Origin: Pyruvatibacter mobilis
GTDB lineage: Bacteria; Pseudomonadota; Alphaproteobacteria; CGMCC-115125
Length of the DNA: 64,000 bases
Direction of reading: 5' to 3'
Assembly: GCF_012848855.1 (NCBI RefSeq)
Contig: NZ_CP051630.1
Span: forward strand, 1,963,501 to 2,027,500
Every line of letters starts with the position of its first letter. Positions within the stretch are counted from its first letter, which is position 1. Both the position numbers and the translations under genes were made by a program. The notes under the pieces were generated by a model. That model saw only the letters and a program-made list of their open reading frames with translations. It did not search any database and was not told the DNA's origin. Of the stretch, positions 1-64,000 are shown piece by piece.

Positions 1-1644
1 GGAACTGACGCGCTCATTGCAGGACTGGACAGTCTTCGGGTCGGCATCATCGTCTTCAATGGCGATGACCGGCTTACCTACAGCAATGCCCATTTCCGCT
101 ATATTTTCCGCACCTTCGATGACCTTGACGCCATTGTGGGCCTCACCTTCGAGGACATTCTGCGGCGCCTTCTGAGTGAAGGCGAAATCGCCGGCACGCG
201 CGCCATCAACGACCCCGAGGGCTGGATCGCCGACACGCTGGCCTTTCATCGATCCCGCGACTGGACGCCGCGTATCGAGCGGCTGTCGGATGGCCGTTGG
301 ATGGAAGTGAAGTCGCGGCCCCTGGATGATGGCGGCGCCATCGTTCACTGGAATGACGTGACCTCGCTGATGCGGGTTCAGATGCGCTTTGAAGCCGCCA
401 TCGAAAGCACCGCCGACGGCTTTGCCGTATGGGATCAGGCTGACCGGCTGGTGCTGCACAACCGTGTCTTTGCCCGGCTGCACCGGGCGGCCGGTGACCA
501 GCTCGAGCCGGGCATCACTTTCCGTGACTTCATGACCCGCACATCGGAGTCGGACGTGTTCCATACCGGCGGCGACGCCGCCCAGTGGCTGGACCGGCGG
601 ATGGAAAAGCATGCCCTGCCGGTGGGCCAGAGCACGCTGCGCCATGTGGATGGCCGCTGGTTCCTGATGCGCGACCGGCATACGCGCGAGGGCGGCCGCG
701 TCACCGTCTATACCGACATCACCGAATTGAAGGAGCGCGAACGCCAGCTCATCGAGCGCGGGCGGACGCTGCAATCCACCGTTCACGAGCTGGAGATGAA
801 CCGCGCCATGCTGGAAAACCAGGCATCGAGCCTCGTGGATGTGGCCGAGAAGCTGGATTACGAAAAAGAAGCCGCCGAGCGGGCGAATGAGAGCAAGACC
901 TCGTTCCTGCGCAATATGAGCCATGAGCTGCGCACGCCGCTCAATTCCATCATCGGCTTTTCAGAGGTGCTGGAGCAGGAGCTGTTCGGCCGGCTGGGCA
1001 ATGAGCGCTATCTCGATTACGCGAAGATGATCCACACGTCCGGGGATCACCTGCTGACGCTGATCAACCAGATCCTTGACCTGTCTAAGATCGAGGCCGG
1101 GCGCTACGAGCTGGTGCATCGCCACTTTGATCTGCGGGAGGTGATCGAGGACTGCACGGACATCCTTTCCACCCAGGCACGCGCCGGGAACATCTCCATC
1201 GACCTTTCCCTCCCCGACGAGGAACTGGAGATCGAGGCCGATCACACGGCGATCCGCCAGTCTGTTCTCAATCTCATGTCCAACGCCATCAAGTTCACCA
1301 CCGAAGGCGGCTCCGTGACGGTGCGGCTGGAGCAGGAAGACGAGATGGCGCGCATCACGGTGGCGGATACGGGCATCGGCATTGCGCCCAACGACATCAA
1401 GCGCGTGCTCATTCCCTTCGAGCAGGTGGAATCCTCCATGTCCGTCGGCGCGCAGGGGACCGGCCTCGGCCTGCCGATCGTCAAGTCGCTCGTGCAGTTG
1501 CATGGCGGCCAGCTCAACCTGGCGAGCACCCTGGGCAAGGGCACCACGGTGACCATCTGGCTGCCCATCGAGGCCTGCGACGTCCCCGAAGCGGGGATGG
1601 TGGGCCAGCGGCCCTTCGGCCTGATCGCGTCGCCCAAGGGGTAA
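1..1644 (+). CDS. PAS-domain sensor histidine kinase (5' end outside window)
   Basis: The reading frame is open from the first base, so the true start lies upstream; the GTG at 136 is internal to a PAS domain. Visible order: PAS remnant (to about base 370), a second PAS domain starting near FEAAIESTADGF (base 391), a coiled coil (about 740-900), a HisKA dimerisation domain with MSHELRTPLN (phospho-His codon 922-924), and a HATPase domain with N box NLMSNAIKF, DTGIGI and GTGLGLPIV. The catalytic half resembles the PleC/DivJ group common in alphaproteobacteria. No transmembrane segment is seen in the visible part, so it may be a soluble sensor. No partner response regulator is adjacent. The signal sensed is unknown. 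Confidence 0.93.
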   Translation, partial: GTDALIAGLDSLRVGIIVFNGDDRLTYSNAHFRYIFRTFDDLDAIVGLTFEDILRRLLSEGEIAGTRAINDPEGWIADTLAFHRSRDWTPRIERLSDGRWMEVKSRPLDDGGAIVHWNDVTSLMRVQMRFEAAIESTADGFAVWDQADRLVLHNRVFARLHRAAGDQLEPGITFRDFMTRTSESDVFHTGGDAAQWLDRRMEKHALPVGQSTLRHVDGRWFLMRDRHTREGGRVTVYTDITELKERERQLIERGRTLQSTVHELEMNRAMLENQASSLVDVAEKLDYEKEAAERANESKTSFLRNMSHELRTPLNSIIGFSEVLEQELFGRLGNERYLDYAKMIHTSGDHLLTLINQILDLSKIEAGRYELVHRHFDLREVIEDCTDILSTQARAGNISIDLSLPDEELEIEADHTAIRQSVLNLMSNAIKFTTEGGSVTVRLEQEDEMARITVADTGIGIAPNDIKRVLIPFEQVESSMSVGAQGTGLGLPIVKSLVQLHGGQLNLASTLGKGTTVTIWLPIEACDVPEAGMVGQRPFGLIASPKG

Positions 1645-1778
1645 TGGCGCGGCACACGACCGTCTTCGGGGATTATCGATCCCTGCCCGCCTGTGCGACA
1701 CTTTGTTTCCTGCAGCGACTCACCTGTGCCCCGGCTACCGGCACCTTGTGACCGCCCCTCCTACACGGCAGACCGACC

Positions 1779-2726
1779 ATGGCATCCGGAAAGTCCGGCT
1801 CCGATACCGATACCGGGAAAGACGCTCCCAACTGGCGGGACCTGTTTGCGGTCTGGCAGACGAACGGCTTTGCCCTGGCCGATATACCGGCCGACGCGGA
1901 TATCGACGGGGAAGCCTATGAAGAGCACCTGATCGCCCTGCAGGACCGCATTCGCGAGCTGCAGCTTGCCTTTCTCTATAACCGCCTCAAGGGCGTGATC
2001 ATCTTTGAAGGCTGGGATGCTGCCGGCAAGGGCGGCATCATCCGCCGTCTGTCGAGCGTGATGGACCCGCGGGCGGTGCGTGTCTGGCCGATCTCGGCGC
2101 CGGACGCGCGTGAGCGCGAGGAACATTACCTGCAGCGTTTCTGGCGCCGCCTGCCCGCCAATGGCGAACTCGGCGTGTTCGACCGCTCCTGGTATGGCCG
2201 GGTGCTAGTGGAGCGGGTCGAGGGATTTGCCGACCGCGAGGCCTGGTCGCGCGCCTATGACGAGATCAACAGTTTCGAGCGCGCGCTGGCGGCCGATGGC
2301 TTCCGGCTGGTGAAGATCTTCCTGCACATCTCGCCGGAGGTGCAGGCGAAGCGCTTCCTGGAACGGCTCGACAACCCGCTCAAGCGCTGGAAGCTGACGC
2401 CGGATGATCTGCGCAACCGCGACAAGTGGGGCGCCTATGAAGATGCCATCGAGGAAATGGTGCGGCGGACATCGGCACCGGACGCCCCGTGGCACGTGAT
2501 CCCGTCGCACAGCAAGAAATTCGCCCGGCTGGCCGCCCTGCACACCATCATTGAAACGCTGGGAGCCGGGGTGTCGCTCGAACCCCCGCTGCCAAGCCCC
2601 GCCTTTCTTGACGAGGCCCATGCGGCGCTGGGTGCCATTCCCGACGGGCTGATGGCCAAGGCGAAGGATGCTGCGGCCGACGATGCGGCCGTGGCCGGCA
2701 CAGACAGCGCGGGCAAAAAGGACTGA
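1779..2726 (+). CDS. ppk2: Polyphosphate kinase 2 (PPK2)
   Basis: A 315-residue PPK2-family protein, which transfers phosphate between polyphosphate and nucleoside di- or monophosphates. Walker A is GWDAAGKGG (residues 78-86), followed by the family Walker B segment FDRSWYGRVLVERVEG and a lid region rich in Arg/Lys (RFLERLDNPLKRWK). The single domain of about 300 residues fits the one-domain PPK2 class. The N-terminal 20 residues are Ser/Asp/Lys-rich and probably disordered, and the C-terminal tail is Ala/Asp-rich. The gene stands alone between a kinase and a small exported protein. Whether it favours nucleotide synthesis or polyphosphate synthesis cannot be read from the sequence. Confidence 0.93.
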   Translation: MASGKSGSDTDTGKDAPNWRDLFAVWQTNGFALADIPADADIDGEAYEEHLIALQDRIRELQLAFLYNRLKGVIIFEGWDAAGKGGIIRRLSSVMDPRAVRVWPISAPDAREREEHYLQRFWRRLPANGELGVFDRSWYGRVLVERVEGFADREAWSRAYDEINSFERALAADGFRLVKIFLHISPEVQAKRFLERLDNPLKRWKLTPDDLRNRDKWGAYEDAIEEMVRRTSAPDAPWHVIPSHSKKFARLAALHTIIETLGAGVSLEPPLPSPAFLDEAHAALGAIPDGLMAKAKDAAADDAAVAGTDSAGKKD

Positions 2727-2993
2727 CGCTGCGGGGGTCCGCCGACCATATGCCTGCGGCCCTGTCCCGGTCTTTCGGATTTTAATCAGTTTCCCTGTAA
2801 ATGCCGCCCGGTCCGGAGGCACGGCATTAGGCACGCCTGCGCAAAAGGGCGGATGTACGGGAATTTGCTTCAAATTTGAGCGGAATGGTTTGCCGGGTCA
2901 CAAGCTCCCCGCGCCTAGGGTGGTGGCATGTTGATAGGCACAGCCGCCAGGGCGGTCACATACCGCAAGCGGCGCAACCGAGGGGTCGGTTAC

Positions 2994-3362
2994 ATGCTCA
3001 TTTTGCGAATTGCTTTCTGGGTCGCCGTCGTGGCGATGCTTCTGCCCAGCGCACCGTCCACCGCTGTGGTGGGTCCGGATGGAACGCCGCTGGCCGAGGA
3101 GGCGAATTTCGATCCGGCGGAAGCGGTAACGCTCGCCATGACCACCAGCTCCGACGTGCTGGGCTTCTGCGACCGCAACCGCTCTGTCTGCGACGCTGCC
3201 GGGGATGCCGGCGAACATGTGCTGGCGCAGGTTATCTACTATTCCGGCGAGGCTGTGAGCTGGGCTGCCGAGAAGCTGTTGAGCGCCCGCCAGCCTGTGA
3301 ACGGCGCTGCCAATTCGGCACCCGTCTCGGTGCTCGCACCGCCGCCTGCCCAGGGAATCTAA
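2994..3362 (+). CDS. DUF5330-like small exported protein
   Basis: A 122-residue protein starting MLILRIAFWVAVVAMLLPSA, a membrane-spanning or signal segment of the kind seen in the DUF5330 family of alphaproteobacteria. I chose ATG 2994 because an AGGGG motif lies seven bases upstream; the frame stays open to 2928, but the extra residues (TAARAVTYRKRRNRG) look non-coding. The mature part has a cysteine pair (FCDRNRSVC) and a Pro/Ala-rich tail. The function is not known. It is probably periplasmic or inner-membrane anchored. A terminator-like hairpin follows at about 3544-3577. Confidence 0.75.
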   Translation: MLILRIAFWVAVVAMLLPSAPSTAVVGPDGTPLAEEANFDPAEAVTLAMTTSSDVLGFCDRNRSVCDAAGDAGEHVLAQVIYYSGEAVSWAAEKLLSARQPVNGAANSAPVSVLAPPPAQGI

Positions 3363-3435
3363 GCAACCCGGTCCTCCCTCGACCGGAACAATGAGCGGAC
3401 AACTCCGCCGCATTTCTCCTCGACCCTGGACCAAC

Positions 3436-3511
3436 GGCGCGTATTGCATTGCCCAAGCGGCCTTCTCCCCCCCCCCAGGGCCGCACCCCCCACCAAGATG
3501 CAATACGCGCC
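3436..3511. repeat. 14-bp perfect inverted repeat flanking a C-run
   Basis: GGCGCGTATTGCAT at 3436-3449 is exactly complementary to ATGCAATACGCGCC at 3498-3511. The 48-base loop contains a second nested pair (GCGGCC and GGCCGC) and a run of ten or more C. It lies in the gap between the DUF5330 gene and sufE. It could be a structured RNA, a protein-binding dyad or a repeat remnant; there is no T-run directly after it, so it is not a classical terminator. Confidence 0.7.
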
Positions 3512-3543
3512 ATTTTCTTTCAGGCTGCCGCACGACACCCCAT

Positions 3544-3577
3544 GCCGCTCCCCTTTTGCCGGGTCAGCGGCTTTTTT
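3544..3577 (+). terminator. Terminator-like hairpin with T6 after the DUF5330 gene
   Basis: GCCGCT (3544-3549) pairs with AGCGGC (3566-3571), followed at once by six T. The loop is 16 bases, longer than usual. The position between the DUF5330 gene and sufE fits an intrinsic terminator on the plus strand. Confidence 0.5.
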
Positions 3578-3654
3578 CATGGCCGGTTGTCTCGCGGCGG
3601 GGATCAGCCTATCTGTTGGCGCGAGTACAAGAGAGAAAGGCAGCGGCCCGCCCC

Positions 3655-4095
3655 GTGACCATTGACGAGCTGATCGACGATTTCGCCTATCTGGAGGACT
3701 GGGAAGACCGGTACCGCTATGTGATCGAGCTCGGGAAGGATCTCGAGCCGCTGGCGGATGAGGACCATTCCGACGCCAACAAGGTGAAGGGCTGCGTCAG
3801 CCAGGTGTGGCTGCGCACGGATGTGAGCAAGGGCGATGACGGCACGCCGGTGCTGCATTTTACCGGCGACAGCGACGCCCATATCGTCCGTGGCCTGATC
3901 GCCATCGTGCTGACGCTCTATTCGGACCGCCCGGCACGCGAGATCGTGGCGACAGGTCCTGACGACACCTTTTCAAAGATCGGCCTCGACGAGCATCTGA
4001 GCCCGCAGCGGTCCAACGGCCTGCATGCCATGGTGCAGCGGATCCAGAATGACGCGGCCTCCGCCCTCAGTGACGCGGGCCTCGCTCCGGCCTAG
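3655..4095 (+). CDS. sufE: SufE-family cysteine desulfuration protein
   Basis: A 146-residue SufE family member, which accepts sulfur from SufS cysteine desulfurase and stimulates Fe-S cluster assembly in the cytosol. The conserved active-site region is NKVKGCVSQVWL with the catalytic cysteine, and the N-terminal motif is TIDELIDDF...EDRYRYVIELGKDL. GTG at 3655 gives the standard family length; the longer open frame back to 3391 runs through the hairpin region and is not credible. No other suf genes are next to it, so it appears unlinked from the main operon. It converges on the DUF6456 gene with overlapping stops (4092-4095). Confidence 0.93.
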   Translation: MTIDELIDDFAYLEDWEDRYRYVIELGKDLEPLADEDHSDANKVKGCVSQVWLRTDVSKGDDGTPVLHFTGDSDAHIVRGLIAIVLTLYSDRPAREIVATGPDDTFSKIGLDEHLSPQRSNGLHAMVQRIQNDAASALSDAGLAPA

Positions 4096-5057
4096 GTCCT
4101 GCCCGGGGCCGCGGCCTCGTCCGCCGGCTCTCCTTCCTCGGTTCCATTCGCGTCATCCGCCCGCCAAAGATGGCGGCGGCGGGATGCGGGGCCTGCGCTG
4201 CCCAGCAGGCCGTAATGGTCTGCCAGGCGCTCCAGCGCGATGGCCAGCACCACCTTGCCTGCGCGCTGGGGCCAGCCCATGCGGCGTTCGGCGTCTTCCA
4301 GGCCATTGAGATAGCAGCAGACATCCACCAGCGGCTCGGACAGGCCGGGGCCGACCGCATCAAGCGCCCGGTAGAAACGCTGGCGGGCGGCCATGGCGCG
4401 GTCGGTGATCTCGATGCCCGCCGGGCCGCTGCCCCGGGCGCTGCGGCTCCCGCCATGCTGGGCGTCGAGACTGGCCGTGAGGCGCGGGGTCATCTGGGCG
4501 AGGGTGAAATCGGCCCGCAGCTTTTCACCGGCGTCGAACTGCGGCTGGGAGATCAGCGGGCGGCCGTGGCTGCCCTTGCGGCGGCGCAGCCAGCCGAGCG
4601 GTGTTTCCGCCAGATTGACGCGCATGGGGGCCAGGTCGGTTGCCGTCCCATGGCCGCGCCCGTCGATCATCCGCGTTCCGTCGATCTGGTGCTGACCGCG
4701 AAACGGGTCAGCGGCGGCCTGGCGGCGGCGCAGCCAGGCATGGCCGGTTTCCGACAGGGCATAGGCCCCGTCCACCGTCCCGGTTACCAGCCCCTCCGCC
4801 GCCCAGGCCGCCACGACCGGAGCTGCGGCCTTGTGGCGGGCGCGCGGGGCTCGGGCTGGGGTCGTGGTCACGGCGAACCAGCTGCCGTCGGGCACCGGGA
4901 TCAGACGGGCATCTGGGGTGCGGGCCAGCCGGGGCAGCAGCCGTGCCGCTTCCCGCTCCCAATGCTGCCTGCTGACATGCGGCGGCCGGGCTGTGGCCGC
5001 ACCTGTGGCCCGTCGTGTGGCCGAGACGGGGGTGACCCAGGCGTTGTCATCCGCCAT
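4092..5057 (-). CDS. DUF6456 domain protein
   Basis: A 321-residue protein whose C-terminal half carries the features of DUF6456: ETPLGWLRRRK, then ISQPQFDAGEKLRADFTLAQM, and helical motifs to LADHYGL near the end. The N-terminal part (REAARLLPRLAR, then AWAAEGLVTG...LSETGHAWLRRR) looks like a winged-helix fold. ATG 5057 has a strong AGGAGGG site eight bases upstream and overlaps the end of the DnaA-C-like gene by 11 bases, which suggests translational coupling. I infer a DNA-binding regulator acting with its partner; the biochemical role is not known. The tail is acidic and probably disordered. Confidence 0.8.
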   Translation of the reverse strand: MADDNAWVTPVSATRRATGAATARPPHVSRQHWEREAARLLPRLARTPDARLIPVPDGSWFAVTTTPARAPRARHKAAAPVVAAWAAEGLVTGTVDGAYALSETGHAWLRRRQAAADPFRGQHQIDGTRMIDGRGHGTATDLAPMRVNLAETPLGWLRRRKGSHGRPLISQPQFDAGEKLRADFTLAQMTPRLTASLDAQHGGSRSARGSGPAGIEITDRAMAARQRFYRALDAVGPGLSEPLVDVCCYLNGLEDAERRMGWPQRAGKVVLAIALERLADHYGLLGSAGPASRRRHLWRADDANGTEEGEPADEAAAPGRT

Positions 5058-5460
5058 GGGCGCTGCCCTCCTGCCGCGGGGCGTTGGTGCGCGTCATCTG
5101 GGTGGCGGCGCGCAGCTGCCATTCGAGGCGGGTCAGAAGGGCGTCGAAGGACACGTCCTCGCGCCGCCATTCCACCTGTTCGCAGGCATGGGCGACCGTG
5201 GACCGATCGCGACCGAATTCGCGGCCGACGGCGGTGAAGGACATGCCGAAGACCACATGGGCGAGATACATGGCGGCCTGCCGGGCCTCGCAGATATCCG
5301 CCACGCCGCGGCTGGCCCGGCGCAGGTCCTCCACCGGCACCCCCAGTTCATGGGCGACAAACACTCGCGAAAGTTGTGCGAATAGCCTATTTTTCGGGCT
5401 GGCCTTGGCCGCGCGGCGGCGTGCGACCGCTGTATCAATGAGGTCAATTACGTTCGGCAT
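5047..5460 (-). CDS. DnaA domain IV-like helix-turn-helix protein
   Basis: About 137 residues carrying a Bac_DnaA_C-like fold: EARQAAMYLAHVVFGMSFTAVGREF, then the signature GRDRSTVAHAC, then VEWRREDVSFDALLTRLE. In DnaA this domain binds DnaA boxes, but the AAA+ ATPase domain is absent here, so it should not be annotated as the initiator. ATG 5460 was chosen because GGGGAT lies upstream; ATG 5478 is an alternative. It sits upstream of and overlaps the DUF6456 gene, and is divergent from an XRE regulator across a palindrome. A role as a transcription factor or replication-linked regulator is inference. Confidence 0.8.
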   Translation of the reverse strand: MPNVIDLIDTAVARRRAAKASPKNRLFAQLSRVFVAHELGVPVEDLRRASRGVADICEARQAAMYLAHVVFGMSFTAVGREFGRDRSTVAHACEQVEWRREDVSFDALLTRLEWQLRAATQMTRTNAPRQEGSAHGG

Positions 5461-5522
5461 TGAGATTATCCCCGACATCCGATAGGAACATAATACGAAC
5501 CTGAGGCTCTGATTGCGATATT

Positions 5523-5539
5523 TTTACGTATTACGTAAA
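5523..5539. promoter_or_regulatory. 17-bp perfect palindrome between divergent regulators
   Basis: TTTACGTATTACGTAAA is an exact 8+1+8 dyad centred at 5531. It lies about 60 bases upstream of the DnaA-C-like start and 150 bases upstream of the XRE gene, within an AT-rich pocket of otherwise GC-rich DNA. An operator for one of the two flanking regulators is the likely reading. Confidence 0.6.
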
Positions 5540-5690
5540 TACCGGGGATAAGTATTCGACCGCCCCGCTCCCGGACCGGTGACATCCGCGGGCGGCTTTC
5601 ACGATTGTCCGCCCCTTCCGGGCGGTCTTGGATCGCCCGCCCAAAGGGGCGGCTGTTGGCCCCATGGGGCAGGCAACGGGGGAAACCGCC

Positions 5691-6269
5691 ATGCAGACAC
5701 GGATCCGGCATTACCGGAAACTGCGCGGGCTGACATTGCAGCAATTGGCGGAACGCGTGGGCACCACCGCGCAGACCGTGTCACGGCTGGAGACCGGCAA
5801 CATGACCGTCTCCATGGACTGGCTGCAGCGGTTCGCCGACATTTTCGAGCTGCATGTCGCCGACCTCATCGAAGGCGGGCGCGGGCGGGAGATCGACCTT
5901 TTGGGCACGCTGGCCGGGGACGGCGCGGTGCTGTCGAACGGCGACGCGGACGGCACCTCCATCACCCTCGATGTGCCGGCGGACCGCCCCGTAGCGGTGC
6001 GGCTGGCTGCGCGGGTCGGCCGCTACGAGGCCGGGGACATCCTGATCGGCAACCGGCTGGAAGGCGCGGACCTTGCCGGCACCCACGGGCAGGACTGCCT
6101 GGTGCCCGGCGAAGGACACACGCTGTATCTCAGGCGGCTGGCGCGGGAGACCGACGGAACCTTCACGCTGATGCCGCTGGACTCGGGCGGGGATATCCGC
6201 TTCGGCGTGGCGCTCGACTGGGCAGCGCGCATCGTCATGCGCGTGTCGTATTTCCGGGACGCGCGCTAG
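5691..6269 (+). CDS. XRE-family regulator with S24/LexA-like C-terminal region
   Basis: Starting at ATG 5691 the product is 192 residues. The N-terminus is a Cro/CI-type helix-turn-helix (HYRKLRGLTLQQLAERVGTT, TVSRLETG). The C-terminal region (YEAGDILIGNRLEGADLAG, then DCLVPGEGHTLYLRRL) resembles the beta-rich S24/LexA-like regulatory domain, without an obvious Ser-Lys protease dyad. An upstream ATG at 5628 is open but has no ribosome site; GGGGGAAA precedes 5691. It is probably a ligand- or state-sensing repressor; the target may be the divergent pair across the 5523-5539 palindrome (inference). Its stop overlaps the stop of the convergent gene by four bases. Confidence 0.8.
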   Translation: MQTRIRHYRKLRGLTLQQLAERVGTTAQTVSRLETGNMTVSMDWLQRFADIFELHVADLIEGGRGREIDLLGTLAGDGAVLSNGDADGTSITLDVPADRPVAVRLAARVGRYEAGDILIGNRLEGADLAGTHGQDCLVPGEGHTLYLRRLARETDGTFTLMPLDSGGDIRFGVALDWAARIVMRVSYFRDAR

Positions 6270-8272
6270 CGGGCCTCTTCGTCCGTATCCGGTGCAATGC
6301 AGATGCCCGACCATGTGCCGCCATCGCGTTCACTGGCCGGAGACAGGCCCCAGCTTCCCCGGAATACCCCGTCACCGCGCAGGGTGAGCCGCGTGCCGCC
6401 CCCGCTGATCTCACTGTGCCAGGCCCCCACCAACTGGCCGTTGCGAATGCGGCCGCGCAGGAAACCGGGCCACACATCCGGTCGCCGCCGATAGGTGCCT
6501 GTGACGCTGCCATCCTCGCGGGCGACGGTTACCAGGCGGCCGAACTCCGTTTGCCACACGCCCGTCCACCCCTCGCAACGCGCGGGCTCACCGTCGGATA
6601 CCTGCACCGGATAGGACGCAAGCCGCCGCCCCCCTGCCCCTTCGCCCGCCACCACCATGGCGCGATAGGCGCCCGGTGCCGGTGCAGCAAAATCCTGACT
6701 GTCTTCGCTGCGCCCATCGTGGCGGCGGTGGGTCAATGCCTCCGCGCGCCCGGTACCCAGCTTCCCGGCAACCGCGAAGGGAGAGCGGCCGCGCACATCC
6801 GCGTAAGGCAGCAACGCCACATGGCCGCCCCCGGCGAGACACCTGTTGCCATTGGCGGTGACGCTGATGGCGATGATCTCCCCGGTGCGGAAGCTGTCGC
6901 GGGACAGGGCGATGCCCGGTTCCGGCGCTTCGGCGGCGCGGGCGGCTTCTGCCTGTTCGGCGGTCACGGGCGCTTCTTCTCCAAGGGCACGGGCGATTTC
7001 CAGTGCGCGCGAGCCGGTTGGCTGATCGAGCAGCAGACGCGCGCGGCTCACGCCCCGGTCAAAGGCTGCATCCACCGGACAGCCCGCCCGCACCGAGCAC
7101 GAAGCGGCCCGGTTCATCGCCGCCTGCAGGCGCACCCGCACACGCTGCACATCCAATGACGGCAGGTGACAGGCCCGTGCGGCCGGACCTTGTGCATGTG
7201 CCTGTGCCTGTGTCTTGGCGCTGCGATCAAGGCGCATGGCTGCCGTCAGGGCCGCCCGCAGCTTGCCGGCGGCCTGCGACCAGCGGGCGGGAATATGGGC
7301 ATTGGTGCCGAGCCGCATGGTGGTAAGCGCGTCGCGCATGCCCGCCAGCGCCAGCCGCGCGGCCAGATGCCGCCAGCCGGTGCCCGGTGCCTCGCCGCTG
7401 ACCAGGCCGCCATCGGCCGGATCACGGGTCAGCCGTGCCTCGAGCGCCGCCAGCCGCGCGGCCAGTGCCTGGGTTTTTTCCGCGTCGAGGCCGGATGAGG
7501 TAAGGCTGCCGGGAAGCTCCGAGAGCGCGGCCAGCACCTCAGCAGCCACGGGTGCCTCCGGTTGCGCCTGACCATCCTCCGGCATATCGGCAATGGGTGA
7601 CGTTTCTTCCGTATTCGGATCACCTGTAGGTGCCGTGTTGCCGCCGAGCAGGGCCGACAGGAGCGTGTCGGTGAAGGCGGCCTGCTCAAGCATATGCGCC
7701 CGCGCCCCGCACTCGGCATCCGGGCAGGCCAGCAGGGCGCAGGTCTGGGCGTCCTGCCCCATGGCCGCCGCCAATGCATTTACCGGAGCCAGCAGCTCTG
7801 TCCATCGCTGCTCCGGCACCGTGCCATCGCAGCCCCCGGCGGACCTCTCCGCCGCACCTGCCCCGCCGGTGCTGACCGGGGTGGCGGGATGGGGCATGCG
7901 GCACACGCCTTCCTCGCTACACTGGGCGGCGGCGTCCCGGGCGGCATCTGCCAGCAGCCGGATACCGTCGGCGACCACGACAAGGCGGGCGCGGGCTTCG
8001 CTGGTTGTCGCGGCCGCATTGCGTGCAGCGCTGGCATAACGCTCCGCCTTCCGGTCCAGCCGTTCCGCCAGCCCGGAGATGAGACCGCAGGCCTCGCAAG
8101 GCTCTTTTGATGTCTCTGATTGAAGCTGGGACTGAACCTGGGCCTGCCCCTCAGTCTGGGCGAGCCCCGTGCTTGGGCCCGCAATGCCCACCGCCACGCA
8201 GATAATCCCGCCTGCCACAAGAGGGCGGAAGGCGGAAGCGGCTCGTCGAATCAGGTTTGGGATCAGGCGCAT
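6266..8272 (-). CDS. Large exported cysteine-pair protein, function unknown
   Basis: About 668 residues from ATG 8272, with a signal peptide (LIRRAASAF...GGIICVAVGIAGPSTGLAQ). No ribosome site is convincing, and ATG 8296 is an alternative. The mature protein has spaced cysteine groups: CEAC, CSEEGVC, CALLACPDAEC, CHLP and CSVRAGC, between long Ala/Arg-rich helical stretches. The C-terminal 100 residues form a different unit with repeated Gly-Trp motifs (WTGVWQTEFGRL, GTYRRR, GQLVGAWHSE, GVFRGSWGL), like small beta-barrel domains that follow the pattern W-x-T-x-F-G...G-x-Y...G-x-W. It is probably periplasmic or surface-exposed and disulfide-rich. I do not recognise the family as a whole. Confidence 0.75.
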   Translation of the reverse strand: MRLIPNLIRRAASAFRPLVAGGIICVAVGIAGPSTGLAQTEGQAQVQSQLQSETSKEPCEACGLISGLAERLDRKAERYASAARNAAATTSEARARLVVVADGIRLLADAARDAAAQCSEEGVCRMPHPATPVSTGGAGAAERSAGGCDGTVPEQRWTELLAPVNALAAAMGQDAQTCALLACPDAECGARAHMLEQAAFTDTLLSALLGGNTAPTGDPNTEETSPIADMPEDGQAQPEAPVAAEVLAALSELPGSLTSSGLDAEKTQALAARLAALEARLTRDPADGGLVSGEAPGTGWRHLAARLALAGMRDALTTMRLGTNAHIPARWSQAAGKLRAALTAAMRLDRSAKTQAQAHAQGPAARACHLPSLDVQRVRVRLQAAMNRAASCSVRAGCPVDAAFDRGVSRARLLLDQPTGSRALEIARALGEEAPVTAEQAEAARAAEAPEPGIALSRDSFRTGEIIAISVTANGNRCLAGGGHVALLPYADVRGRSPFAVAGKLGTGRAEALTHRRHDGRSEDSQDFAAPAPGAYRAMVVAGEGAGGRRLASYPVQVSDGEPARCEGWTGVWQTEFGRLVTVAREDGSVTGTYRRRPDVWPGFLRGRIRNGQLVGAWHSEISGGGTRLTLRGDGVFRGSWGLSPASERDGGTWSGICIAPDTDEEAR

Positions 8273-8362
8273 CGGGCCTATATTGCAGAGCAACATGGCG
8301 GATGTGTATGGTCGAATGCACATCCGTGACTGGCCCCGCGCCAGGACTTGAAAGGGCGTTCC

Positions 8363-9292
8363 ATGGCTACCGAAACGGCAAACGACACCACACGCGCTGC
8401 GGGCGCGGCATCGGGCAAGACCACCGCCCGCAAGAGTGCTGCAAAAAAGACCGCCGCAAAGAAGGCCGTTTCGAAGAAGGCGCCTGCCAAGAAGGCCGCC
8501 ACCAAGAAGACGGCCACCAAAAAAACGGCAGCAAAGAAGACCACCGCCAAAAAACCTGCGGCTCGCAAGACCACGGCCCGCAAGTCAGCGACGCGCAAGG
8601 CCGCTGCCAAGCCGTCCCTCAAGACTCAGGCAGGCAAGACGACACCGGGCAAGACGGGGGCGGGCAAGAAGACAACGGGCGATGGTGCCGCACGCTCCAA
8701 GCCGCGTGCCGTGGCGCAGCCGGTCATCCGCCGCATCTGGCCGCTGGAAGCGGATTCTTTCCGCCGCCATCTGTGCCGCCTGAGCCGTGAAGACCGCATC
8801 CTGCGGTTCGGCCGTCCGGTCACCAACCGCTACATCCAGTCCTATGTGGACCGCATCGACTGGTTCCGGGACATCGTCATCGGGGCCGTGGTGGACGGGA
8901 ACATCAAGGCCAGCGGCATTCTCACGCCCATCGGCTGGCGCCTGCCGCTCGAAGGCTCCGCCGCCGTGGCAGTTGAAAGCGAAATGCAGGGCTACGGCCT
9001 CGGCTCGGAGCTTACCAAGCGCCTGCTGACCATCGGCCGCAACCGCTTCATGAGCCGGGTTTACATGCTGTGCCTCGTCAAGAACGAGCGCATGTACAAG
9101 ATCGCCGAGAAGTATGGCGGCGTGGTGGACAAGTTCCGCGACGAGACCGTGGAAGCCCAGTTCGACCTGTCGCGCCCGACGGCGGCCACGATGACGCGGG
9201 AAGCAGTGTCCGAAGGGCTGGCACTGGGCCGTACGGTGATGGGCCGTGTACCGGTGATCGGTGCGCTGGCCAACGGCACCCACGCCGCCTGA
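8363..9292 (+). CDS. GNAT acetyltransferase with histone H1-like Lys/Ala tail
   Basis: A 309-residue two-part protein. Residues about 15-115 are built from KKTAAKK, KKAPAKK and KKTATKK-type units, the composition of histone H1-like tails that bind DNA non-specifically. From about residue 120 follows a GNAT fold: IRRIWPLEADSFRRHLCRLS, IGAVVDGNIKASGIL, then the acetyl-CoA motif VESEMQGYGLGSELTKRLL and a final strand with CLVKNERMYKIAEKYGG. ATG 8363 has GAAAGGG just upstream, better than the TTG at 8348. The substrate is unknown; chromosome-associated acetylation is an inference from the tail. A weak hairpin (9300-9316) follows. Confidence 0.85.
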   Translation: MATETANDTTRAAGAASGKTTARKSAAKKTAAKKAVSKKAPAKKAATKKTATKKTAAKKTTAKKPAARKTTARKSATRKAAAKPSLKTQAGKTTPGKTGAGKKTTGDGAARSKPRAVAQPVIRRIWPLEADSFRRHLCRLSREDRILRFGRPVTNRYIQSYVDRIDWFRDIVIGAVVDGNIKASGILTPIGWRLPLEGSAAVAVESEMQGYGLGSELTKRLLTIGRNRFMSRVYMLCLVKNERMYKIAEKYGGVVDKFRDETVEAQFDLSRPTAATMTREAVSEGLALGRTVMGRVPVIGALANGTHAA

Positions 9293-9317
9293 GGCGGGCG
9301 CGGGCGTCTTTCCCGCT

Positions 9318-9659
9318 TTACTGATCTGCCTTCTTGGGCTGGCCGGAGAACCGCTCCGGCCGCAGGACCTGTGCATCCGTTACCGACACCACGCCGGGAT
9401 AGCGCGCGAACAGGGTGCTGATCTCTTCCAGCACGGCTTCAGCGGCAGCAGCATCCATGATGGCCAGAACCACCACGTGCTCGTCGGCGCCGGTGAGCTG
9501 ATCCTCGCGCCAAATGCCGGAGGTGCCGGTGCCGCCCGCTGTTTTCATCGCAGTCCAGCCGGTGACCCCTGCTGTCTCGAATAGCTTGGCGAAGATCTGC
9601 AAATGCGGCCGGGCGATGATCAGCTCCAGGCGCTTGCACAGGGTGGTCGAAACAGCCAT
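9318..9659 (-). CDS. PII-like protein paired with SbtA (SbtB-like)
   Basis: A 113-residue ferredoxin-like PII-type protein: KRLELIIARPHLQIFAKLFE, a T-loop-sized insertion (TAMKTAGGTGTSGIWREDQL), and VVVLAIMDAAAAEAVLEEIS. It lies 23 bases downstream of the SbtA-like gene on the same strand, the arrangement of SbtA-SbtB, where SbtB binds adenine nucleotides and gates the bicarbonate transporter. A GAGGGAGG ribosome site precedes the ATG. It lacks the C-terminal cysteine-pair loop known from some cyanobacterial SbtB, so redox control of that kind is not supported. Confidence 0.8.
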   Translation of the reverse strand: MAVSTTLCKRLELIIARPHLQIFAKLFETAGVTGWTAMKTAGGTGTSGIWREDQLTGADEHVVVLAIMDAAAAEAVLEEISTLFARYPGVVSVTDAQVLRPERFSGQPKKADQ

Positions 9660-9682
9660 GCGGAAATCCTCCCTCTAACGCC

Positions 9683-10693
9683 CTAGCCTGCCAGCATCTG
9701 CGCCACCGCTGCATAAAGCGGGATGCCGATGACCAGGTTGAACGGAAATGTAATCGCCATCGACAGGGTGAGATAGATGGCGGCATTGGCTTCCGGCAGC
9801 GCCATGCGCATGGCGGCGGGCACGGCAATGTAAGACGCGCTGGCGCTGAGCACAGTCAGCAGGGCCACGCTGCCCACATCGAGCCCGATGAGGGTGCCGG
9901 TGACGACACCGAGGCTGGCGGCGATGAGCGGCATGTAAATGCCGAAGGCGGCAAGCGGCAGGGTCAGGCCCGCGCTCTCCCGCAGGCGCCGGGCCGCGAG
10001 CAGACCCATATCCAGCAAAAACAGGCAGAGAATGCCCTTGAAGGGCGCGTCGACGAAGGGGCCGATCGCCACCATGCCCTTGGGCCCGGTAATGATGCCG
10101 ATGAAGAACGCGCCGAGCAGGAGTACCACGCTGCCATTGAGGAAAACTTCCCGGGCCAATGTGCCCCAGGGTGTTTCATGGGCTGTTTCATGGCGCGCGG
10201 CGGCATCACCCTCTCCGGCCGGGGTGCTTACCCGCGCCAGCAGCAGGCCCGCGATGATCGCCGGCGTTTCCATCAGCGCCATGACGGCCACCATGTAGCC
10301 GTCAAAGACGAGGCCCATCGCCTTCACCACTTCGGTTGCGGCCACGAAGGTCACGACGCTGATCGAGCCGTAATGAGCGGCGACGGCGGCGCGGGTTGCG
10401 TGGTCGAGGTCCGTGGTCAGGCGCAGCAGGGTGTGGGCAAGGACGGGAATGGCAAAGCCCAGGGCAATGCCTGCAAGGGATGTGACCAGCAACTGGGTGC
10501 TCAGCCCCGCTTCCGCCACCGACACGCCGCCCTTGAAGCCGATCGCCAGCATGAGATAGAGCGCCAGCCCCTTGCCCACCGCTTCCGGCACCGACAGTTC
10601 CGAGCGCGCCAGCGCTGCGAGGAACCCCAGGGCGAAGAAAAGCACCATGGGGGATGCCAGGTTGGTGAAAGCGATCGACAGCGTGTCTGCCAT
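9683..10693 (-). CDS. SbtA-like sodium-dependent bicarbonate permease
   Basis: A 336-residue membrane protein with about ten hydrophobic segments in two halves, matching the SbtA (DUF897) family: SPMVLFFALGFLAALARSEL at the start, IGFKGGVSVAEAG, AAHYGSISVVTF in the first half and LLTVLSASASYIAVPAAMRMALPEA in the second. SbtA proteins import bicarbonate with sodium. The central cytosolic linker (AGEGDAAARHETAHE) is short. It is transcribed with the PII-like gene. In a heterotroph this pair would feed anaplerotic carboxylases rather than carbon fixation (inference). Divergent from the Rieske oxygenase. Confidence 0.85.
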   Translation of the reverse strand: MADTLSIAFTNLASPMVLFFALGFLAALARSELSVPEAVGKGLALYLMLAIGFKGGVSVAEAGLSTQLLVTSLAGIALGFAIPVLAHTLLRLTTDLDHATRAAVAAHYGSISVVTFVAATEVVKAMGLVFDGYMVAVMALMETPAIIAGLLLARVSTPAGEGDAAARHETAHETPWGTLAREVFLNGSVVLLLGAFFIGIITGPKGMVAIGPFVDAPFKGILCLFLLDMGLLAARRLRESAGLTLPLAAFGIYMPLIAASLGVVTGTLIGLDVGSVALLTVLSASASYIAVPAAMRMALPEANAAIYLTLSMAITFPFNLVIGIPLYAAVAQMLAG

Positions 10694-10779
10694 GGGCGGT
10701 TAACTCCGTCCGGGTGCCGGCACAACGCACCGGCACATCAGATTGGGTATGGCGGGGCCGGAAATGGCTCCGAATTGAC

Positions 10780-10802
10780 TTGGCCCCTTTGACTGGGGCC
10801 AA
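10780..10802. repeat. 8-bp dyad between sbtA-like and Rieske genes
   Basis: TTGGCCCC (10780-10787) and GGGGCCAA (10795-10802) are exact complements around a seven-base loop, in the divergent gap. It may be an operator for either gene or a hairpin in one of the leaders. Confidence 0.45.
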
Positions 10803-10891
10803 TTGCCGTTCATAACAGGTGCAGGACGGAAGGACGCCTGCAAAATTCATGTGGGTATTCGCCCGATTTGGCAGTTCAGGCTACGGACCAG

Positions 10892-12004
10892 ATGACCGGC
10901 ACGACAGATCATACCGCCAGCGCCAGCAGCGCTGCCAGAGCCGCAGCGGAAAGCGACGGGTTCCTCAAGGATATCTGGTATTTCGCCATGCACGGGCGGG
11001 AGCTGAAGCCTGGCGCGCTGCAGCACCGGACGCTGGCGGGCCAGCCGGTGCTGATCGGGCGCACAAAGGCGGGCAAGGCGTTTGCCATCCGCGACATCTG
11101 CCCGCATCGCGGTGTGCCGCTGTCGGCGGGCCGGTTCGTGGACACGGACAATCAGCCCACGGTGCAATGCCCCTATCACGGCTGGCGCTTCGGGACGGAC
11201 GGCGTGTGCAAGCATATCCCCTCCCTCTATGAAGGCCAGGACATGGATGCGTCGCGCATCTCCGTTACCTCCTATCCGCTGCGTGAACAGCAGGGCGCGC
11301 TGTGGGTGTTCGTGCCGTCGGACCTGCGCCGCCCGGCGGAACCGGCGGAGGAGCCGCCACTGATGCCGGGCGTCGGCGACAGGCCCGCCCGCATCTATCA
11401 GAAGTTCCAGCTCAACTGCCACGTGGACAATGCGGTGATCGGCCTGATCGACCCGGCGCATGGCCCCTTCGTGCACAAGAACTGGTTCTGGCGCGACGAG
11501 ACCGGCATGAAGGAGAAGGCCAAGGAGTTTGCCCCGGTGAAGAACGGCTTCTGCATGGTGGCGCACAAGCCGTCGGCGAATTCGAAGATCTATACGCTGC
11601 TGGGCGGTGACGTGAAGACGGAGATCAGCTTCCTGATCCCCGGCGTGCGTATCGAGCACATCACGGCGGGCAAGCATCACCTGGTCGGCATGACCACGGT
11701 GACGCCGGAAGGCCCGGAGAAGACCGAGATCACCCAGAGCTTCTTCACCACCAACCCGGTGCTGAACCTGCTTGCGCCCTTGTTCAAGCCCTTCATGTAC
11801 CACTTCCTCAAGCAGGACGCGGACATCGTGAACATCATGCAGGAGGGTCTGAAATTTGATCCGCGGCTGATGCTCATCAACGAGGCGGACGTGCAGGGCA
11901 AATGGTATTTCAGCATGAAAGCGGAGTGGGAGCGGTCCCGCGCCGAGGGCCGGGACTTCCGCAATCCCGTGCCTGAAAAGACCGTGCTGCGCTGGCGCAG
12001 CTGA
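10892..12004 (+). CDS. Rieske [2Fe-2S] ring-hydroxylating oxygenase alpha subunit
   Basis: About 370 residues. The N-terminal Rieske domain has the two ligand pairs ICPHRGVPLS and CPYHGWRF, which hold the [2Fe-2S] cluster. The C-terminal half has the START-like catalytic domain with NAVIGLIDPAHGPFVH, where the mononuclear iron ligands lie. The family dioxygenates or demethylates aromatic and sterol-like substrates and needs a separate reductase, none of which is adjacent. The substrate cannot be named. ATG 10892 was preferred over the upstream TTG at 10868; neither has a strong ribosome site. Confidence 0.9.
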   Translation: MTGTTDHTASASSAARAAAESDGFLKDIWYFAMHGRELKPGALQHRTLAGQPVLIGRTKAGKAFAIRDICPHRGVPLSAGRFVDTDNQPTVQCPYHGWRFGTDGVCKHIPSLYEGQDMDASRISVTSYPLREQQGALWVFVPSDLRRPAEPAEEPPLMPGVGDRPARIYQKFQLNCHVDNAVIGLIDPAHGPFVHKNWFWRDETGMKEKAKEFAPVKNGFCMVAHKPSANSKIYTLLGGDVKTEISFLIPGVRIEHITAGKHHLVGMTTVTPEGPEKTEITQSFFTTNPVLNLLAPLFKPFMYHFLKQDADIVNIMQEGLKFDPRLMLINEADVQGKWYFSMKAEWERSRAEGRDFRNPVPEKTVLRWRS

Positions 12005-12961
12005 TCAGCCCTGGCGGGCCGCCTCAAGATGGCGGCGCAGGAATGCGCCGCCCTGCACCAGCGCCCGCTCCCCTTCCGGAAAAATCGGATAAAGCGCCTG
12101 CCACACATGGACCATTCGGTCCCACACGTCGAGGCGCACGGCCACACCGGCGCGGCGCATGGCGGACGCCAGGTCGCGGGCATCATCCAGCAGCACTTCG
12201 CGTTCCCCCACCTGAATGAGCGTTGGCGGCAGGCCAGCCACATCCGCATGGACGGGTGACGCCAGCGGTGTCTCCGCAGGCTCACCGCCGAGATAGACAC
12301 GGCCTGCCTCACGCAGGCTGTCGGGGTCGATGGACGGGTCATCATCACGTCTGGTGCGGCTCGTCGGCCGGTCGCAGGCCATGTCGGTCCAGGGTGACAT
12401 GAGGTAGGCGGCGGCGGGCAGCGGCGTTGCCTCGTCGCGCAGGCGCACCATCAGGGCGGCCGCAAGACCGCCGCCGGCGCTGTCGCCTGCCAGTACGATG
12501 CGGGAGGCATCCCCCGCCTGCTCCAGCGCCCAGTGATAGGCGGCGTGCGCGTCATCGAGGGCCGCCGGAAAGGGATGCTCGGGGATCAGACGGTAATCAA
12601 CGCTCAAGCAGCGCAGGCCGCATTGCCGTGCCAGAAACGCCGTCAGGTGCCGGTGGGACGCCGGGGAGCCGAACAGGAAGGCGCCGCCATGCAGGTAGAG
12701 CAGGATGCCCTCATCCGGCCCGCCGCCTGCCTGAAGCACATCAGCGGGCACGTGCCATTCAGCGGGCACGCCGCCTGCTTCGGTCGGTTCCACATGGGTG
12801 CCTTCGGGCACGGGGAATTCCCCGGCATTGGAGTCAGCGAAGGCCCGCATTTCCTCAAGCGTGGCGCTGGCTCGGGCGGCTGCGCGGGCCCGCATGTAGT
12901 CCGCGACGATGTCGGCGGTCAGCAGCGGGCTGGCAGCGGGGTCTGAACTTGTGACCGGCAT
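12005..12961 (-). CDS. Alpha/beta hydrolase, HSL-type esterase
   Basis: A 318-residue hormone-sensitive-lipase-type esterase. Motifs: the oxyanion-hole YLHGGAFLFG, the nucleophile elbow AGDSAGGGLAAAL, and the catalytic-His region WDRMVHVWQALYPIFPEG. ATG 12961 has GGAG eight bases upstream; the longer open frame to 13018 lacks one. Family members cleave short-chain carboxylic esters in the cytosol. The gene abuts the Rieske gene convergently with no gap. Confidence 0.92.
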   Translation of the reverse strand: MPVTSSDPAASPLLTADIVADYMRARAAARASATLEEMRAFADSNAGEFPVPEGTHVEPTEAGGVPAEWHVPADVLQAGGGPDEGILLYLHGGAFLFGSPASHRHLTAFLARQCGLRCLSVDYRLIPEHPFPAALDDAHAAYHWALEQAGDASRIVLAGDSAGGGLAAALMVRLRDEATPLPAAAYLMSPWTDMACDRPTSRTRRDDDPSIDPDSLREAGRVYLGGEPAETPLASPVHADVAGLPPTLIQVGEREVLLDDARDLASAMRRAGVAVRLDVWDRMVHVWQALYPIFPEGERALVQGGAFLRRHLEAARQG

Positions 12962-13154
12962 GGGTGCGTCTCCGGTGTGTCGCGGCGGGGGTGCGGATAC
13001 GGGCCGCCAACGCGACACCGGCCCGAATCGTATATCCTCTCGTTACGGGCAATGAGTGTTGCACGAATGGGTGCCGGTCTCGCGGGCTTCGCAGATGGTG
13101 CCCCCTGTCCTTGCCCCCGTTTCACCCCGCCGGAGCCCCGGAGCCATCGCCGCC

Positions 13155-13499
13155 GTGACGCCGCTTGCCTATAGCCGCACTGCCTTCAAGGCACTGGCTG
13201 CCCTGCCGCCGCAGGAGCAGGCGGCCGTGCGCAAGGCTGCAGACACGCTGCGGCTGCCGGGGGCGAGCGTTGCCTCTATGCGGGCGCTGCCCGGGGGGCT
13301 GGCGCGTGACCTGGCGCAGGTAGCCGTTGAAGGCATGGGGCGGCTTGTCTGCCGTATTCAGCCTGACCGGATCGACGTGCTGGCGATCATCCGCCAGGAC
13401 CATGCGCTACCGCCGCAGGCCACAGCGGACCGCCCGGCCTTTCTGTCGCCGCAGACAGCGCCCGGCCGGGCCCATACCAACGGGAGTGCGCCTGCATGA
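13155..13499 (+). CDS. RelE/ParE-like toxin candidate
   Basis: About 114 residues from GTG 13155 (ATG 13056 is open but would add an atypical Pro/Ser-rich stretch). The pattern AYSRTAFKALAALPPQEQAAVRKAAD, an R at ALPGGLARDL, then GMGRLVCRIQPDRIDVLAIIRQDHA follows the RelE/ParE fold order of helices then beta strands. Similarity is loose and the usual catalytic residues are not clear. The next gene, 13 bases on, is an XRE protein of the type normally paired with such toxins, which is the main support. The tail after the fold is Pro/Ala-rich. Confidence 0.55.
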   Translation: MTPLAYSRTAFKALAALPPQEQAAVRKAADTLRLPGASVASMRALPGGLARDLAQVAVEGMGRLVCRIQPDRIDVLAIIRQDHALPPQATADRPAFLSPQTAPGRAHTNGSAPA

Positions 13500-13512
13500 G
13501 CAAGGACCCTGC

Positions 13513-14304
13513 ATGACCAAGGATAATGCGATCCAGATCATTACCGGTGCCGATGGCACACCCAGCTTCGCCGCGGTGCCGATCGAGACTTATCGCAGCA
13601 TGGTGCGCGACCTTGACGCCTATCGCGATCTCAAGACGGGGATGCGCGAATTGCAGGCCTTTGATGACGGGATTGCCGGTATTCCCGCCGATGTGGCCCA
13701 CCGCATTGCCGACGGGGAGAACCCGGTCCGTGTGTGGCGGGACCACCGCGGCCTCAAGGCCGTGGCGCTGGCGCGCAAGGCGGGCATCAGCCCGGCCTAT
13801 CTGTCGGAAATCGAGACCGGCAAGAAGGAAGGCACCTTCCGCACCATGGCGGCGCTGGCGCGGCATCTGGAGATCAGCCTGGACGACCTGGCACCGCTTG
13901 CCGATGACCAGGACGCGGTAAGCGTGCGCCGCGCCGGCCGGGAAGCGGCGCTGAAGGCGGAGATCGCCGGTATCCGCGCAACCATCGCCAGCGGCGCGTT
14001 CGACAGCGGCGCGGTGCGCGGGGCAGTGAAGCGGCTGAAAGCGGACATGGATGCGCTGGTGGCGGACGGGGCCGAACCCATCTGGGCGCGGGACCTTGCA
14101 TCCGCCCTTGAGCAGATCGTGCAGCTTGTGGATCAGGCGGAAAGCGACATCGTGGAAACGGCCCGCTCGGCGCAGGAGCGGCTTGAGGAGATCATGTCCT
14201 TCAAGGTCTTTTCGCCCGGCGCGCACCGGCGGAGCGCCGCCGCCCCGCGGGATGCGGACGGGGCGGCAACGCCCCTGCCCTCGCGCCAGGTTGCGGGCGA
14301 GTAG
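13513..14304 (+). CDS. XRE-family antitoxin-like protein with long helical C-terminus
   Basis: A 263-residue protein. An N-terminal antitoxin-like segment (IQIITGADGTPSFAAVPIETYRSM) is followed by GENPVRVWRDHRGLKAVAL and a helix-turn-helix (ARKAGISPAYLSEIETGKKEG), a combination common in antitoxins of RelE-type modules. From residue about 135 it continues with some 110 residues of charged helix (LKAEIAGIRATIASGAFD, EQIVQLVDQAESDIVETA), probably coiled coil, which is not typical of antitoxins. It follows the toxin candidate by 13 bases. An alternative reading is a plain regulator that binds a partner through the coiled coil. Confidence 0.75.
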   Translation: MTKDNAIQIITGADGTPSFAAVPIETYRSMVRDLDAYRDLKTGMRELQAFDDGIAGIPADVAHRIADGENPVRVWRDHRGLKAVALARKAGISPAYLSEIETGKKEGTFRTMAALARHLEISLDDLAPLADDQDAVSVRRAGREAALKAEIAGIRATIASGAFDSGAVRGAVKRLKADMDALVADGAEPIWARDLASALEQIVQLVDQAESDIVETARSAQERLEEIMSFKVFSPGAHRRSAAAPRDADGAATPLPSRQVAGE

Positions 14305-14307
14305 GCC

Positions 14308-15498
14308 TTAGGCCGCAACGTCCTGTGACGTGGCCACCTGGACTTCGTCGCGGATCTTGCGGCGCGCATCCACGGCATCATCCCAATAGCGCAGCACGAC
14401 ATCGGCCCGGTCAGTGGCCACGCTGTCGAACAGGCCGGTGAGCCGGTTGACTTCAGCGGCGTTGCGCGAGGGGCCGGAGCGGTGGCTGGCAACCAGCAGC
14501 GCGAACTGGAGATATTCCTTGCGGGTGAGCCCCAGTGCCTTGGAGGCAACTGCCAGCGCTTCGCCCCCCTGATCCATGACGATATGGGCGGCGGTCAGCG
14601 GGGCGATTTGCGCCAGCTGCGAGATCAGCACCACCACCTTGCGCAGGTCGGTGGCGCGGGCGGCGCTGATCAGGTCCTCGCCGATACTTGGGCCGTAGCG
14701 GCGCTGCGGCACCATGAGCTTGAGCGTGCGCAGGAGGTCTGGGTCACCGGAAAAGGCCTCAAGGCCATCATCCAGCGCATCGGTCAGCGCTTCGCGCAGC
14801 AGGCGGCGGTCGGTGGTGAAGCGGTTGACGATCTCAAGCCGCAGGCGCGAACTGGCCCACCAGAACATGGTGTGCGCCAGTGACGGGGTGAGGTCACGAC
14901 GGCCAAGCAGCGGTGCGCACAGCTCCGGCTGGCTTTCGCTCAACGCCACGATCTTCTCGTAGCCCTTCGATGAGAACAGCGCCTTTTCATTGCCGGCGAT
15001 CTGCATCAGCGCTTCGGGATCGCAGGTTGCGATCAGCGCGTCGGTCACGGACGACGACAGCTCGGCACGGCGGGCGGCGGCAACCCAGTGGTCGTGCCCA
15101 TTGGCGGCGATGATGGTGACGAGGTCGCTGTCGGCCAGGGCGCGCGAGCGTTCGAGCAGCGGCTGGGCCACCGCGATCACGTCATTGGCCAGCGTCACGA
15201 TCACTTCCTGCGGTGCGTCAGCGCGGTCTGCCAGACGTGCGGCGAGCCGGGCGCGCAGATCAACCTCGATATGGCCGATGAGCTGGGCCAGCATCTGGTC
15301 CACGAGCTGGCGCTCCTGGGGCATCAGCTGGCTTTCAGGCAGCAGGGCGATATCCGTCAGCCGACGGACGATCAATGCCCGCGCCTTGCCGGCCTTGTCC
15401 TGCGCCAGGGCCACGAGCCCCAGCATTTCGCGCGCTTCCCGGCTGAGCTTCTTGCCCAGCGCGTCGTCTGCCTCGGTGATAACCGTGTGATCGGTCAT
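14308..15498 (-). CDS. DUF2336 domain protein
   Basis: A 396-residue, almost entirely helical protein with repeated helix pairs (AREMLGLVALAQDKAGKARA, VRRLTDIALLPESQLMPQER, LARSRALADSDLVTII-like units), matching DUF2336, a family frequent in alphaproteobacteria and built like HEAT repeats. No catalytic motif or membrane segment is seen. ATG 15498 has AGAAGG nine bases upstream. The function is not established; the fold suggests a protein-interaction scaffold. A triple direct repeat at 15642-15672 lies about 145 bases upstream of its start. Confidence 0.85.
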   Translation of the reverse strand: MTDHTVITEADDALGKKLSREAREMLGLVALAQDKAGKARALIVRRLTDIALLPESQLMPQERQLVDQMLAQLIGHIEVDLRARLAARLADRADAPQEVIVTLANDVIAVAQPLLERSRALADSDLVTIIAANGHDHWVAAARRAELSSSVTDALIATCDPEALMQIAGNEKALFSSKGYEKIVALSESQPELCAPLLGRRDLTPSLAHTMFWWASSRLRLEIVNRFTTDRRLLREALTDALDDGLEAFSGDPDLLRTLKLMVPQRRYGPSIGEDLISAARATDLRKVVVLISQLAQIAPLTAAHIVMDQGGEALAVASKALGLTRKEYLQFALLVASHRSGPSRNAAEVNRLTGLFDSVATDRADVVLRYWDDAVDARRKIRDEVQVATSQDVAA

Positions 15499-15850
15499 GG
15501 TCGTTTGCCTTCTTGCAACGGCCGCTCTTCCTGAGCGAACAGGCAGGCTGGGGCATGTCACCTTGCCGGACCGCAAAGAATGGCGGCCGCATTAAACTTG
15601 AAGAAACCACGTCTTTTGCGGGCATTTCCTCCAAATTCGGGTTGGATTTCACTTGGATTTCGCTTGGATTTCGGCAGCTTTTTAGCTGTGTTTGAGGCGC
15701 AACGGCTGTGACGGGCCATTTACCGCAGGCACCCGCGGTGCATTCCTGCGCGCGGGCGGGTTTGCTAGGCTGGCCGAAACGGGGAGCGGCACCGGGGCGC
15801 CAACGCCGGAGAAGTGGTGCTGCGCAAATGAGGGACATCGGGTGGGCCAT
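15499..15850. other. 352-base gap between divergent genes; no gene seen
   Basis: This stretch separates the DUF2336 gene (minus) from a lipoprotein gene (plus). It is AT-richer than its neighbours around 15590-15690, where the triple repeat and a short CAGCT/AGCTG hairpin (15675-15688) lie. No convincing small reading frame was found. Confidence 0.6.
15642..15672. repeat. Three direct repeats TTGGATTTC at 11-bp spacing
   Basis: Copies start at 15642, 15653 and 15664, exactly one helical turn apart, so all face the same side of the helix. Such spacing is typical of sites for OmpR/PhoB-type winged-helix response regulators that bind head to tail. It lies between divergent promoters. Confidence 0.65.
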
Positions 15851-16189
15851 ATGGGCAAGATCACGCGAACACGCATGCTGAAAAAAACCATTCAGGCCAC
15901 GGCCATGGGCATTCTGTGCCTTGCGGCTGCTGCCTGTGCCTCCTCTCCCGACCGGGACGTGGAGCGCCTGCCGCAATACCAGGCCGGCTGGAACGACGGC
16001 TGCCGAACGGCGCAGAACCGGGAACGGGGCTTCGCCACCAAGGTGTTCCGCAACGAGGATCTGTTCGCGCAGGATTCCGCCTATCGGGCCGGCTGGCGCG
16101 CCGGGTCGCAGAATTGCGGCACGTCGGAAGGGCTGGGCCGCAATCCCATGTTCGAGGACCAGCAGATCGGCCCCGCACCACTCCTCTAG
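15851..16189 (+). CDS. Small lipoprotein, function unknown
   Basis: About 112 residues with a lipoprotein signal: positive start (KITRTRMLKKTIQ), hydrophobic stretch and lipobox ending AAAC before ASSPDRD. The mature protein has two similar segments, YQAGWNDGCRTAQ and YRAGWRAGSQNCG, an internal repeat of Y-x-A-G-W-x-x-G-C/S. ATG 15875 is an alternative start that would still encode the signal. It is probably anchored in the outer membrane. Ends 61 bases before the Rap1a-like gene and may share its transcript. Confidence 0.75.
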   Translation: MGKITRTRMLKKTIQATAMGILCLAAAACASSPDRDVERLPQYQAGWNDGCRTAQNRERGFATKVFRNEDLFAQDSAYRAGWRAGSQNCGTSEGLGRNPMFEDQQIGPAPLL

Positions 16190-16250
16190 GCAGCCTCACC
16201 CTATCTCAAACGTTATGGCGCGTGAGACGCGTTGGCCCTAGGCTTTGACG

Positions 16251-16712
16251 ATGGGGTTAGCGCTGACCACAGGCCCGCATGTCCGCTGCATCCGTCTGCT
16301 GACGGTGACGGCTTCCGTTGTGCTGTGTCTGGCGCTGCTTGCCGTGCCGACAGGCGCCGGGGCCAAGGGGCGCGTCGAGACAGGGCGTGATCTTTATGTC
16401 GCCTGCGAGAAGGCCGTGCGGGATTTCGAAGCCGGCAAGACGCCGCAGACATCGCTTGCCATCTATCATTGCAACCGCTTCCTGGCTGGCCTGTTCCGCA
16501 GCCACCAGATCATGACGCGCAACCGCCTGACGGCGAAACAGCACGGGCTGGATGAAACCGATCACGTGCAGTGCCTGCGCGTGCCGCGCTCGGCAACCTT
16601 CAAGCAATTGGCGGAACGCGTGGTGCGGCAGGCGGAATGGCAACCGCACCTGCTGGACGGGTCAGCCGTGGACCTGGCCTTTACGGCGTTTGATGCGATG
16701 ACGCCCTGCTAG
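16251..16712 (+). CDS. Rap1a/Tai-like exported protein
   Basis: About 153 residues with a signal peptide (LLTVTASVVLCLALLAVPTGAGA). The mature part follows the Rap1a/Tai pattern: GRDLYVACEKAVRDFEAG, then a Cys in IYHCNRFLAGLF, then HVQCLRVPRSATFKQLAERVV and a final Cys, giving four cysteines for two disulfides. Rap1a-type proteins include immunity proteins against type VI amidase effectors, but most exported homologues, like this one, stand without an effector and have no proven role. No effector gene is seen nearby. Confidence 0.65.
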   Translation: MGLALTTGPHVRCIRLLTVTASVVLCLALLAVPTGAGAKGRVETGRDLYVACEKAVRDFEAGKTPQTSLAIYHCNRFLAGLFRSHQIMTRNRLTAKQHGLDETDHVQCLRVPRSATFKQLAERVVRQAEWQPHLLDGSAVDLAFTAFDAMTPC

Positions 16713-16724
16713 CAGGACAGTGGC

Positions 16725-17903
16725 TCAGGCTGCGTTGATGGTGCCGAGACGGGCCATGACGATGCGTTCAGCCGGCAGCACGATATCGACCCGCGTGCCT
16801 TCGCCAAGGGTACTCGACAGGGACAGGGTGCCGCCATGAGCCTCCACCATCGCCTTGGAGAGCGGCAGGCCAAGGCCTGTGCCCGGCCGGGTGCGGCTCA
16901 TGGCGTTTTCCACCTGCTCGAACGGCTCCAGCACGCGCTCGAGGCGGTCGGCGGGAATGCCGATTCCGGTATCGCTCACCGTCAGCCGCAGTCCGTCCGG
17001 CAACCGATCGGACTGGATGAGGATGCGCCCGCCGCGGGGCGTGAACTTGATGGCGTTGGACAGGAGATTGATAACGACCTGACGGGTCATCTGCTTGTCG
17101 GCAAAGATGAGGGCGGTTTCGTCCAGCAGGTCCATGTGCAGGGTGAGGCCCGCATCGGCCACCTGCTGCTTGAGCATGTTGACCGCCTGCAGCACCGGCT
17201 CGCGGGCCGGGAACTCATCCTCGGCCAGCTCCATCTTGCCTGCTTCGATCTTGGCCATGTCGAGCAGCTCGTTGATCAGGCCGAGCAGGTGATGGGCACT
17301 GGCATTCACGTCGGTGATGTACTCACCATATTTGGTCGGCGCCACGGGGCCGAAAGGCTCTGACGCGATGAAATCGGTGAAGCCGATGATGGCATTGAGC
17401 GGTGTGCGCAGCTCATGGCTCATGCTGGCCAGGAACTCGGTCTTCGAACGGTTGGCCTCCTCCACGCGCAGGCGCTCTACTTCCAAAGCCGCCGACCGGT
17501 TCTCACTCAGATCCAGCATCAGGCGCAGGAGGGTGAGTGCCGTGCCGACGCCATAATAACGCCCGGCGACCGTCACCACGAAGCCGCGCAGCAGGCCGCT
17601 GGCGCGTGACCCGCCGATCTTGTCGCTCAGATCCTCGAAGGCGATGCCCGCATCAACGACCATGGGAGCGGCATCCATCAGATGGGTGATGGATCGGCGG
17701 CCATAAAGGTCGGGACCAAGCTGATAGGTGTAGCGTAGAAGAAAGTCCTGACGGTTCACGAGACCGGCCACATAGTCATCCTCGACCACCGCCACGCAGA
17801 GGGCATCAGGGTCGAGCATGAACAGCTCGTGCACTTCATGGCAGGTGGTGCCGGGAGAAACCGGAGTGCGGCATTCCACCAGTTGATCAATATAACTCAT
17901 CAT
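16725..17903 (-). CDS. CBS-domain sensor histidine kinase
   Basis: About 392 residues, no membrane segment. The N-terminal 135 residues look like a CBS-domain pair (VHELFMLDPDALCVAVVEDDYVAGLVNRQDF and then SITHLMDAAPMVVDAGIAFEDLSDKI), which in other proteins binds adenine nucleotides. A short coiled coil leads to HisKA (SMSHELRTPLNAIIGF) and a HATPase domain (NLLSNAIKF, DTGIGIP, GTGLGLPLSKAM). A soluble energy- or nucleotide-sensing kinase is plausible. No response regulator is adjacent. It is divergent from the first MFS_3 transporter. Confidence 0.88.
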   Translation of the reverse strand: MMSYIDQLVECRTPVSPGTTCHEVHELFMLDPDALCVAVVEDDYVAGLVNRQDFLLRYTYQLGPDLYGRRSITHLMDAAPMVVDAGIAFEDLSDKIGGSRASGLLRGFVVTVAGRYYGVGTALTLLRLMLDLSENRSAALEVERLRVEEANRSKTEFLASMSHELRTPLNAIIGFTDFIASEPFGPVAPTKYGEYITDVNASAHHLLGLINELLDMAKIEAGKMELAEDEFPAREPVLQAVNMLKQQVADAGLTLHMDLLDETALIFADKQMTRQVVINLLSNAIKFTPRGGRILIQSDRLPDGLRLTVSDTGIGIPADRLERVLEPFEQVENAMSRTRPGTGLGLPLSKAMVEAHGGTLSLSSTLGEGTRVDIVLPAERIVMARLGTINAA

Positions 17904-18113
17904 GTCGACCACGCCGTGGGGACTATCAATACTGCCGAAAGAGTAGGCAGAACCATTTGCGATAGGTTTAAGTGAGACCCCCGGATTGCGGCTGACACTG
18001 AAATTTCACACAAGCGTCACACACCGCTTTTCAGGTAGTATCGAGACGCACCGGATGCGCATTATCCGCATACAAACAACCGGCACAAAGTGCGCGTGAG
18101 GGAGACTAAGTCA

Positions 18114-19346
18114 TTGGAAACGCAGGGTACGGAGCGTTCGTTTGCCTGGTATCTGGGCGGGCTGGGCACGTGGTTCGGCAGTCTCGGTCTGCAGATGGTT
18201 CTGTTCCCGTTTCTTGCGGCCATCGTGCTGGAAGAGAGCGCTTTCCGTGTCGGATTGGCACAGACGGCGCTAATGGCACCGTCAATTCTTTTCATGATTT
18301 TCGGCGGTGCTTTCGCCGAGCGGCGGGATACGCGCAGCCTTCTGATCCGTATTCACATGCTCGCCTCGGTGCCGCCGTTCCTGATGGCGGCAATCCTGGT
18401 GGCGGGCGAGTTGTCCTTCGGCTGGATCATCCTCTACGGGCTGGCGATGGGCACCATGTCGGCCTTTGCCATCCCCGCGCGCGACTCGCTTCTGTCGCAT
18501 GTGGCTGAAAAGAGCTTCGGGCCGGACATTCAGCGGGCGGTGGTTCTGGCGTCCGGTATCCAGTTCGTCGGCCAGCTGGCGGGCATCATTCTGGCGGGGA
18601 CGGAAAATCTCGTCGGCGCGCCTGCCCTGCTGATCTTCCAGGCCCTCGTCATGCTTGGCGGGGCGGTGATGGTGCGTAAGCTTGCGGCTGCCCCGCCGAT
18701 GGACCGGCCGCCGGCACATCCGCTGGAGGACATGCGCGACGGCATCCGCACGGTGTTCGCCTCTCCCATCCTGATGCCGGTGGTGCTCGGCATGTTCGCG
18801 GTCGGGGTGCTTTATGTCGGGGCCTTTATGGTGCTGCTGCCGCTGATGGTGCGTGACTATTACGGCGGCGACGCAGGCGGCATCTCGCTGGTCAATATCT
18901 GTTTCTGGGGCGGCACCATTGTCTCCACCTTCACGCTTCTGCGGCTGGGGCATATTCACCGGCGCGGGCTGGTGCTGACCTGCAGCCTCTCCAGCGGCGC
19001 GGTGGTGCTGTTCCTTATCGGCATCCCCGCCCCCTTCTGGGTGATGTGCCTCTTGTGCTTCTGCTGGGGGCTTGGGGCCGGCACGTCGATGACCATGAGC
19101 CGCACCATCGTGCAGCTGGCGGCGCCACCCAGCCACCGGGCGCGGGTTCTGTCGATCTTCCAGCTGGGCTTTGCCGGCGGCGGGCCCATCGGGGCCTTCA
19201 TCACCGGTTTCATCATCGCCGCCACCGATGTGCATGTGGCGGCGTGGATCCCGTCCGCCACCATGGTGGGCGTACTGCTGGTGCTGACGACGCTGACCCG
19301 GCTCGTGTCGATCACGTCGGATGACATCGCCGCACCAGCAACCTGA
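18114..19346 (+). CDS. MFS_3-type transporter, copy 1
   Basis: About 410 residues with twelve hydrophobic segments, matching the MFS_3 (EntS-like) branch of the major facilitator superfamily. I chose TTG 18114 because AGGGAG lies about nine bases upstream; GTG 18090 is the longer option. Motif-like loops: GGAFAERRDTRSLL, AIPARDSLLSHVAEK and PPSHRARVLSIFQLGFAGGGPIGA. Substrate unknown; the group includes exporters of siderophores and drugs. A paralogue follows directly. Confidence 0.87.
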   Translation: METQGTERSFAWYLGGLGTWFGSLGLQMVLFPFLAAIVLEESAFRVGLAQTALMAPSILFMIFGGAFAERRDTRSLLIRIHMLASVPPFLMAAILVAGELSFGWIILYGLAMGTMSAFAIPARDSLLSHVAEKSFGPDIQRAVVLASGIQFVGQLAGIILAGTENLVGAPALLIFQALVMLGGAVMVRKLAAAPPMDRPPAHPLEDMRDGIRTVFASPILMPVVLGMFAVGVLYVGAFMVLLPLMVRDYYGGDAGGISLVNICFWGGTIVSTFTLLRLGHIHRRGLVLTCSLSSGAVVLFLIGIPAPFWVMCLLCFCWGLGAGTSMTMSRTIVQLAAPPSHRARVLSIFQLGFAGGGPIGAFITGFIIAATDVHVAAWIPSATMVGVLLVLTTLTRLVSITSDDIAAPAT

Positions 19347-19473
19347 AGCAACTGGACGTGGTGGGCGAATTGGCTGACTATCAGTCAGCGGATGAGTCTT
19401 GCGTACCGCCTTCCCCCCTGTTTCCAGATCCCCCATGCCCCGCATCGGGGGCCTACAGCGTTGCGTGAACCTG

Positions 19474-20754
19474 ATGCCGCCTTCCTCCCCCGCCCCGCAT
19501 GCGGCCGATCAGGCCACGCCACCGCCTGAAACCCGCTGGTATCTCAGCGGGCACATCGCCTATTTCCTGGCGATGGGCATCCAGGGCGTGCTGGTGCCGT
19601 GGCTTGTTGCCATCGTGCTCAAGGAAACGCCGGAGCGGGTGGGCATCGCGCAGATGGTGTCGATGCTGCCCATGCTGGTGCTCATCATGCCCGGCGGCGC
19701 GACGGCGGACCGGGTGGAGCTGCGGGCACATCTGATCCGCCTGCAGATTTTCGCAGCCCTGCCCTCGCTTGCATTGGCCATCGCGATCCTGATGGGCGAA
19801 CTCAGCTACTGGGTGGTGCTGGCCTTCGTGCTCGCCATGTCGAGCATCGGGGCCTGGATCGTGCCGGCGCGGGATTCGATCCTTACCCGCATCGCCATGC
19901 GGTCGATGGACGGTGCCATTCCACGCGCCGTGGCGCTGGCCACCTCGGCGCAGTTCGCAGCCCAGGTTGTGGGCATGCTGCTGGCCACGCTGGCGGGGCT
20001 TGCGGGTGCCATACCCTTCCTCGTCGCCCATTCGGTGCTGGCGCTCAGCACTGCCTACAGCACCAGCCGTCTCGCGCCCGCCCCAGCCGTGCCGCGGGAG
20101 AGCAGCGGGCATTCGCGCAGCCGCGAAATGATGGAAGGCCTGTCGATGACGCTGGCGGACCCGGATTTGCGGGCGATCATGATCCTCACGGGCCTCGGCG
20201 GTGTTCTCTATATCGGCGTGTTCATGGTGATCTTTCCGCTGCTGGCGCGGGACGCCTATGGCGGCGGGTCACTGGAGATCGGCCTGTTCACCGCGGCCTT
20301 CTTCGGCGGCATCGGCGCGTCGAGTTTCCTGCTGACGCGGCTGCCGGAAATAAGGCGGCAGGGGCGCGCCATCATGGTGGCCATGAGTGCCGGGTCCATC
20401 ACCATGACACTGGTGCATTTCCAGCCCCCGTTCTGGGCGGTGCTGGTGTTCGTCCTGATCTGGGGGCTGTCAGCCGGTGTCAGCATGTCCACGGCGCGGG
20501 CCATGGTGCAGGCGCGGGCGCCGGACAGCCATCGCGGGCGGATGCTGGCAGCGTTTCAGCTGGCGATGATGGGCGGCGGGCCGGTGGGGTCGCTGCTGGC
20601 GGGCTATGTGGCCAGCGAACTGGGGCTGTTCGATGCGATCCTGGTGCCGCCGGCGCTGATGACCGTGCTGTGGCTCAGCGTCTTCTTCCTGACGAATCTG
20701 TGGAAGGCGGGCATCCACACCCATATCGGGCCGGATATGGATACCGCCGACTGA
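19474..20754 (+). CDS. MFS_3-type transporter, copy 2
   Basis: A second twelve-segment MFS_3 protein, colinear with its upstream neighbour: WYLSGHIAYF against WYLGGLGTWF, IVPARDSILTRIAMR against AIPARDSLLSHVAEK, and APDSHRGRMLAAFQLAMMGGGPVG against the matching loop. The pair arose by tandem duplication. The start is uncertain (TTG 19399, ATG 19435 or ATG 19474); the last gives a short cytosolic N-terminus as in copy 1. They could act as separate pumps or as a heterodimer-like pair; the sequence does not decide. Confidence 0.85.
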   Translation: MPPSSPAPHAADQATPPPETRWYLSGHIAYFLAMGIQGVLVPWLVAIVLKETPERVGIAQMVSMLPMLVLIMPGGATADRVELRAHLIRLQIFAALPSLALAIAILMGELSYWVVLAFVLAMSSIGAWIVPARDSILTRIAMRSMDGAIPRAVALATSAQFAAQVVGMLLATLAGLAGAIPFLVAHSVLALSTAYSTSRLAPAPAVPRESSGHSRSREMMEGLSMTLADPDLRAIMILTGLGGVLYIGVFMVIFPLLARDAYGGGSLEIGLFTAAFFGGIGASSFLLTRLPEIRRQGRAIMVAMSAGSITMTLVHFQPPFWAVLVFVLIWGLSAGVSMSTARAMVQARAPDSHRGRMLAAFQLAMMGGGPVGSLLAGYVASELGLFDAILVPPALMTVLWLSVFFLTNLWKAGIHTHIGPDMDTAD

Positions 20755-20809
20755 CGCATTGGTCAGCCGGCGGATCATCCCGTCCTGTTCAGCCGGAGGC
20801 GGTCACGCC

Positions 20810-21721
20810 TCAGCTGTATTTGCGCTCTTCCCACCAGGGGTAGAATTCCGGCATGTCCTTGGAGGGCTTGCAGGGATAGTCCGGCTGGCGCTTTTCGAGG
20901 AAGGACATGACGCCTTCGCGGGCGTCATCGGTGCGGCCGCGGGAGAAGATCGCCTTGCTGTCCACCTTGTGGGCTTCCATCGGGTGATCGGCGCCCAGCA
21001 TGCGCCACATCATCTGGCGGGTGAGCGAGATGGAGACGGCCGCCGTGTTGTCGGCGATTTCGCGCGCGATGGCGCGGGCCGCGGGCAGCAGGTCTTCCGG
21101 CTCATGCAGCGAGCGGACGAGACCGCCATCCAGCGCTTCCTGGGCGTCGAACACCCGGCCGGAATAGCACCATTCAAGCGCCTTGGAGATGCCGACGATG
21201 CGCGGCAGGAAATAGCTGGAGCAGGCTTCCGGCACGATGCCGCGGCGGGCGAAGACGAAACCGAACCGCGCCTTGGTGGAAGCGATGCGGATATCCATCG
21301 GCAGCTGCATGGTGACACCCACGCCAACCGCCGCGCCGTTGATGGCGCCGATCACCGGCTTGATGCTTTCAAAGATGCGCAAGGTCATGCGGCCGCCGCC
21401 ATCGCGCACGCTGGGGTCAGACCAGTCGATGCCGCCATCCTTCACGGCTGTGCCCTGCTTGTCCGGGCGGTCGTCGCGGGCTTCGTAGTCGAAGGTCTTG
21501 GCACCGGCAGACAGGTCGGCACCGGCGCAGAAGGCCTTTTCGGCGCCGGTGATGATGATGGCGCGCACATCATCATCCGCGTCCGCGCGGTCGAAGGCGT
21601 CGATCACGTCGAACATCATCTGGCCGGTGAAGGCGTTCATCTTTTCCGGGCGGTTCAAGGTGATGGTGAGGATGCCGTCCTCCACATCATAGAGGATGGT
21701 CTCGTAGGTCTTGTCGCTCAT
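20810..21721 (-). CDS. Enoyl-CoA hydratase/isomerase (crotonase) family protein
   Basis: A 303-residue crotonase-fold protein. The oxyanion-hole segments are AFCAGADLSAG and INGAAVGVGVTMQLPMDIRIAS; the acid/base position corresponds to RRGIVPEACSSYFLPRIVG, with Glu present. It has an insertion after the first hole (KTFDYEARDDRPDKQG) found in a subset of the family. It is divergent from an acyl-CoA ligase and so probably acts in fatty-acid or aromatic-acid CoA degradation. The exact substrate is not readable. Confidence 0.9.
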   Translation of the reverse strand: MSDKTYETILYDVEDGILTITLNRPEKMNAFTGQMMFDVIDAFDRADADDDVRAIIITGAEKAFCAGADLSAGAKTFDYEARDDRPDKQGTAVKDGGIDWSDPSVRDGGGRMTLRIFESIKPVIGAINGAAVGVGVTMQLPMDIRIASTKARFGFVFARRGIVPEACSSYFLPRIVGISKALEWCYSGRVFDAQEALDGGLVRSLHEPEDLLPAARAIAREIADNTAAVSISLTRQMMWRMLGADHPMEAHKVDSKAIFSRGRTDDAREGVMSFLEKRQPDYPCKPSKDMPEFYPWWEERKYS

Positions 21722-21910
21722 CTGGGCGCTCCCTGATTGTTGTGATGACGGTTTCGGTCGGCGGCGAGTTTACCCGGTCTGGAGCGCGGTGCCAGTTGCC
21801 GTAGCGTCAAGCTTGCCCCCGCTGCCGGGCATGCGCCGGGCCTTGTTCCGGGCATGGTTCACGTATAATCCATACGCAAAGCCCCGACACGAGGGCAGCC
21901 ACAACAAGCG

Positions 21911-21929
21911 ACGCAAACCGGTTTTGCGT
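21911..21929. promoter_or_regulatory. Imperfect palindrome before the acyl-CoA ligase
   Basis: ACGCAAACCGGTTTTGCGT has exact seven-base arms (ACGCAAA and TTTGCGT) around an ACCGGT-like core with one extra base. It sits 20-38 bases before the ligase start, just ahead of its AGGGAG ribosome site. A further ACGCAAA lies near 21873. Likely an operator. Confidence 0.5.
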
Positions 21930-21948
21930 ATTCAGGGAGACGCCAAGC

Positions 21949-23490
21949 ATGCATCCGCGCGATCACGCCGAGACCATGCCGGACAAGGCCGCCTACATCA
22001 TGGCGTCCACCGGCGAAACCGTGACCTATGGGGAGCTGAATGACCGCTCCAACCAGGTGGCGCAGCTGTTCCGCAAATACGGTCTCACGCGCGGCGATTC
22101 CATTGCGATCTTCATGGAGAACAATGCCCGCTTCTTCGAGATCTGCTGGGCGGCCCAGCGCTCGGGCCTGTATTTCACCTGCATCTCGTCCCGGCTGACC
22201 GCGGGCGAAGTGGACTACATCGTCGGGGATTGCGGGGCGAAGCTGTTTGTCACTTCCGCGGCCATGGGGCCTGTGGTGGATGAACTCGTGGCGCTGATGC
22301 CCAACGCCAAGCACCGGCTGATGGTGGGCGGCACGCGGCCGGGCTACGAGTCCTATGAAGAGCTGCGTGACAGCATGCCGGCGGAGCCGATCGCCGATGA
22401 GAGCGCGGGCGCTGACATGCTTTATTCCTCCGGCACGACGGGCCGCCCCAAAGGCGTGAAAGCCCCGCTGCCGGAAGGGCCGATCAACGAAGCGCCGGGC
22501 CTGATTGCCCTTGTGGGCGGGCTTTATGGTGCGAACCCGGAATCCATCTACCTGTCGCCAGCGCCGCTCTATCATGCAGCGCCCTTGCGCTACAACATGG
22601 CCATGCACCGCTTCGGTGCCACCTGCGTGGTGATGGAGCATTTCGATGCGGAAGAGGCGCTGAAGCTGATCGAACAGCACCGGGTGACGATCAGCCAGTG
22701 GGTGCCGACAATGTTCGTCCGCATGCTGAAGCTGGATGAAGAGGTGCGGAAGAAATACGACGTTTCAAGCCTCGACTGCGCCATCCACGCCGCCGCCCCC
22801 TGCCCGGTTCCGGTGAAGGAAAAGATGATCGAGTGGTGGGGACCGGTGATCAACGAGTATTATGCCGGCACCGAGGGCAACGGCTTCTGCGCGCTCAATT
22901 CCGAGGAATGGCTCGCGCACAAAGGCTCGGTCGGCAAGGCGCTGCTTGGCGAGCTGCATATCGTCGGCGAGGACGGCGAGGAAGTGGCGCCCGGCGAAGT
23001 GGGCACCATCTATTTTGGCGGCGGCGGCGAGTTCGAGTATCACAACTCACCGGACAAGACCGCCGACAGCAAACACCCCAAGGGCTGGACCACCCTGGGT
23101 GACGTCGGGCGGGTTGATGAAGACGGATACCTTTATCTGACCGACCGGAAGGCCTACATGATCATTTCCGGTGGCGTGAATATCTATCCGCAGGAAGCGG
23201 AGAACATTCTCGTCACCCATCCGAAAGTGGCGGATGTGGCGGTGATCGGTGTGCCGAACGAAGATTTTGGCGAGGAAGTGAAGGCCGTGGTGCAGCCCAT
23301 GAACTGGGATGAGCACGGACCGGAATTGGAAGCGGAACTGATCGAGTTCTGCCTCTCGCACCTGGCCAAGATCAAATGCCCGCGGTCGATCGATTTCGAT
23401 CAGGAACTGCCCCGCCACCCGACCGGTAAGCTGTACAAGCGGCTTATCCGTGACAGGTATTGGGGTAACCGTGACTCGAAAATCGTCTGA
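21949..23490 (+). CDS. Acyl-CoA synthetase (AMP-forming)
   Basis: A 513-residue ANL-superfamily ligase. The phosphate loop is LYSSGTTGRPKGVK, the adenine-site motif is YYAGTEGNGF, the hinge region is LTDRKAYMIISGGVNIYPQEAEN, and the C-terminal catalytic lysine lies in PRHPTGKLYKR. It activates a carboxylic acid to its CoA thioester with ATP. The short N-terminus and gene context with crotonase and MaoC suggest fatty or branched acid degradation. AGGGAG precedes the ATG. Confidence 0.93.
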   Translation: MHPRDHAETMPDKAAYIMASTGETVTYGELNDRSNQVAQLFRKYGLTRGDSIAIFMENNARFFEICWAAQRSGLYFTCISSRLTAGEVDYIVGDCGAKLFVTSAAMGPVVDELVALMPNAKHRLMVGGTRPGYESYEELRDSMPAEPIADESAGADMLYSSGTTGRPKGVKAPLPEGPINEAPGLIALVGGLYGANPESIYLSPAPLYHAAPLRYNMAMHRFGATCVVMEHFDAEEALKLIEQHRVTISQWVPTMFVRMLKLDEEVRKKYDVSSLDCAIHAAAPCPVPVKEKMIEWWGPVINEYYAGTEGNGFCALNSEEWLAHKGSVGKALLGELHIVGEDGEEVAPGEVGTIYFGGGGEFEYHNSPDKTADSKHPKGWTTLGDVGRVDEDGYLYLTDRKAYMIISGGVNIYPQEAENILVTHPKVADVAVIGVPNEDFGEEVKAVVQPMNWDEHGPELEAELIEFCLSHLAKIKCPRSIDFDQELPRHPTGKLYKRLIRDRYWGNRDSKIV

Positions 23491-24211
23491 CGTCCGGGAC
23501 GTTTCCGAACCAACGCTGATGAAGCTGTCTCCCGACGGGTTGATCCTGCGGGAGAATTTCACCCATGACCGCATGGAGACCCTGCGCCGCGAATTGCGCG
23601 AGCGCGGGGACACCACCCTGCTGTCGCGCGAGGAGCAGGAAGCCGGCCGGCAGGCTTTTCTGCGCCGGTGGGACGGGCGCTCGGACATCTGGGTGTTCGG
23701 CTATGGCTCGCTGATGTGGAACCCGGCCATTCACGTGGCTGAGACGCAGGCGGCCAAGGTTCACGGCCTGCACCGCGCCTTCTGCATGAAGCTGGTGCTG
23801 GGCCGTGCCACGCCGGAGCGGCCGGGCCTGATGCTGGCGCTGGACCATGGCGGCTCCTGCCGCGGCATGGCGCACCGCATTGCCGCCGAACACGTGGAAA
23901 GCGAGACCGAGATCCTGTGGATGCGGGAGATGATCACCGGCTCTTACCGCCCGGCCTGGATTTCCCTCAAGGTGGAAGGCGAAGAAGTGGCCCAGCCTGC
24001 CTTCACCTTCGTCATCAACCGGGCGCACAAGCGCTACGCGGGCAAGCTCAAGCCCGAGACAATTGCAAAGCGTATTGCGCGGGCCGAAGGCCAGCTGGGC
24101 ACCAACCGGGCCTATCTCTACCGCACGGTTGAACGGCTGGATGCGCTGGGCATTGGTGACGGCCCCATGCACCAGCTCTGCGCACGGGTGAAGACGCTGG
24201 CGGGCGACTAG
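23471..24211 (+). CDS. chaC: ChaC-like gamma-glutamylcyclotransferase
   Basis: About 246 residues with the ChaC signature VFGYGSLMWNP and the motif RAFCMKLVLGRATPERPGL. The catalytic Glu of this family is expected in the SETEILWMREMITGSY stretch, where it is present. ChaC enzymes cleave glutathione to 5-oxoproline and Cys-Gly. GTG 23471 has TGGGG upstream and overlaps the ligase end by 20 bases; GTG 23450 and ATG 23519 are alternatives. Overlap implies co-transcription with the ligase, though no metabolic link is evident. Confidence 0.88.
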   Translation: MTRKSSDVRDVSEPTLMKLSPDGLILRENFTHDRMETLRRELRERGDTTLLSREEQEAGRQAFLRRWDGRSDIWVFGYGSLMWNPAIHVAETQAAKVHGLHRAFCMKLVLGRATPERPGLMLALDHGGSCRGMAHRIAAEHVESETEILWMREMITGSYRPAWISLKVEGEEVAQPAFTFVINRAHKRYAGKLKPETIAKRIARAEGQLGTNRAYLYRTVERLDALGIGDGPMHQLCARVKTLAGD

Positions 24212-24315
24212 GCCTCGCCCGGCTGCGGCCTTGCGTGTTATATATCGCCTTGTGTGTGCCCGATCCCTTTCGACTTTCGCGTAACTGTCAAACTCTCGAG
24301 CCCGGGGTGAGCCTC

Positions 24316-24768
24316 ATGAGCCGTCTTCCGCTTTTTGCCGCCGCAACCATTGCCGTCTTGTCGCTGGGGGCGCTGCATGCAGCCCCTGCCCATGCCTGGG
24401 CAGACAAGTGCCGCAACAATGTCGATGCGCAGATCGACGATGAATTCCGCATCTATTTCACCACGTCGGACAATGAATTGTCGGATGAAGCCATTGAGCG
24501 GATCGACAGGGCGTCGTCCATGGGCAAGGCGCGCGACGTGGAACAGATCTGCATCATCGGCCAGGCCAGCAAGCAGGGTGACTCAAAGGCCAATGCCAGC
24601 CTTGCCTATAACCGGGCGGAGATGGTGGCCAAGGCCTTCGTCCAGCGCGGCTGGCGGCGCGACCAGATCGTGGTCGAATCCTCCGGCGAAAGCTGGGGTT
24701 TCATGACGCGGCTGTTCACCAGCGACAGCTCGGCAGACCGCCGGGTGGATGTGACCTTCTCCTACTGA
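24316..24768 (+). CDS. Exported OmpA-like domain protein
   Basis: A 150-residue protein with a signal peptide (LPLFAAATIAVLSLGALHAAPAHA). The rest resembles an OmpA/MotB peptidoglycan-binding domain: IYFTTSDNELSDEAIERID, IIGQASKQGDSKANASLAYNRAEMVAKAFV, and the end SSADRRVDVTF. The Asp/Arg pair that binds diaminopimelate in OmpA domains is partly altered (NASLAYNRAEMV), so peptidoglycan binding is likely but unproven. ATG 24316 has GGGGTGAG upstream. Periplasmic. Confidence 0.8.
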   Translation: MSRLPLFAAATIAVLSLGALHAAPAHAWADKCRNNVDAQIDDEFRIYFTTSDNELSDEAIERIDRASSMGKARDVEQICIIGQASKQGDSKANASLAYNRAEMVAKAFVQRGWRRDQIVVESSGESWGFMTRLFTSDSSADRRVDVTFSY

Positions 24769-24780
24769 CGCGCCTGCATG

Positions 24781-24832
24781 ATGGGAGGCTGAACTGACGG
24801 CAGGCGCCATTGCCGCCGGCAATGCGTCCCAT
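24781..24832. repeat. Nested hairpin after the OmpA-like gene
   Basis: Outer arms ATGGGA/TCCCAT and inner arms CATTGCC (24808-24814) / GGCAATG (24818-24824) can form a two-part hairpin. There is no T-run, so termination is unproven. Confidence 0.35.
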
Positions 24833-24979
24833 GAGCGGGGCCTATTGGCTTTGGCCCCGTGGCGCGGCTAAAGTCCCGCCAGACTTTTTCCGGCTGGGGG
24901 GCGGGCTGCTGCCTCAAGCATTCGTGCCGCGCCCGCCAGCCATCAGCAACCGCGACAGTCACAACAGGGAGACTACCCC

Positions 24980-25432
24980 ATGCGCGTTTTTGAAAACCTC
25001 GATGAGATGGCCAAGGAAGTCGGCAACGAGATCGGCGTCAGCGAGTGGGTCGAGATTGACCAGGACCGGATCAACCTGTTCGCCGATGCGACGGGCGACC
25101 ACCAGTGGATCCACCTCGATGCCGAACGCACCCAGAAGGAACTGGGCATGCCGACCATCGCGCATGGCTACCTCACCCTGTCCCTGCTGCCGATGCTGTC
25201 GAGCAAGGTGTCCGGCGTGAAGAGCGTCAATCGCGGCATCAATTACGGCAGCAACAAGGTGCGCTTCACCAACATGGTGCCGGTCAACAGCAAGGTCCGC
25301 GCCCGCGTGAAGCTGCTGAAGATGGAACCGAAGGCCGGCGGCCAGCAGGTGACCAACGAAGTGACCATGGAAGTGGAAGGCAGCGACCGTCCGGCCATGG
25401 TGGCGGAAACCCTGTCGCTGCTGTTCGAATAG
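24980..25432 (+). CDS. MaoC-family (R)-specific enoyl-CoA hydratase
   Basis: A 150-residue hot-dog fold protein with the hydratase motif FADATGDHQWIH followed by GMPTIAHGYLTLSLLPML, the layout of MaoC/NodN single-domain dehydratases. The catalytic Asp and His of the D-x-x-x-x-H motif are present (DHQWIH). It hydrates trans-2-enoyl-CoA to (R)-3-hydroxyacyl-CoA. A terminator follows, so it is probably a single-gene unit. Confidence 0.92.
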   Translation: MRVFENLDEMAKEVGNEIGVSEWVEIDQDRINLFADATGDHQWIHLDAERTQKELGMPTIAHGYLTLSLLPMLSSKVSGVKSVNRGINYGSNKVRFTNMVPVNSKVRARVKLLKMEPKAGGQQVTNEVTMEVEGSDRPAMVAETLSLLFE

Positions 25433-25474
25433 GTATCGCCGGGGCCTGAGCCCATACGGCCTTACAACAAGTTG

Positions 25475-25508
25475 ACCGGCAGGTTTCCTTGAGGAGCCTG
25501 CCGGTTTT
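25475..25508 (+). terminator. Intrinsic terminator after the MaoC gene
   Basis: ACCGGCAGG (25475-25483) pairs with CCTGCCGGT (25497-25505) and leads into TTTT. A nine-pair stem with a 13-base loop. Confidence 0.8.
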
Positions 25509-25559
25509 CCTATATCCGGGGAGAGCAATTTCGCCGGACAGCAGCACAGGAGGCTCCCC

Positions 25560-26000
25560 ATGAGCGATCCCACCCGCGCGCTTTGGACCAGGGACAAGCG
25601 TCCCAACAAGGTCGAGAAGACCGACGCCGAATGGAAGGCGCAGCTGACGCCGGAACAGTTTCACGTGGCCCGCAAGGCCGGCACCGAGCGCGCTTTTACC
25701 GGCCCCAACTGGGACCAGAAGGCGGACGGGACCTATAAGTGCGTGTGCTGCGGGCAGAAGCTGTTTGCCGCTGAAACGAAGTATGACAGCGGCACCGGCT
25801 GGCCGAGCTTTTACGCCCCCATCGAGGATGATGCCGTGGAGTATCACGCGGACAAGTCGCTGTTCTCGACGCGGACGGAAGTGGTGTGTTCCAACTGCGA
25901 CGCGCATCTGGGCCATGTGTTTCCCGATGGCCCCGCTCCCACCGGCCTGCGCTATTGCATGAACGGCCTCGCCATGGATTTCGACCGCAAGGAAGACTGA
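25560..26000 (+). CDS. msrB: Peptide-methionine (R)-S-oxide reductase
   Basis: A 146-residue MsrB, which reduces methionine-R-sulfoxide in oxidised proteins. The zinc ligands are two pairs, CVCC ([11 protein letters not shown]) and CSNC ([12 protein letters not shown]). The catalytic cysteine lies in [12 protein letters not shown], and [10 protein letters not shown] is the family signature. No signal peptide, so cytosolic. It ends seven bases before oligopeptidase B, so the two form a likely operon linking protein repair and turnover. Confidence 0.95.
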
Positions 26001-26007
26001 CCCGCAC

Positions 26008-28086
26008 ATGACTGACAGCGTTCCCGCCGCCGCCCGCAAGCCCTACTCCGATGCCCATCACGGCAGGGCGCGCCATGACGACTATGCCTGGCTCAGGGCG
26101 CATAACTGGCAGCAGGTGATGCGTGAGCCGGAAACGCTGGATGCGGATATCCGCGCCTATCTGGAGGCGGAGAACGCTTACACTGAAGCGCAGCTGGCGC
26201 CGACGAAAGCGTTGCAGGACACGCTGTTTGCGGAGATCAAGGGCCGCATCAAAGAGGATGACAGCTCGGTGCCGTCACCGGACGGGCCGTTTGCCTATTA
26301 CTCGCGCTGGGAACAGGGGGCGGAGTACCCGCTTTATTGCCGCCGCCCGCGCGACGGCGGCGCGGAAGCGATCATTCTCGACGGGCCGAAGCTTGCGGAA
26401 GGCACGAGCTATTTCCGCATCGGCGACGCTGCGCACTCGCATGATCATCGACTGCTGGCCTATTCCGTTGATGTGGCGGGGTCGGAATATTTCACGGTCC
26501 GGATCAAGAATCTCGAGACCGGTGATCTGCTCACGGATGAAATTCCCGACACCTCCGGCGGTGTGGTGTGGTCGGCTGACGACACCACCCTGTTCTACAC
26601 GGTGCTCGATGCCAATCACCGGCCGTGCAAGGTGATGCGCCACAGGCTCGGCACGGAAGTGGCTGAGGATGTGTGCGTCTATGAGGAAAAGGATGCGGGC
26701 TTTTTCGTCGGTGTCGGCCAGACGCAGAGCGGGCGGCTGATCCTGATCGACAGCCACGATCACCAGACCTCTGAAATTCGCTTCATCCCGTCGGACACGC
26801 CGGAGAGCGCGCCTGTGCTGATCGCTGAGCGGACGGACGGCCACGAATATGACGTGGAGGAATGGGAAGGCCATCTCATCATCCGCACCAACCGGGACGG
26901 GGCCGAGGATTTCAAGCTGGTGCAGGCACCGCTTGAGACGCCGGGGCTCGACAGCTGGACTGACCTCGTGCCGCACCGCCCCGGCACGCTGCTGCTGGCG
27001 CATTACGCTCTCAAAGGGCACCTGGCACGGCTGGAGCGTCACGCGGGCCTGCCGCGCGCCATCATCCGCGACATGGCGTCAGGCGAGGAGCACGCCATCG
27101 CGTTTGATGAAGAGGCGTATTCGCTGGGGCTCTCCGCCGGGTATGAATATGACACGACGCAGATCCGCTTCACTTATTCGTCGATGACGACGCCGTCGGA
27201 GCAATATGACTATGACATGGCGACGCGCGGCCGCACTCTGCTGAAACGGCAGGAGGTGCCGAGCGGGCACGAACCCGCCGACTATGTGACGCGGCGGCTG
27301 ATGGCGACGGCACCGGACGGCGAACAGGTGCCGGTCTCCCTGCTCTATCACAAGGACACGCCGCTGGACGGGTCAGCACCCTGCCTGCTCTATGGCTATG
27401 GTGCCTATGGCATCACCATTCCGGCGGGGTTTTCGGTGGCGCGCCTATCGCTGGTGGATCGCGGCTTTGTCCATGCCATCGCGCATATCCGCGGCGGCAA
27501 GGACAAGGGCTATCAGTGGTACCGGCAGGGCAAGCTGAAGCAGAAGACCAACACCTTCACCGACTTCATCGCGGCCGGGGAACATCTGATCGCCGAGGGC
27601 TTCACCGCCAAGGGCCGCATCGTGGCGCAGGGCGGCAGCGCGGGCGGCATGCTGATGGGGGCCGTTGCCAATATGCGGCCGGACCTGTTTGCCGGGATCG
27701 TGGCCGAAGTGCCCTTTGTGGATGTGCTGGCGACGATGCTGGATGACACGCTGCCGCTGACGCCGCCGGAGTGGAACGAGTGGGGCAACCCGATTGCCGA
27801 TGTGGACGCTTATGACTGGATCGCGGCCTATTCGCCCTACGATAATGTCGAGGCCAAGGACTATCCGGCCATCTTCGCGCTGGGCGGGCTGGCGGACCCG
27901 AGGGTGACCTATTGGGAGCCGGCGAAATGGGTGGCCAAGCTGCGGGCGCTCAAGACCGATGACAATCTGCTGCTGCTCAAGACCAACATGGAAGCAGGCC
28001 ATGGCGGCAAGTCAGGCCGCTTCGAGGGGCTGCATGAGGTGGCGGAAGTGTTCGCCTTCTGCCTGCTGGTGACAGGCAAGGCCTGA
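26008..28086 (+). CDS. ptrB: Oligopeptidase B (S9A serine peptidase)
   Basis: A 692-residue prolyl-oligopeptidase-family enzyme of standard length. The N-terminal part is the seven-blade propeller that restricts access to peptides; the C-terminal alpha/beta hydrolase domain has the nucleophile Ser544 in GGSAGGMLMG, an Asp in GGLADPRVTYWEP, and the His in MEAGHGGKSGR. HIRGGKDKGYQWY and PFVDVL are further family motifs. It cleaves after Arg/Lys in short peptides in the cytosol. It follows msrB closely and ends before a long inverted repeat. Confidence 0.94.
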   Translation: MTDSVPAAARKPYSDAHHGRARHDDYAWLRAHNWQQVMREPETLDADIRAYLEAENAYTEAQLAPTKALQDTLFAEIKGRIKEDDSSVPSPDGPFAYYSRWEQGAEYPLYCRRPRDGGAEAIILDGPKLAEGTSYFRIGDAAHSHDHRLLAYSVDVAGSEYFTVRIKNLETGDLLTDEIPDTSGGVVWSADDTTLFYTVLDANHRPCKVMRHRLGTEVAEDVCVYEEKDAGFFVGVGQTQSGRLILIDSHDHQTSEIRFIPSDTPESAPVLIAERTDGHEYDVEEWEGHLIIRTNRDGAEDFKLVQAPLETPGLDSWTDLVPHRPGTLLLAHYALKGHLARLERHAGLPRAIIRDMASGEEHAIAFDEEAYSLGLSAGYEYDTTQIRFTYSSMTTPSEQYDYDMATRGRTLLKRQEVPSGHEPADYVTRRLMATAPDGEQVPVSLLYHKDTPLDGSAPCLLYGYGAYGITIPAGFSVARLSLVDRGFVHAIAHIRGGKDKGYQWYRQGKLKQKTNTFTDFIAAGEHLIAEGFTAKGRIVAQGGSAGGMLMGAVANMRPDLFAGIVAEVPFVDVLATMLDDTLPLTPPEWNEWGNPIADVDAYDWIAAYSPYDNVEAKDYPAIFALGGLADPRVTYWEPAKWVAKLRALKTDDNLLLLKTNMEAGHGGKSGRFEGLHEVAEVFAFCLLVTGKA

Positions 28087-28131
28087 GCCGCGCGCACCCG
28101 ACTTTTCCTTCGGCAGTGTTCCCACCCCAAC

Positions 28132-28208
28132 CCGCTTTCCCTCCGACTCGACCGGAGGGTCTGTCCAAGATGCCCATGGGCCCTCCGGTCGAGTCGGAGG
28201 GAAAGCGG
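28132..28208. repeat. 28-bp perfect inverted repeat between convergent genes
   Basis: The arms at 28132-28159 and 28181-28208 are exact complements over 28 bases, with a few wobble pairs extending inward and a loop of about 15 bases. It lies between the stops of ptrB and the GH5 gene. There is no T-run on either strand, so it may act as a bidirectional rho-independent-like block or RNA 3' stabiliser. Confidence 0.85.
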
Positions 28209-28224
28209 TAGTTGGTTTGCGGGG

Positions 28225-30213
28225 TCAGGCGCCGGCGGAGAGCTGGATGACGATGTCCAGCCGGTTGCTCTCCACGTCCTTGATCATCACCACCTGGCCG
28301 TCGCCGCCGAATTCAGCGCGGCCCGAGGTGAGGGAGATGTCGCAGCCGGAGCCGTAATGCAGACGCGGCACGTAGATCTCCGTCGGTCCGGACTGCTTGT
28401 CCACGCTGATCTCGGCAACGAACTTGCGGTGCGCCAGATCAAATTTCTGGCTGACGATCTCGCCCTGGGCGCGCCGTATGTAAGGACGGCAGAAGCCCTT
28501 GAGGGCGCGGCCGCCTGAATCCTTACTGTGCGGATTGTCCTGCTGGTCGCGGGAGAAGATCGACAGATCCTCCTGGTTCCACGCATCGCCGATCATCTGA
28601 TCGTTGCTGTTGGAGACCGTGTAGTTCCAGTGGGTGGAGGAGAGAAGCAGCCGGTCGAGGGCGTTGTACATCAGGTCCAGCGCGATCACGTGTTTCTCCC
28701 ACGGTTTCTCGCTGCGGTCGCCCGAAGCCCAGGCCTTGTAGGCGGCGGCGTTGTCGAGATCATAGGGGATGCCGAACTCGCCGATTAGGGTCGGCGCGCC
28801 CTTGCCGCCATTGAGGGTTTCGGCGGCGTCCTTCGTGCGGCCGAGCTGTTTTGTGTAGTGGTCCTCGATGGCCTGCGGGCCTTCGATGGTGCGGCCGGTG
28901 AAGGGATTGACCGAGGTCGGGTAGAGGAAGGTCTTGGTGACGAGCGTCACCACGTCATACCAGTGGCTGGCATTGACGGTGTTGTCGGGCCCGCCTTCGG
29001 GGAAGCCTTCCTCGGTTGATTCACGCTGCGGGTCGAGCTCGGCAAAGACCATCCAGTCCGGATTGACCTCGCGGATGGCGTCAGCCACGCGGGAGAAGAA
29101 CGGCATCATGTAATCGGCTTCAAGGCTGACTTCCCTGCCGTCCTTGCGGGTGAAGAAGGTCTCGTTCACGTCTTCGGCTTCGCCATTGGCATTGAGCCGG
29201 TAGGCGCCCGCCTGCTCGAAGGGGCAGGCCACGCCGTCGCGCCAGATGGAAACACGGTTCTCGTTGGCCCGTTCCTCTCCCTTTACGGTCATTTTCATTT
29301 CGGCGGGATTAAACCGCATGACGGGGATGGTGCGGGGAATGCCGCGAGCGACCAGCAGGCCATCCAGAGGCGACCAGGCGGGGCCGGGCATCACGCGCTC
29401 GGGATGTGCTTCTGTTTTCTCCGTGTGCTGATGGCTCATCTCCTGGCCGATCCAGCCGGAGCCCGGCTCGTTCAGCGTGTCGAAGCCCAGCACATGGGGC
29501 ATGTCCTTCACGCGCCGGGCCACTTCCTGCATGGCGCCCATATAGTGTTGCTGCAGATAGGCCTGGGCGTTAAGCCCGTCGATCTCGTGGCCGGGGGCGA
29601 AATCCTCGCCTGCGAAGAACAGCGTCCACATGATGGCATTGCCCGGGCGGCGGTAATTGTGCGCCCAGGTCATGGTGGGGTAAGTGTCCTCCTGCCGCCC
29701 GCCGCCGCGCGCATAGTCGTAGCAGTGCTGCATCACCTTGGCAGCGCCCGCCTCGTGGAAGGTGGTGAAGTCGAGGCCTGCCTTCTCGAAGGTCCAGCCC
29801 GGGGCGCCGTCGCCACCGGACATGCGCGACCAGACGTCCTGGTGGAAATCGATGAAGACATATAGTCCGTACTCCCCCGCAAGGCGGCAGATTTCGGCAA
29901 AATAGTCGAGATAGGCCTCGTCATATTTGCCGGGGCCTTCATGCTCGCAGGCTTCCCAGGTGGTGAGCAGGCGGAGGCAGTTGAAACCCCAGTGCCGGAG
30001 GCGGCCCAGATGTTCCTCGGCCTCGCTCAGGGGGAACGGGCGGCCGACGAAACTCACCTCGCGGTGATCGGCGAAATCGGTGGGGATATGGGTGCCGCCA
30101 TCGGGAAAGGGCACCTTGCAATCACCACCCAGATTGACCCCGCGCAGGATGACGTGCCGGCCCGCCTCATCGACGAACCGGTCTCCTTCAAGATGCAGGC
30201 GGGGCAATGACAT
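28225..30213 (-). CDS. GH5-family glycoside hydrolase, endoglycoceramidase-like
   Basis: A 662-residue glycosidase. The TIM-barrel features are VILRGVNLGG near the start, HWGFNCLRLLTTWEA, the HQD motif FIDFHQDVW, the acid/base in DTLNEPGSG, and the nucleophile in PTLIGEFGIP. The C-terminal beta-sandwich starts at RPYIRRAQGEIVSQKFD, the layout of endoglycoceramidase-type GH5 enzymes, which cut the link between glycan and ceramide. No signal peptide is seen from ATG 30213 (AGGGAGAG upstream), so it appears cytosolic, unlike secreted homologues. The substrate could be another beta-glucoside. Confidence 0.85.
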   Translation of the reverse strand: MSLPRLHLEGDRFVDEAGRHVILRGVNLGGDCKVPFPDGGTHIPTDFADHREVSFVGRPFPLSEAEEHLGRLRHWGFNCLRLLTTWEACEHEGPGKYDEAYLDYFAEICRLAGEYGLYVFIDFHQDVWSRMSGGDGAPGWTFEKAGLDFTTFHEAGAAKVMQHCYDYARGGGRQEDTYPTMTWAHNYRRPGNAIMWTLFFAGEDFAPGHEIDGLNAQAYLQQHYMGAMQEVARRVKDMPHVLGFDTLNEPGSGWIGQEMSHQHTEKTEAHPERVMPGPAWSPLDGLLVARGIPRTIPVMRFNPAEMKMTVKGEERANENRVSIWRDGVACPFEQAGAYRLNANGEAEDVNETFFTRKDGREVSLEADYMMPFFSRVADAIREVNPDWMVFAELDPQRESTEEGFPEGGPDNTVNASHWYDVVTLVTKTFLYPTSVNPFTGRTIEGPQAIEDHYTKQLGRTKDAAETLNGGKGAPTLIGEFGIPYDLDNAAAYKAWASGDRSEKPWEKHVIALDLMYNALDRLLLSSTHWNYTVSNSNDQMIGDAWNQEDLSIFSRDQQDNPHSKDSGGRALKGFCRPYIRRAQGEIVSQKFDLAHRKFVAEISVDKQSGPTEIYVPRLHYGSGCDISLTSGRAEFGGDGQVVMIKDVESNRLDIVIQLSAGA

Positions 30214-30339
30214 GGTGGACTCTCCCTGAAGCGCGCCGTTTATGCGGCGGTTGTGGCGACAAAGACTAAGGGAGAAAAATCTGCGCGCAATGCGCAAATC
30301 CGGGTTGCGATCAGGGGCATCTATGGCACTGTTCGGCCC

Positions 30340-31437
30340 ATGACCGAGACACATGACCTCCCGCCCCTTCCCGCCCAGCCCCATGGGGTTGACTGGCCCA
30401 CCGCAGACGCTGCCGGTTCTGACTGGCCGACAGGCACCGCCGCCTCCGCCGACCACGTGGCGCTTGGCGATCTTCTCGATCACGCCTTCTCGGATCCTGC
30501 GGGCGACGGTAAGGGCCCGGCGGATATGGGCCCCACGCATGCGTTCCTTGCCGTGCAGGGGGGCAAGCTGGTGGTGGAGGCCTATGCGGACGGCTATGGA
30601 GCCGCGCAGACCTATCCGTCATGGTCGATGGCGAAGAGCATTCTGCAGGCGCTGATCGGCATTGCCGTCGGCCAGGGGAAGATCAACATCTTCGAGCCGC
30701 TGGGCGCGCCTGAATGGCCGCAGGGTGATCTGCGTGCGGAGATTACCTGGGACCAGCTGCTGCGCATGGCAAGCGGGCTTCAGTTCGACGAAGACTATGT
30801 GGACGGGGACATCTCCGACACCATCGCCATGCTGTTCGGTGACGGCAAGGACGACATGGGCCATTACGCGGCGAGCAAGCCGCTGGTGCATCCGGTGGAC
30901 AGTGCCTTCAACTATTCAAGCGGCACCACCAACATCCTGTCGCGCGCCCTGTCGCGCGTGCTGGGGGGCGGTGACCTGTTGAGCCAGCAGGATTTCGGCG
31001 CCTTCATGCAGACCGAACTTTTCGACCGCATCGGCATCTCGTCGGCGATCCCGAAATTTGACGGTCAGGGGGTGTGGGTCGGCTCGTCCTATTGCTTCAT
31101 GACGGCGCGGGACTTCGCCAAGTTCGGCCTGCTCTATTTGCGGGGCGGCTGGTGGCGGGATGAACAGATCCTGCCGAATGGCTGGGCGGACTATGCGCGC
31201 ACCCAGAGCAAGGTGCCGACAGGCGCGGACGAGTTTCAGGGCTACGGCGCTCATTGGTGGCGTGAGATTGCAGGGCCCGGCACGTGGTCGGCCAATGGAT
31301 ATGGCGGGCAATATATCGTGCTGGTGCCCGAAAAAGACCTGATCCTGGTGCGCCACGGGGACAGCCACGAGGCCCAGGGCGAGGAAGTGAAACGCTGGAT
31401 CCGCAAGGCGGCTGACTGTTTCGGGGCACCGGCCTGA
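30340..31437 (+). CDS. Beta-lactamase-fold serine hydrolase, copy 1
   Basis: A 365-residue member of the beta-lactamase/esterase (class C-like) superfamily. The nucleophile motif S-x-x-K is S96-M-A-K99 in YPSWSMAKSIL. The second motif lies in FNYSSGTTN, and the third position near the end is in WSANGYGGQYIVLVPE. Cytosolic by sequence. Such enzymes are mostly esterases or amidases on small substrates rather than antibiotic resistance enzymes. It is divergent from the GH5 gene. Confidence 0.88.
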   Translation: MTETHDLPPLPAQPHGVDWPTADAAGSDWPTGTAASADHVALGDLLDHAFSDPAGDGKGPADMGPTHAFLAVQGGKLVVEAYADGYGAAQTYPSWSMAKSILQALIGIAVGQGKINIFEPLGAPEWPQGDLRAEITWDQLLRMASGLQFDEDYVDGDISDTIAMLFGDGKDDMGHYAASKPLVHPVDSAFNYSSGTTNILSRALSRVLGGGDLLSQQDFGAFMQTELFDRIGISSAIPKFDGQGVWVGSSYCFMTARDFAKFGLLYLRGGWWRDEQILPNGWADYARTQSKVPTGADEFQGYGAHWWREIAGPGTWSANGYGGQYIVLVPEKDLILVRHGDSHEAQGEEVKRWIRKAADCFGAPA

Positions 31438-31702
31438 GGCGCCCGCACGCTGGGGCCGAGGCCATCCCCATTCCATCCACAGCAGATTCGTCACACCTTC
31501 TTACATTTCGGTAAGGCTGCTGACGGGAATCCGCGCCAGCGGGACCCGGCAGGCCAGACTCTGCTTGCCCCTGCCCGCCGTCTATCCAACAATGCGCGGC
31601 AGAACATGACGCCCCGGATGCCGGTTTTCCGAGAACCGCCCGGCGGCAGGAACAAGCGCCGCGCGCCCCTGAGGCTGCCGCCGGCAGGAGTGGGGGAACC
31701 AA

Positions 31703-32014
31703 GTGGGCGAAGTCATTCAGCTTCCGCTTGACCGGATTACCGAGCGCGACCGGCGCAGGCTTTTTCAGGCTGCATCCAGCTCTCCCCTCGACATCGATCT
31801 TGTGACCGGCGAAGACGGCACGCCCTGCGTGCTGGCCTATCGCTGCGGCTGGACCCATCCGAGCTTCCGCATCGAGAAGAGCATGGGGCTGTGGCAGGCC
31901 TTCGACCTGGAAAAGGGCATGGAGGTGCCCGTCTATGAGTCCCGCCTGGCCAGCGACCTCATCGCCGCGATCAGCTATCCCGAAGAACAGAAGAACAGGC
32001 CAACAGCATCATGA
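31703..32014 (+). CDS. Small hypothetical protein
   Basis: A 103-residue protein from GTG 31703, with GGGGGAACC upstream. Sequence: Ile/Leu-rich N-terminus (VIQLPLDRITERDRRRLF), then SPLDIDLVTGEDGTPCVLAYRCGWTH and FRIEKSMGLWQAFDLEKG. No membrane segment. It overlaps the next hydrolase gene by four bases (ATGA), so the two are translated together. I do not recognise a family. Confidence 0.6.
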   Translation: MGEVIQLPLDRITERDRRRLFQAASSSPLDIDLVTGEDGTPCVLAYRCGWTHPSFRIEKSMGLWQAFDLEKGMEVPVYESRLASDLIAAISYPEEQKNRPTAS

Positions 32015-33261
32015 ACGCTCCGCTCATTTCCGACCCTGAAACCGCCGCCAAGAAAGCGGGCATGTGTCCGGAAAGACTGAGCCGGATCGTTCCGTTCTTC
32101 CAGACCTATGTGGATAACAAGAAGCTGGCCGGCGTCTCCACCCTGGTGTGGCGCAAGGGCGAGCTGGCGCATTTCGGCGTGCAGGGCCAGATGGATGTCG
32201 CGCGCGGCCGCGCCATGGCGCAGGACACGATCTTCCGCATCTATTCCATGTCGAAGCCCATCACCTCGGTTGCGGTGATGATGCTCTACGAAGAAGGCCG
32301 CTTTCAGCTTGAACACGAGATTGGCCGCTATATCCCGGAACTGGGGGACCTGAAGGTCTATGCGGGCGGGCCTGCGCGCGGCATGGTGACCAAGGCTGCG
32401 AGCCGTCAGGTGACGATCCGTGATCTGCTGACCCATATGGCAGGCTTCACCTATGGGTTCATGGAAGTGCACCCGGTGGATGAGGCCTACCGCCACTTCC
32501 AGATCGGTGGGGTGGACCTCACCACCGCCGATCTTGAGGAATTCTGCAAGCGGCTGGGCCGCATGCCGCTGCTGCACAATCCGGGTGAAGCGTGGAGCTA
32601 CTCGGTGTCAACCGATGTGTTGGGCCGGCTGGTGGAAGTCGTCTCCGGCCTGTCGCTGATCGAGTTCTTCCGCACCCGCATCTTTGCGCCGCTGGGCATG
32701 ACGGATACGGATTTCCAGGTGAGCGCGGAGCAGATGCCGCGCTTTGCGGCCAATTACCAGCGCAACCCGAAGACGCGCAGCTTTGACTTATTCGACGACC
32801 CGGAGACCGGGCGCTATGCGAAGCCGCCGGTGTTTATGTCCGGCGGCGGCGGGCTGGTATCGACGCAGGCGGATTATCTCAAGTTCTGCCAGATGATGCT
32901 GCGCGGCGGCACGGCGCCGGACGGCACCCGGCTTCTGTCGCGCCCCACAATCGCACTGATGACGCAAAACCACCTGCCCGACGGGCGCGACCTTGAGGGC
33001 TTTGCCCAAGGCGCGTTCTCCGAGACCACCAATGCGGGCATCGGCTTCGGCCTCGGCTTCGCCGTGACGGTGGATGAGGCGAAGGCGCAGATTACCGGAC
33101 CCAACGGCACCTATTACTGGGGTGGTGCGGCCAGCACGATCTTCTGGATTGATCCTGTTGAAGAGATGATCGCGATCCTGATGACGCAGCTGATGCCATC
33201 AGGCGCCTATCCGCTGCGCCGGCAGTTCCAGCAGCTGGTGTATGCCGCCATCGACGACTAG
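32011..33261 (+). CDS. Beta-lactamase-fold serine hydrolase, copy 2
   Basis: A 416-residue class C-like hydrolase. S-x-x-K is in IYSMSKPITSVAVMM; the tyrosine motif is in WSYSVSTDVLGRLVE; the third motif region is TYYWGGAASTIFWIDP. The family includes EstB-type esterases. It is not closely similar to the copy at 30340-31437. Translation is coupled to the preceding small gene. Confidence 0.9.
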   Translation: MNAPLISDPETAAKKAGMCPERLSRIVPFFQTYVDNKKLAGVSTLVWRKGELAHFGVQGQMDVARGRAMAQDTIFRIYSMSKPITSVAVMMLYEEGRFQLEHEIGRYIPELGDLKVYAGGPARGMVTKAASRQVTIRDLLTHMAGFTYGFMEVHPVDEAYRHFQIGGVDLTTADLEEFCKRLGRMPLLHNPGEAWSYSVSTDVLGRLVEVVSGLSLIEFFRTRIFAPLGMTDTDFQVSAEQMPRFAANYQRNPKTRSFDLFDDPETGRYAKPPVFMSGGGGLVSTQADYLKFCQMMLRGGTAPDGTRLLSRPTIALMTQNHLPDGRDLEGFAQGAFSETTNAGIGFGLGFAVTVDEAKAQITGPNGTYYWGGAASTIFWIDPVEEMIAILMTQLMPSGAYPLRRQFQQLVYAAIDD

Positions 33262-33306
33262 CGCCCGCAGGCGTAAAAGGGGCGGCTTCTTTCCCTCGGG
33301 TCTTTC

Positions 33307-34206
33307 ATGCCGCTCTGGATCGCTTTCACGCTGCTGGCTGCGTTCGCGCAGAACATCCGCTCTGCCCTGCAGAAACAGCTCGCCGCCGATTTGACGGCGA
33401 CGGGAGCGTCCTATGTGCGCTTCCTCTACGGCCTGCCCTTCGCCGCGCTTTATCTCGCGGTGCTGCTGGGGGCGACAGGGGAGCCCCTGCCCGCGCCTGA
33501 CCTGGCCTTTGCCGGGTGGATTTTACTGGGTGGGGCCGCACAGGTCGTCGCGGCTGTGCTGCTGGTGCGCATATTCGCCCTTCGCGTATTCACGGTGGGC
33601 ACGACGTACTCAAAGACGGAAACCGTGCAGGCTGCCGTGATCGGCTTCGTGGTGCTGGGGGACCAGGTTGGTCCGCTGGCGCTGGTCGGCATTCTGGTGA
33701 GCCTTGCGGGTGTCATTGCGCTTTCCATGGCGCGGACGGCGCTGATGCCGCGCAACCTGGTGGCATCCCTCGCATCGCCGGTGGCGCTGATGGGGATCGG
33801 CTGCGGGGCGGGCTTTGCCATTGCTTCGGTGTGCTACCGGGCGGCGGCGCTGTCGCTTGAGGCCAATGGGTTTGCGGTGTCGGCTGCCATGACGCTTGCC
33901 TGCACGCTGCTGTGGCAATCGGTACTGATGACCGGCTGGCTCATCTGGCGGGACCGTGCGTCGCTCCGGCAGAGCTTTCAGCGCTGGCGGCCGTCACTGG
34001 CCGTGGGCATTGCCAGCGTCATCGGATCAATCGGCTGGTTCACGGCCTTTGCACTGGAAAACGCGGCCTATGTGAAGGCGCTGGGGCAGATTGAGCTGGT
34101 GTTCGCGCTCCTGACATCTGCCCTCATCTTCCGGGAGCGGACCAACGGGCCTGAGCTTGCGGGCATCGGACTGGTGGTGGCCGGGCTGGTGCTGATCGTT
34201 CTCTAA
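33307..34206 (+). CDS. EamA/DMT-family permease
   Basis: A 299-residue protein with ten hydrophobic segments in two EamA repeats (LLAAFAQNIRSALQKQLAAD and later SVIGSIGWFTAFALENAAYVKALGQIELVFALL). This superfamily exports metabolites and amino acids. The substrate is unknown. A hairpin with an A-run precedes the NMO stop on the other strand. Confidence 0.87.
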   Translation: MPLWIAFTLLAAFAQNIRSALQKQLAADLTATGASYVRFLYGLPFAALYLAVLLGATGEPLPAPDLAFAGWILLGGAAQVVAAVLLVRIFALRVFTVGTTYSKTETVQAAVIGFVVLGDQVGPLALVGILVSLAGVIALSMARTALMPRNLVASLASPVALMGIGCGAGFAIASVCYRAAALSLEANGFAVSAAMTLACTLLWQSVLMTGWLIWRDRASLRQSFQRWRPSLAVGIASVIGSIGWFTAFALENAAYVKALGQIELVFALLTSALIFRERTNGPELAGIGLVVAGLVLIVL

Positions 34207-34243
34207 CAAAAAGCCCCGGACGCTGTCATACGCGCCCGGGGCT
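34207..34243 (-). terminator. Terminator for the nitronate monooxygenase gene
   Basis: AGCCCCGG (34212-34219) and CCGGGGCT (34236-34243) pair around a 16-base loop; read on the minus strand the stem is followed by TTTTTGTT. It may also slow plus-strand transcription. Confidence 0.75.
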
Positions 34244-34267
34244 GTTCTGTTCGGTCCTGGAGGCTGA

Positions 34268-35323
<1,056 letters not shown>

Positions 35324-35444
35324 TTAACAGGACTTTCTGCCCCCTTGCACCCGTCCGCCTGTTCATGGATGTTCAGCGCTCCGCCAAAATCAGTGCAGGC
35401 CGCGTCATGACGCAAGGGAATCCGCGGCCGGGGAGGCTGAGACC

Positions 35445-36347
35445 ATGAGCCAGGCAAACTGGGATCTGTATCGCGTCTTTTTGGCCGTGGCCGAGGCACG
35501 CAGCTATTCAGGCGCCGGACGCCGTCTGAAGCTGAGCCACGCCACGGTGGGCCGCAAGATCGCCGAACTGGAAAAGTCCCTCGGCACGCGCCTGTTCGTG
35601 CAGACCAATGACGGCTTCGGCCTGTCGCCAGCAGGCGAGAAGCTGAAGGCGGAAGCGGACGATATCGCCACCGCCGTGCTGCGGGCAGGGCACGCGGTGT
35701 CGGCTGCCAGCGGTACGCCGCAGGGGATTGTCCGCGTCTCCACTGCTGCCACGCTGGCGGGCTATTGGCTGATGCCGCACATGGTGGCGTTCAGCGAGGC
35801 ATATCCGGAGATCGAGATCGAATTCGTGACGGATACGTGGCCCGCGAGCGTCACGCGGCGGGAAGCGGATATCGTGATCCGGCTTTACGGGCCGGGCGAG
35901 GAAAATCTCGTCGGCCGCAAGATCGCGCGCTGTGGTGTCGCCTTCTATGCGTCCCGCCACTATGCGGAGACGCACGGACTGCCGACCCAGCGGGGAGAGT
36001 GGAAGCAGCACCGGCTGATCGGCTTTGCCGGGGAAGCGGATGAGGCGGAACTGTCGCGCTGGGCCAAGCATGTGACACGCGGGACGCCGATGTATCTGCG
36101 CTGCTCGTCCATGGCCGACATGGTGAGCGCGGTGCGCAACCATTCCGGCATCGCGCCGCTGACCTGCCTGATGGGCGACAGCCATGACGACCTTGTGCGG
36201 GTGTCGCCGCAGAAACTGTTCAGCGCCACCGAAGTATGGGTGCTGGCACATCCGGACCTCACCAACACGCCAGCGGTGCGTGCGGTGCTGGATTTCATTG
36301 CAGACACGGCGAAAACCGACCGGGACAAGCTGTTGGGCAAGGTGTGA
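35445..36347 (+). CDS. LysR-family transcriptional regulator 1
   Basis: A 300-residue LysR protein: N-terminal winged helix (LYRVFLAVAEARSYSGAGRRLKLSHATVGRKIAELEKSLG) and a periplasmic-binding-like effector domain from about residue 90 (GIVRVSTAATLAGYWLMPHM). Divergent from the nitronate monooxygenase gene, so probably controls it and itself. The inducer is unknown. Confidence 0.9.
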   Translation: MSQANWDLYRVFLAVAEARSYSGAGRRLKLSHATVGRKIAELEKSLGTRLFVQTNDGFGLSPAGEKLKAEADDIATAVLRAGHAVSAASGTPQGIVRVSTAATLAGYWLMPHMVAFSEAYPEIEIEFVTDTWPASVTRREADIVIRLYGPGEENLVGRKIARCGVAFYASRHYAETHGLPTQRGEWKQHRLIGFAGEADEAELSRWAKHVTRGTPMYLRCSSMADMVSAVRNHSGIAPLTCLMGDSHDDLVRVSPQKLFSATEVWVLAHPDLTNTPAVRAVLDFIADTAKTDRDKLLGKV

Positions 36348-36398
36348 GGTGGAAATGAAGAACGGGCCGTGTTTAACCAATCCTCACCCCCCCTCATG

Positions 36399-36431
36399 CG
36401 TCATTGACATACTACGTCATTGACGTATAAG
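36399..36431 (+). promoter_or_regulatory. Promoter and operator of the HigBA-like module
   Basis: TTGACA (36404-36409), 16 bases, then TATAAG (36426-36431) form a near-consensus sigma-70 promoter. Two copies of CGTCATTGAC (36399-36408, 36415-36424) overlap it, and TACGTCATTGACGTA (36413-36427) is a perfect 7+1+7 palindrome. The expected start site is within two or three bases of the toxin ATG, so the message is nearly leaderless. The antitoxin is the likely ligand. Confidence 0.75.
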
Positions 36432-36439
36432 ATGATGCG

Positions 36440-36784
36440 ATGAAGACACCTCAAACCGTCGTGGAGACAGCGCATTTCCAGAAGCGCGCTGCTGCCATCG
36501 GGTTGGACGAGGCAACGATCGATCTGATCAAAACAACGATCTCGCGCAATCCGGCATTTGGGGATGCGATGCAGGGCACTGGCGGATTTCGTAAGGGCCG
36601 CTTCGCCCTGCCCGGCAGAGGGAAAAGCGGTGGCGTTCGGACGGTGCATTTTTTCAGTGGTGACACGATGCCTGTCTTTTTGATCGACGTTTTCAGCAAA
36701 GGTCAGAAAGCCAATCTTACACAGGCCGAACGCAACGCCCTGAAGTCTGTCGCGGTCGCGATTAAGAAGGAGTACGCGAAATGA
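36440..36784 (+). CDS. HigB-like (RelE/ParE-superfamily) toxin
   Basis: A 114-residue protein: VVETAHFQKRAAAIGLDEATIDLI, then AFGDAMQGTGGFRKGRFALPGRGKSGGVRTVHFF and VFLIDVFSKGQKANLTQAERNALK, the pattern of HigB-2/RelE-type mRNA interferases (R-x-x-x motif in SGGVRTVHFF and Lys-rich last helix). It overlaps the antitoxin gene by four bases (ATGA). Toxin-first order is typical of HigBA. Confidence 0.88.
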   Translation: MKTPQTVVETAHFQKRAAAIGLDEATIDLIKTTISRNPAFGDAMQGTGGFRKGRFALPGRGKSGGVRTVHFFSGDTMPVFLIDVFSKGQKANLTQAERNALKSVAVAIKKEYAK

Positions 36785-37074
36785 CCAAGGCTGGAGACAG
36801 CATTCTTGCCGGTGCGCGTGAGGCCCTTGAATTTGCCCAAGGCAAGCGCACTGGTGCGAAGGTGCATATTCCCGATAAGATCGATGCCCGACGCATCCGC
36901 CGCAAAACCGGCATGACGCAACCCGAATTTGCTGCGTATTTCGGCGTCCCGGTAGGCACACTCAGGGGCTGGGAGCAGGGCCGGCGCGATCCAGACGGAG
37001 CCGCCCGGACACTGCTGCGAATGGTTGATGCAGACCCGCAGGGCGTCATCAAGATCATGAGGAAGGTGGCCTGA
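36781..37074 (+). CDS. HigA-like XRE antitoxin
   Basis: A 97-residue protein with a helix-turn-helix (RRIRRKTGMTQPEFAAYFGVPVGTLRGWEQGRRDPDG-type; matches HigA-2/NadS). The N-terminal 45 residues (SILAGAREALEFAQGK) form the toxin-binding arm. It presumably neutralises the toxin and represses the promoter through the repeats at 36399-36427. Confidence 0.88.
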   Translation: MTKAGDSILAGAREALEFAQGKRTGAKVHIPDKIDARRIRRKTGMTQPEFAAYFGVPVGTLRGWEQGRRDPDGAARTLLRMVDADPQGVIKIMRKVA

Positions 37075-37205
37075 CTGTTCGGGCACCCGTTCATAAATGG
37101 CTGGGATACTGTTCATCCATGAACTGGACAAGTGGGGCCTGCGGGCCAAATATCCTGCAAAGACTTTCGGGCCGATGTGCCCTCTTTTGATCCTGGAGAG
37201 ACCCC

Positions 37206-38210
37206 ATGGCCATTCCTGCCCATATCCGTGACAACCTGCGGATGCCGGTGATCGGCTCGCCGCTGTTCATCGTGTCCGGCCCTGAACTCGTCATTGCGCA
37301 GTGCAAGGCGGGCATTATCGGCTCCTTCCCGGCGCTCAATGCGCGTCCGGCGGAAGTGCTGGAAGAGTGGATCGTCCGTATCAAGACGGAACTGGCGGAG
37401 TACCAGGCCGCCAACCCGGACAAGAAGGTGGCGCCGTTTGCCGTCAACCAGATCTGTCATTCGTCGAATGACCGTCTCGAGCACGACATGGAGATCTGCA
37501 AGAAGCACGAAGTGCCGATCATCATCACGTCGCTGCGTCCGCCGGCCTTCGTGGTGGAAGCCGCGCATTCCTATGGCGGCGTGGTCTATCACGACGTGAT
37601 CAATGTGAAGCACGCCAAGAAGGCTGCCGAGCAGGGTGTGGACGGGCTGATCCTTGTGTGCGCCGGTGCCGGTGGCCATGCAGGCACGCTGTCGCCATTT
37701 GCGCTGGTGCGCGAGGTGAAGGAATGGTTCGACGGCACGGTCATCCTGTCGGGCGCCATGTCGGACGGGGCGTCGATTGCCGGTGCGCTCGCCATGGGTG
37801 CTGACTTTGCCTATATGGGCACGCGCTTCATCGCCACGCAGGAAGCCAATGCGGACCCGGCCTACAAGGAATCGCTGATCAAGCACGCGGCGGAAGACAT
37901 CGTCTATTCCAACCTGTTCACCGGTGTGCACGGCAACTACCTGGCGCCGTCCATCGTGGATGCGGGCATGGACCCGAACAATCTGCCGGAAGCGGACAAG
38001 TCGAAGATGAATTTCGGCTCAGGCGGCAACACCAAGTCGAAGGCCTGGAAGGACATCTGGGGCTCTGGTCAGGGCATCGGCACCATTGAGGATGCCCCCG
38101 CCGTGGGCGAGCTGATTGACCGGCTGGAAGAACAGTTCCGCGATGCGGTGAACGACTTCAATGGCCGCCTTATCGGCGATGCCGCTGCGACCAAGGCAGC
38201 CGCGGAATAA
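37206..38210 (+). CDS. Nitronate monooxygenase family protein, copy 2
   Basis: A 334-residue FMN TIM-barrel protein, only distantly related to copy 1. It has NLRMPVIGSPLFIVSGPELV at the start, FAVNQICHSSNDRLEHDMEIC, VCAGAGGHAGTLSPFALVREV with the His of the active-site loop, and MSDGASIAGALAMGADFAYMGTRF. The GGAGAG site precedes the ATG. A strong terminator follows. It may act on a different nitro compound or enoyl-type substrate. Confidence 0.88.
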   Translation: MAIPAHIRDNLRMPVIGSPLFIVSGPELVIAQCKAGIIGSFPALNARPAEVLEEWIVRIKTELAEYQAANPDKKVAPFAVNQICHSSNDRLEHDMEICKKHEVPIIITSLRPPAFVVEAAHSYGGVVYHDVINVKHAKKAAEQGVDGLILVCAGAGGHAGTLSPFALVREVKEWFDGTVILSGAMSDGASIAGALAMGADFAYMGTRFIATQEANADPAYKESLIKHAAEDIVYSNLFTGVHGNYLAPSIVDAGMDPNNLPEADKSKMNFGSGGNTKSKAWKDIWGSGQGIGTIEDAPAVGELIDRLEEQFRDAVNDFNGRLIGDAAATKAAAE

Positions 38211-38227
38211 TCTTCACGACATTCAGG

Positions 38228-38263
38228 GGCCTGTGGCTGCGCATGGCAGCCACAGGCCTTTGT
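38228..38263 (+). terminator. Terminator after nitronate monooxygenase copy 2
   Basis: GGCCTGTGGCTGC (38228-38240) pairs with GCAGCCACAGGCC (38246-38258) around a five-base loop, followed by TTTGTT. A 13-pair stem. Confidence 0.85.
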
Positions 38264-38313
38264 TCTGAGACGCCGCAGGGCAAGGCGCCGCTCGAAGAAA
38301 CAGAGCATCCGCC

Positions 38314-39339
38314 CTACTCCGCCGCCGGGATGCGGGCCGCACGCGGCAGCGTTTCATCCGCCGGGACACAGTCCAGTTCCTCGAGCACCTGACGCAGGCC
38401 GGTGACCACCGGTGTGTGCGGCTCTACCCCGAGGAATGCCACAAGCTTCGCATTGTCGAGGCGCATGGGCCGCTGCCAGAGATAGCGCATCTCCAGCATC
38501 TCGCGGAATGTCTCCTCCACCGGTGACAGGAGCCGGATCAGCCACCAGGGAAAGCGGCGGATCGGCAGGGTGTCGTCACCCGCTGCCGCCCGTGTCGCAT
38601 GGGCGAGATCGATGCCGTTCTCAAACCAGTAGCCATTGAAGTGGAAGCGGGCGAAGAGGGGCAGCTCCTCCCGCCGCGCGATGAGCTGCGCAAACGTCTC
38701 AGCAACGTCTGGCAGATAGGCCCAGGCATGGCCCACCTCGTGCCTGCCCGGATAGGTGATCTTGCGCAGCGGCTTGCCCGGGGTGACGACGCCCTGGGCG
38801 AACCAGTTGTTCGCCACCGTGCCGCCGATGAAATCCCCCGCCCGCACGATCAGGACCGGGATACCCTCGACGGACGCCTGGTGGAGGCGGTTTTCCATCT
38901 GTACCCGGAGCTTTCCCTTGCGGGTGACAGGGTTCTGAGGCGCGTCCTCCGCGACCACCGCGCCTGCATCGGGCCCGTAATTGTAGACCGTGCCCGGAAA
39001 CACGATGCGGGCCTTGTGAGCCCTGGCAGCGGCGATGGTGCTCTCGAGCATGGGCAGGACGCGACCCCGCCAATTGCGGTAGCCGGGCGGGTTGACGCCG
39101 TGGAAGATCAGCTCCGCGCCCTCGGCGGCCCGCATCACGTCGGCACTGCGCATGGCATCGCCCCTGACCCAGTCCACACCGGTGAGGCCGGGGGTACGGG
39201 CTGCCTTGCGGGGCTTGCGGGCCATGGCGCGGACGCGCCACCCCTGCTTCACCAGCGCTGCCGCCACCGCGCTGCCAATGCCGCCACTTGCCCCGAGCAC
39301 AAGCGCCAGCGGGGCCGTCTGTTCCGTCATCATTGTCAT
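38314..39339 (-). CDS. NAD(P)-binding extended SDR / epimerase-like protein
   Basis: About 341 residues. Rossmann motif VLGASGGIGSAVAAAL, then VRAMARKPRKA; ELIFHGVNPPGYRNW and VFPGTVYNYGPDAG correspond to the extended-SDR catalytic area (Tyr in YNYG). ATG 39339 has GGGAG six bases upstream; the ATG at 39345 abuts that site. It is divergent from a LysR gene, which probably regulates it. Substrate unknown; NmrA- or epimerase-like function is possible. Confidence 0.85.
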   Translation of the reverse strand: MTMMTEQTAPLALVLGASGGIGSAVAAALVKQGWRVRAMARKPRKAARTPGLTGVDWVRGDAMRSADVMRAAEGAELIFHGVNPPGYRNWRGRVLPMLESTIAAARAHKARIVFPGTVYNYGPDAGAVVAEDAPQNPVTRKGKLRVQMENRLHQASVEGIPVLIVRAGDFIGGTVANNWFAQGVVTPGKPLRKITYPGRHEVGHAWAYLPDVAETFAQLIARREELPLFARFHFNGYWFENGIDLAHATRAAAGDDTLPIRRFPWWLIRLLSPVEETFREMLEMRYLWQRPMRLDNAKLVAFLGVEPHTPVVTGLRQVLEELDCVPADETLPRAARIPAAE

Positions 39340-39444
39340 GGTCATCTCCCGTCATCATCGATGGATGAAAGATGGGCTATGTCCTGACGCATATAAATTC
39401 GCGATAATCGGTTCTTATCTATTCAATTATGTATATCATGAGGC

Positions 39445-40368
39445 ATGTCATCCGACCCCAAACTTCCGCAGAGCGGCATCTCCGGCACAGGGCCCGGCTG
39501 GGAGATGTACCGCTCCTTCCTGGCGGTAATCCGCGAAGGCAGCCTGTCCGGCGCAGCGCGGGCGCTGGGGCTTACCCAGCCGACCATCGGCCGCCACATG
39601 GATGCGCTGGAGGCAGCGCTCGGGGTGCCGCTGTTCACAAGATCACGATCCGGGCTGACGCCGACGGAGGGTGCGCTGGCGCTGGTGCCCCATGCGGAAG
39701 CGATGGCGAGTGCCGCGGCGGCACTGGAACGGGCAGCGTCGGGGGACGCTGAAGAAGACCGGGGCACGGTGCGGCTGACCGCAAGCGAGATGATCGGCAC
39801 GGAAGTGCTGCCGCCGATCCTTACCCGTTTCCGGGCGCAGCATCCGCGCATTGATCTGGAACTGGTGATTTCCAACCGTAATCAGGACCTGCTGCGGAGG
39901 GACGCGGATATCGCCATCCGCATGACCCGACCGACACAGACGGCGCTTGTTGCCAAAAAGGCGGGCAGCGTGGCGCTGGGCCTGCACGCCCATCCCCAGT
40001 ATGCGGCCCGGCACGGGCTGCCCGAGCGTGTTGAGGATGTGTTCCGCCACCCGGTCATCGGATTTGACCGGGCCCCGTCGATCCGCGATCCGGGCCAGCT
40101 CAATCTGCCTCTCAACCGGGACATGTTCGCCTTCCGGGCGGATAGCGACTACACGCAATATGCGATGCTGAAGGCCGGCTATGGCATCGGCATCTGCCAA
40201 TATCCCCTTGGCCGGCGGGACGGGCTCATTGCCTTTCTGCCGGATGCGCTAGATTTCGCGCTGGATATATGGATCGTGATGCATGAAGACCTGCGCACCA
40301 GCCGCCGCATGCGCCTGATGTTCGACCATCTGGCGGACGACCTGACGGCCTATTGCCGCAAAGGCTGA
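39445..40368 (+). CDS. LysR-family transcriptional regulator 2
   Basis: A 307-residue LysR protein with winged helix (MYRSFLAVIREGSLSGAARALGLTQPTIGRHMDALEAALG) and effector domain. The 105-base gap to the divergent SDR gene is AT-rich and contains the shared promoter region (for example ATAATCGGTTCTTAT), suitable for a T-N11-A box. Regulation of the SDR is inferred from this arrangement. Confidence 0.9.
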   Translation: MSSDPKLPQSGISGTGPGWEMYRSFLAVIREGSLSGAARALGLTQPTIGRHMDALEAALGVPLFTRSRSGLTPTEGALALVPHAEAMASAAAALERAASGDAEEDRGTVRLTASEMIGTEVLPPILTRFRAQHPRIDLELVISNRNQDLLRRDADIAIRMTRPTQTALVAKKAGSVALGLHAHPQYAARHGLPERVEDVFRHPVIGFDRAPSIRDPGQLNLPLNRDMFAFRADSDYTQYAMLKAGYGIGICQYPLGRRDGLIAFLPDALDFALDIWIVMHEDLRTSRRMRLMFDHLADDLTAYCRKG

Positions 40369-40379
40369 TACGGCTGAGA

Positions 40380-40405
40380 GCCTTGTTGCCCCTACGGCAA
40401 CAGGC
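40380..40405. terminator. Hairpin between LysR 2 and gcdH
   Basis: GCCTTGTTGCC and GGCAACAGGC pair with one bulged T around CCTAC. There is no T-run. It may end the LysR transcript or lie in the gcdH leader. Confidence 0.45.
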
Positions 40406-40440
40406 TAGTGTCCGCGCCTCACATCTGACGGAGTAAGAGA

Positions 40441-41685
40441 ATGTCCGAAGCCATCAAGCTTGGTGCGGCCGACAAGCCGTTTGACCCGTCGCCGGAAGCC
40501 TCCGCGCCGTTTTCCTGGGAAGACCCGTTCTACCTGGAAGACCAGCTGACGGAAGACGAGCGCATGGTCCGCGACAGCGCCAAGGCCTATTGCCAGGACA
40601 AGCTGATGCCGCGGGTGCGCGAGGCGAACCGCAACGAAGTATTTCACCGCGAGATCATGAACGAGATGGGCGAGTTGGGCCTGCTCGGCTCGACGATCCC
40701 GGAAGCCTATGGCTGCGCGGGACTCAATTATGTCTCCTACGGGCTGATCGCCCGCGAGGTGGAAGGCGTCGACTCCGGTTACCGCTCGGCGATGAGTGTG
40801 CAGTCATCGCTTGTGATGCACCCGATCTATGCCTACGGCACCGAAGAGCAGCGGATGAAATATCTGCCGAAGCTCGCCACCGGCGAATGGGTCGGCTGCT
40901 TCGGCCTCACGGAACCGGATCACGGGTCTGACCCCGGCGGGATGGTGACGCGCGCGAAGCCGGTGGATGGCGGCTACATCCTCAACGGCGCGAAGATGTG
41001 GATCACCAATTCACCGATCGCCGACCTTGCCGTTGTGTGGGCGAAGCTCGCCGACGACAACGGCAAGGACACGATCCGCGGCTTCGTGGTCGAGCGCGGC
41101 TTTGAGGGCTTCGAGACGCCGAAGATCGAGGGCAAGTTCTCGCTGCGCGCGTCGATCACCGGCGAGATCGTGCTGAGCGATGTGTTCGTGCCGGCGGAAA
41201 ACCTGCTGCCGAATGTGGAAGGCCTCAAGGGGCCGTTCGGCTGCCTTAACCGCGCGCGCTACGGCATTGCCTGGGGTGCCATGGGGGCTGCGGAATTCTG
41301 CTGGCATCAGGCCCGTCAGTACACGGTGGACCGCAAGCAGTTCGGCCGCCCGCTGGCGCAGACGCAGCTGATCCAGAAGAAACTCGCCGACATGCAGACG
41401 GAGATTTCACTCGGACTGCAGGCAGCGCTGCGCGTCGGCCGGCTGTTCGACGAAAAGCGCGCCGCCCCGCCGATGATCTCGCTCATCAAGCGCAACAATT
41501 GCGGCAAGGCGCTGGATATCGCGCGGCAGGCGCGTGACATGCATGGCGGCAATGGCGTGTCGGACGAGTATCACGTGATCCGCCACGTGATGAACCTGGA
41601 AGCGGTCAACACCTATGAGGGCACCCACGACGTGCACGCCCTCATTCTGGGTCGGGCGCAGACGGGGCTTCAGGCGTTCTTCTAG
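40441..41685 (+). CDS. gcdH: Glutaryl-CoA dehydrogenase
   Basis: A 414-residue acyl-CoA dehydrogenase of the glutaryl-CoA type: [79 protein letters not shown] (FAD site) and the catalytic Glu in [12 protein letters not shown], a signature of GcdH. It converts glutaryl-CoA to crotonyl-CoA with FAD during lysine, tryptophan and aromatic-acid breakdown. GGAG lies eight bases before the ATG. Confidence 0.93.
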
Positions 41686-41689
41686 GCCG

Positions 41690-42712
41690 TCAGGCTGACG
41701 GGATTTCTTCGTCGTCGCGCCCTGCGCCGAGCAGGAACGCGGCGGCGAAGGCGACTGTCCAGGTGATGCCGAGGATGAGCCAGCCATTCTCCGGGTGATG
41801 CGTGGCCTTGAGGGCCAGGGGCAGCATGGCCCCCAGCGACAGGGCCCAGAAGGCCAGCACCACCGGCTGGTGCCCGCCCCAGCGGCGGGACAGGCGCTGA
41901 TAGACGTGAGCGCGGTGGGCGCCGAAGAGATCCCTGTACAGAATGACCCGCATGGCGCGCGTGACGGTGGCGTCGGCGATGAAGGGGGTCATCAGAATGC
42001 CCCAGGCCCACAGGCTGACGCTGTCTGACGTCGCGATGGCGACAGTGCCCGTGACAAGGCCGATGAAGCCCGACGAGACATCGCCCATGAAGATGCGGGC
42101 AGGCGGCCAGTTGAACATAAGAAAGCCGAGGGCAGCCGCGCCCAGCAGGATGAGAAAGGCGCCAGCGCCCGCCTCACCTGCGCCGATCAGCATGGCGCCG
42201 CCCGCAGCCCCCACGAACAGCGTATGACTGCCGGCAAGGCCGTCGATCCCGTCCATGAAATTGGTGAGGTTGATGAGCCAGCCGAGGGCGATGACGGCAA
42301 GGATGGTGCCTGCGAGGCCGGGCACAAATATTGTGCCGCCCACCGGCACCGGCGGGATGCCACCGATGACAAGAACGGCAAAACACGCGGCCGCCAGCTG
42401 CGCGATGAGGCGCGGCAGGGCCGGCAGGTTGAGCCGGTCATCCAGGAAGCCGACAAGGGCGACGAGCCCCCCTGCCCCTGCCAGTGCAAGTGCCAGGCTG
42501 TCAGCGACGTGGCCGCCATGCCAGAGGACCCACAGGCCCGCAAACGCCGACAGGACAATGGCGATGCCGCCGCCACGGGGTGTCGGCACCGTGTGGGAGC
42601 TGCGCTCATTGGGCACATCAAGCTGACGGGTGCTGGCCCAGACGAGCACCACGGCAACGAGGTTGAGCGACAGGGTGATGATCGCAAGGGCGGCGAGAAA
42701 GGCGTTGTGCAT
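41690..42712 (-). CDS. WecA/MraY-family glycosyl-1-phosphate transferase
   Basis: A 340-residue polytopic protein with family motifs: SSHTVPTPRGGGIAIV, the metal-binding VGFLDDRLNL, NFMDGIDGLAG, the conserved RIFMGDVSSGF and the late His motif HRAHVYQRLSR. It links a sugar-1-phosphate to undecaprenyl phosphate, starting polysaccharide assembly. Its start overlaps the stop of the O-antigen-ligase-like gene by one base, so they are co-translated. Stops convergently four bases from gcdH. Confidence 0.9.
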   Translation of the reverse strand: MHNAFLAALAIITLSLNLVAVVLVWASTRQLDVPNERSSHTVPTPRGGGIAIVLSAFAGLWVLWHGGHVADSLALALAGAGGLVALVGFLDDRLNLPALPRLIAQLAAACFAVLVIGGIPPVPVGGTIFVPGLAGTILAVIALGWLINLTNFMDGIDGLAGSHTLFVGAAGGAMLIGAGEAGAGAFLILLGAAALGFLMFNWPPARIFMGDVSSGFIGLVTGTVAIATSDSVSLWAWGILMTPFIADATVTRAMRVILYRDLFGAHRAHVYQRLSRRWGGHQPVVLAFWALSLGAMLPLALKATHHPENGWLILGITWTVAFAAAFLLGAGRDDEEIPSA

Positions 42713-43992
42713 CAGCTTGAGCCTTCCTGCCGGACCAGGATCAGCAGCATGGCGACGATCATGCCCAGGGTGGCGATCCACCAGAACTGCCAGACCCCAT
42801 AGCTGAGATGCAGCATGGCTACCGCCGACGCCCAGCCGCCCATGAGGCTTGCGCGAAGAAGCAGACCCTGCGCCTGCCGCCAGATCATCTGTGTGAGGAT
42901 GAACAGCAGGACCGCATACAGAAGCGCGCCGATGCCGCCCAGCTCCAGCCATATCTGGATGGCAGCATTGTGCGGGTGCAGCGGCAGGGCTTCGAAGCGG
43001 ATGGCGCTGTCGGCGCCGAGCACCGGCAGGTCAACACCGCCACGGCCGATGATGCGGGATGCCTCGATGCCATAGCCGGTCACGGGCTCCCGCGCGATGA
43101 GGGCGGCGGCGTTGTCCCAGATGGCGAGCCTGTGAATGATGCTGGGGTCAGCACTCTTCACGCTGTCCCCCACGCTTGCATAGAGGCGCTCTGCCATGAA
43201 GGGGGCTGCGATGACGGCTGCTGCGAGAAGCGCTGCAAGTGCGGGTGCCGTGAGCTTGCTGCGGCTCACGGCGGGAATGAGCGTGATGCCGGCGATGACC
43301 AGCCCGCCAGCCATGGCGAGAAGCGGCGTCTGTGCCGGGGACAGGGCAATGGCCACGCAGCCAAGGGCGAAGACGGCAAGAGCGCCTGTCTTGCGCTGCG
43401 CGTGCCACAGCCAGCCGGCGAAGGGGAGCAGGATGATGCCGGTGACGGACGCCAGATGGGTGAGCCGGTTGGCGAGATAGCCGTTGGTGCTGTAGTGCAG
43501 CCCCGGCTCCTGCGCGGCAAGGGGCGGGATCGCCTGGCCATACACCTCGCCATTGAAGAGATAGCGGGCGGCGCGGAGGATCTGCATGTCGAACAGGGTT
43601 TCGACAAAGAGCAGCCCGATCATCAGCAGAAAGGATGCGACGATGCCGGTGCGTGCCAGCGTGCGGCTTGAGACGGGCAGCGCGGCGAAAGCTGCGGGCA
43701 GCAGGGCAGCTGCGGCAATCATCAGGGCGATGCGCAGCGCGCGCTCCAGACCTTCCGCGCCTGCGATGGACCAGGCGGATGACAGGAGCAGCCACACGAG
43801 AAAGGCTGCGAGCACCGTATAGGCGGGCTGGGCGCGCAATGTGGCGGCAAGCTGCCGCCAGTCGGCCGCCACGAGCGCTGTCAGCAGCATCAGGCCTGCG
43901 GCGATGGGCGGGGCTTTTTCAAGCAGCAGCAGAATGACAGCCAGCAGCACGCTGAGGGTCAGCAGGCCATATCCCGCAGTCTTTTCGCGCAA
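42712..43992 (-). CDS. O-antigen ligase/polymerase-like membrane protein
   Basis: A 426-residue protein with about ten to twelve hydrophobic segments and a long periplasmic loop of the Wzy_C/WaaL type (IHRLAIWDNAAALIAREPVTGYGIEASR, then LPLHPHNAAIQIWLELGGIGALL, including the H-x-H-N motif). It attaches or polymerises polysaccharide on a lipid carrier. First gene of a two-gene unit with the WecA-type transferase; no other polysaccharide genes are in the window. Confidence 0.85.
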   Translation of the reverse strand: MREKTAGYGLLTLSVLLAVILLLLEKAPPIAAGLMLLTALVAADWRQLAATLRAQPAYTVLAAFLVWLLLSSAWSIAGAEGLERALRIALMIAAAALLPAAFAALPVSSRTLARTGIVASFLLMIGLLFVETLFDMQILRAARYLFNGEVYGQAIPPLAAQEPGLHYSTNGYLANRLTHLASVTGIILLPFAGWLWHAQRKTGALAVFALGCVAIALSPAQTPLLAMAGGLVIAGITLIPAVSRSKLTAPALAALLAAAVIAAPFMAERLYASVGDSVKSADPSIIHRLAIWDNAAALIAREPVTGYGIEASRIIGRGGVDLPVLGADSAIRFEALPLHPHNAAIQIWLELGGIGALLYAVLLFILTQMIWRQAQGLLLRASLMGGWASAVAMLHLSYGVWQFWWIATLGMIVAMLLILVRQEGSS

Positions 43993-44041
43993 TCTGCCTC
44001 TCCCCGCTTGCCCCCATGGACCAGGCGCATCCGGAAGGACG

Positions 44042-44078
44042 ACGCCCGCGCCCCGGCTGATTACCGGAGCGCGGGCGT
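44042..44078 (-). terminator. Terminator-like hairpin after the aldehyde dehydrogenase
   Basis: ACGCCCGCG (44042-44050) pairs with CGCGGGCGT (44070-44078) with CCGG pairs inside. It lies 26 bases past the dehydrogenase stop on the minus strand; there is no clear T-run. Confidence 0.6.
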
Positions 44079-44103
44079 GTCTGCAACCAGTGAGGTGCGC
44101 GGC

Positions 44104-45546
44104 CTATGAGGGGTCGCGGATCACCAGGAGGCGGGTTTCGGTCATGTCCTCGATGGCCCAGCGGATGCCCTCGCGACCGAGGCCTGAATCCTTCACGCCG
44201 CCATAGGGCATGTGGTCGACACGCCAGGACGGCACGTCACCGACGACCACGCCGCCGACATCAAGAATGTCCCAGGCCTGCATGGTCTTGTAGAGGTCGC
44301 GGGTGAAAACGCCCGCCTGAAGGCCATAGCGGCTGTCATTGACCTTGTGCAGGGCGGCTTCGAAATCGTCAAAGCGCGACAGCACGGCCAGTGGGCCGAA
44401 AGCTTCCTCCCGCACGGCATCGCAGCCGTCGGGTACATCTTCCATGATGGTGGCCTGCAGCATCTTGCCGTCGAGCTTGCCGCCGGTGAGGATTTTGGCG
44501 CCCTTTTCTTCGGCGTCCTTGATCCAGCCATGCAGCCGCTCGGCTTCCTTTTCGGAGATCATCGGGCCGATGAAGGTGTCTTCGTCGTGGGGGTTCCCTG
44601 CCTTCAACTTCGAGGCGGCCTCGACGAAGCGGGCCTTGAAGTCGTCATAGACCTTCTCGTGCACCAGGATGCGCTGGACGCCGATGCAGCTCTGGCCTGA
44701 CTGGTAGAAGGCGCCGAAGATCATCCGCTCCACGGCGTCTTCAAGATCGGCATCCTCATCGACGATGCAGGCCGCGTTGCCGCCGAGTTCGAGGATCACC
44801 GGCTTGCGGCCGGCCTTGGCCTTGAGGTCCCAGCCGACTTCCGCAGAGCCGGTGAAGCTGAGGAGCTTGAGGCGGTCATCCTCGGTGAACAGGCGGGCAC
44901 CGTCGCGGCGGCAGGGCAGAATGGAGAACGCGCCCTTGGGCAGATCGGTTTCCGCCAGCGTCTCGCCGATGATCAGCGCGCCGATGGGCGTGAGGCTCGC
45001 AGGCTTGAGAATGAAGGGGCAGCCGGCTGCCAGCGCCGGGGCCACCTTGTGGGCGGCCAGGTTGAGCGGAAAGTTGAAGGGCGAGATGAAGGAGCACGGG
45101 CCGATGGGCACGCGCTTCCACATGCCGCGATAGCCTGACGCGCGCTCGGCATTGTCCAGCGGCATCACTTCGCCATAGATGCGCTCGGCCTCACCTGCGG
45201 CGATGCGGAAGGTCTCGATAAGGCGGGTGACCTCGCCGCGCGCGTCCTTGATGGGCTTGCCAGCTTCGATGCACAGGGCACGGGCAAGCTCTTCCTGCCG
45301 CTCGGTAAAGCGCTTCACGCAATGGTCGAGGATCTCGCGGCGCTCATAGGCTTTCATCTTCGCCATGGGTTCAGCCGCCTCGACAGCTGCGGCAATGGCT
45401 TCATCAATCGCCGCCTCATCGGCAAGCGCGACGCGGGTGGCGACCTCACCGGTATATTTGTCTTCCACCTCGAGATCGGTGTTGGGCTGGCGGGGCTCGT
45501 TTGCCAGGTAATAGGGGTATTCGCTCTTCAGGCTGTGCTCTGACAT
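44104..45546 (-). CDS. Aldehyde dehydrogenase family protein
   Basis: A 480-residue NAD(P)-dependent aldehyde dehydrogenase: SFISPFNFPLNLAAHKVAPA, LSFTGSAEVGWDLK, the active-site Glu in VILELGGNAACIVDEDAD and the catalytic Cys in YQSGQSCIGVQRI. The C-terminal GGVKDSGLGREGIRWAIEDMTE completes the fold. ATG 45546 has AAGGAG six bases upstream. It lies 82 bases downstream of the acetolactate-synthase-like gene and is probably co-transcribed; the substrate may be the product of that enzyme (inference). Confidence 0.92.
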   Translation of the reverse strand: MSEHSLKSEYPYYLANEPRQPNTDLEVEDKYTGEVATRVALADEAAIDEAIAAAVEAAEPMAKMKAYERREILDHCVKRFTERQEELARALCIEAGKPIKDARGEVTRLIETFRIAAGEAERIYGEVMPLDNAERASGYRGMWKRVPIGPCSFISPFNFPLNLAAHKVAPALAAGCPFILKPASLTPIGALIIGETLAETDLPKGAFSILPCRRDGARLFTEDDRLKLLSFTGSAEVGWDLKAKAGRKPVILELGGNAACIVDEDADLEDAVERMIFGAFYQSGQSCIGVQRILVHEKVYDDFKARFVEAASKLKAGNPHDEDTFIGPMISEKEAERLHGWIKDAEEKGAKILTGGKLDGKMLQATIMEDVPDGCDAVREEAFGPLAVLSRFDDFEAALHKVNDSRYGLQAGVFTRDLYKTMQAWDILDVGGVVVGDVPSWRVDHMPYGGVKDSGLGREGIRWAIEDMTETRLLVIRDPS

Positions 45547-45628
45547 CTGCGTCTCCTTGTTGCCGTTGGGACGTGGCGGCGCCGGAGGATTGTCCGGCCC
45601 GGACAGGACGGGGTCTGACGGCGGGGCG

Positions 45629-47281
45629 TCAGATGTTGACGTCGATCTGTCCGAGGCGCTGGGTGAGGAGGGCGTTTTCCCGGTAGTCGATGGGAATAAC
45701 CACGAGAGAAGGCCCCTTGTGCGCGAGGGCATCTGCGAGTGCTCCCTTCAGGTCACGAGCATTGGCGACATACTGGCCGTGCCAGCCGAAAGCATCGGCC
45801 AGCTTGAGCCAATCCGGATTGGTGAAACTCAGATTGGTATGGCGGTTGAACTCATTGTCCTGCTTCCAGGAGATGAGGCCGTAGCCGCCGTCCTCCCACA
45901 CCATGACGGTGATGTCGGAGTTCATGCGGCTGGCGGTCTCCATTTCCTGCACGTTCATCATGAAATCCCCATCGCCAGCGATGGCGAAGATCTTGCGGTC
46001 CGGTGCCACCATGTGGGCGGCAATGGCCCCCGGCAGCGGCATGCCCATGGAGCAGAAGCCGTTGGGGATGAGGCAGGTATTGGGTTCATGACACTGGAAA
46101 TGGCGGGCGATCCACATCTTGTGGGCGCCGACGCCGGACAGGAGGATGTCGTCCTTGCCCAGGGCCTGGCGCACATCCCACAGGGCCTTCTGCGGGCGGA
46201 TTGCGCCTTCGGTGTCGTCGCTCGCGTGAAGCTCAAGCTCCTCCTTCATCCGGTGACGGATCTTGCGCTGGGGCTCAAGGTCGAAGTCGAGCTGATCCTT
46301 GAAGCGCCAGACGCGCTCGTTGAGCATCCACAGGGAATGCGCCACGTCCCCTACCAACTCGCAGGTGGGGTGATAGTTCCGGTCGATCTCCGCGGGGAGG
46401 AAATCGATATGGATGATGTCCTTCTTGCCGCCCGGGTTCCACAGATGCGGGTGGTACTCCACCATGTCATAGCCGAGGGTGATGATGAGGTCGGCATCCT
46501 CGATGGCGAGCGAGCCGATATCCCGCTGGCCGAGGCCGATGGTGTAGAGGCAATAATCCGCATCCATATCAACGGCGCCCTTGCCCATGAAGGTGGAGAG
46601 CACGCCGATGCCGGTGCGCTCACACAGGGTGCGCAGCTGGGACGAGGCGCGCTTCCGGATCGCGCCGTTGCCGGCAATGATCAGCGGCCGCTTGGCGTTG
46701 CGCAGCATGTCGAAGGCGCGGTCGGCGATCTTGTCGTCAGGGCCGGGGCGCCGGAAGCGGCGCGGTTCCATGGGCGCGCGGTCGGTTTCGTGCTTGGCCA
46801 CGTCTTCGGGCAATTCCACCAGCACGGCACCGGGCTTTTCGGTGCGGGCCACGCGCACGGCCTTGCGGATGATCTCAGGGATCGCGTCGGCGTGGTGGAC
46901 TGAATAGGCCCATTTGGTGACCGGCTCATACATGCCGACCACGTCCATGATCTGGTGGCTTTCCTTGTGCTGGCGGGCGGTGGCGCCCTGCCCGGTCAGC
47001 ACCAGCATGGGCGCGCGGTCCATGTTCGCATCGGCGACGCCGGTGATGAGGTTGGTGGCACCGGGGCCAAGCGTGCCCAGACAGCCTGCGGGGTTGCCGG
47101 TGAGGCGGCCATAGACTTCCGCCATGAAGGCTGCGCCCTGCTCATGCCGGGTGAGGATGAACTGGATCGACGAGTTTTCGAGCGACATCATGAAGTCGGC
47201 ATTTTCCTCGCCGGGCACGCCGAAGATGTGGGTGATGCCCTCTTCTTCCAGGCAGCGGACAAAAAGGTCTGATGCTTTCAT
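45629..47281 (-). CDS. TPP-dependent enzyme, acetolactate synthase large-subunit type
   Basis: A 550-residue thiamine-diphosphate enzyme: FGVPGEENADFM, catalytic Glu in LTRHEQGAAFMAEVYGRLTG, GPGATNLITGV, and the TPP motif GDGDFMMNVQEMETASRMNSDITVMVWEDGGYG-type (GDG to N-like spacing). It joins or cleaves 2-oxoacids. No regulatory small subunit (ilvN) follows; instead an aldehyde dehydrogenase does, so a catabolic role rather than branched-chain amino-acid synthesis is likely. The ATG 47281 site is weak; a longer in-frame start at 47506 adds 75 residues (see 47282-47599). Confidence 0.85.
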   Translation of the reverse strand: MKASDLFVRCLEEEGITHIFGVPGEENADFMMSLENSSIQFILTRHEQGAAFMAEVYGRLTGNPAGCLGTLGPGATNLITGVADANMDRAPMLVLTGQGATARQHKESHQIMDVVGMYEPVTKWAYSVHHADAIPEIIRKAVRVARTEKPGAVLVELPEDVAKHETDRAPMEPRRFRRPGPDDKIADRAFDMLRNAKRPLIIAGNGAIRKRASSQLRTLCERTGIGVLSTFMGKGAVDMDADYCLYTIGLGQRDIGSLAIEDADLIITLGYDMVEYHPHLWNPGGKKDIIHIDFLPAEIDRNYHPTCELVGDVAHSLWMLNERVWRFKDQLDFDLEPQRKIRHRMKEELELHASDDTEGAIRPQKALWDVRQALGKDDILLSGVGAHKMWIARHFQCHEPNTCLIPNGFCSMGMPLPGAIAAHMVAPDRKIFAIAGDGDFMMNVQEMETASRMNSDITVMVWEDGGYGLISWKQDNEFNRHTNLSFTNPDWLKLADAFGWHGQYVANARDLKGALADALAHKGPSLVVIPIDYRENALLTQRLGQIDVNI

Positions 47282-47599
47282 GGTGGTTCTTCTTTCTTCT
47301 GTCGGAGCCGCCGGGGCCAGGGAGACGCGCTCATCCGCGAGGTGGGGACCCACGGAATGCGAGACAGACACTGCCGATGTGCCCTCAGGCACAGCACCAT
47401 CAGGCACGGGCGCCCAGTCCGGCGCCGCCATGGGAGACGATGGGTCGTTATCCAACCTAGGTCGGGAATGCGGGCGGCCAAACAGCCAGCGCAGCAAAGA
47501 CATCACCCAGCCCGTCTCCAGCGCAGCAGAGAACCTGTCTGCAAGGCTAGATTGACAGCCCGGCGGTCACTTTCAAGTCACCGATTTGTGGCTGCGGTG
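47282..47599. other. 318-base region upstream of the acetolactate-synthase-like gene
   Basis: The frame of the enzyme stays open to GTG/ATG 47506/47503, which have GGAG upstream, giving a Pro/Ser-rich N-terminal extension (LLRWLFGRPHSRPRL, VPDGAVPEG). The family normally starts at 47281. The stretch also holds a direct repeat (GTGCCTGATGG / GTGCCTGAGGG). Either a real extension or leader with a regulatory role is possible; I see no separate gene. Confidence 0.4.
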
Positions 47600-48136
47600 T
47601 CAGAAACGGTAGCAGCCCCGCTGGGAAGCTCGGTGGGCATTGCTGACTGAGCCGCCGAGATCTTCCGTCGGCGCCATTTCCTCGGTGATCTCACGGATCG
47701 AGCCGAGCACACGGGTGATCGTGCCGTCGTCGCCGAGGAAGGGCAGCCAGAGATTTTCGGATGTCACCTGATAGCCCGAGGTCGTGGACCACTGGGTCTG
47801 GGATGCGCCAACCAGCTTCTCCGACACAAGCTGCTCCCAATAGGACGCGATATCCGCGCTTTCATCGGCTGGATAGAGCGTGAGCAGGTTTTCGCCGGTG
47901 GGGTCGAGGCCCAGCCGCCGCACAAGCTCGCTGCCGAAGGTGCGGATCAGCGCCACGCCCGGCGCCGTGGGTTCGAGCATGACGGTGTATGGAAGGAAGG
48001 CCGGGATGGCCATCGGGTCAAAATGTGATCGCCGGGGCAATGGCTCGCTGCCCCTCAGGGCGATCCAGTGGTCCAGCAATTTCTGATTATCAGGCGACAG
48101 CAAGGCCGGCGCCGCATTCTCGATCGGATACACCAT
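47600..48136 (-). CDS. PAS_5-type protein
   Basis: A 178-residue PAS-like protein of the PAS_5 family common in alphaproteobacteria: LDHWIALRGSEPLPRRSHFDPMAIPAFLPYTVMLE, then IRTFGSELVRRLGLDPTGENLLTLYP and LPFLGDDGTITRVLGSIREI. No output domain follows, so it probably acts by binding a partner. ATG 48136 was chosen over 48181. Function unknown. Confidence 0.82.
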   Translation of the reverse strand: MVYPIENAAPALLSPDNQKLLDHWIALRGSEPLPRRSHFDPMAIPAFLPYTVMLEPTAPGVALIRTFGSELVRRLGLDPTGENLLTLYPADESADIASYWEQLVSEKLVGASQTQWSTTSGYQVTSENLWLPFLGDDGTITRVLGSIREITEEMAPTEDLGGSVSNAHRASQRGCYRF

Positions 48137-48416
48137 ACAGACTTTGAAACTAAAACTGCCCCTCACGCGGTCCCGCGGCACCCTGCCAAGGCTCCCGGAC
48201 CGCCCCCTGCGGGAAGAGACTCACTTCCCACGCGCAGCATAGCTTATTCCAGCTCGAATTAACCGACTCTTGCGCAGGGAATTGCGCCGGTGTGATTTTG
48301 CTGAGATGTGATGCTGCTATGCCGGGTTTGCGGTTGTGGTTGTCACCCGACCGCCCTGCCGACAAACTCGACATCGGAACCGGGATCATTTCCGCCTTGT
48401 GGATGGAGGACTTGCG

Positions 48417-49400
48417 TTGGGTCTGTTCTCGCCGCGCAACAGAGCAAAGAAACCGCGCCGCCGTAACGGCAATCCGCTGGACGCCTACAGCCAGGCAGTG
48501 GCGGATGCCGCTGATGCCGTCACCGGCTCGGTGGTGCATCTGCAGGTGGAGGGCAAGCCCACGCCGATGGGCCAGGCCACCGGCTCGGGTTCAGGCTTCA
48601 TCTTCACGCCGGACGGCTATGCGCTGACCAACAGCCATGTGGTGAACGGCGCGCGGGTGCTGAAGGCGATCTACCGGGACGGGACGGAAGCCGAGGCGGA
48701 GGTGGTGGGCGCTGATCCGGACACGGACATTGCCATCGTGCGGCTGCCCGGCAAGCATCGCGAATGGGCTGAGCTGGGCGACAGCTCGGCCCTGCGGCAG
48801 GGGCAATTGGTGATCGCGATCGGTAATCCGCTGGGGTTTGACTGCACGGTGACGACCGGGGTAATTTCAGCGCTCGGCCGGTCCCTGCGCAGCCAGTCCG
48901 GCCGGTTGATCGACGACGTATTGCAGACGGATGCCCCGCTGAACCCGGGCAACTCAGGCGGGCCGCTGGTGACGCCGGACGGGCTTGTCGTGGGCATCAA
49001 CACCGCCGTCATTGCTGGGGCGCAGGGGCTGTGTTTCGCCATCGCGTCCAACACGGCGAAATATGTGGTGGGGGAAATCCTCAAATACGGCAAGGTACGG
49101 CGGAGCTATCTGGGCCTGGGGGCGCAGACCATCGAACTGCCGCAGCGCCTGCGGCGGGAACTCAAGCGCAAGACCATGGGCGCAATCCGCGTGGCGCAGA
49201 TGGAAGCCGGCACGCCGGCGGCCCAGGCCGGGCTCGCGCCCGGCGACATCATCCTGTCCTTTGGCGGGCAGGAAGTGGGCGGCGTGGATGATCTGCACCG
49301 GCTGCTGACGGCGGAGCAACTGGGCAAGAAGGCGCGGCTTGAGGTCTATCGCGAGGGCAGCGTCATCACGCTCACGGCCATTCCCGGCGGGCGGGACTGA
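48417..49400 (+). CDS. Trypsin-like serine protease with PDZ domain (HtrA/Deg-like), no signal peptide
   Basis: About 327 residues. The triad is visible: His in LTNSHVVNGARV, Asp in DPDTDIAIVRLPG, Ser in NPGNSGGPLVTPDG. A single PDZ domain follows (GTPAAQAGLAPGDIILSFGGQEVGGVDDLHRLL). TTG 48417 has a clear GGAGGA six bases upstream. The N-terminus (LFSPRNRAKKPRRRNGNPLDAYS) is basic with no hydrophobic stretch, so this protease appears cytosolic, unlike DegP. It may degrade regulators; the substrate is unknown. Confidence 0.88.
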   Translation: MGLFSPRNRAKKPRRRNGNPLDAYSQAVADAADAVTGSVVHLQVEGKPTPMGQATGSGSGFIFTPDGYALTNSHVVNGARVLKAIYRDGTEAEAEVVGADPDTDIAIVRLPGKHREWAELGDSSALRQGQLVIAIGNPLGFDCTVTTGVISALGRSLRSQSGRLIDDVLQTDAPLNPGNSGGPLVTPDGLVVGINTAVIAGAQGLCFAIASNTAKYVVGEILKYGKVRRSYLGLGAQTIELPQRLRRELKRKTMGAIRVAQMEAGTPAAQAGLAPGDIILSFGGQEVGGVDDLHRLLTAEQLGKKARLEVYREGSVITLTAIPGGRD

Positions 49401-49429
49401 CACTCACACTCTGGTCAGCCGCCTTCCGG

Positions 49430-50425
49430 TCAGCCACCGGTGACGGACATGTGGCGCGGTACGGCAGGTGCGCTGCCGGGGCGGTCGATCACGAAATCAT
49501 GGCCCTTGGGCTTGCGGCTGATCGCTTCGTCAATTGCTGCGATCAGTGCTTCATCAGACCCCGGATTATCCCGCATGACCGCCCGCAGATCCGCCTTGTC
49601 CTCCTGGCCGAGGCACATATAGAGCTGGCCGGTACAGGTGAGGCGGACGCGGTTGCAGCCTTCGCAGAAATTGTGGGTGAGCGGTGTGATGAAGCCGAGC
49701 TGACCGCCGGTTTCCTCGACCTTCACATAGCGCGCGGGGCCACCCGTACGGTGGGCCAGCGGCGTCAGCGTCCAGCGGCTTTCAAGGTTTTCGCGGACCA
49801 CGCTCAGCGGCAGATACTGATCGAACCGGTCATCGCTGATCTCGCCCATGGGCATGGCTTCGATGATGGTGATGTCGTGGCCGTGGCCGTGAGCCCATTC
49901 GACCATTGCTGGCAGTTCGCCCGCATTGTCCTGCTTCAGGGCCACCGCGTTGATCTTGATGCGCATGCCTTCAGCAGTTGCGGCCTTGATGCCATCCAGC
50001 ACCTTGGCAAGGTCACCGCCACGGGTGATGCGGGCATATTTGTCCGGATCAAGACTATCGATAGAGACATTGAGACGGCGGACACCGGCACTCGCCAGGC
50101 GGGGTGCGAATTTTTCAAGCAGGGTGCCATTGGTGGTGAGGGTCAGTTCATCCAGCGCGCCACTGTCGAGATGGCGGGACATGGCTTCGATGAAGCTCAT
50201 GACATCGCGGCGGACGAGCGGCTCACCGCCGGTGATGCGCAGCTTGCGGATGCCCTTGTCGATGAACGCGGTGGCGAGCCTGTCCAGCTCCTCCAGCGTC
50301 AGCAATTCGCGCTTCGGCAGGAAGGTCATCTTCTCGGCCATGCAGTAGGTGCAGCGCAGGTCGCACCGGTCCGTGACGGACAGGCGCAGATAGGTGACGC
50401 TGCGGCCGAACGGATCAATCACGCT
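49430..50425 (-). CDS. moaA: GTP 3',8-cyclase MoaA
   Basis: A 331-residue radical-SAM enzyme for the first step of molybdenum cofactor synthesis. N-terminal cluster motif [12 protein letters not shown] (C-x3-C-x2-C), [28 protein letters not shown], and the C-terminal second cluster [20 protein letters not shown]. The protein ends in GG as MoaA does, which the active site needs. GTG 50425 with AGGGA upstream gives the usual start (VIDPFGR). It lies 800 bases from mobA on the opposite strand. Confidence 0.95.
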
Positions 50426-50612
50426 TCCCTGCCCTTTCCTGATTTCGGCGCGCCTGAGGTGACATACGCCTCGCCAATCTTCCACTCTCAAGCAAGCCTA
50501 GCATAGGTCTCATCGCATGATTGTGAGATGCCCCATGCCTCCGGTCGCGGACCGGCCGCGGAAACGGGCCTGCCGGACCTGTGGCGCGCAGGGCAGATCA
50601 GCAAACTTATTT

Positions 50613-50630
50613 ACATACATTCATGCATGT
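50613..50630. promoter_or_regulatory. TetR-type operator before the tetR-mobA unit
   Basis: ACATACATTCATGCATGT has eight-base arms with one mismatch. It sits 38-56 bases before the tetR start, over the expected promoter, and resembles the dyads bound by AcrR/EnvR-type TetR proteins. Confidence 0.55.
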
Positions 50631-50668
50631 TTCTTCCATCCTATCTGCGTGCGTGGTAGAAAAACAAG

Positions 50669-51277
50669 ATGGTTCAGGAGAAAAAACCCGGGCGCCGGTC
50701 CCAGGCGGCGAGATCGAGCGAGATGCGCCGGAAGCTGCTGGACGCCACGATCAGCAGCCTGATTGACCACGGCTATGCGCGGACGACCACGGTTGAGATA
50801 TGCCGCCGGGCGGGAGTGACGCGGGGGGCACTGCTGCATCATTTCAAGGATTTGCCGGACGTGCTGGCAGCGGCCATGAGCGATGCCTATGAGCGCTTCT
50901 TCGTGCCCATCGAGGACACTCCCCAATTCGAGAAGCTGAGCGACTGGCTTGATTTTGCCTGGAGCAAGATCAGCCGTCCGGAGTTCAAGGCGGTGATTGA
51001 AGTGTGGCTGGCGGCGCGCAACGACCCGAAACTGGGCGACGGGTTATGGCTGGCGATTGCGGCCTACAAGAAGGTTTTCACGATCAGCGAGAATTCCGCC
51101 CTGCGCGACAGGATCGGCTCGAGCGCGGAGGCGGAAGCGTTTTACCGGATGGCGGGGGAGACGATGATCGGCATGGCGCTGGGGCGGGCCACCACGCCCG
51201 GCGGCAAGGCGCTGGACCACGAAGACATGGTGATCGACCAGTTACGCAAACTGGCTGACGAGGTGCCCGTCGCATGA
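50669..51277 (+). CDS. TetR-family transcriptional regulator
   Basis: A 202-residue TetR: N-terminal helix-turn-helix (RRKLLDATISSLIDHGYARTTTVEICRRAGVTRGALLHHFKDLPDVL) and an all-helical ligand domain. It overlaps mobA by four bases (ATGA). It probably represses its own unit through the dyad at 50613-50630. The reason for pairing with mobA is unclear. Confidence 0.9.
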   Translation: MVQEKKPGRRSQAARSSEMRRKLLDATISSLIDHGYARTTTVEICRRAGVTRGALLHHFKDLPDVLAAAMSDAYERFFVPIEDTPQFEKLSDWLDFAWSKISRPEFKAVIEVWLAARNDPKLGDGLWLAIAAYKKVFTISENSALRDRIGSSAEAEAFYRMAGETMIGMALGRATTPGGKALDHEDMVIDQLRKLADEVPVA

Positions 51278-51873
51278 CATTGCCTGTGTCCCCCTCCCCG
51301 TCCGTTGCGGGGGTCATCTTTGCCGGAGGCGCCAGCCGCCGCTTCGGCTGCGACAAGGCGGCTGAACTGCTGAACGGGCGGATGATGATCGCTCAGGTGG
51401 CGTCGCGGCTGGCGTGGCAGGTGCGGATGCTGGCCCTGGCCGGGGCAAGGACCGATTACGGTCTTGCCCTGCCCTGCCTTGATGACGCCCCACACAAGGA
51501 TAAGGGACCGCTGGCCGGGCTGGCGTCGGCCATGCGCTGGGCGCGGGCGGAGGGCTACACCCACGTCCTCACCGCGCCCTGCGACGTGCCGAAACTGCCG
51601 ATGAACCTGCTGACCCTGCTGGGCCCGCCGGACGACGCACCGCATGTGCTTGCGGTTGATGACCGGCTGGAAGCGGCCTGCGCTCTTTGGCCCGTGGGGC
51701 TCGCCACGCAGGTAGAGGCGCAGCTGACCGGCGACGGCAAGCTGTCACTGACCCGGGCGCTTTTGGATGGCAAGGCCGTCGTCCGGCATGTGACGGCCAG
51801 GGACCTTGACGGGTCCTTTGCCAATATCAATACGCCGGACGATCTGGACCAGCTGAAGATGCCTAACGGTTAG
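51274..51873 (+). CDS. mobA: Molybdenum cofactor guanylyltransferase
   Basis: A 199-residue MobA: FAGGASRRFGCDKAAELLNGRMM (nucleotide-binding, with the GG-x-x-x-R-x-G-x-D-K pattern), DKGPLAGLASAM, and VLTAPCDVPKLP (metal-binding Asp). It adds GMP to molybdopterin to give the dinucleotide form used by DMSO-reductase-type enzymes such as nitrate reductase. Its stop overlaps that of the convergent monooxygenase gene. Confidence 0.92.
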   Translation: MTLPVSPSPSVAGVIFAGGASRRFGCDKAAELLNGRMMIAQVASRLAWQVRMLALAGARTDYGLALPCLDDAPHKDKGPLAGLASAMRWARAEGYTHVLTAPCDVPKLPMNLLTLLGPPDDAPHVLAVDDRLEAACALWPVGLATQVEAQLTGDGKLSLTRALLDGKAVVRHVTARDLDGSFANINTPDDLDQLKMPNG

Positions 51874-53684
51874 GCGATCTCCAGCCCGTCGAGTTTGCCT
51901 GCCTTGCGCCAGTCTTCGAGAATCTCGAAATATTTGACCGACCCTGCGCCGTAGGACGCGTTCTGTTCGCTGCGGTCGGCAGGCTTGCCTTCATTGTTGT
52001 AATAGCCGGGGGTGCATTCCTCGAGGAACTTCCGCCGCAGGGCGGCATTGTCGATGATGGTCTGCACCCAGCCGCTCTCAGCCTCTTCCGTAGGCTGAAC
52101 GATCCGGGCCTGGCGCTTGCGCGCTTCATCAATGACATAGGAAATGTGCACGGCCTGCTCGAGCAGCAGATGCGGGTAATTGGCGGTGAACCCGGCCTGG
52201 GCAGGCCCCATGATGAAGACATTGGGGAAGTCGCGCACATTCATGCCGTAAAGCGTGCGCATGCCGTCTGCCCATTTCTGCGACAGGGTGAGGCCGCCCC
52301 GGCCCTTGAGGTCGTAGCCTGCGCGGCGGGTGTAGTCGGTGCCCACCTCGAAACCCGTGGCGTAGATCAGGCAATCGACCTTGTACTCCTTGCCATTGGC
52401 CCAGACGGCATCCTCGGTGATCTTGTCCACGCCCTGGCCCTGGGTATCCACCAGCTCAACATTGGGGCGGTTGAAGGCGGCCAGGTAATCATCGTGGAAG
52501 CAGGGGCGCTTGCAGAACTGGCGGTACCAGGGCTTGAGCGCCTCAGCCGTTGCCGGGTCCTTGATCACCTCGTCCACGCGGGCGCGGACCTGTTCCATCT
52601 TCTTGAAGTCAGCGAGCTCGGCGAGGTCGGCCAGTTCCTTCGGCGACAGGTTCTTGTTGTCGCCCTGGCTGGCGATGAACAGGAGGTTGCGGATGATGTC
52701 GGTCCAGCCGTCATTCACCAGGTCTTCGCTGGCGAAGCCGCCGGAGACGAGAATGTTGAAATTCTCCATGCGGTGCTTGTGCCAGCCCGGCTCGAGGGTC
52801 TTTGCCCAGTCGTAATCGGTCGGGCGGTCGTTACGCACATCAATGGAGGACGGCGTGCGCTGGAAGACGTAGAGCTGCTTTGCGCCTGCGGCCAGATGGG
52901 GGACGCACTGCACCGCCGTTGCGCCGGTGCCGATGATGCCCACGGTCTTGTCGGCCAGCCTGTCGAGCCCGCCTTCCGGGCCGCCGCCGGTATAGTCATA
53001 GTCCCAGCGGCTGGTGTGGAAGGAATGCCCCTTGAAGCTTTCCACGCCCTTGATGCCGGGCAGCTTGGGCCGGTGCAGCGGGCCATTGGACATGACGACG
53101 AAATGCGCCCGCATCCGGTCGCCGCGATTGGTCTCGATCACCCAGCGGGACGCGTCCTCATCCCACCACATATCGGTGACTTCGGTCTGCAGGCAGGCAT
53201 TGTCATAGAGATCATATTTGCGGGCGATGCGGCGGCTGTGGTCGAGGATCTCCGCGGCGCGGGAATATTTGCGCTCGGGCATGAAGCCCGTTTCCTCGAG
53301 CAGCGGCAGATAGACATAGCTTTCAATGTCGCAGGCGGCACCGGGATAGCGGTTCCAGTACCAGGTGCCGCCGAAATCTCCGCCCTTCTCGATCATGCGC
53401 AGGTTCTTGACGCCGGCCTTGCGCAGCTCGGCACCTGCGAGCAGGCCGCCGAAGCCGCCGCCGATCACCGCGACATCCACCTCGTCGGTCAGCGGGGCGC
53501 GGTCGAGGGGCGCATCGACATAGGGGTCTTCGACATAGTGGGCAAGATCACCGGTAACTTCCCGGTACTGATCATTGCCGTCTGTCCGCAGGCGCTTGTC
53601 GCGCTCGGCGCGGTACTTCTCGCGCAGGGCATCGGCGTCAAAGTCGATGCCGGCGGCGGTCCTGCTGTCATCAGCCATGCTCAT
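51870..53684 (-). CDS. Flavin-binding Baeyer-Villiger-type monooxygenase
   Basis: A 604-residue class B flavin monooxygenase. Features: FAD Rossmann VAVIGGGFGGLLAGAEL, GGTWYWNRYPGAACDIES, the BVMO fingerprint FKGHSFHTSRWDYD, the NADPH Rossmann VGIIGTGATAVQ, and the D-x4-ATG motif in DCLIYATGFE. It inserts oxygen into ketones to esters. AAGGA precedes ATG 53684. Substrate unknown; steroid, cyclic or aliphatic ketones are typical. Confidence 0.94.
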   Translation of the reverse strand: MSMADDSRTAAGIDFDADALREKYRAERDKRLRTDGNDQYREVTGDLAHYVEDPYVDAPLDRAPLTDEVDVAVIGGGFGGLLAGAELRKAGVKNLRMIEKGGDFGGTWYWNRYPGAACDIESYVYLPLLEETGFMPERKYSRAAEILDHSRRIARKYDLYDNACLQTEVTDMWWDEDASRWVIETNRGDRMRAHFVVMSNGPLHRPKLPGIKGVESFKGHSFHTSRWDYDYTGGGPEGGLDRLADKTVGIIGTGATAVQCVPHLAAGAKQLYVFQRTPSSIDVRNDRPTDYDWAKTLEPGWHKHRMENFNILVSGGFASEDLVNDGWTDIIRNLLFIASQGDNKNLSPKELADLAELADFKKMEQVRARVDEVIKDPATAEALKPWYRQFCKRPCFHDDYLAAFNRPNVELVDTQGQGVDKITEDAVWANGKEYKVDCLIYATGFEVGTDYTRRAGYDLKGRGGLTLSQKWADGMRTLYGMNVRDFPNVFIMGPAQAGFTANYPHLLLEQAVHISYVIDEARKRQARIVQPTEEAESGWVQTIIDNAALRRKFLEECTPGYYNNEGKPADRSEQNASYGAGSVKYFEILEDWRKAGKLDGLEIA

Positions 53685-53939
53685 GAAATGTCCTTCCCTG
53701 ACGGTATTCTGATTTTTTGTCAGTGAAAGCGTATCACCGGCGTGCGGAATTGCCAGCACATTTGGCCGCGGCGGCGGAAAGCCGCTGAATCCGGGGCCTT
53801 TGGGCCTGTCGCGACCGGACTTCCATTGCCGGAAACGGGTTTTGACGCGGCGCGCCGGAACCTTTTGGGCGGCTTGGGGGTTTCATTCCCGGATTTACAC
53901 TCAAGAGGAGTGGGCCGGTGCAACGGCCCAGATGGACAC

Positions 53940-54317
53940 ATGAAGTATGGCAAGATTGTTCTGGCCGCCGCCCTGATGACCGGCGTTGCTGCCTGTGACG
54001 TTGACGTTGAAGAGGAAGGCGAAATGCCCGAGGTCAATCTCGAGGGCGAAACGCGCCTGCCGGATGTCGATGTGAGTGTTGAAGGCGGCAATGTGCCGGA
54101 CGTGGAAGTGGAAGGCGAACTGCGCGCCCCGGAAATCGAGGTGGAGACGCCTGACGTCGAGATCGGCACCCAGGAAACTACCGTCCCGGTTCCGGAAGTG
54201 ACGACCACGGAAGAAGAAATCACGCTTCCGGATGTCGACATCGAGATGCCGGACGATGAGCCGGACGGTCAGGACCCCGCGGCGGTCGACAACGACGCTG
54301 AGACCGAAGTCAATTAA
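53940..54317 (+). CDS. Acidic repetitive lipoprotein
   Basis: A 125-residue lipoprotein with signal KYGKIVLAAALMTGV and lipobox VAAC. The mature chain is nearly all Asp, Glu, Val and Pro, with repeated short units such as PDVDVSVEGG, PDVEVEGEL, PEIEVETPDVEI and LPDVDIEMPDD; lysine is absent from it and only two arginines occur. The valine/acid alternation could form extended beta structure or a calcium-binding acidic surface. No catalytic motif. An intrinsic terminator follows. Function unknown. Confidence 0.8.
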   Translation: MKYGKIVLAAALMTGVAACDVDVEEEGEMPEVNLEGETRLPDVDVSVEGGNVPDVEVEGELRAPEIEVETPDVEIGTQETTVPVPEVTTTEEEITLPDVDIEMPDDEPDGQDPAAVDNDAETEVN

Positions 54318-54358
54318 TCAGCGCCCGCGACCCCGATACTGATCGGGACAGATATGAG

Positions 54359-54392
54359 AAGGCCCCGCCCGGATATCCGGACGGGGCCTTTG
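54359..54392 (+). terminator. Terminator after the acidic lipoprotein
   Basis: AAGGCCCCG (54359-54367) pairs with CGGGGCCTT (54382-54390), with a further CCGG/CCGG-type pairing inside, then a short T stretch. Confidence 0.75.
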
Positions 54393-54472
54393 TCATGCGT
54401 GACGTAACGTCCGACGCCGGATTGATCCAGTTCAGTGATGCACTCAGTGCGGCGTGATACTCTGGCCGCATC

Positions 54473-56134
54473 ATGACACTGGAACTCATGGCCGCGATTG
54501 CGGGTGTCGGACTTTTCCTGCTCGGCATGGTCATCTTCACCGAAGGTCTGCGGGAGCTTGCCGCCGAAGGGCTGCGCAAGATGCTGATCCGTTTCACGGA
54601 CACGCCGACCAAGGGCGCCATGGCGGGTGCTGTGGCAACGGCTGTCATCCAGTCCTCCAGCGCCACCACGGTGACTGCCGTCGGCTTTGTCGGTGCGGGG
54701 CTCATCACATTCTCGCAGGGGCTGGGCATCATCTTCGGGGCCAATCTCGGCACCACGATCACCGGCTGGATGGTGGCGCTGCTGGGCTTCAAGTTTCAGC
54801 TCGGGCTGTTTGCCATGGCGCTGCTGCCCATCGGCGTGCTGATGAGGCTGTTTGCCAAGGGACGGGCGCGGCAGGCGGGCTGGGCGCTGGCAGGGTTCAG
54901 CCTGCTGTTTCTCGGTATCGACGCCATGCAGCAGGGCATGGCCGGGCTTGAAGGCGAACTGACGCCGACGGATTTTCCCGGCGACACGTTCTTCGGCCGC
55001 CTGCAGCTTGTGGGCATCGGCATTCTGATCACGCTGGTTACGCAATCCTCAAGCGCGGGCGTGGCGACGGCTTTGGTGGCGCTGAATGCGGGGGCCATCT
55101 CCCTGCCCCAGGCTGCCGCCCTGGTGATCGGCATGGATATCGGCACGACGGTGACGGCGGCGCTGGCGACCATCGGCGGCGGCACGGAGACCCGGCGTAC
55201 GGGGTTTGCCCATGTCATCTACAATCTGATGACCGGCATCTTCGCCTTCATCGTGCTGGTGCCATTCTCCCATGCGGCGACCGGCTGGCTGGCGGCGGAC
55301 CCGTCCCGTTCAGCGGAAGTGGCGCTGGTGGCATTTCACAGCTTCTTCAACCTGGCCGGGGTGATCGTGGTGCTGCCCTTTGCGGGGGCGTTTGCCCGGC
55401 TGATCATCTGGCTGTTCCCCGAACAGGGGCCGCAACTGACGCGGCGGCTGGAGCCGAAGCTGCACCAGGACCCGGCGGCGGCTGTGGATGCTGCCATTGC
55501 GACGACGCGGGCGGTCTATGTGCGGACGCTGGCGAGCCTGCGGCCCTGGCTGCTGCGCCCGTCGACCACCCATGCGCAGCCGGTTCTGTCCGAGGGGCGG
55601 TTTGACGAGTTCGGCAAGGCCATCGAGGCCACGGCCCTGTATCTGACCAATGTGCGCGCGACGCCGGATCAGCCGGCAGCCTATCTCCGTTATCTCGCCG
55701 CCATCCACGCGCTCGATCACCTGCAACGGCTGGTGCACCGGTGCCGGCAGGACGACCGGCTCTTGCAGCTGCACCGGGAAAAGAACCTGTCGCGCTTCAG
55801 CCACATGGCGGGCCGCGTGTTCAAGCGGGCGGTGCGGCGGCCCTATGACGCGCGCAATGAGGCGCTGCTGCGCTTGCTGGAGCGGAGGCTGATCGACGCC
55901 CACCGACCCTACCGTGCGCGGATCATCGAAAGTGCTGCGGCGCGGGAGACGGGTGCGGCCGACGCAGTTGCCTGCCTCGACAGCATTCGCTGGCTTGAAC
56001 GGGTGACCCATCACGTGCTGCGGATCGAACATCACCTGACCGCTGCCCATGCCACTACAAAGAACCAGCCTGCGAGTGTTCTGCCGCAGGCCGGGGCGCA
56101 AAACAAAACCGCCGGGGCAGCGCGATCATCCTGA
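54473..56134 (+). CDS. Na/Pi cotransporter family protein with PhoU-like tail
   Basis: A 553-residue NptA-type protein with two Na_Pi_cotrans repeats, each marked by a QSSS motif (AVIQSSSATTVTAV and VTQSSSAGVATALVA) and LGTTIT / IGTTVT partners. The last 200 residues are helical and PhoU-like (RYLAAIHALDHLQRLVHRCRQDDRL). It takes up phosphate with sodium. Its final codons overlap one arm of a terminator belonging to the convergent glcB. Confidence 0.9.
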   Translation: MTLELMAAIAGVGLFLLGMVIFTEGLRELAAEGLRKMLIRFTDTPTKGAMAGAVATAVIQSSSATTVTAVGFVGAGLITFSQGLGIIFGANLGTTITGWMVALLGFKFQLGLFAMALLPIGVLMRLFAKGRARQAGWALAGFSLLFLGIDAMQQGMAGLEGELTPTDFPGDTFFGRLQLVGIGILITLVTQSSSAGVATALVALNAGAISLPQAAALVIGMDIGTTVTAALATIGGGTETRRTGFAHVIYNLMTGIFAFIVLVPFSHAATGWLAADPSRSAEVALVAFHSFFNLAGVIVVLPFAGAFARLIIWLFPEQGPQLTRRLEPKLHQDPAAAVDAAIATTRAVYVRTLASLRPWLLRPSTTHAQPVLSEGRFDEFGKAIEATALYLTNVRATPDQPAAYLRYLAAIHALDHLQRLVHRCRQDDRLLQLHREKNLSRFSHMAGRVFKRAVRRPYDARNEALLRLLERRLIDAHRPYRARIIESAAARETGAADAVACLDSIRWLERVTHHVLRIEHHLTAAHATTKNQPASVLPQAGAQNKTAGAARSS

Positions 56135-56160
56135 TACGGATGACCATGCGTCCCCGGCGG
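56100..56160 (-). terminator. Terminator of malate synthase G
   Basis: CCGCCGGGG (56109-56117) and CCCCGGCGG (56152-56160) pair; on the minus strand the stem is followed by TTTTGTTTT. The arm lies inside the 3' end of the convergent Na/Pi cotransporter gene. Confidence 0.75.
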
Positions 56161-56198
56161 CTGGTTGTAGTGTCAGAGCGTCAGGCGCGCAAGGTGCC

Positions 56199-58337
56199 TC
56201 AGGCGCCCTGTTCGGCCTTCTTCTTCACGCGGAAGGCGTGCAGCAGCGGCTCGGTGTAGCCGGACGGCTGCACGGCGCCTTCGAAGACGAGTGCCTTGGA
56301 GGCCTCGAACGCCAGGCCGTCGAACTTCGGCGCCATCGGCTCATAGGCGGCGTCGCCCGCGTTCTGCTCGTCCACCTTCTTGGCCATGCGCTCAAAGGCT
56401 GCGTCCACCTGCTCCTTGGTGCAGATGCCGTGCATCAGCCAGTTGGCCATGTGCTGGGAGGAGATGCGCAGGGTGGCGCGGTCTTCCATCAGGCCGATGT
56501 CGTTGATGTCCGGCACCTTGGAGCAGCCGACGCCCTGGTCGATCCAGCGCACCACGTAGCCGAGGATGCCCTGGGCGTTGTTCTCAAGCTCACGCTCGAC
56601 AACATCCGCCGGCCAGTTGGTGTCTTTTGCGAGCGGCACGGACAGCAGCGGCTTGAGCGACGGGCACGGCTTCTTGGCGATTTCGTCGCGCAGGCCCATC
56701 ACGTCCACCTGGTGATAGTGGATGGCATGCAGAGTGGCGGCCGTCGGGCTCGGCACCCAGGCGGTGTTGGCGCCGGTCTTGGGGTGGCCGATCTTCTGCT
56801 CCAGCATGTCGCCCATGCGGTCGGGTGCTGCCCACATGCCCTTGCCGATCTGCGCCTTGCCGGAGAGACCGCAGGCGAGGCCGATGGCCACGTTGCGCTC
56901 TTCATAAGCGGCGATCCAGTCGGTGCCCTTCATGTCGGTCTTCGGGATCATCGCCCCGGCCTTCATGCTGGTGTGGATCTCGTCGCCGGTGCGGTCGAGG
57001 AAGCCCGTGTTGATGAACACGATGCGGCCCGACACGGCCTTGATGCAGGCGGCGAGGTTGGCCGAGGTGCGGCGCTCTTCGTCCATCACGCCCACCTTGA
57101 TGGTGTTGCGCGCGAGGCCGAGCAAGTCTTCGACCGCGGCAAACAGGCGATCAGTGAAGGCCACTTCCTCCGGACCATGCATCTTGGGCTTCACCACGTA
57201 GATGGAGCCGGCCGGGCTGTTGACGCGGCGGCCTTCGGGGCCGACGTCGCGCAGGGAGATGAGGTTGGTGATGAGGGCATCCATGACGCCTTCCGGAGCC
57301 TGGCTGCCGTCTTCCAGCAGCACGGCTTCGGTCTTCATCAGGTGACCCACATTGCGCACCAGCAGCGTGGAACGGCCCTGCAGGGTCTTGGCCTTGCCGT
57401 CCGGCGTGGTGATGTCCTTGTCGCCATTGAGGCTGCGGGTCAGCGGCTTGCCGCCCTTCTGGAAGGTTTCTTCCAGATCGCCGTTCATCAGGCCGAGCCA
57501 GTTGGTGTAGGCGTCGATCTTGTCGGTGCAGTCAACGGCGGCGACGGAATCTTCAAGGTCCACGATGGTGGTCAGCGCGGCTTCCATCAGGATGTCGGTG
57601 ACACCGGCGGGATCGGTGGAGCCCACATTGGTGGAGCGGTCGATCAGGACCTGGATATGCAGGCCGTTCTGCTTGAACAGCACGCTGTCGGGGTTGTCCG
57701 GCAGGCCGGTGAAGCCCGCGAACAGGGACGGATCCTTCAGGGCCGGCTCAAGCGCGCCGTTGACGACCTTGTAGCCTGTCACATCCTTGTGGGAGCCAGA
57801 GGCAAGCGGCACGAACTCGTCGAGCAGGCTCTTGGCCTTGTCGACCACCTGGGCACCACGCTCTTCGTCGTAGCCCGGGCCCTTGGCTTCGCCCGGCAGG
57901 GCGTCGGTGCCGTAGAAGGCATCATAGAGGCTGCCCCAGCGGGCATTGGCGGCATTGAGCACGAAACGCGCATTCAGCGACGGCACCACGAGCTGCGGGC
58001 CGGCCATGGTGGCGATTTCCGGGTCCACATTGGCAGTGGTGATCTGGAACGGCTCGGGTTCCGGGACGATGTAGCCGATCTCGCGCAGGAAGGCCTCATA
58101 GGCATCGTGGTCAGTGATCGGGCCGGGATTGGCTCCGTGCCAGGCATCGATCTTGGCCTGCAGGTCTTCGCGAACCTGGAGCAGACGGTCGTTCTCGCCG
58201 GAGAACTCCTTGAAGATCTTGGCCGCACCCGCCCAGAACGCGTCCGCCGTCAGGCCGGAACCGGGAATGCATTTGCTGTCCACGAACTCCACCAGGGGAG
58301 CCGCGAAGCGAATGCCGTCTTTTTCAAGATAATCCAT
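56199..58337 (-). CDS. glcB: Malate synthase G
   Basis: A 712-residue malate synthase of the single-chain G type, which joins glyoxylate and acetyl-CoA to malate. Motifs: [13 protein letters not shown], the catalytic Arg region in [38 protein letters not shown], and [18 protein letters not shown] near the acid region. GAGG precedes the ATG. No isocitrate lyase or glycolate oxidase gene is next to it, so it is a stand-alone locus. Confidence 0.96.
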
Positions 58338-58653
58338 TGAAATTCCTCAAGTCTTTCGGGTGTGACCGTGTGGTCGGCCTGCCGGGGCGGGGGCGCGGGA
58401 AACGATCCGCCAGCGCGGAATAATCCGGGCTGCGCGGGGTGGCGCGCACCATGTCCAACACTGACAGGAAAGCCATTCGTTGCGGGGAGTTACCGCATCA
58501 GGCCAAGGGGGGCAAGTGGGCAGGGTTACGCAGCGTCGCGGGCTCCAAGCGCCCGCCCCCACCCCAAAACAAAACCCCGCCGGCATGACACCGGCGGGGC
58601 GGACCCGCATGCACGGGGTGATGCGATGCGGGCATAAGGACTTACGGGTCCGG
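58338..58653. other. 316-base gap between cynS and glcB
   Basis: Contains the cynS terminator (58565-58599) and the glcB promoter region on the minus strand, where a loose TTGGAC hexamer near 58453-58458 could serve as a -35 element. No gene is seen. Confidence 0.5.
58565..58599 (-). terminator. Terminator of the nitrate/cyanate operon
   Basis: CCCCGCCGG (58575-58583) pairs with CCGGCGGGG (58591-58599) around CATGACA; on the minus strand it is followed by TTTTGTTTTG. It lies 55 bases after the cynS stop. Confidence 0.85.
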
Positions 58654-59094
58654 TCAGTACTTCTTGAACTTGAGGAACTTGCCGGACATCACGATCTGCA
58701 CCCGGTCGCCATTGGGGTCGGGCTTGCGGGAGATTTCCATGTCGTAGTCGATGGCCGACATGATGCCGTCGCCGAACTCTTCCTCGATGAGCTTCTTGAA
58801 GGTGGTGCCGTAGACCTGGACGATTTCATAGAGGCGGTAGATGAGCGGGTCGGTGGGCACATCCATGCCGAGGGAGCCGCGCGACGGGATCTTGGCGAGG
58901 CCCTTCCTGGCTTCCGGGATGCCGAGCATGTCGGCGGCCTTGGCGGCGGCGTCTTCCGGCAGGGCCATCTGGCCAAGGAGGGCTGCTGTGACGAACACCG
59001 GCGACATGCCGACGCCGTCGGCGACTTCCTTATAGGTAAGGCCCTTGTCGTCCATGGCATCTTCGATGGCCTGGGTGAGTGCGTAGCGGTCCAT
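58654..59094 (-). CDS. cynS: Cyanate hydratase (cyanase)
   Basis: A 146-residue cyanase, which converts cyanate and bicarbonate to ammonia and carbon dioxide. The catalytic residues align with the E. coli enzyme with a nine-residue shift: Arg87 and Glu90 in LIYRLYEIV and Ser113 in GIMSAIDYDME. The N-terminal helix-turn-helix-like part (YKEVADGVGMSPVFVTAALLG) is present. It is the last gene of the transporter operon, so cyanate made available by the transporter can be used as nitrogen. Confidence 0.96.
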   Translation of the reverse strand: MDRYALTQAIEDAMDDKGLTYKEVADGVGMSPVFVTAALLGQMALPEDAAAKAADMLGIPEARKGLAKIPSRGSLGMDVPTDPLIYRLYEIVQVYGTTFKKLIEEEFGDGIMSAIDYDMEISRKPDPNGDRVQIVMSGKFLKFKKY

Positions 59095-59180
59095 TGATGA
59101 GACTCCTTCTTGCGTGGGGATGCGCGGTCAGACTGCGCGTTTGAGTGCGTGGTTGCGGCGGGCGGTGCTGCGGCGCCGTT

Positions 59181-60125
59181 TCAGCCCCCGGCCATGTGGC
59201 GGGGGGCTTGCGGTTTTCCCGGCGAGGTGGCCTCCGGGATTTCCGTATCGACCGGGTGGACGGCGCTGACGCCGATGCCCGGCGAGACGACCGGCGGGTG
59301 CCGCTTGTCGAACTCCGTGCCGGCGATTTCCTCGGTGAAGCTCTTGGAGCGGGTGACGAGGAAATCCATCAGGTGGTTGCGCATGGGATAGAAGCGCGGA
59401 TGCTTGAACATGCTCTCGCGCGTACGGTCGCGCGGCAGCGTGTTCTCGACGATCTCGGCGATGCAGGCCTCCGGCCCGTTGGTCATCAACACGATCTTGT
59501 CGGCGAGGTAGAGCGCTTCATCCACGTCATGGGTGATCATGAAGCTGGTCTGTTTGCGGGCGTCGCAGATGGCGAGGATCTCATCCTGCAGGCCGCCGCG
59601 TGTCAGCGCGTCCAGCGCGGAGAACGGCTCGTCCATCAGCAGCACGTCGGGCTCGAGACTCAGGGCGCGGGCGATGCCCACGCGCTGCTTCATGCCGCCG
59701 GAGAGCTGGGCGGGCTTGCGGTCCGCTGCCTCCCCCAGATTGACCAGCTCGAGATATTTCATCGCGTGCGCGCGGATCTGTGCCGACGACCAGGACGGGT
59801 TGCGGGACTTCACCGCCAACTCGATGTTGCCCAGTGCCGACAGCCAGGGCATGAGGGCATGGCCCTGGAAGATGACCGCGCGGTCGAGGCTGGGGCCGGA
59901 AATCTCCTTGCCGTTGACGATGATGCCGCCGGCGGACGGTGTTTCGAGACCAGCCAGGATGTTGAGCAAGGTAGACTTGCCGCAGCCGGAATGGCCGACG
60001 ACGCAGATGAACTCCCCCTCCTCGATGCCGAGCCACAGGTCGTCGAACACGGTCATGGTGCCGCCGCCGCCCGGATTGGGGTAGCGCTTGGCGAGGCCTT
60101 CGATGCTGATGAGTTTGGTGCTCAT
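59181..60125 (-). CDS. Nitrate/cyanate ABC transporter ATPase
   Basis: A 314-residue ATPase of the NrtD/CynD/TauB type: Walker A GHSGCGKST, signature LSGGMKQRVGIA, Walker B VLLMDEPFSALD and switch His in MITHDVDEALYL. The C-terminal 50 residues past the ATPase fold (KRHPPVVSPGIGV) are Pro-rich. AAGGAGG lies before the ATG. It energises the permease encoded just upstream. Confidence 0.92.
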   Translation of the reverse strand: MSTKLISIEGLAKRYPNPGGGGTMTVFDDLWLGIEEGEFICVVGHSGCGKSTLLNILAGLETPSAGGIIVNGKEISGPSLDRAVIFQGHALMPWLSALGNIELAVKSRNPSWSSAQIRAHAMKYLELVNLGEAADRKPAQLSGGMKQRVGIARALSLEPDVLLMDEPFSALDALTRGGLQDEILAICDARKQTSFMITHDVDEALYLADKIVLMTNGPEACIAEIVENTLPRDRTRESMFKHPRFYPMRNHLMDFLVTRSKSFTEEIAGTEFDKRHPPVVSPGIGVSAVHPVDTEIPEATSPGKPQAPRHMAGG

Positions 60126-60135
60126 GGGACCTCCT

Positions 60136-60987
60136 TCAGTCCGCGTAGGACACGCGCTGCTGGAAGAAGGCGACGATCAGGTCGAGCACCATTCCGATCA
60201 CCCCGATGAACAGGATGGCAGCGATGACATTGGTGATGGAGAGGTTGTTCCACTCGTTCCAGACGAAGTAGCCGATGCCTGTTCCGCCCACGAGCATTTC
60301 GGCGGCCACGATCACCAGCCAGGCGATGCCGATGGAAATGCGCATGCCGGTGAGGATGGTTGGGGCGGCGGCGGGCAGGATGACGCTCAGGGCCGTGCGC
60401 CACGGTCCGAGTTCGAGCGTCTTGGCGACGTTCACATACTCAGTGCGCACGGCGCCGACGCCGAAGGCCGTGTTGATGAGCATCGGCCACAGGGAACAGA
60501 TGAAGATGACGAAGATGGCGCTCGTCATGGAATCCTGGATCGTGTAGAGCGCAAGCGGCATCCAGGCGAGCGGCGAGATGGGCTTGAGAAGCTGGATGAA
60601 CGGGTCCAGCGCCTTGAACAGGAGCGGGCTCATGCCGATGACGAAGCCCAGCGGGATGGCCACCAGCGCGGCCAGTCCGAAGCCCACCAGCACCCGCATG
60701 ATCGAATAGGCCAGCTGGATGCCGATGCCCTTGTCGTTGGGGCCTGCGTCATAGAACGGGTCGGTGACGTGGCGCTTGAGTTCGCCGAAGACTTCAGCCG
60801 GGGCGGGGAACGCGGATTCGCCCTTCGCCTGCGGCCCAAGAAGGGCCGCAAGCTCAGGGTCCATCCCCACAGGTGCTTCTGTCTGTCCGCTGGCACTGAG
60901 TAGCTGCCAGGCGAACAGGAAGCACCCGAACAGCACCATGGACAGAAGCGCTGCGCGCAAGGTCATGGGGATAGCATCGACGCGCAT
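60136..60987 (-). CDS. Nitrate/cyanate ABC transporter permease
   Basis: A 283-residue permease with about six membrane spans and the binding-protein-dependent transport EAA-like loop (TEYVNVAKTLELGPWRTALSVILPAAAPTILTGMRI). Close to NrtB/CmpB. GGAGG is six bases before ATG 60987, and the start overlaps the stop of the substrate-binding gene (TGATG/ATGA type). Confidence 0.92.
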   Translation of the reverse strand: MRVDAIPMTLRAALLSMVLFGCFLFAWQLLSASGQTEAPVGMDPELAALLGPQAKGESAFPAPAEVFGELKRHVTDPFYDAGPNDKGIGIQLAYSIMRVLVGFGLAALVAIPLGFVIGMSPLLFKALDPFIQLLKPISPLAWMPLALYTIQDSMTSAIFVIFICSLWPMLINTAFGVGAVRTEYVNVAKTLELGPWRTALSVILPAAAPTILTGMRISIGIAWLVIVAAEMLVGGTGIGYFVWNEWNNLSITNVIAAILFIGVIGMVLDLIVAFFQQRVSYAD

Positions 60988-62387
60988 CACGACCTCCGGA
61001 TCGCGAAGGAATTGACGTATTCCTCCGGCTTGGTCGGGTCGAAGGTCTTGCCCATGACCTCATAGGACTCGTAGGTCGCCTCCGGCGGTGTGAGGCCCAT
61101 TTCGGTCATCACCTTCTGGGCGTCGGTTGCGAGATAGACCTGCTCGGCGACGCCCTTGTAGTCCACGTCGCCGGAGATATAGCCCCAGCGTTTCATCTGG
61201 GTGAGAATCCAGATGGCCATGGAGTGGTACGGGAACGGATCAAAGTCGATCCGGTCCGGCACCTTCTGGATACCGCCGAGGCCGTCCGCAAAGGTGCCGG
61301 TGAGAACCTGCTCGACCACCGTGGTGGGCTGGTTGAGGTAGTTCTTCGGCGAGATGGCGGCTGCCACTTCCTTACGGTTGTCCTGGTCGGACGCGTAGGC
61401 CGTGGCATCGATGATGGACTTGTAGAGCGCGATGAAGGTGTTGGGCATTTCATCGACGAATTTCTGGCTGGCGGCGAAAGCGCAGCAGGGATGCCCGTCC
61501 CAGATTTCCTTGGTCAGCTTGTGGATGAAGCCGACGCCGTCATAGACCGCGCGCTGGTTGAACGGGTCCGGTGCCAGGTAGCCGTCCACATTGCCGGCGG
61601 CGAGGTTGGCGACCATCTCGGGCGGCGGCAGCACGCGGATCTGGATGTCCGTGTCCGGATCAAGCCCATGCTCGGCCACGTAGTAGCGCAGCAGGAAATT
61701 GTGCATGGAATAGTCGAACGGCACGGCGAACTTGAAGCCCTTCCACTTGGACGGGTCGTCGTTCTTGTCCTTGTGCTTGGTGGCAAGGGTGATGGCCTGA
61801 CCGTTGATATTTTCCACCGCCGGCATGGTCCACGGATTGGCGGTGGAGCCCGCCCCCATAGTGATGGCGAGCGGCATGGGCGTCAGCATGTGGGACGCGT
61901 CATATTCACCGGACAGGGACTTGTCGCGCGCCACGGCCCAGCCGGCGGTCTTGATGACATCGACGTCGAGGCCGTACTTCTCATAGAAGCCCATGGGCTT
62001 GGCCATGATGATGGGCGTCGCGCAGGTGATGGGCACGAAGCCGACGGACAGCTTGGTCTTCTCAAGCTGACCGGAAAGTTCCTGCGCCACAGCCTTTGCC
62101 GCACCGAGGGGGAAGATGTCGCTCAGGGCGGTCATGGCTGTTGCCGCGCCCACGGCGGTGAGGAAGCTGCGGCGGGCCATATCCGTGCCGAAGACGGCCT
62201 GCATGACGGCGGACTCGACGTGGCGGGACAGGATTTCTTCGGAGGTCACCTCCTCCGCCGGGTCATCTTCCTTGCCCTCGAGGCGGGCGACCGCTGCGTC
62301 ATGGTCTTCCTGACTGTGGTGGCCGCCGCATGAACAGCCGCCCCACAGTTTGGCCTTCGGATCAAAAGGGTCCTGATCAAAGCTCAT
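60987..62387 (-). CDS. CmpA/NrtA-family substrate-binding protein with Cys/His N-terminus and internal Tat-like signal
   Basis: A 466-residue NrtA/CmpA-type binding protein (LSVGFVPITCATPIIMAKPMGFYEKYGLDVDV, MLTPMPLAITMGAG, NVDGYLAPDPFNQRAVYDGVGFIH). Before a Tat-like signal (MARRSFLTAVGAATAMTAL, about residues 68-90) lies an unusual acidic leader with a clustered CSCGGHHSQEDH motif near residue 17, which might bind a metal. AGGAG is nine bases before ATG 62387. Ligand could be nitrate, nitrite or cyanate; cynS in the operon favours at least cyanate. Confidence 0.9.
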   Translation of the reverse strand: MSFDQDPFDPKAKLWGGCSCGGHHSQEDHDAAVARLEGKEDDPAEEVTSEEILSRHVESAVMQAVFGTDMARRSFLTAVGAATAMTALSDIFPLGAAKAVAQELSGQLEKTKLSVGFVPITCATPIIMAKPMGFYEKYGLDVDVIKTAGWAVARDKSLSGEYDASHMLTPMPLAITMGAGSTANPWTMPAVENINGQAITLATKHKDKNDDPSKWKGFKFAVPFDYSMHNFLLRYYVAEHGLDPDTDIQIRVLPPPEMVANLAAGNVDGYLAPDPFNQRAVYDGVGFIHKLTKEIWDGHPCCAFAASQKFVDEMPNTFIALYKSIIDATAYASDQDNRKEVAAAISPKNYLNQPTTVVEQVLTGTFADGLGGIQKVPDRIDFDPFPYHSMAIWILTQMKRWGYISGDVDYKGVAEQVYLATDAQKVMTEMGLTPPEATYESYEVMGKTFDPTKPEEYVNSFAIRRS

Positions 62388-62445
62388 TGTTCTACGCTCC
62401 TGCTGACAGGCATGGGGCCCTGTGACCCGCTGCCTGCTGCCCAAC

Positions 62446-62529
62446 AAAAAAGCCGCATTCCCTCAGCGCACCTCATGGAAGAGATGCGAGACGGAAGCGG
62501 CTTCGCTCCAGGGGCCCGCCCTTGGACCC
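62446..62529 (-). promoter_or_regulatory. ANTAR-type antitermination leader with intrinsic terminator
   Basis: On the minus strand: a hairpin GGGTCC-AAGGGC-GGGCCC (62529-62512) whose six-base loop has A at position 1 and G at position 4, as ANTAR proteins require; then a second short hairpin GGAGC-GAAGCC-GCTTCC (62509-62493); then an intrinsic terminator whose 5' arm AGCCGCTTCC overlaps the second hairpin and whose 3' arm GGAATGCGGCT runs into six T (62451-62446). NasT binding the loops would stop terminator formation. An extra hairpin with loop TTCCAT lies inside the terminator. Confidence 0.75.
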
Positions 62530-62577
62530 GGTATCTGGTGGGGCACACTCGACCTTGAGGCGCCCGCCCTTCTCCTT

Positions 62578-62593
62578 AGCAACGGTCGTGCCA
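62578..62593 (-). promoter_or_regulatory. Sigma-54 (RpoN) promoter
   Basis: Read on the minus strand, TGGCACGACCGTTGCT matches the -24/-12 consensus TGGCACG-N4-TTGCW at every fixed position. The start site would be near 62567, giving a leader of about 180 bases that contains the whole antitermination region. An imperfect dyad with GCCGCAACC arms (62616-62639) lies just upstream. Confidence 0.85.
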
Positions 62594-62742
62594 GACTCCG
62601 ACGTTGGCCGGAAGTGCCGCAACCACGCGGGTTTGCGGCGATGCGGACTTCAACAGGTACGCAAGATCACGCGGCGCGCTGCGCAAACAGGCAGCACCTG
62701 CCCAAGGAACAGGCAAGCAGAATATAACCGTATACGGAGGGA

Positions 62743-63330
62743 TTAGAGACCGACGCGGGACGCGACGAGGATACTGTCGGCGATCTCGACGATGGGGCGC
62801 TTCTGGTCCATGGAGGCCCGGCGCATGAGCGCATAGGCGTCCTTCTCGCTCAGGCCGCGCTGCTCCATCAGGATGCCCTTGGCCTTCTCGATGGTCTTGC
62901 GGTGTTCAAGCTCGGTGGACAACGCTTCGACGCGGGTCTCAAGCTCGTGGAAGCGGTTGAAGCGGGCGATGGCGAGATCGACGATGGGCCTGATCCGGTC
63001 AGGCTGCATGCCGTCCACCACATAGGCGCTGACGCCCGCCTCCATGGCGGCCTGGGTCATGTCCGGGTCGCTCTGATCGACGAACATGACGACGGGACGC
63101 TGCACCTCGCGGGATACGCGGAACATCTGCTCCACCGTATCGCGCTTGGGGTTCTCGAGATCGACGATGATGACCGACGGGTTGAGCACGGCGATACGGG
63201 CGAGCAGATCAATCGTATCGGAAATGATGGTGACGTTTTCATAGCCGGCAGCCCCCAGTCCCGCGCGGATCAGCTCCGCGCGTTCGGGCATCTGGTCGAT
63301 GACGGCGATGGAAACGGGTGTGTCAGGCAT
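62743..63330 (-). CDS. nasT: NasT-type ANTAR antitermination regulator
   Basis: A 195-residue protein: receiver-like N-terminal domain (SIAVIDQMPERAELIRAGLG, SVIIVDLENPKRDTVEQMF, VVMFVDQSDPDMTQAAMEAGVSAYVVDG) and a C-terminal ANTAR RNA-binding domain (HRKTIEKAKGILMEQRGLSEKDAYALMRRASM). NasT binds nitrate-operon leader RNA when released by NasS. Its usual partner nasS is not seen next to it in this window. The transport operon follows on the same strand after its own sigma-54 promoter. Confidence 0.93.
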   Translation of the reverse strand: MPDTPVSIAVIDQMPERAELIRAGLGAAGYENVTIISDTIDLLARIAVLNPSVIIVDLENPKRDTVEQMFRVSREVQRPVVMFVDQSDPDMTQAAMEAGVSAYVVDGMQPDRIRPIVDLAIARFNRFHELETRVEALSTELEHRKTIEKAKGILMEQRGLSEKDAYALMRRASMDQKRPIVEIADSILVASRVGL

Positions 63331-63566
63331 GCGCGCTCATTCTCAACAGGTCCGGCCCTGCCGTGCGTGCGCAACCTCCTGACATGTTCTTGTTTGCGCT
63401 CATCATCCGTCACATGCCCCCGGGCGTGCAAGTGTTTCCGCGCACGGGCTGCAATGCATCAGCGCTTTGCGTCCCCTCATGACAGGCACCGGTCATGAAC
63501 CGTGCGGACAGGCAGAACCGCAGGGCCGCGCATTGCAGCGCTGCCCTGCAGCGTGTCGTGGTAAAC

Positions 63567-63590
63567 GGGCCTGCGTGCGAGGCACGGCCC
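63567..63590 (-). terminator. Hairpin after the outer-membrane protein gene
   Basis: GGGCC/GGCCC with an inner GTGC/GCAC pair and a bulge, just past the stop at 63597 on the minus strand. No strong T-run. Confidence 0.45.
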
Positions 63591-63596
63591 TTAGGC

Positions 63597-64000
63597 TCAG
63601 AGCTTCCAGTCGACCTGCAGCCAGAACTTCTGGCGGTCAGCCGGGCCGCCTGAGGGGCCGTCATAGTCCGCGTATTTCGCAGTGACCGAGAGCTTCTTGT
63701 TGATCACGCCCTTGAGGAGCAGGTCCACCTCATCACCCAGGCTGCCGCCGCCGGTCTCGGCTTCAAAGTCATGATAGATGGCGGCTGCGACGATCTTCTT
63801 GAACGGGCCGACTTCGCCCGTTGCATAGCCGATGCGGCCATAGAGATCCTCAATGCCGGTTGCCGGGGTGGCGAGGAAGACATCGGCCCAGCCCTGGAAC
63901 TTGTGCAGAGTAGCCAGCGGCGTGCTGAAGCCGCGGGTGCCGTCGCCCTCAAGCGACTCATAGCTCACCGATGCATCGAACCCGCCGACCTTGGTGCCGA
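63597..64000 (-). CDS. Alginate-export/porin-like outer membrane protein (N-terminal part outside window)
   Basis: The frame is open to the window edge, giving 133 residues of C-terminus. It shows alternating beta-strand patterns and the segment STPLATLHKFQGWADVFLATPATGIEDLYGRIGYA, typical of alginate-export-family porins, and ends in the aromatic-rich strand RQKFWLQVDWKL as outer-membrane barrels do. The neighbouring nasT suggests it may be an anion channel used with nitrate/cyanate uptake (inference). Confidence 0.7.
   Translation of the reverse strand, partial: GTKVGGFDASVSYESLEGDGTRGFSTPLATLHKFQGWADVFLATPATGIEDLYGRIGYATGEVGPFKKIVAAAIYHDFEAETGGGSLGDEVDLLLKGVINKKLSVTAKYADYDGPSGGPADRQKFWLQVDWKL

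Follow-up and report, generated by a model that had tools for sequence, protein, structure and literature searches.

A predicted two-step control of a cyanate operon in Pyruvatibacter mobilis by a sigma-54 promoter and an ANTAR-type leader

Introduction

Nitrogen-controlled (Ntr) initiation combined with antitermination by an ANTAR protein is an established arrangement, described for nasF of Klebsiella and for the nas genes of Paracoccus (PMC5424462, PMC3369931). Like the locus described here, the nas leaders of Paracoccus denitrificans and Azotobacter vinelandii (NasT/NasS) and the nasF leader of Klebsiella (NasR) have an Ntr/sigma-54 start, a hexaloop leader and a terminator. Tandem G4 hexaloops, with a P2 hairpin that overlaps the terminator, are likewise found in the eut leaders of Enterococcus faecalis, the targets of EutV (PMC3369931, PMC8934654). 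Cyanate genes are known from a different kind of control. The cynABDS genes of Pseudomonas pseudoalcaligenes are induced by cyanate and repressed by ammonium via CynF, a sigma-54 activator (PMC6627978). A 2025 survey of sigma-54 lists cyanate lyase and ANTAR proteins as separate sigma-54 targets (PMC12316311).

Here we describe a cynABDS operon of Pyruvatibacter mobilis, found in a 64-kb stretch of the genome (the window), whose upstream region carries both a sigma-54 promoter and an ANTAR-type leader. In contrast to the nas systems, the target is cyanate transport and cyanase, and the adjacent ANTAR protein has neither a NasS partner nor a NIT sensor domain. The locus resembles cynFABDS of P. 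pseudoalcaligenes CECT5344 (PMC6627978) in its cynABDS order, its sigma-54 promoter and its expected ammonium repression, but the divergent activator CynF is absent and control has apparently moved from initiation to antitermination. We searched open-access text and found no report joining ANTAR control to cyanate genes. The class of mechanism is already known; as far as the open-access literature shows, it is new that such a leader serves cyanate genes, that CynF has been lost and that the orphan ANTAR protein has no sensor beside it.

Results

The operon lies on the minus strand in the order cynA-cynB-cynD-cynS. The first gene (60987-62387) encodes a Tat-exported, cynA-type substrate-binding protein of the NrtA/CmpA family (NMT1_2, 294 bits), and its orthologs sit within cynABDS operons. 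It is followed by genes for the permease CynB (60136-60990; TIGR01183 above cut-off), the ATPase CynD (59181-60125; TIGR01184 above cut-off) and the cyanase CynS (58654-59094; TIGR00673 and NF002773, both above their cut-offs). A GC-rich hairpin with T-runs at 58567-58634, between cynS and a malate synthase G gene, is probably the operon terminator; a weak Rfam match to anti-hemB at 58634-58567 fell below cut-off and was discarded, the element having the look of a terminator after cynS. There is no divergent cynF at the window locus. The genome encodes four sigma-54 activators, namely NtrC, FlbD, one of response-regulator type and one beside NtrC; CynF is not among the three of these that were read, and the fourth is the one that adjoins NtrC.

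The cyn promoter is situated about 200 bases 5' of cynA, on the minus strand of the gap between the ANTAR gene and cynA. At 62578-62593 it presents an exact TGGCACG-N4-TTGCT box (TGGCACGACCGTTGCT), the complete -24/-12 consensus of sigma-54/NtrC-dependent promoters. The pattern TGGCACGNNNNTTGCW has this single match in the window, where 0.02 are expected, which bears out the full-match RpoN promoter that an earlier sequence-only reading had placed at this position. For a genome-wide count we used the looser pattern TGGCACN5TTGCW, which occurs six times in the 3.33-Mb genome, with its reversed form as a control giving no matches. The box is kept in the sister species (TGGCACACCGGTTGCT). From the spacing of the GG (62592/62591) and GC (62580/62579) elements, transcription is predicted to start on the minus strand near 62567, 12 nt past the -12 GC, in agreement with the start site suggested earlier. 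The genome encodes NtrC (TIGR01818 above cut-off), and its own nas promoter has a 10/10 NtrC palindrome (TGCACACTGATTGTGCA). The best NtrC-type palindrome 5' of the cyn promoter scores 7/10, a level frequent in background, and none there is convincing. A 12-nt inverted repeat at 62616-62639 was considered as an upstream activator site and rejected, being absent from the sister species. Activation of the cyn promoter by NtrC is what we infer.

The leader that follows contains three hexaloop hairpins and an intrinsic terminator, all on the minus strand. P0 (62541-62565) has 9 bp, one bulge and the loop AAGGUC; P1 (62512-62529) has 6 bp and the loop AAGGGC; and P2 (62493-62509) has the loop GAAGCC. 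P0 and P1 form a tandem pair with full A1/G4 loops; P2 has G4 but G1, and is the only one of the three to lack A1. The terminator (62446-62504) consists of a stem at 62504-62452 and a T6 tract at 62451-62446, with a folding energy of -35.6 kcal/mol. The sequence-only reading had described an A1/G4 hairpin and a T6 terminator in series; its coordinates hold, but the hexaloop hairpins number three. Bases 62504-62493 are shared by P2 and the 5' arm of the terminator, so the two structures are mutually exclusive, and the register of P2 against the terminator is that of P2 in nas leaders. The open P2 form is weak on its own (-3.5 kcal/mol). The terminator form is favored by about 14 kcal/mol, and antitermination would therefore have to be kinetic and protein-driven, as is also assumed for other ANTAR leaders. 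The less canonical loop of the second hairpin had been taken as a possible sign of a variant class, a view we reject. The P2 loops of nas leaders (AACGCT, AAAGCC, AGCGCT, AACGTC and GACGCC) cover an equal range, and GAAGCC thus marks no separate class; the G1/G4 loop GACGCC belongs to an ordinary nas leader (L189).

ANTAR-type leaders for comparison were taken 3' of nasS in other alphaproteobacteria. A descriptor consisting of a first hexaloop, a second hexaloop overlapping the 5' arm of a terminator, and a tract of T5 or more has one match in the window, the cyn leader. It found nothing when the window was shuffled 40 times and the leader 5000 times. Across 1.57 Mb searched on both strands, a total that includes overlapping loci, its matches are mostly nas, porin or cyn leaders. 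A covariance-model search, which the sequence-only reading had proposed as a check, was carried out with a model (R1) built from 11 nas and porin leaders, the cyn leaders being left out. The base helix of R1 covaries in the nas leaders. R1 matches the window's cyn leader with 41.1 bits (E=1.2e-10) and that of the sister species with 40.5 bits. Genome-wide it gives three strong matches in this genome (G000), the porin, cyn and nas leaders, and three in the sister genome (G001), a nas-linked porin leader, the cyn leader and a second nas-linked site; the training set included this genome's porin leader and the top G001 match, but not the cyn leaders or the nas leader of this genome. CynF-type cyn loci scanned with R1 gave no convincing match, and an Rfam scan returned no ANTAR-leader family for the cyn leader. 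The cyn leader belongs to the nas-leader RNA family, and the match to the ANTAR-leader model upholds the earlier proposal of a promoter and an ANTAR-type leader in series 5' of the transporter-cynS operon.

Comparison with the sister species shows an intergenic region that is poorly conserved outside discrete blocks, which are the promoter, the P0 core, P1, P2 and the terminator. The P0 block is TGCCTCAAGG-CGAG, the P1 block ATACCGGGTCC-AGG-CGGGCCC and the P2 block GAAGCGAAGCCGCTTCC; a further kept block, listed after P2, is GCGGCTTTTTT. Position 1 of the P1 loop is A in the window and G in the sister species, and the P2 loop GAAGCC is identical in both. This conservation, together with the R1 E-value, the empty shuffles and an exact promoter lying 5' of the leader, counts against the view that the hairpins merely end a transcript coming from upstream, or fold by chance, and that cynA is transcribed from a downstream promoter. 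A start site downstream of the leader would be compatible with the sequence, but we rejected a chance fold or an unrelated terminator on the strength of the shuffles, R1 and the conservation, and regard this explanation as highly improbable.

Two layouts are seen among the leaders, in which an A1/G4 hexaloop stands either 18-22 nt or 41-54 nt 5' of the P2 loop. In the far layout an extra hairpin stands between the far hexaloop and P2. Of the 17 leaders, 11 carry a far hexaloop, whereas shuffled sequences would yield 0.17; close and far hexaloops occur together in the window leader and in L181. These layouts were recorded in leaders L049, L181, L183, L188, L189, L194, L198, L205, L006 and L044 and in the window leader. 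Antitermination by EutV is abolished when the linker is extended by 20 nt (PMC8934654), and the intervening hairpin of the far layout may keep the geometry.

The gene upstream of the promoter (62743-63330, minus strand) encodes an orphan ANTAR protein of the NasT family, which we propose as the cognate antiterminator. Its Pfam domains (Response_reg, and ANTAR with 73 bits) give it the receiver-ANTAR architecture of NasT. The sister species has an ortholog with 76% identity in the same position 5' of cyn. The gene had been called nasT, an assignment that does not stand. It is a paralog without NasS, 43% identical to the genome's NasT; no nasS adjoins it, and its neighbors are a porin gene and cynA. 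The true nasT-nasS pair lies 0.6 Mb away, at C1:2.63 Mb, in the order nasT-nasS-leader-nrtA-nrtB-nrtC-nirB-nasA, with a sigma-54 box and a leader of its own. The nasS gene was found there only (C1:2630166-2631290), and the surrounding region (L006, C1:2618000-2637000) is a complete assimilatory nitrate locus. The porin gene 5' of the orphan ANTAR gene has a leader (P1 AAGGAC, P2 AACGCT, T6) and a near-exact sigma-54 box (TGGCACGGCCTGTGCT). This leader is on the minus strand just beyond the window end at 64000 (L007:2595-2695, equal to C1:2028394-2028494). In sister genomes the porin adjoins nasTS, which suggests that gene and leader have been relocated together.

These findings also bear on whether the working regulator could be canonical NasT under NasS, which would make cynABDS responsive to nitrate or nitrite and leave the orphan ANTAR protein a secondary or modulating role; an oxyanion signal acting via NasT had been suggested in the sequence-only reading. 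No cytoplasmic oxyanion sensor of this family other than NasS was found in the genome, a single RNA family takes in the cyn, nas and porin leaders, and the porin leader beside the orphan ANTAR gene has nasTS as its neighbor in sister genomes. Against this, both species keep an orphan ANTAR gene at their cyn leader, two further cyn-linked ANTAR genes occur in genome bins where NasS was not found, and cyanase is not induced by nitrate in Pseudomonas (PMC6627978). We consider regulation by NasT doubtful, and infer that the orphan ANTAR protein is the main regulator.

How the orphan ANTAR protein would receive its signal can be approached through its receiver domain and its relatives. A search of solved structures returned Rv1626, EutV, NasR and AmiR, with EutV among the nearest. 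The protein has a degenerate receiver that lacks the canonical Lys, and in two distant cyn-linked ANTAR proteins (L131 and L082) the phospho-acceptor Asp is replaced by Glu. A classical phosphorelay is therefore unlikely. EutV is phosphorylated by EutW, whereas here no kinase was identified for the degenerate-looking receiver. AmiR, from the AmiR-AmiC complex (1QO0), is likewise an ANTAR protein with a degenerate receiver and is gated by a binding-protein-like partner, but no such cytoplasmic partner is encoded beside the orphan ANTAR gene. By default one would expect gating by a bound partner, of the kind seen in AmiR-AmiC and NasT-NasS. Nothing encoded nearby is such a partner, and the cyn-ANTAR neighborhoods have no sensor gene in common. 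The signal might be sensed by NasS acting in trans, by the receiver domain or by a partner that escaped recognition. It is also conceivable, if rather unlikely, that the protein has no ligand-gated sensor and is active once made, the leader tying cyn to the nitrogen-controlled level of the ANTAR protein. The lack of a common sensor gene and the receiver substitutions fit such an arrangement, as does the position of the ANTAR gene, which lies 266 bases past a porin gene that is itself under an ANTAR leader. However, the characterized ANTAR systems EutV, AmiR, NasR and NasT are all signal-gated, cyanate is toxic, and the cyanate genes of Pseudomonas are substrate-induced (PMC6627978).

A survey of cyn loci sets this arrangement beside the usual one. 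Among 80 cynA relatives, about 61 are accompanied by a CynF-like sigma-54 activator, which is divergent in most cases. In CynF-type loci the sigma-54 box, where seen, is mostly 45-100 nt before cynA, with no attenuator. The ANTAR-linked cyn loci of this genus have the box at -207/-226 and a leader. Thirty sampled alphaproteobacterial cyn loci repeat the CynF pattern, with ANTAR in this genus only. The orphan ANTAR protein appears to replace CynF in this genus. Beyond it, an Aquisalimonas locus (L131) has an orphan ANTAR gene directly 5' of cynA and a probable ANTAR attenuator ending in T7, which matches the descriptor and is weakly matched by R1 (15.9 bits, E=0.07), its P1-P2 spacing being long. 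The genome bin of this locus (G059) contains two cynA copies, one with the ANTAR leader and the other near a CynF-like gene, as well as a second ANTAR gene. In L082, from a bin labelled as the planctomycete Algisphaera, the ANTAR gene lies directly 3' of cynS; its leader, in which hexaloops and a sigma-54 box are seen, lacks a T-tract and was not accepted as a confirmed attenuator. No NasS was found in the L131 and L082 bins, a search limited by bin completeness. In the ANTAR tree this genus stands apart from L131 and L082, both long branches, so ANTAR proteins were probably recruited to cyn operons at least twice. A more speculative extension, for which we claim little confidence, is that a distinct NasS-independent class of ANTAR proteins repeatedly replaced CynF at cyanate operons and senses cyanate or a cyanase-linked signal via the degenerate receiver, with no binding-protein partner.

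Discussion

We propose that the region 62593-62446 imposes two-step control on cynABDS, by sigma-54 initiation and ANTAR antitermination, and assign this reading a probability of roughly 0.75. It draws on features present in the sequence, which are the promoter, the hairpins, the overlap of P2 with the terminator, their conservation, a leader that belongs to the nas-leader family, the orphan ANTAR gene and the absence of CynF. In the proposed mechanism, sigma-54 polymerase would start near 62567, most likely upon an NtrC signal of nitrogen shortage, and by default the transcript would end at the terminator (62504-62446). The active orphan ANTAR protein would bind the hexaloop hairpins, P0 and P1 first and P2 next. 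Closed P2 would then block the AAGCCGC-GCGGCUU pairing and permit readthrough into the cyanate transporter and cyanase genes. Both termination in the leader and its relief are predictions from sequence. Cyanate may be the inducer. Ammonium control could remain with the sigma-54 promoter, and the response to substrate could be transferred to the RNA.

For the wider family, the comparison reveals two layouts among alphaproteobacterial ANTAR leaders, with the A1/G4 first hexaloop either close to P2 or far from it with an intervening hairpin. The orphan ANTAR protein makes signal input to NasS-less ANTAR proteins directly testable. The locus further suggests that the control of a single operon can pass from regulated initiation to regulated elongation while its sigma-54 promoter is retained, the suggested shift being from a substrate-specific sigma-54 activator to a substrate-specific RNA-binding antiterminator.
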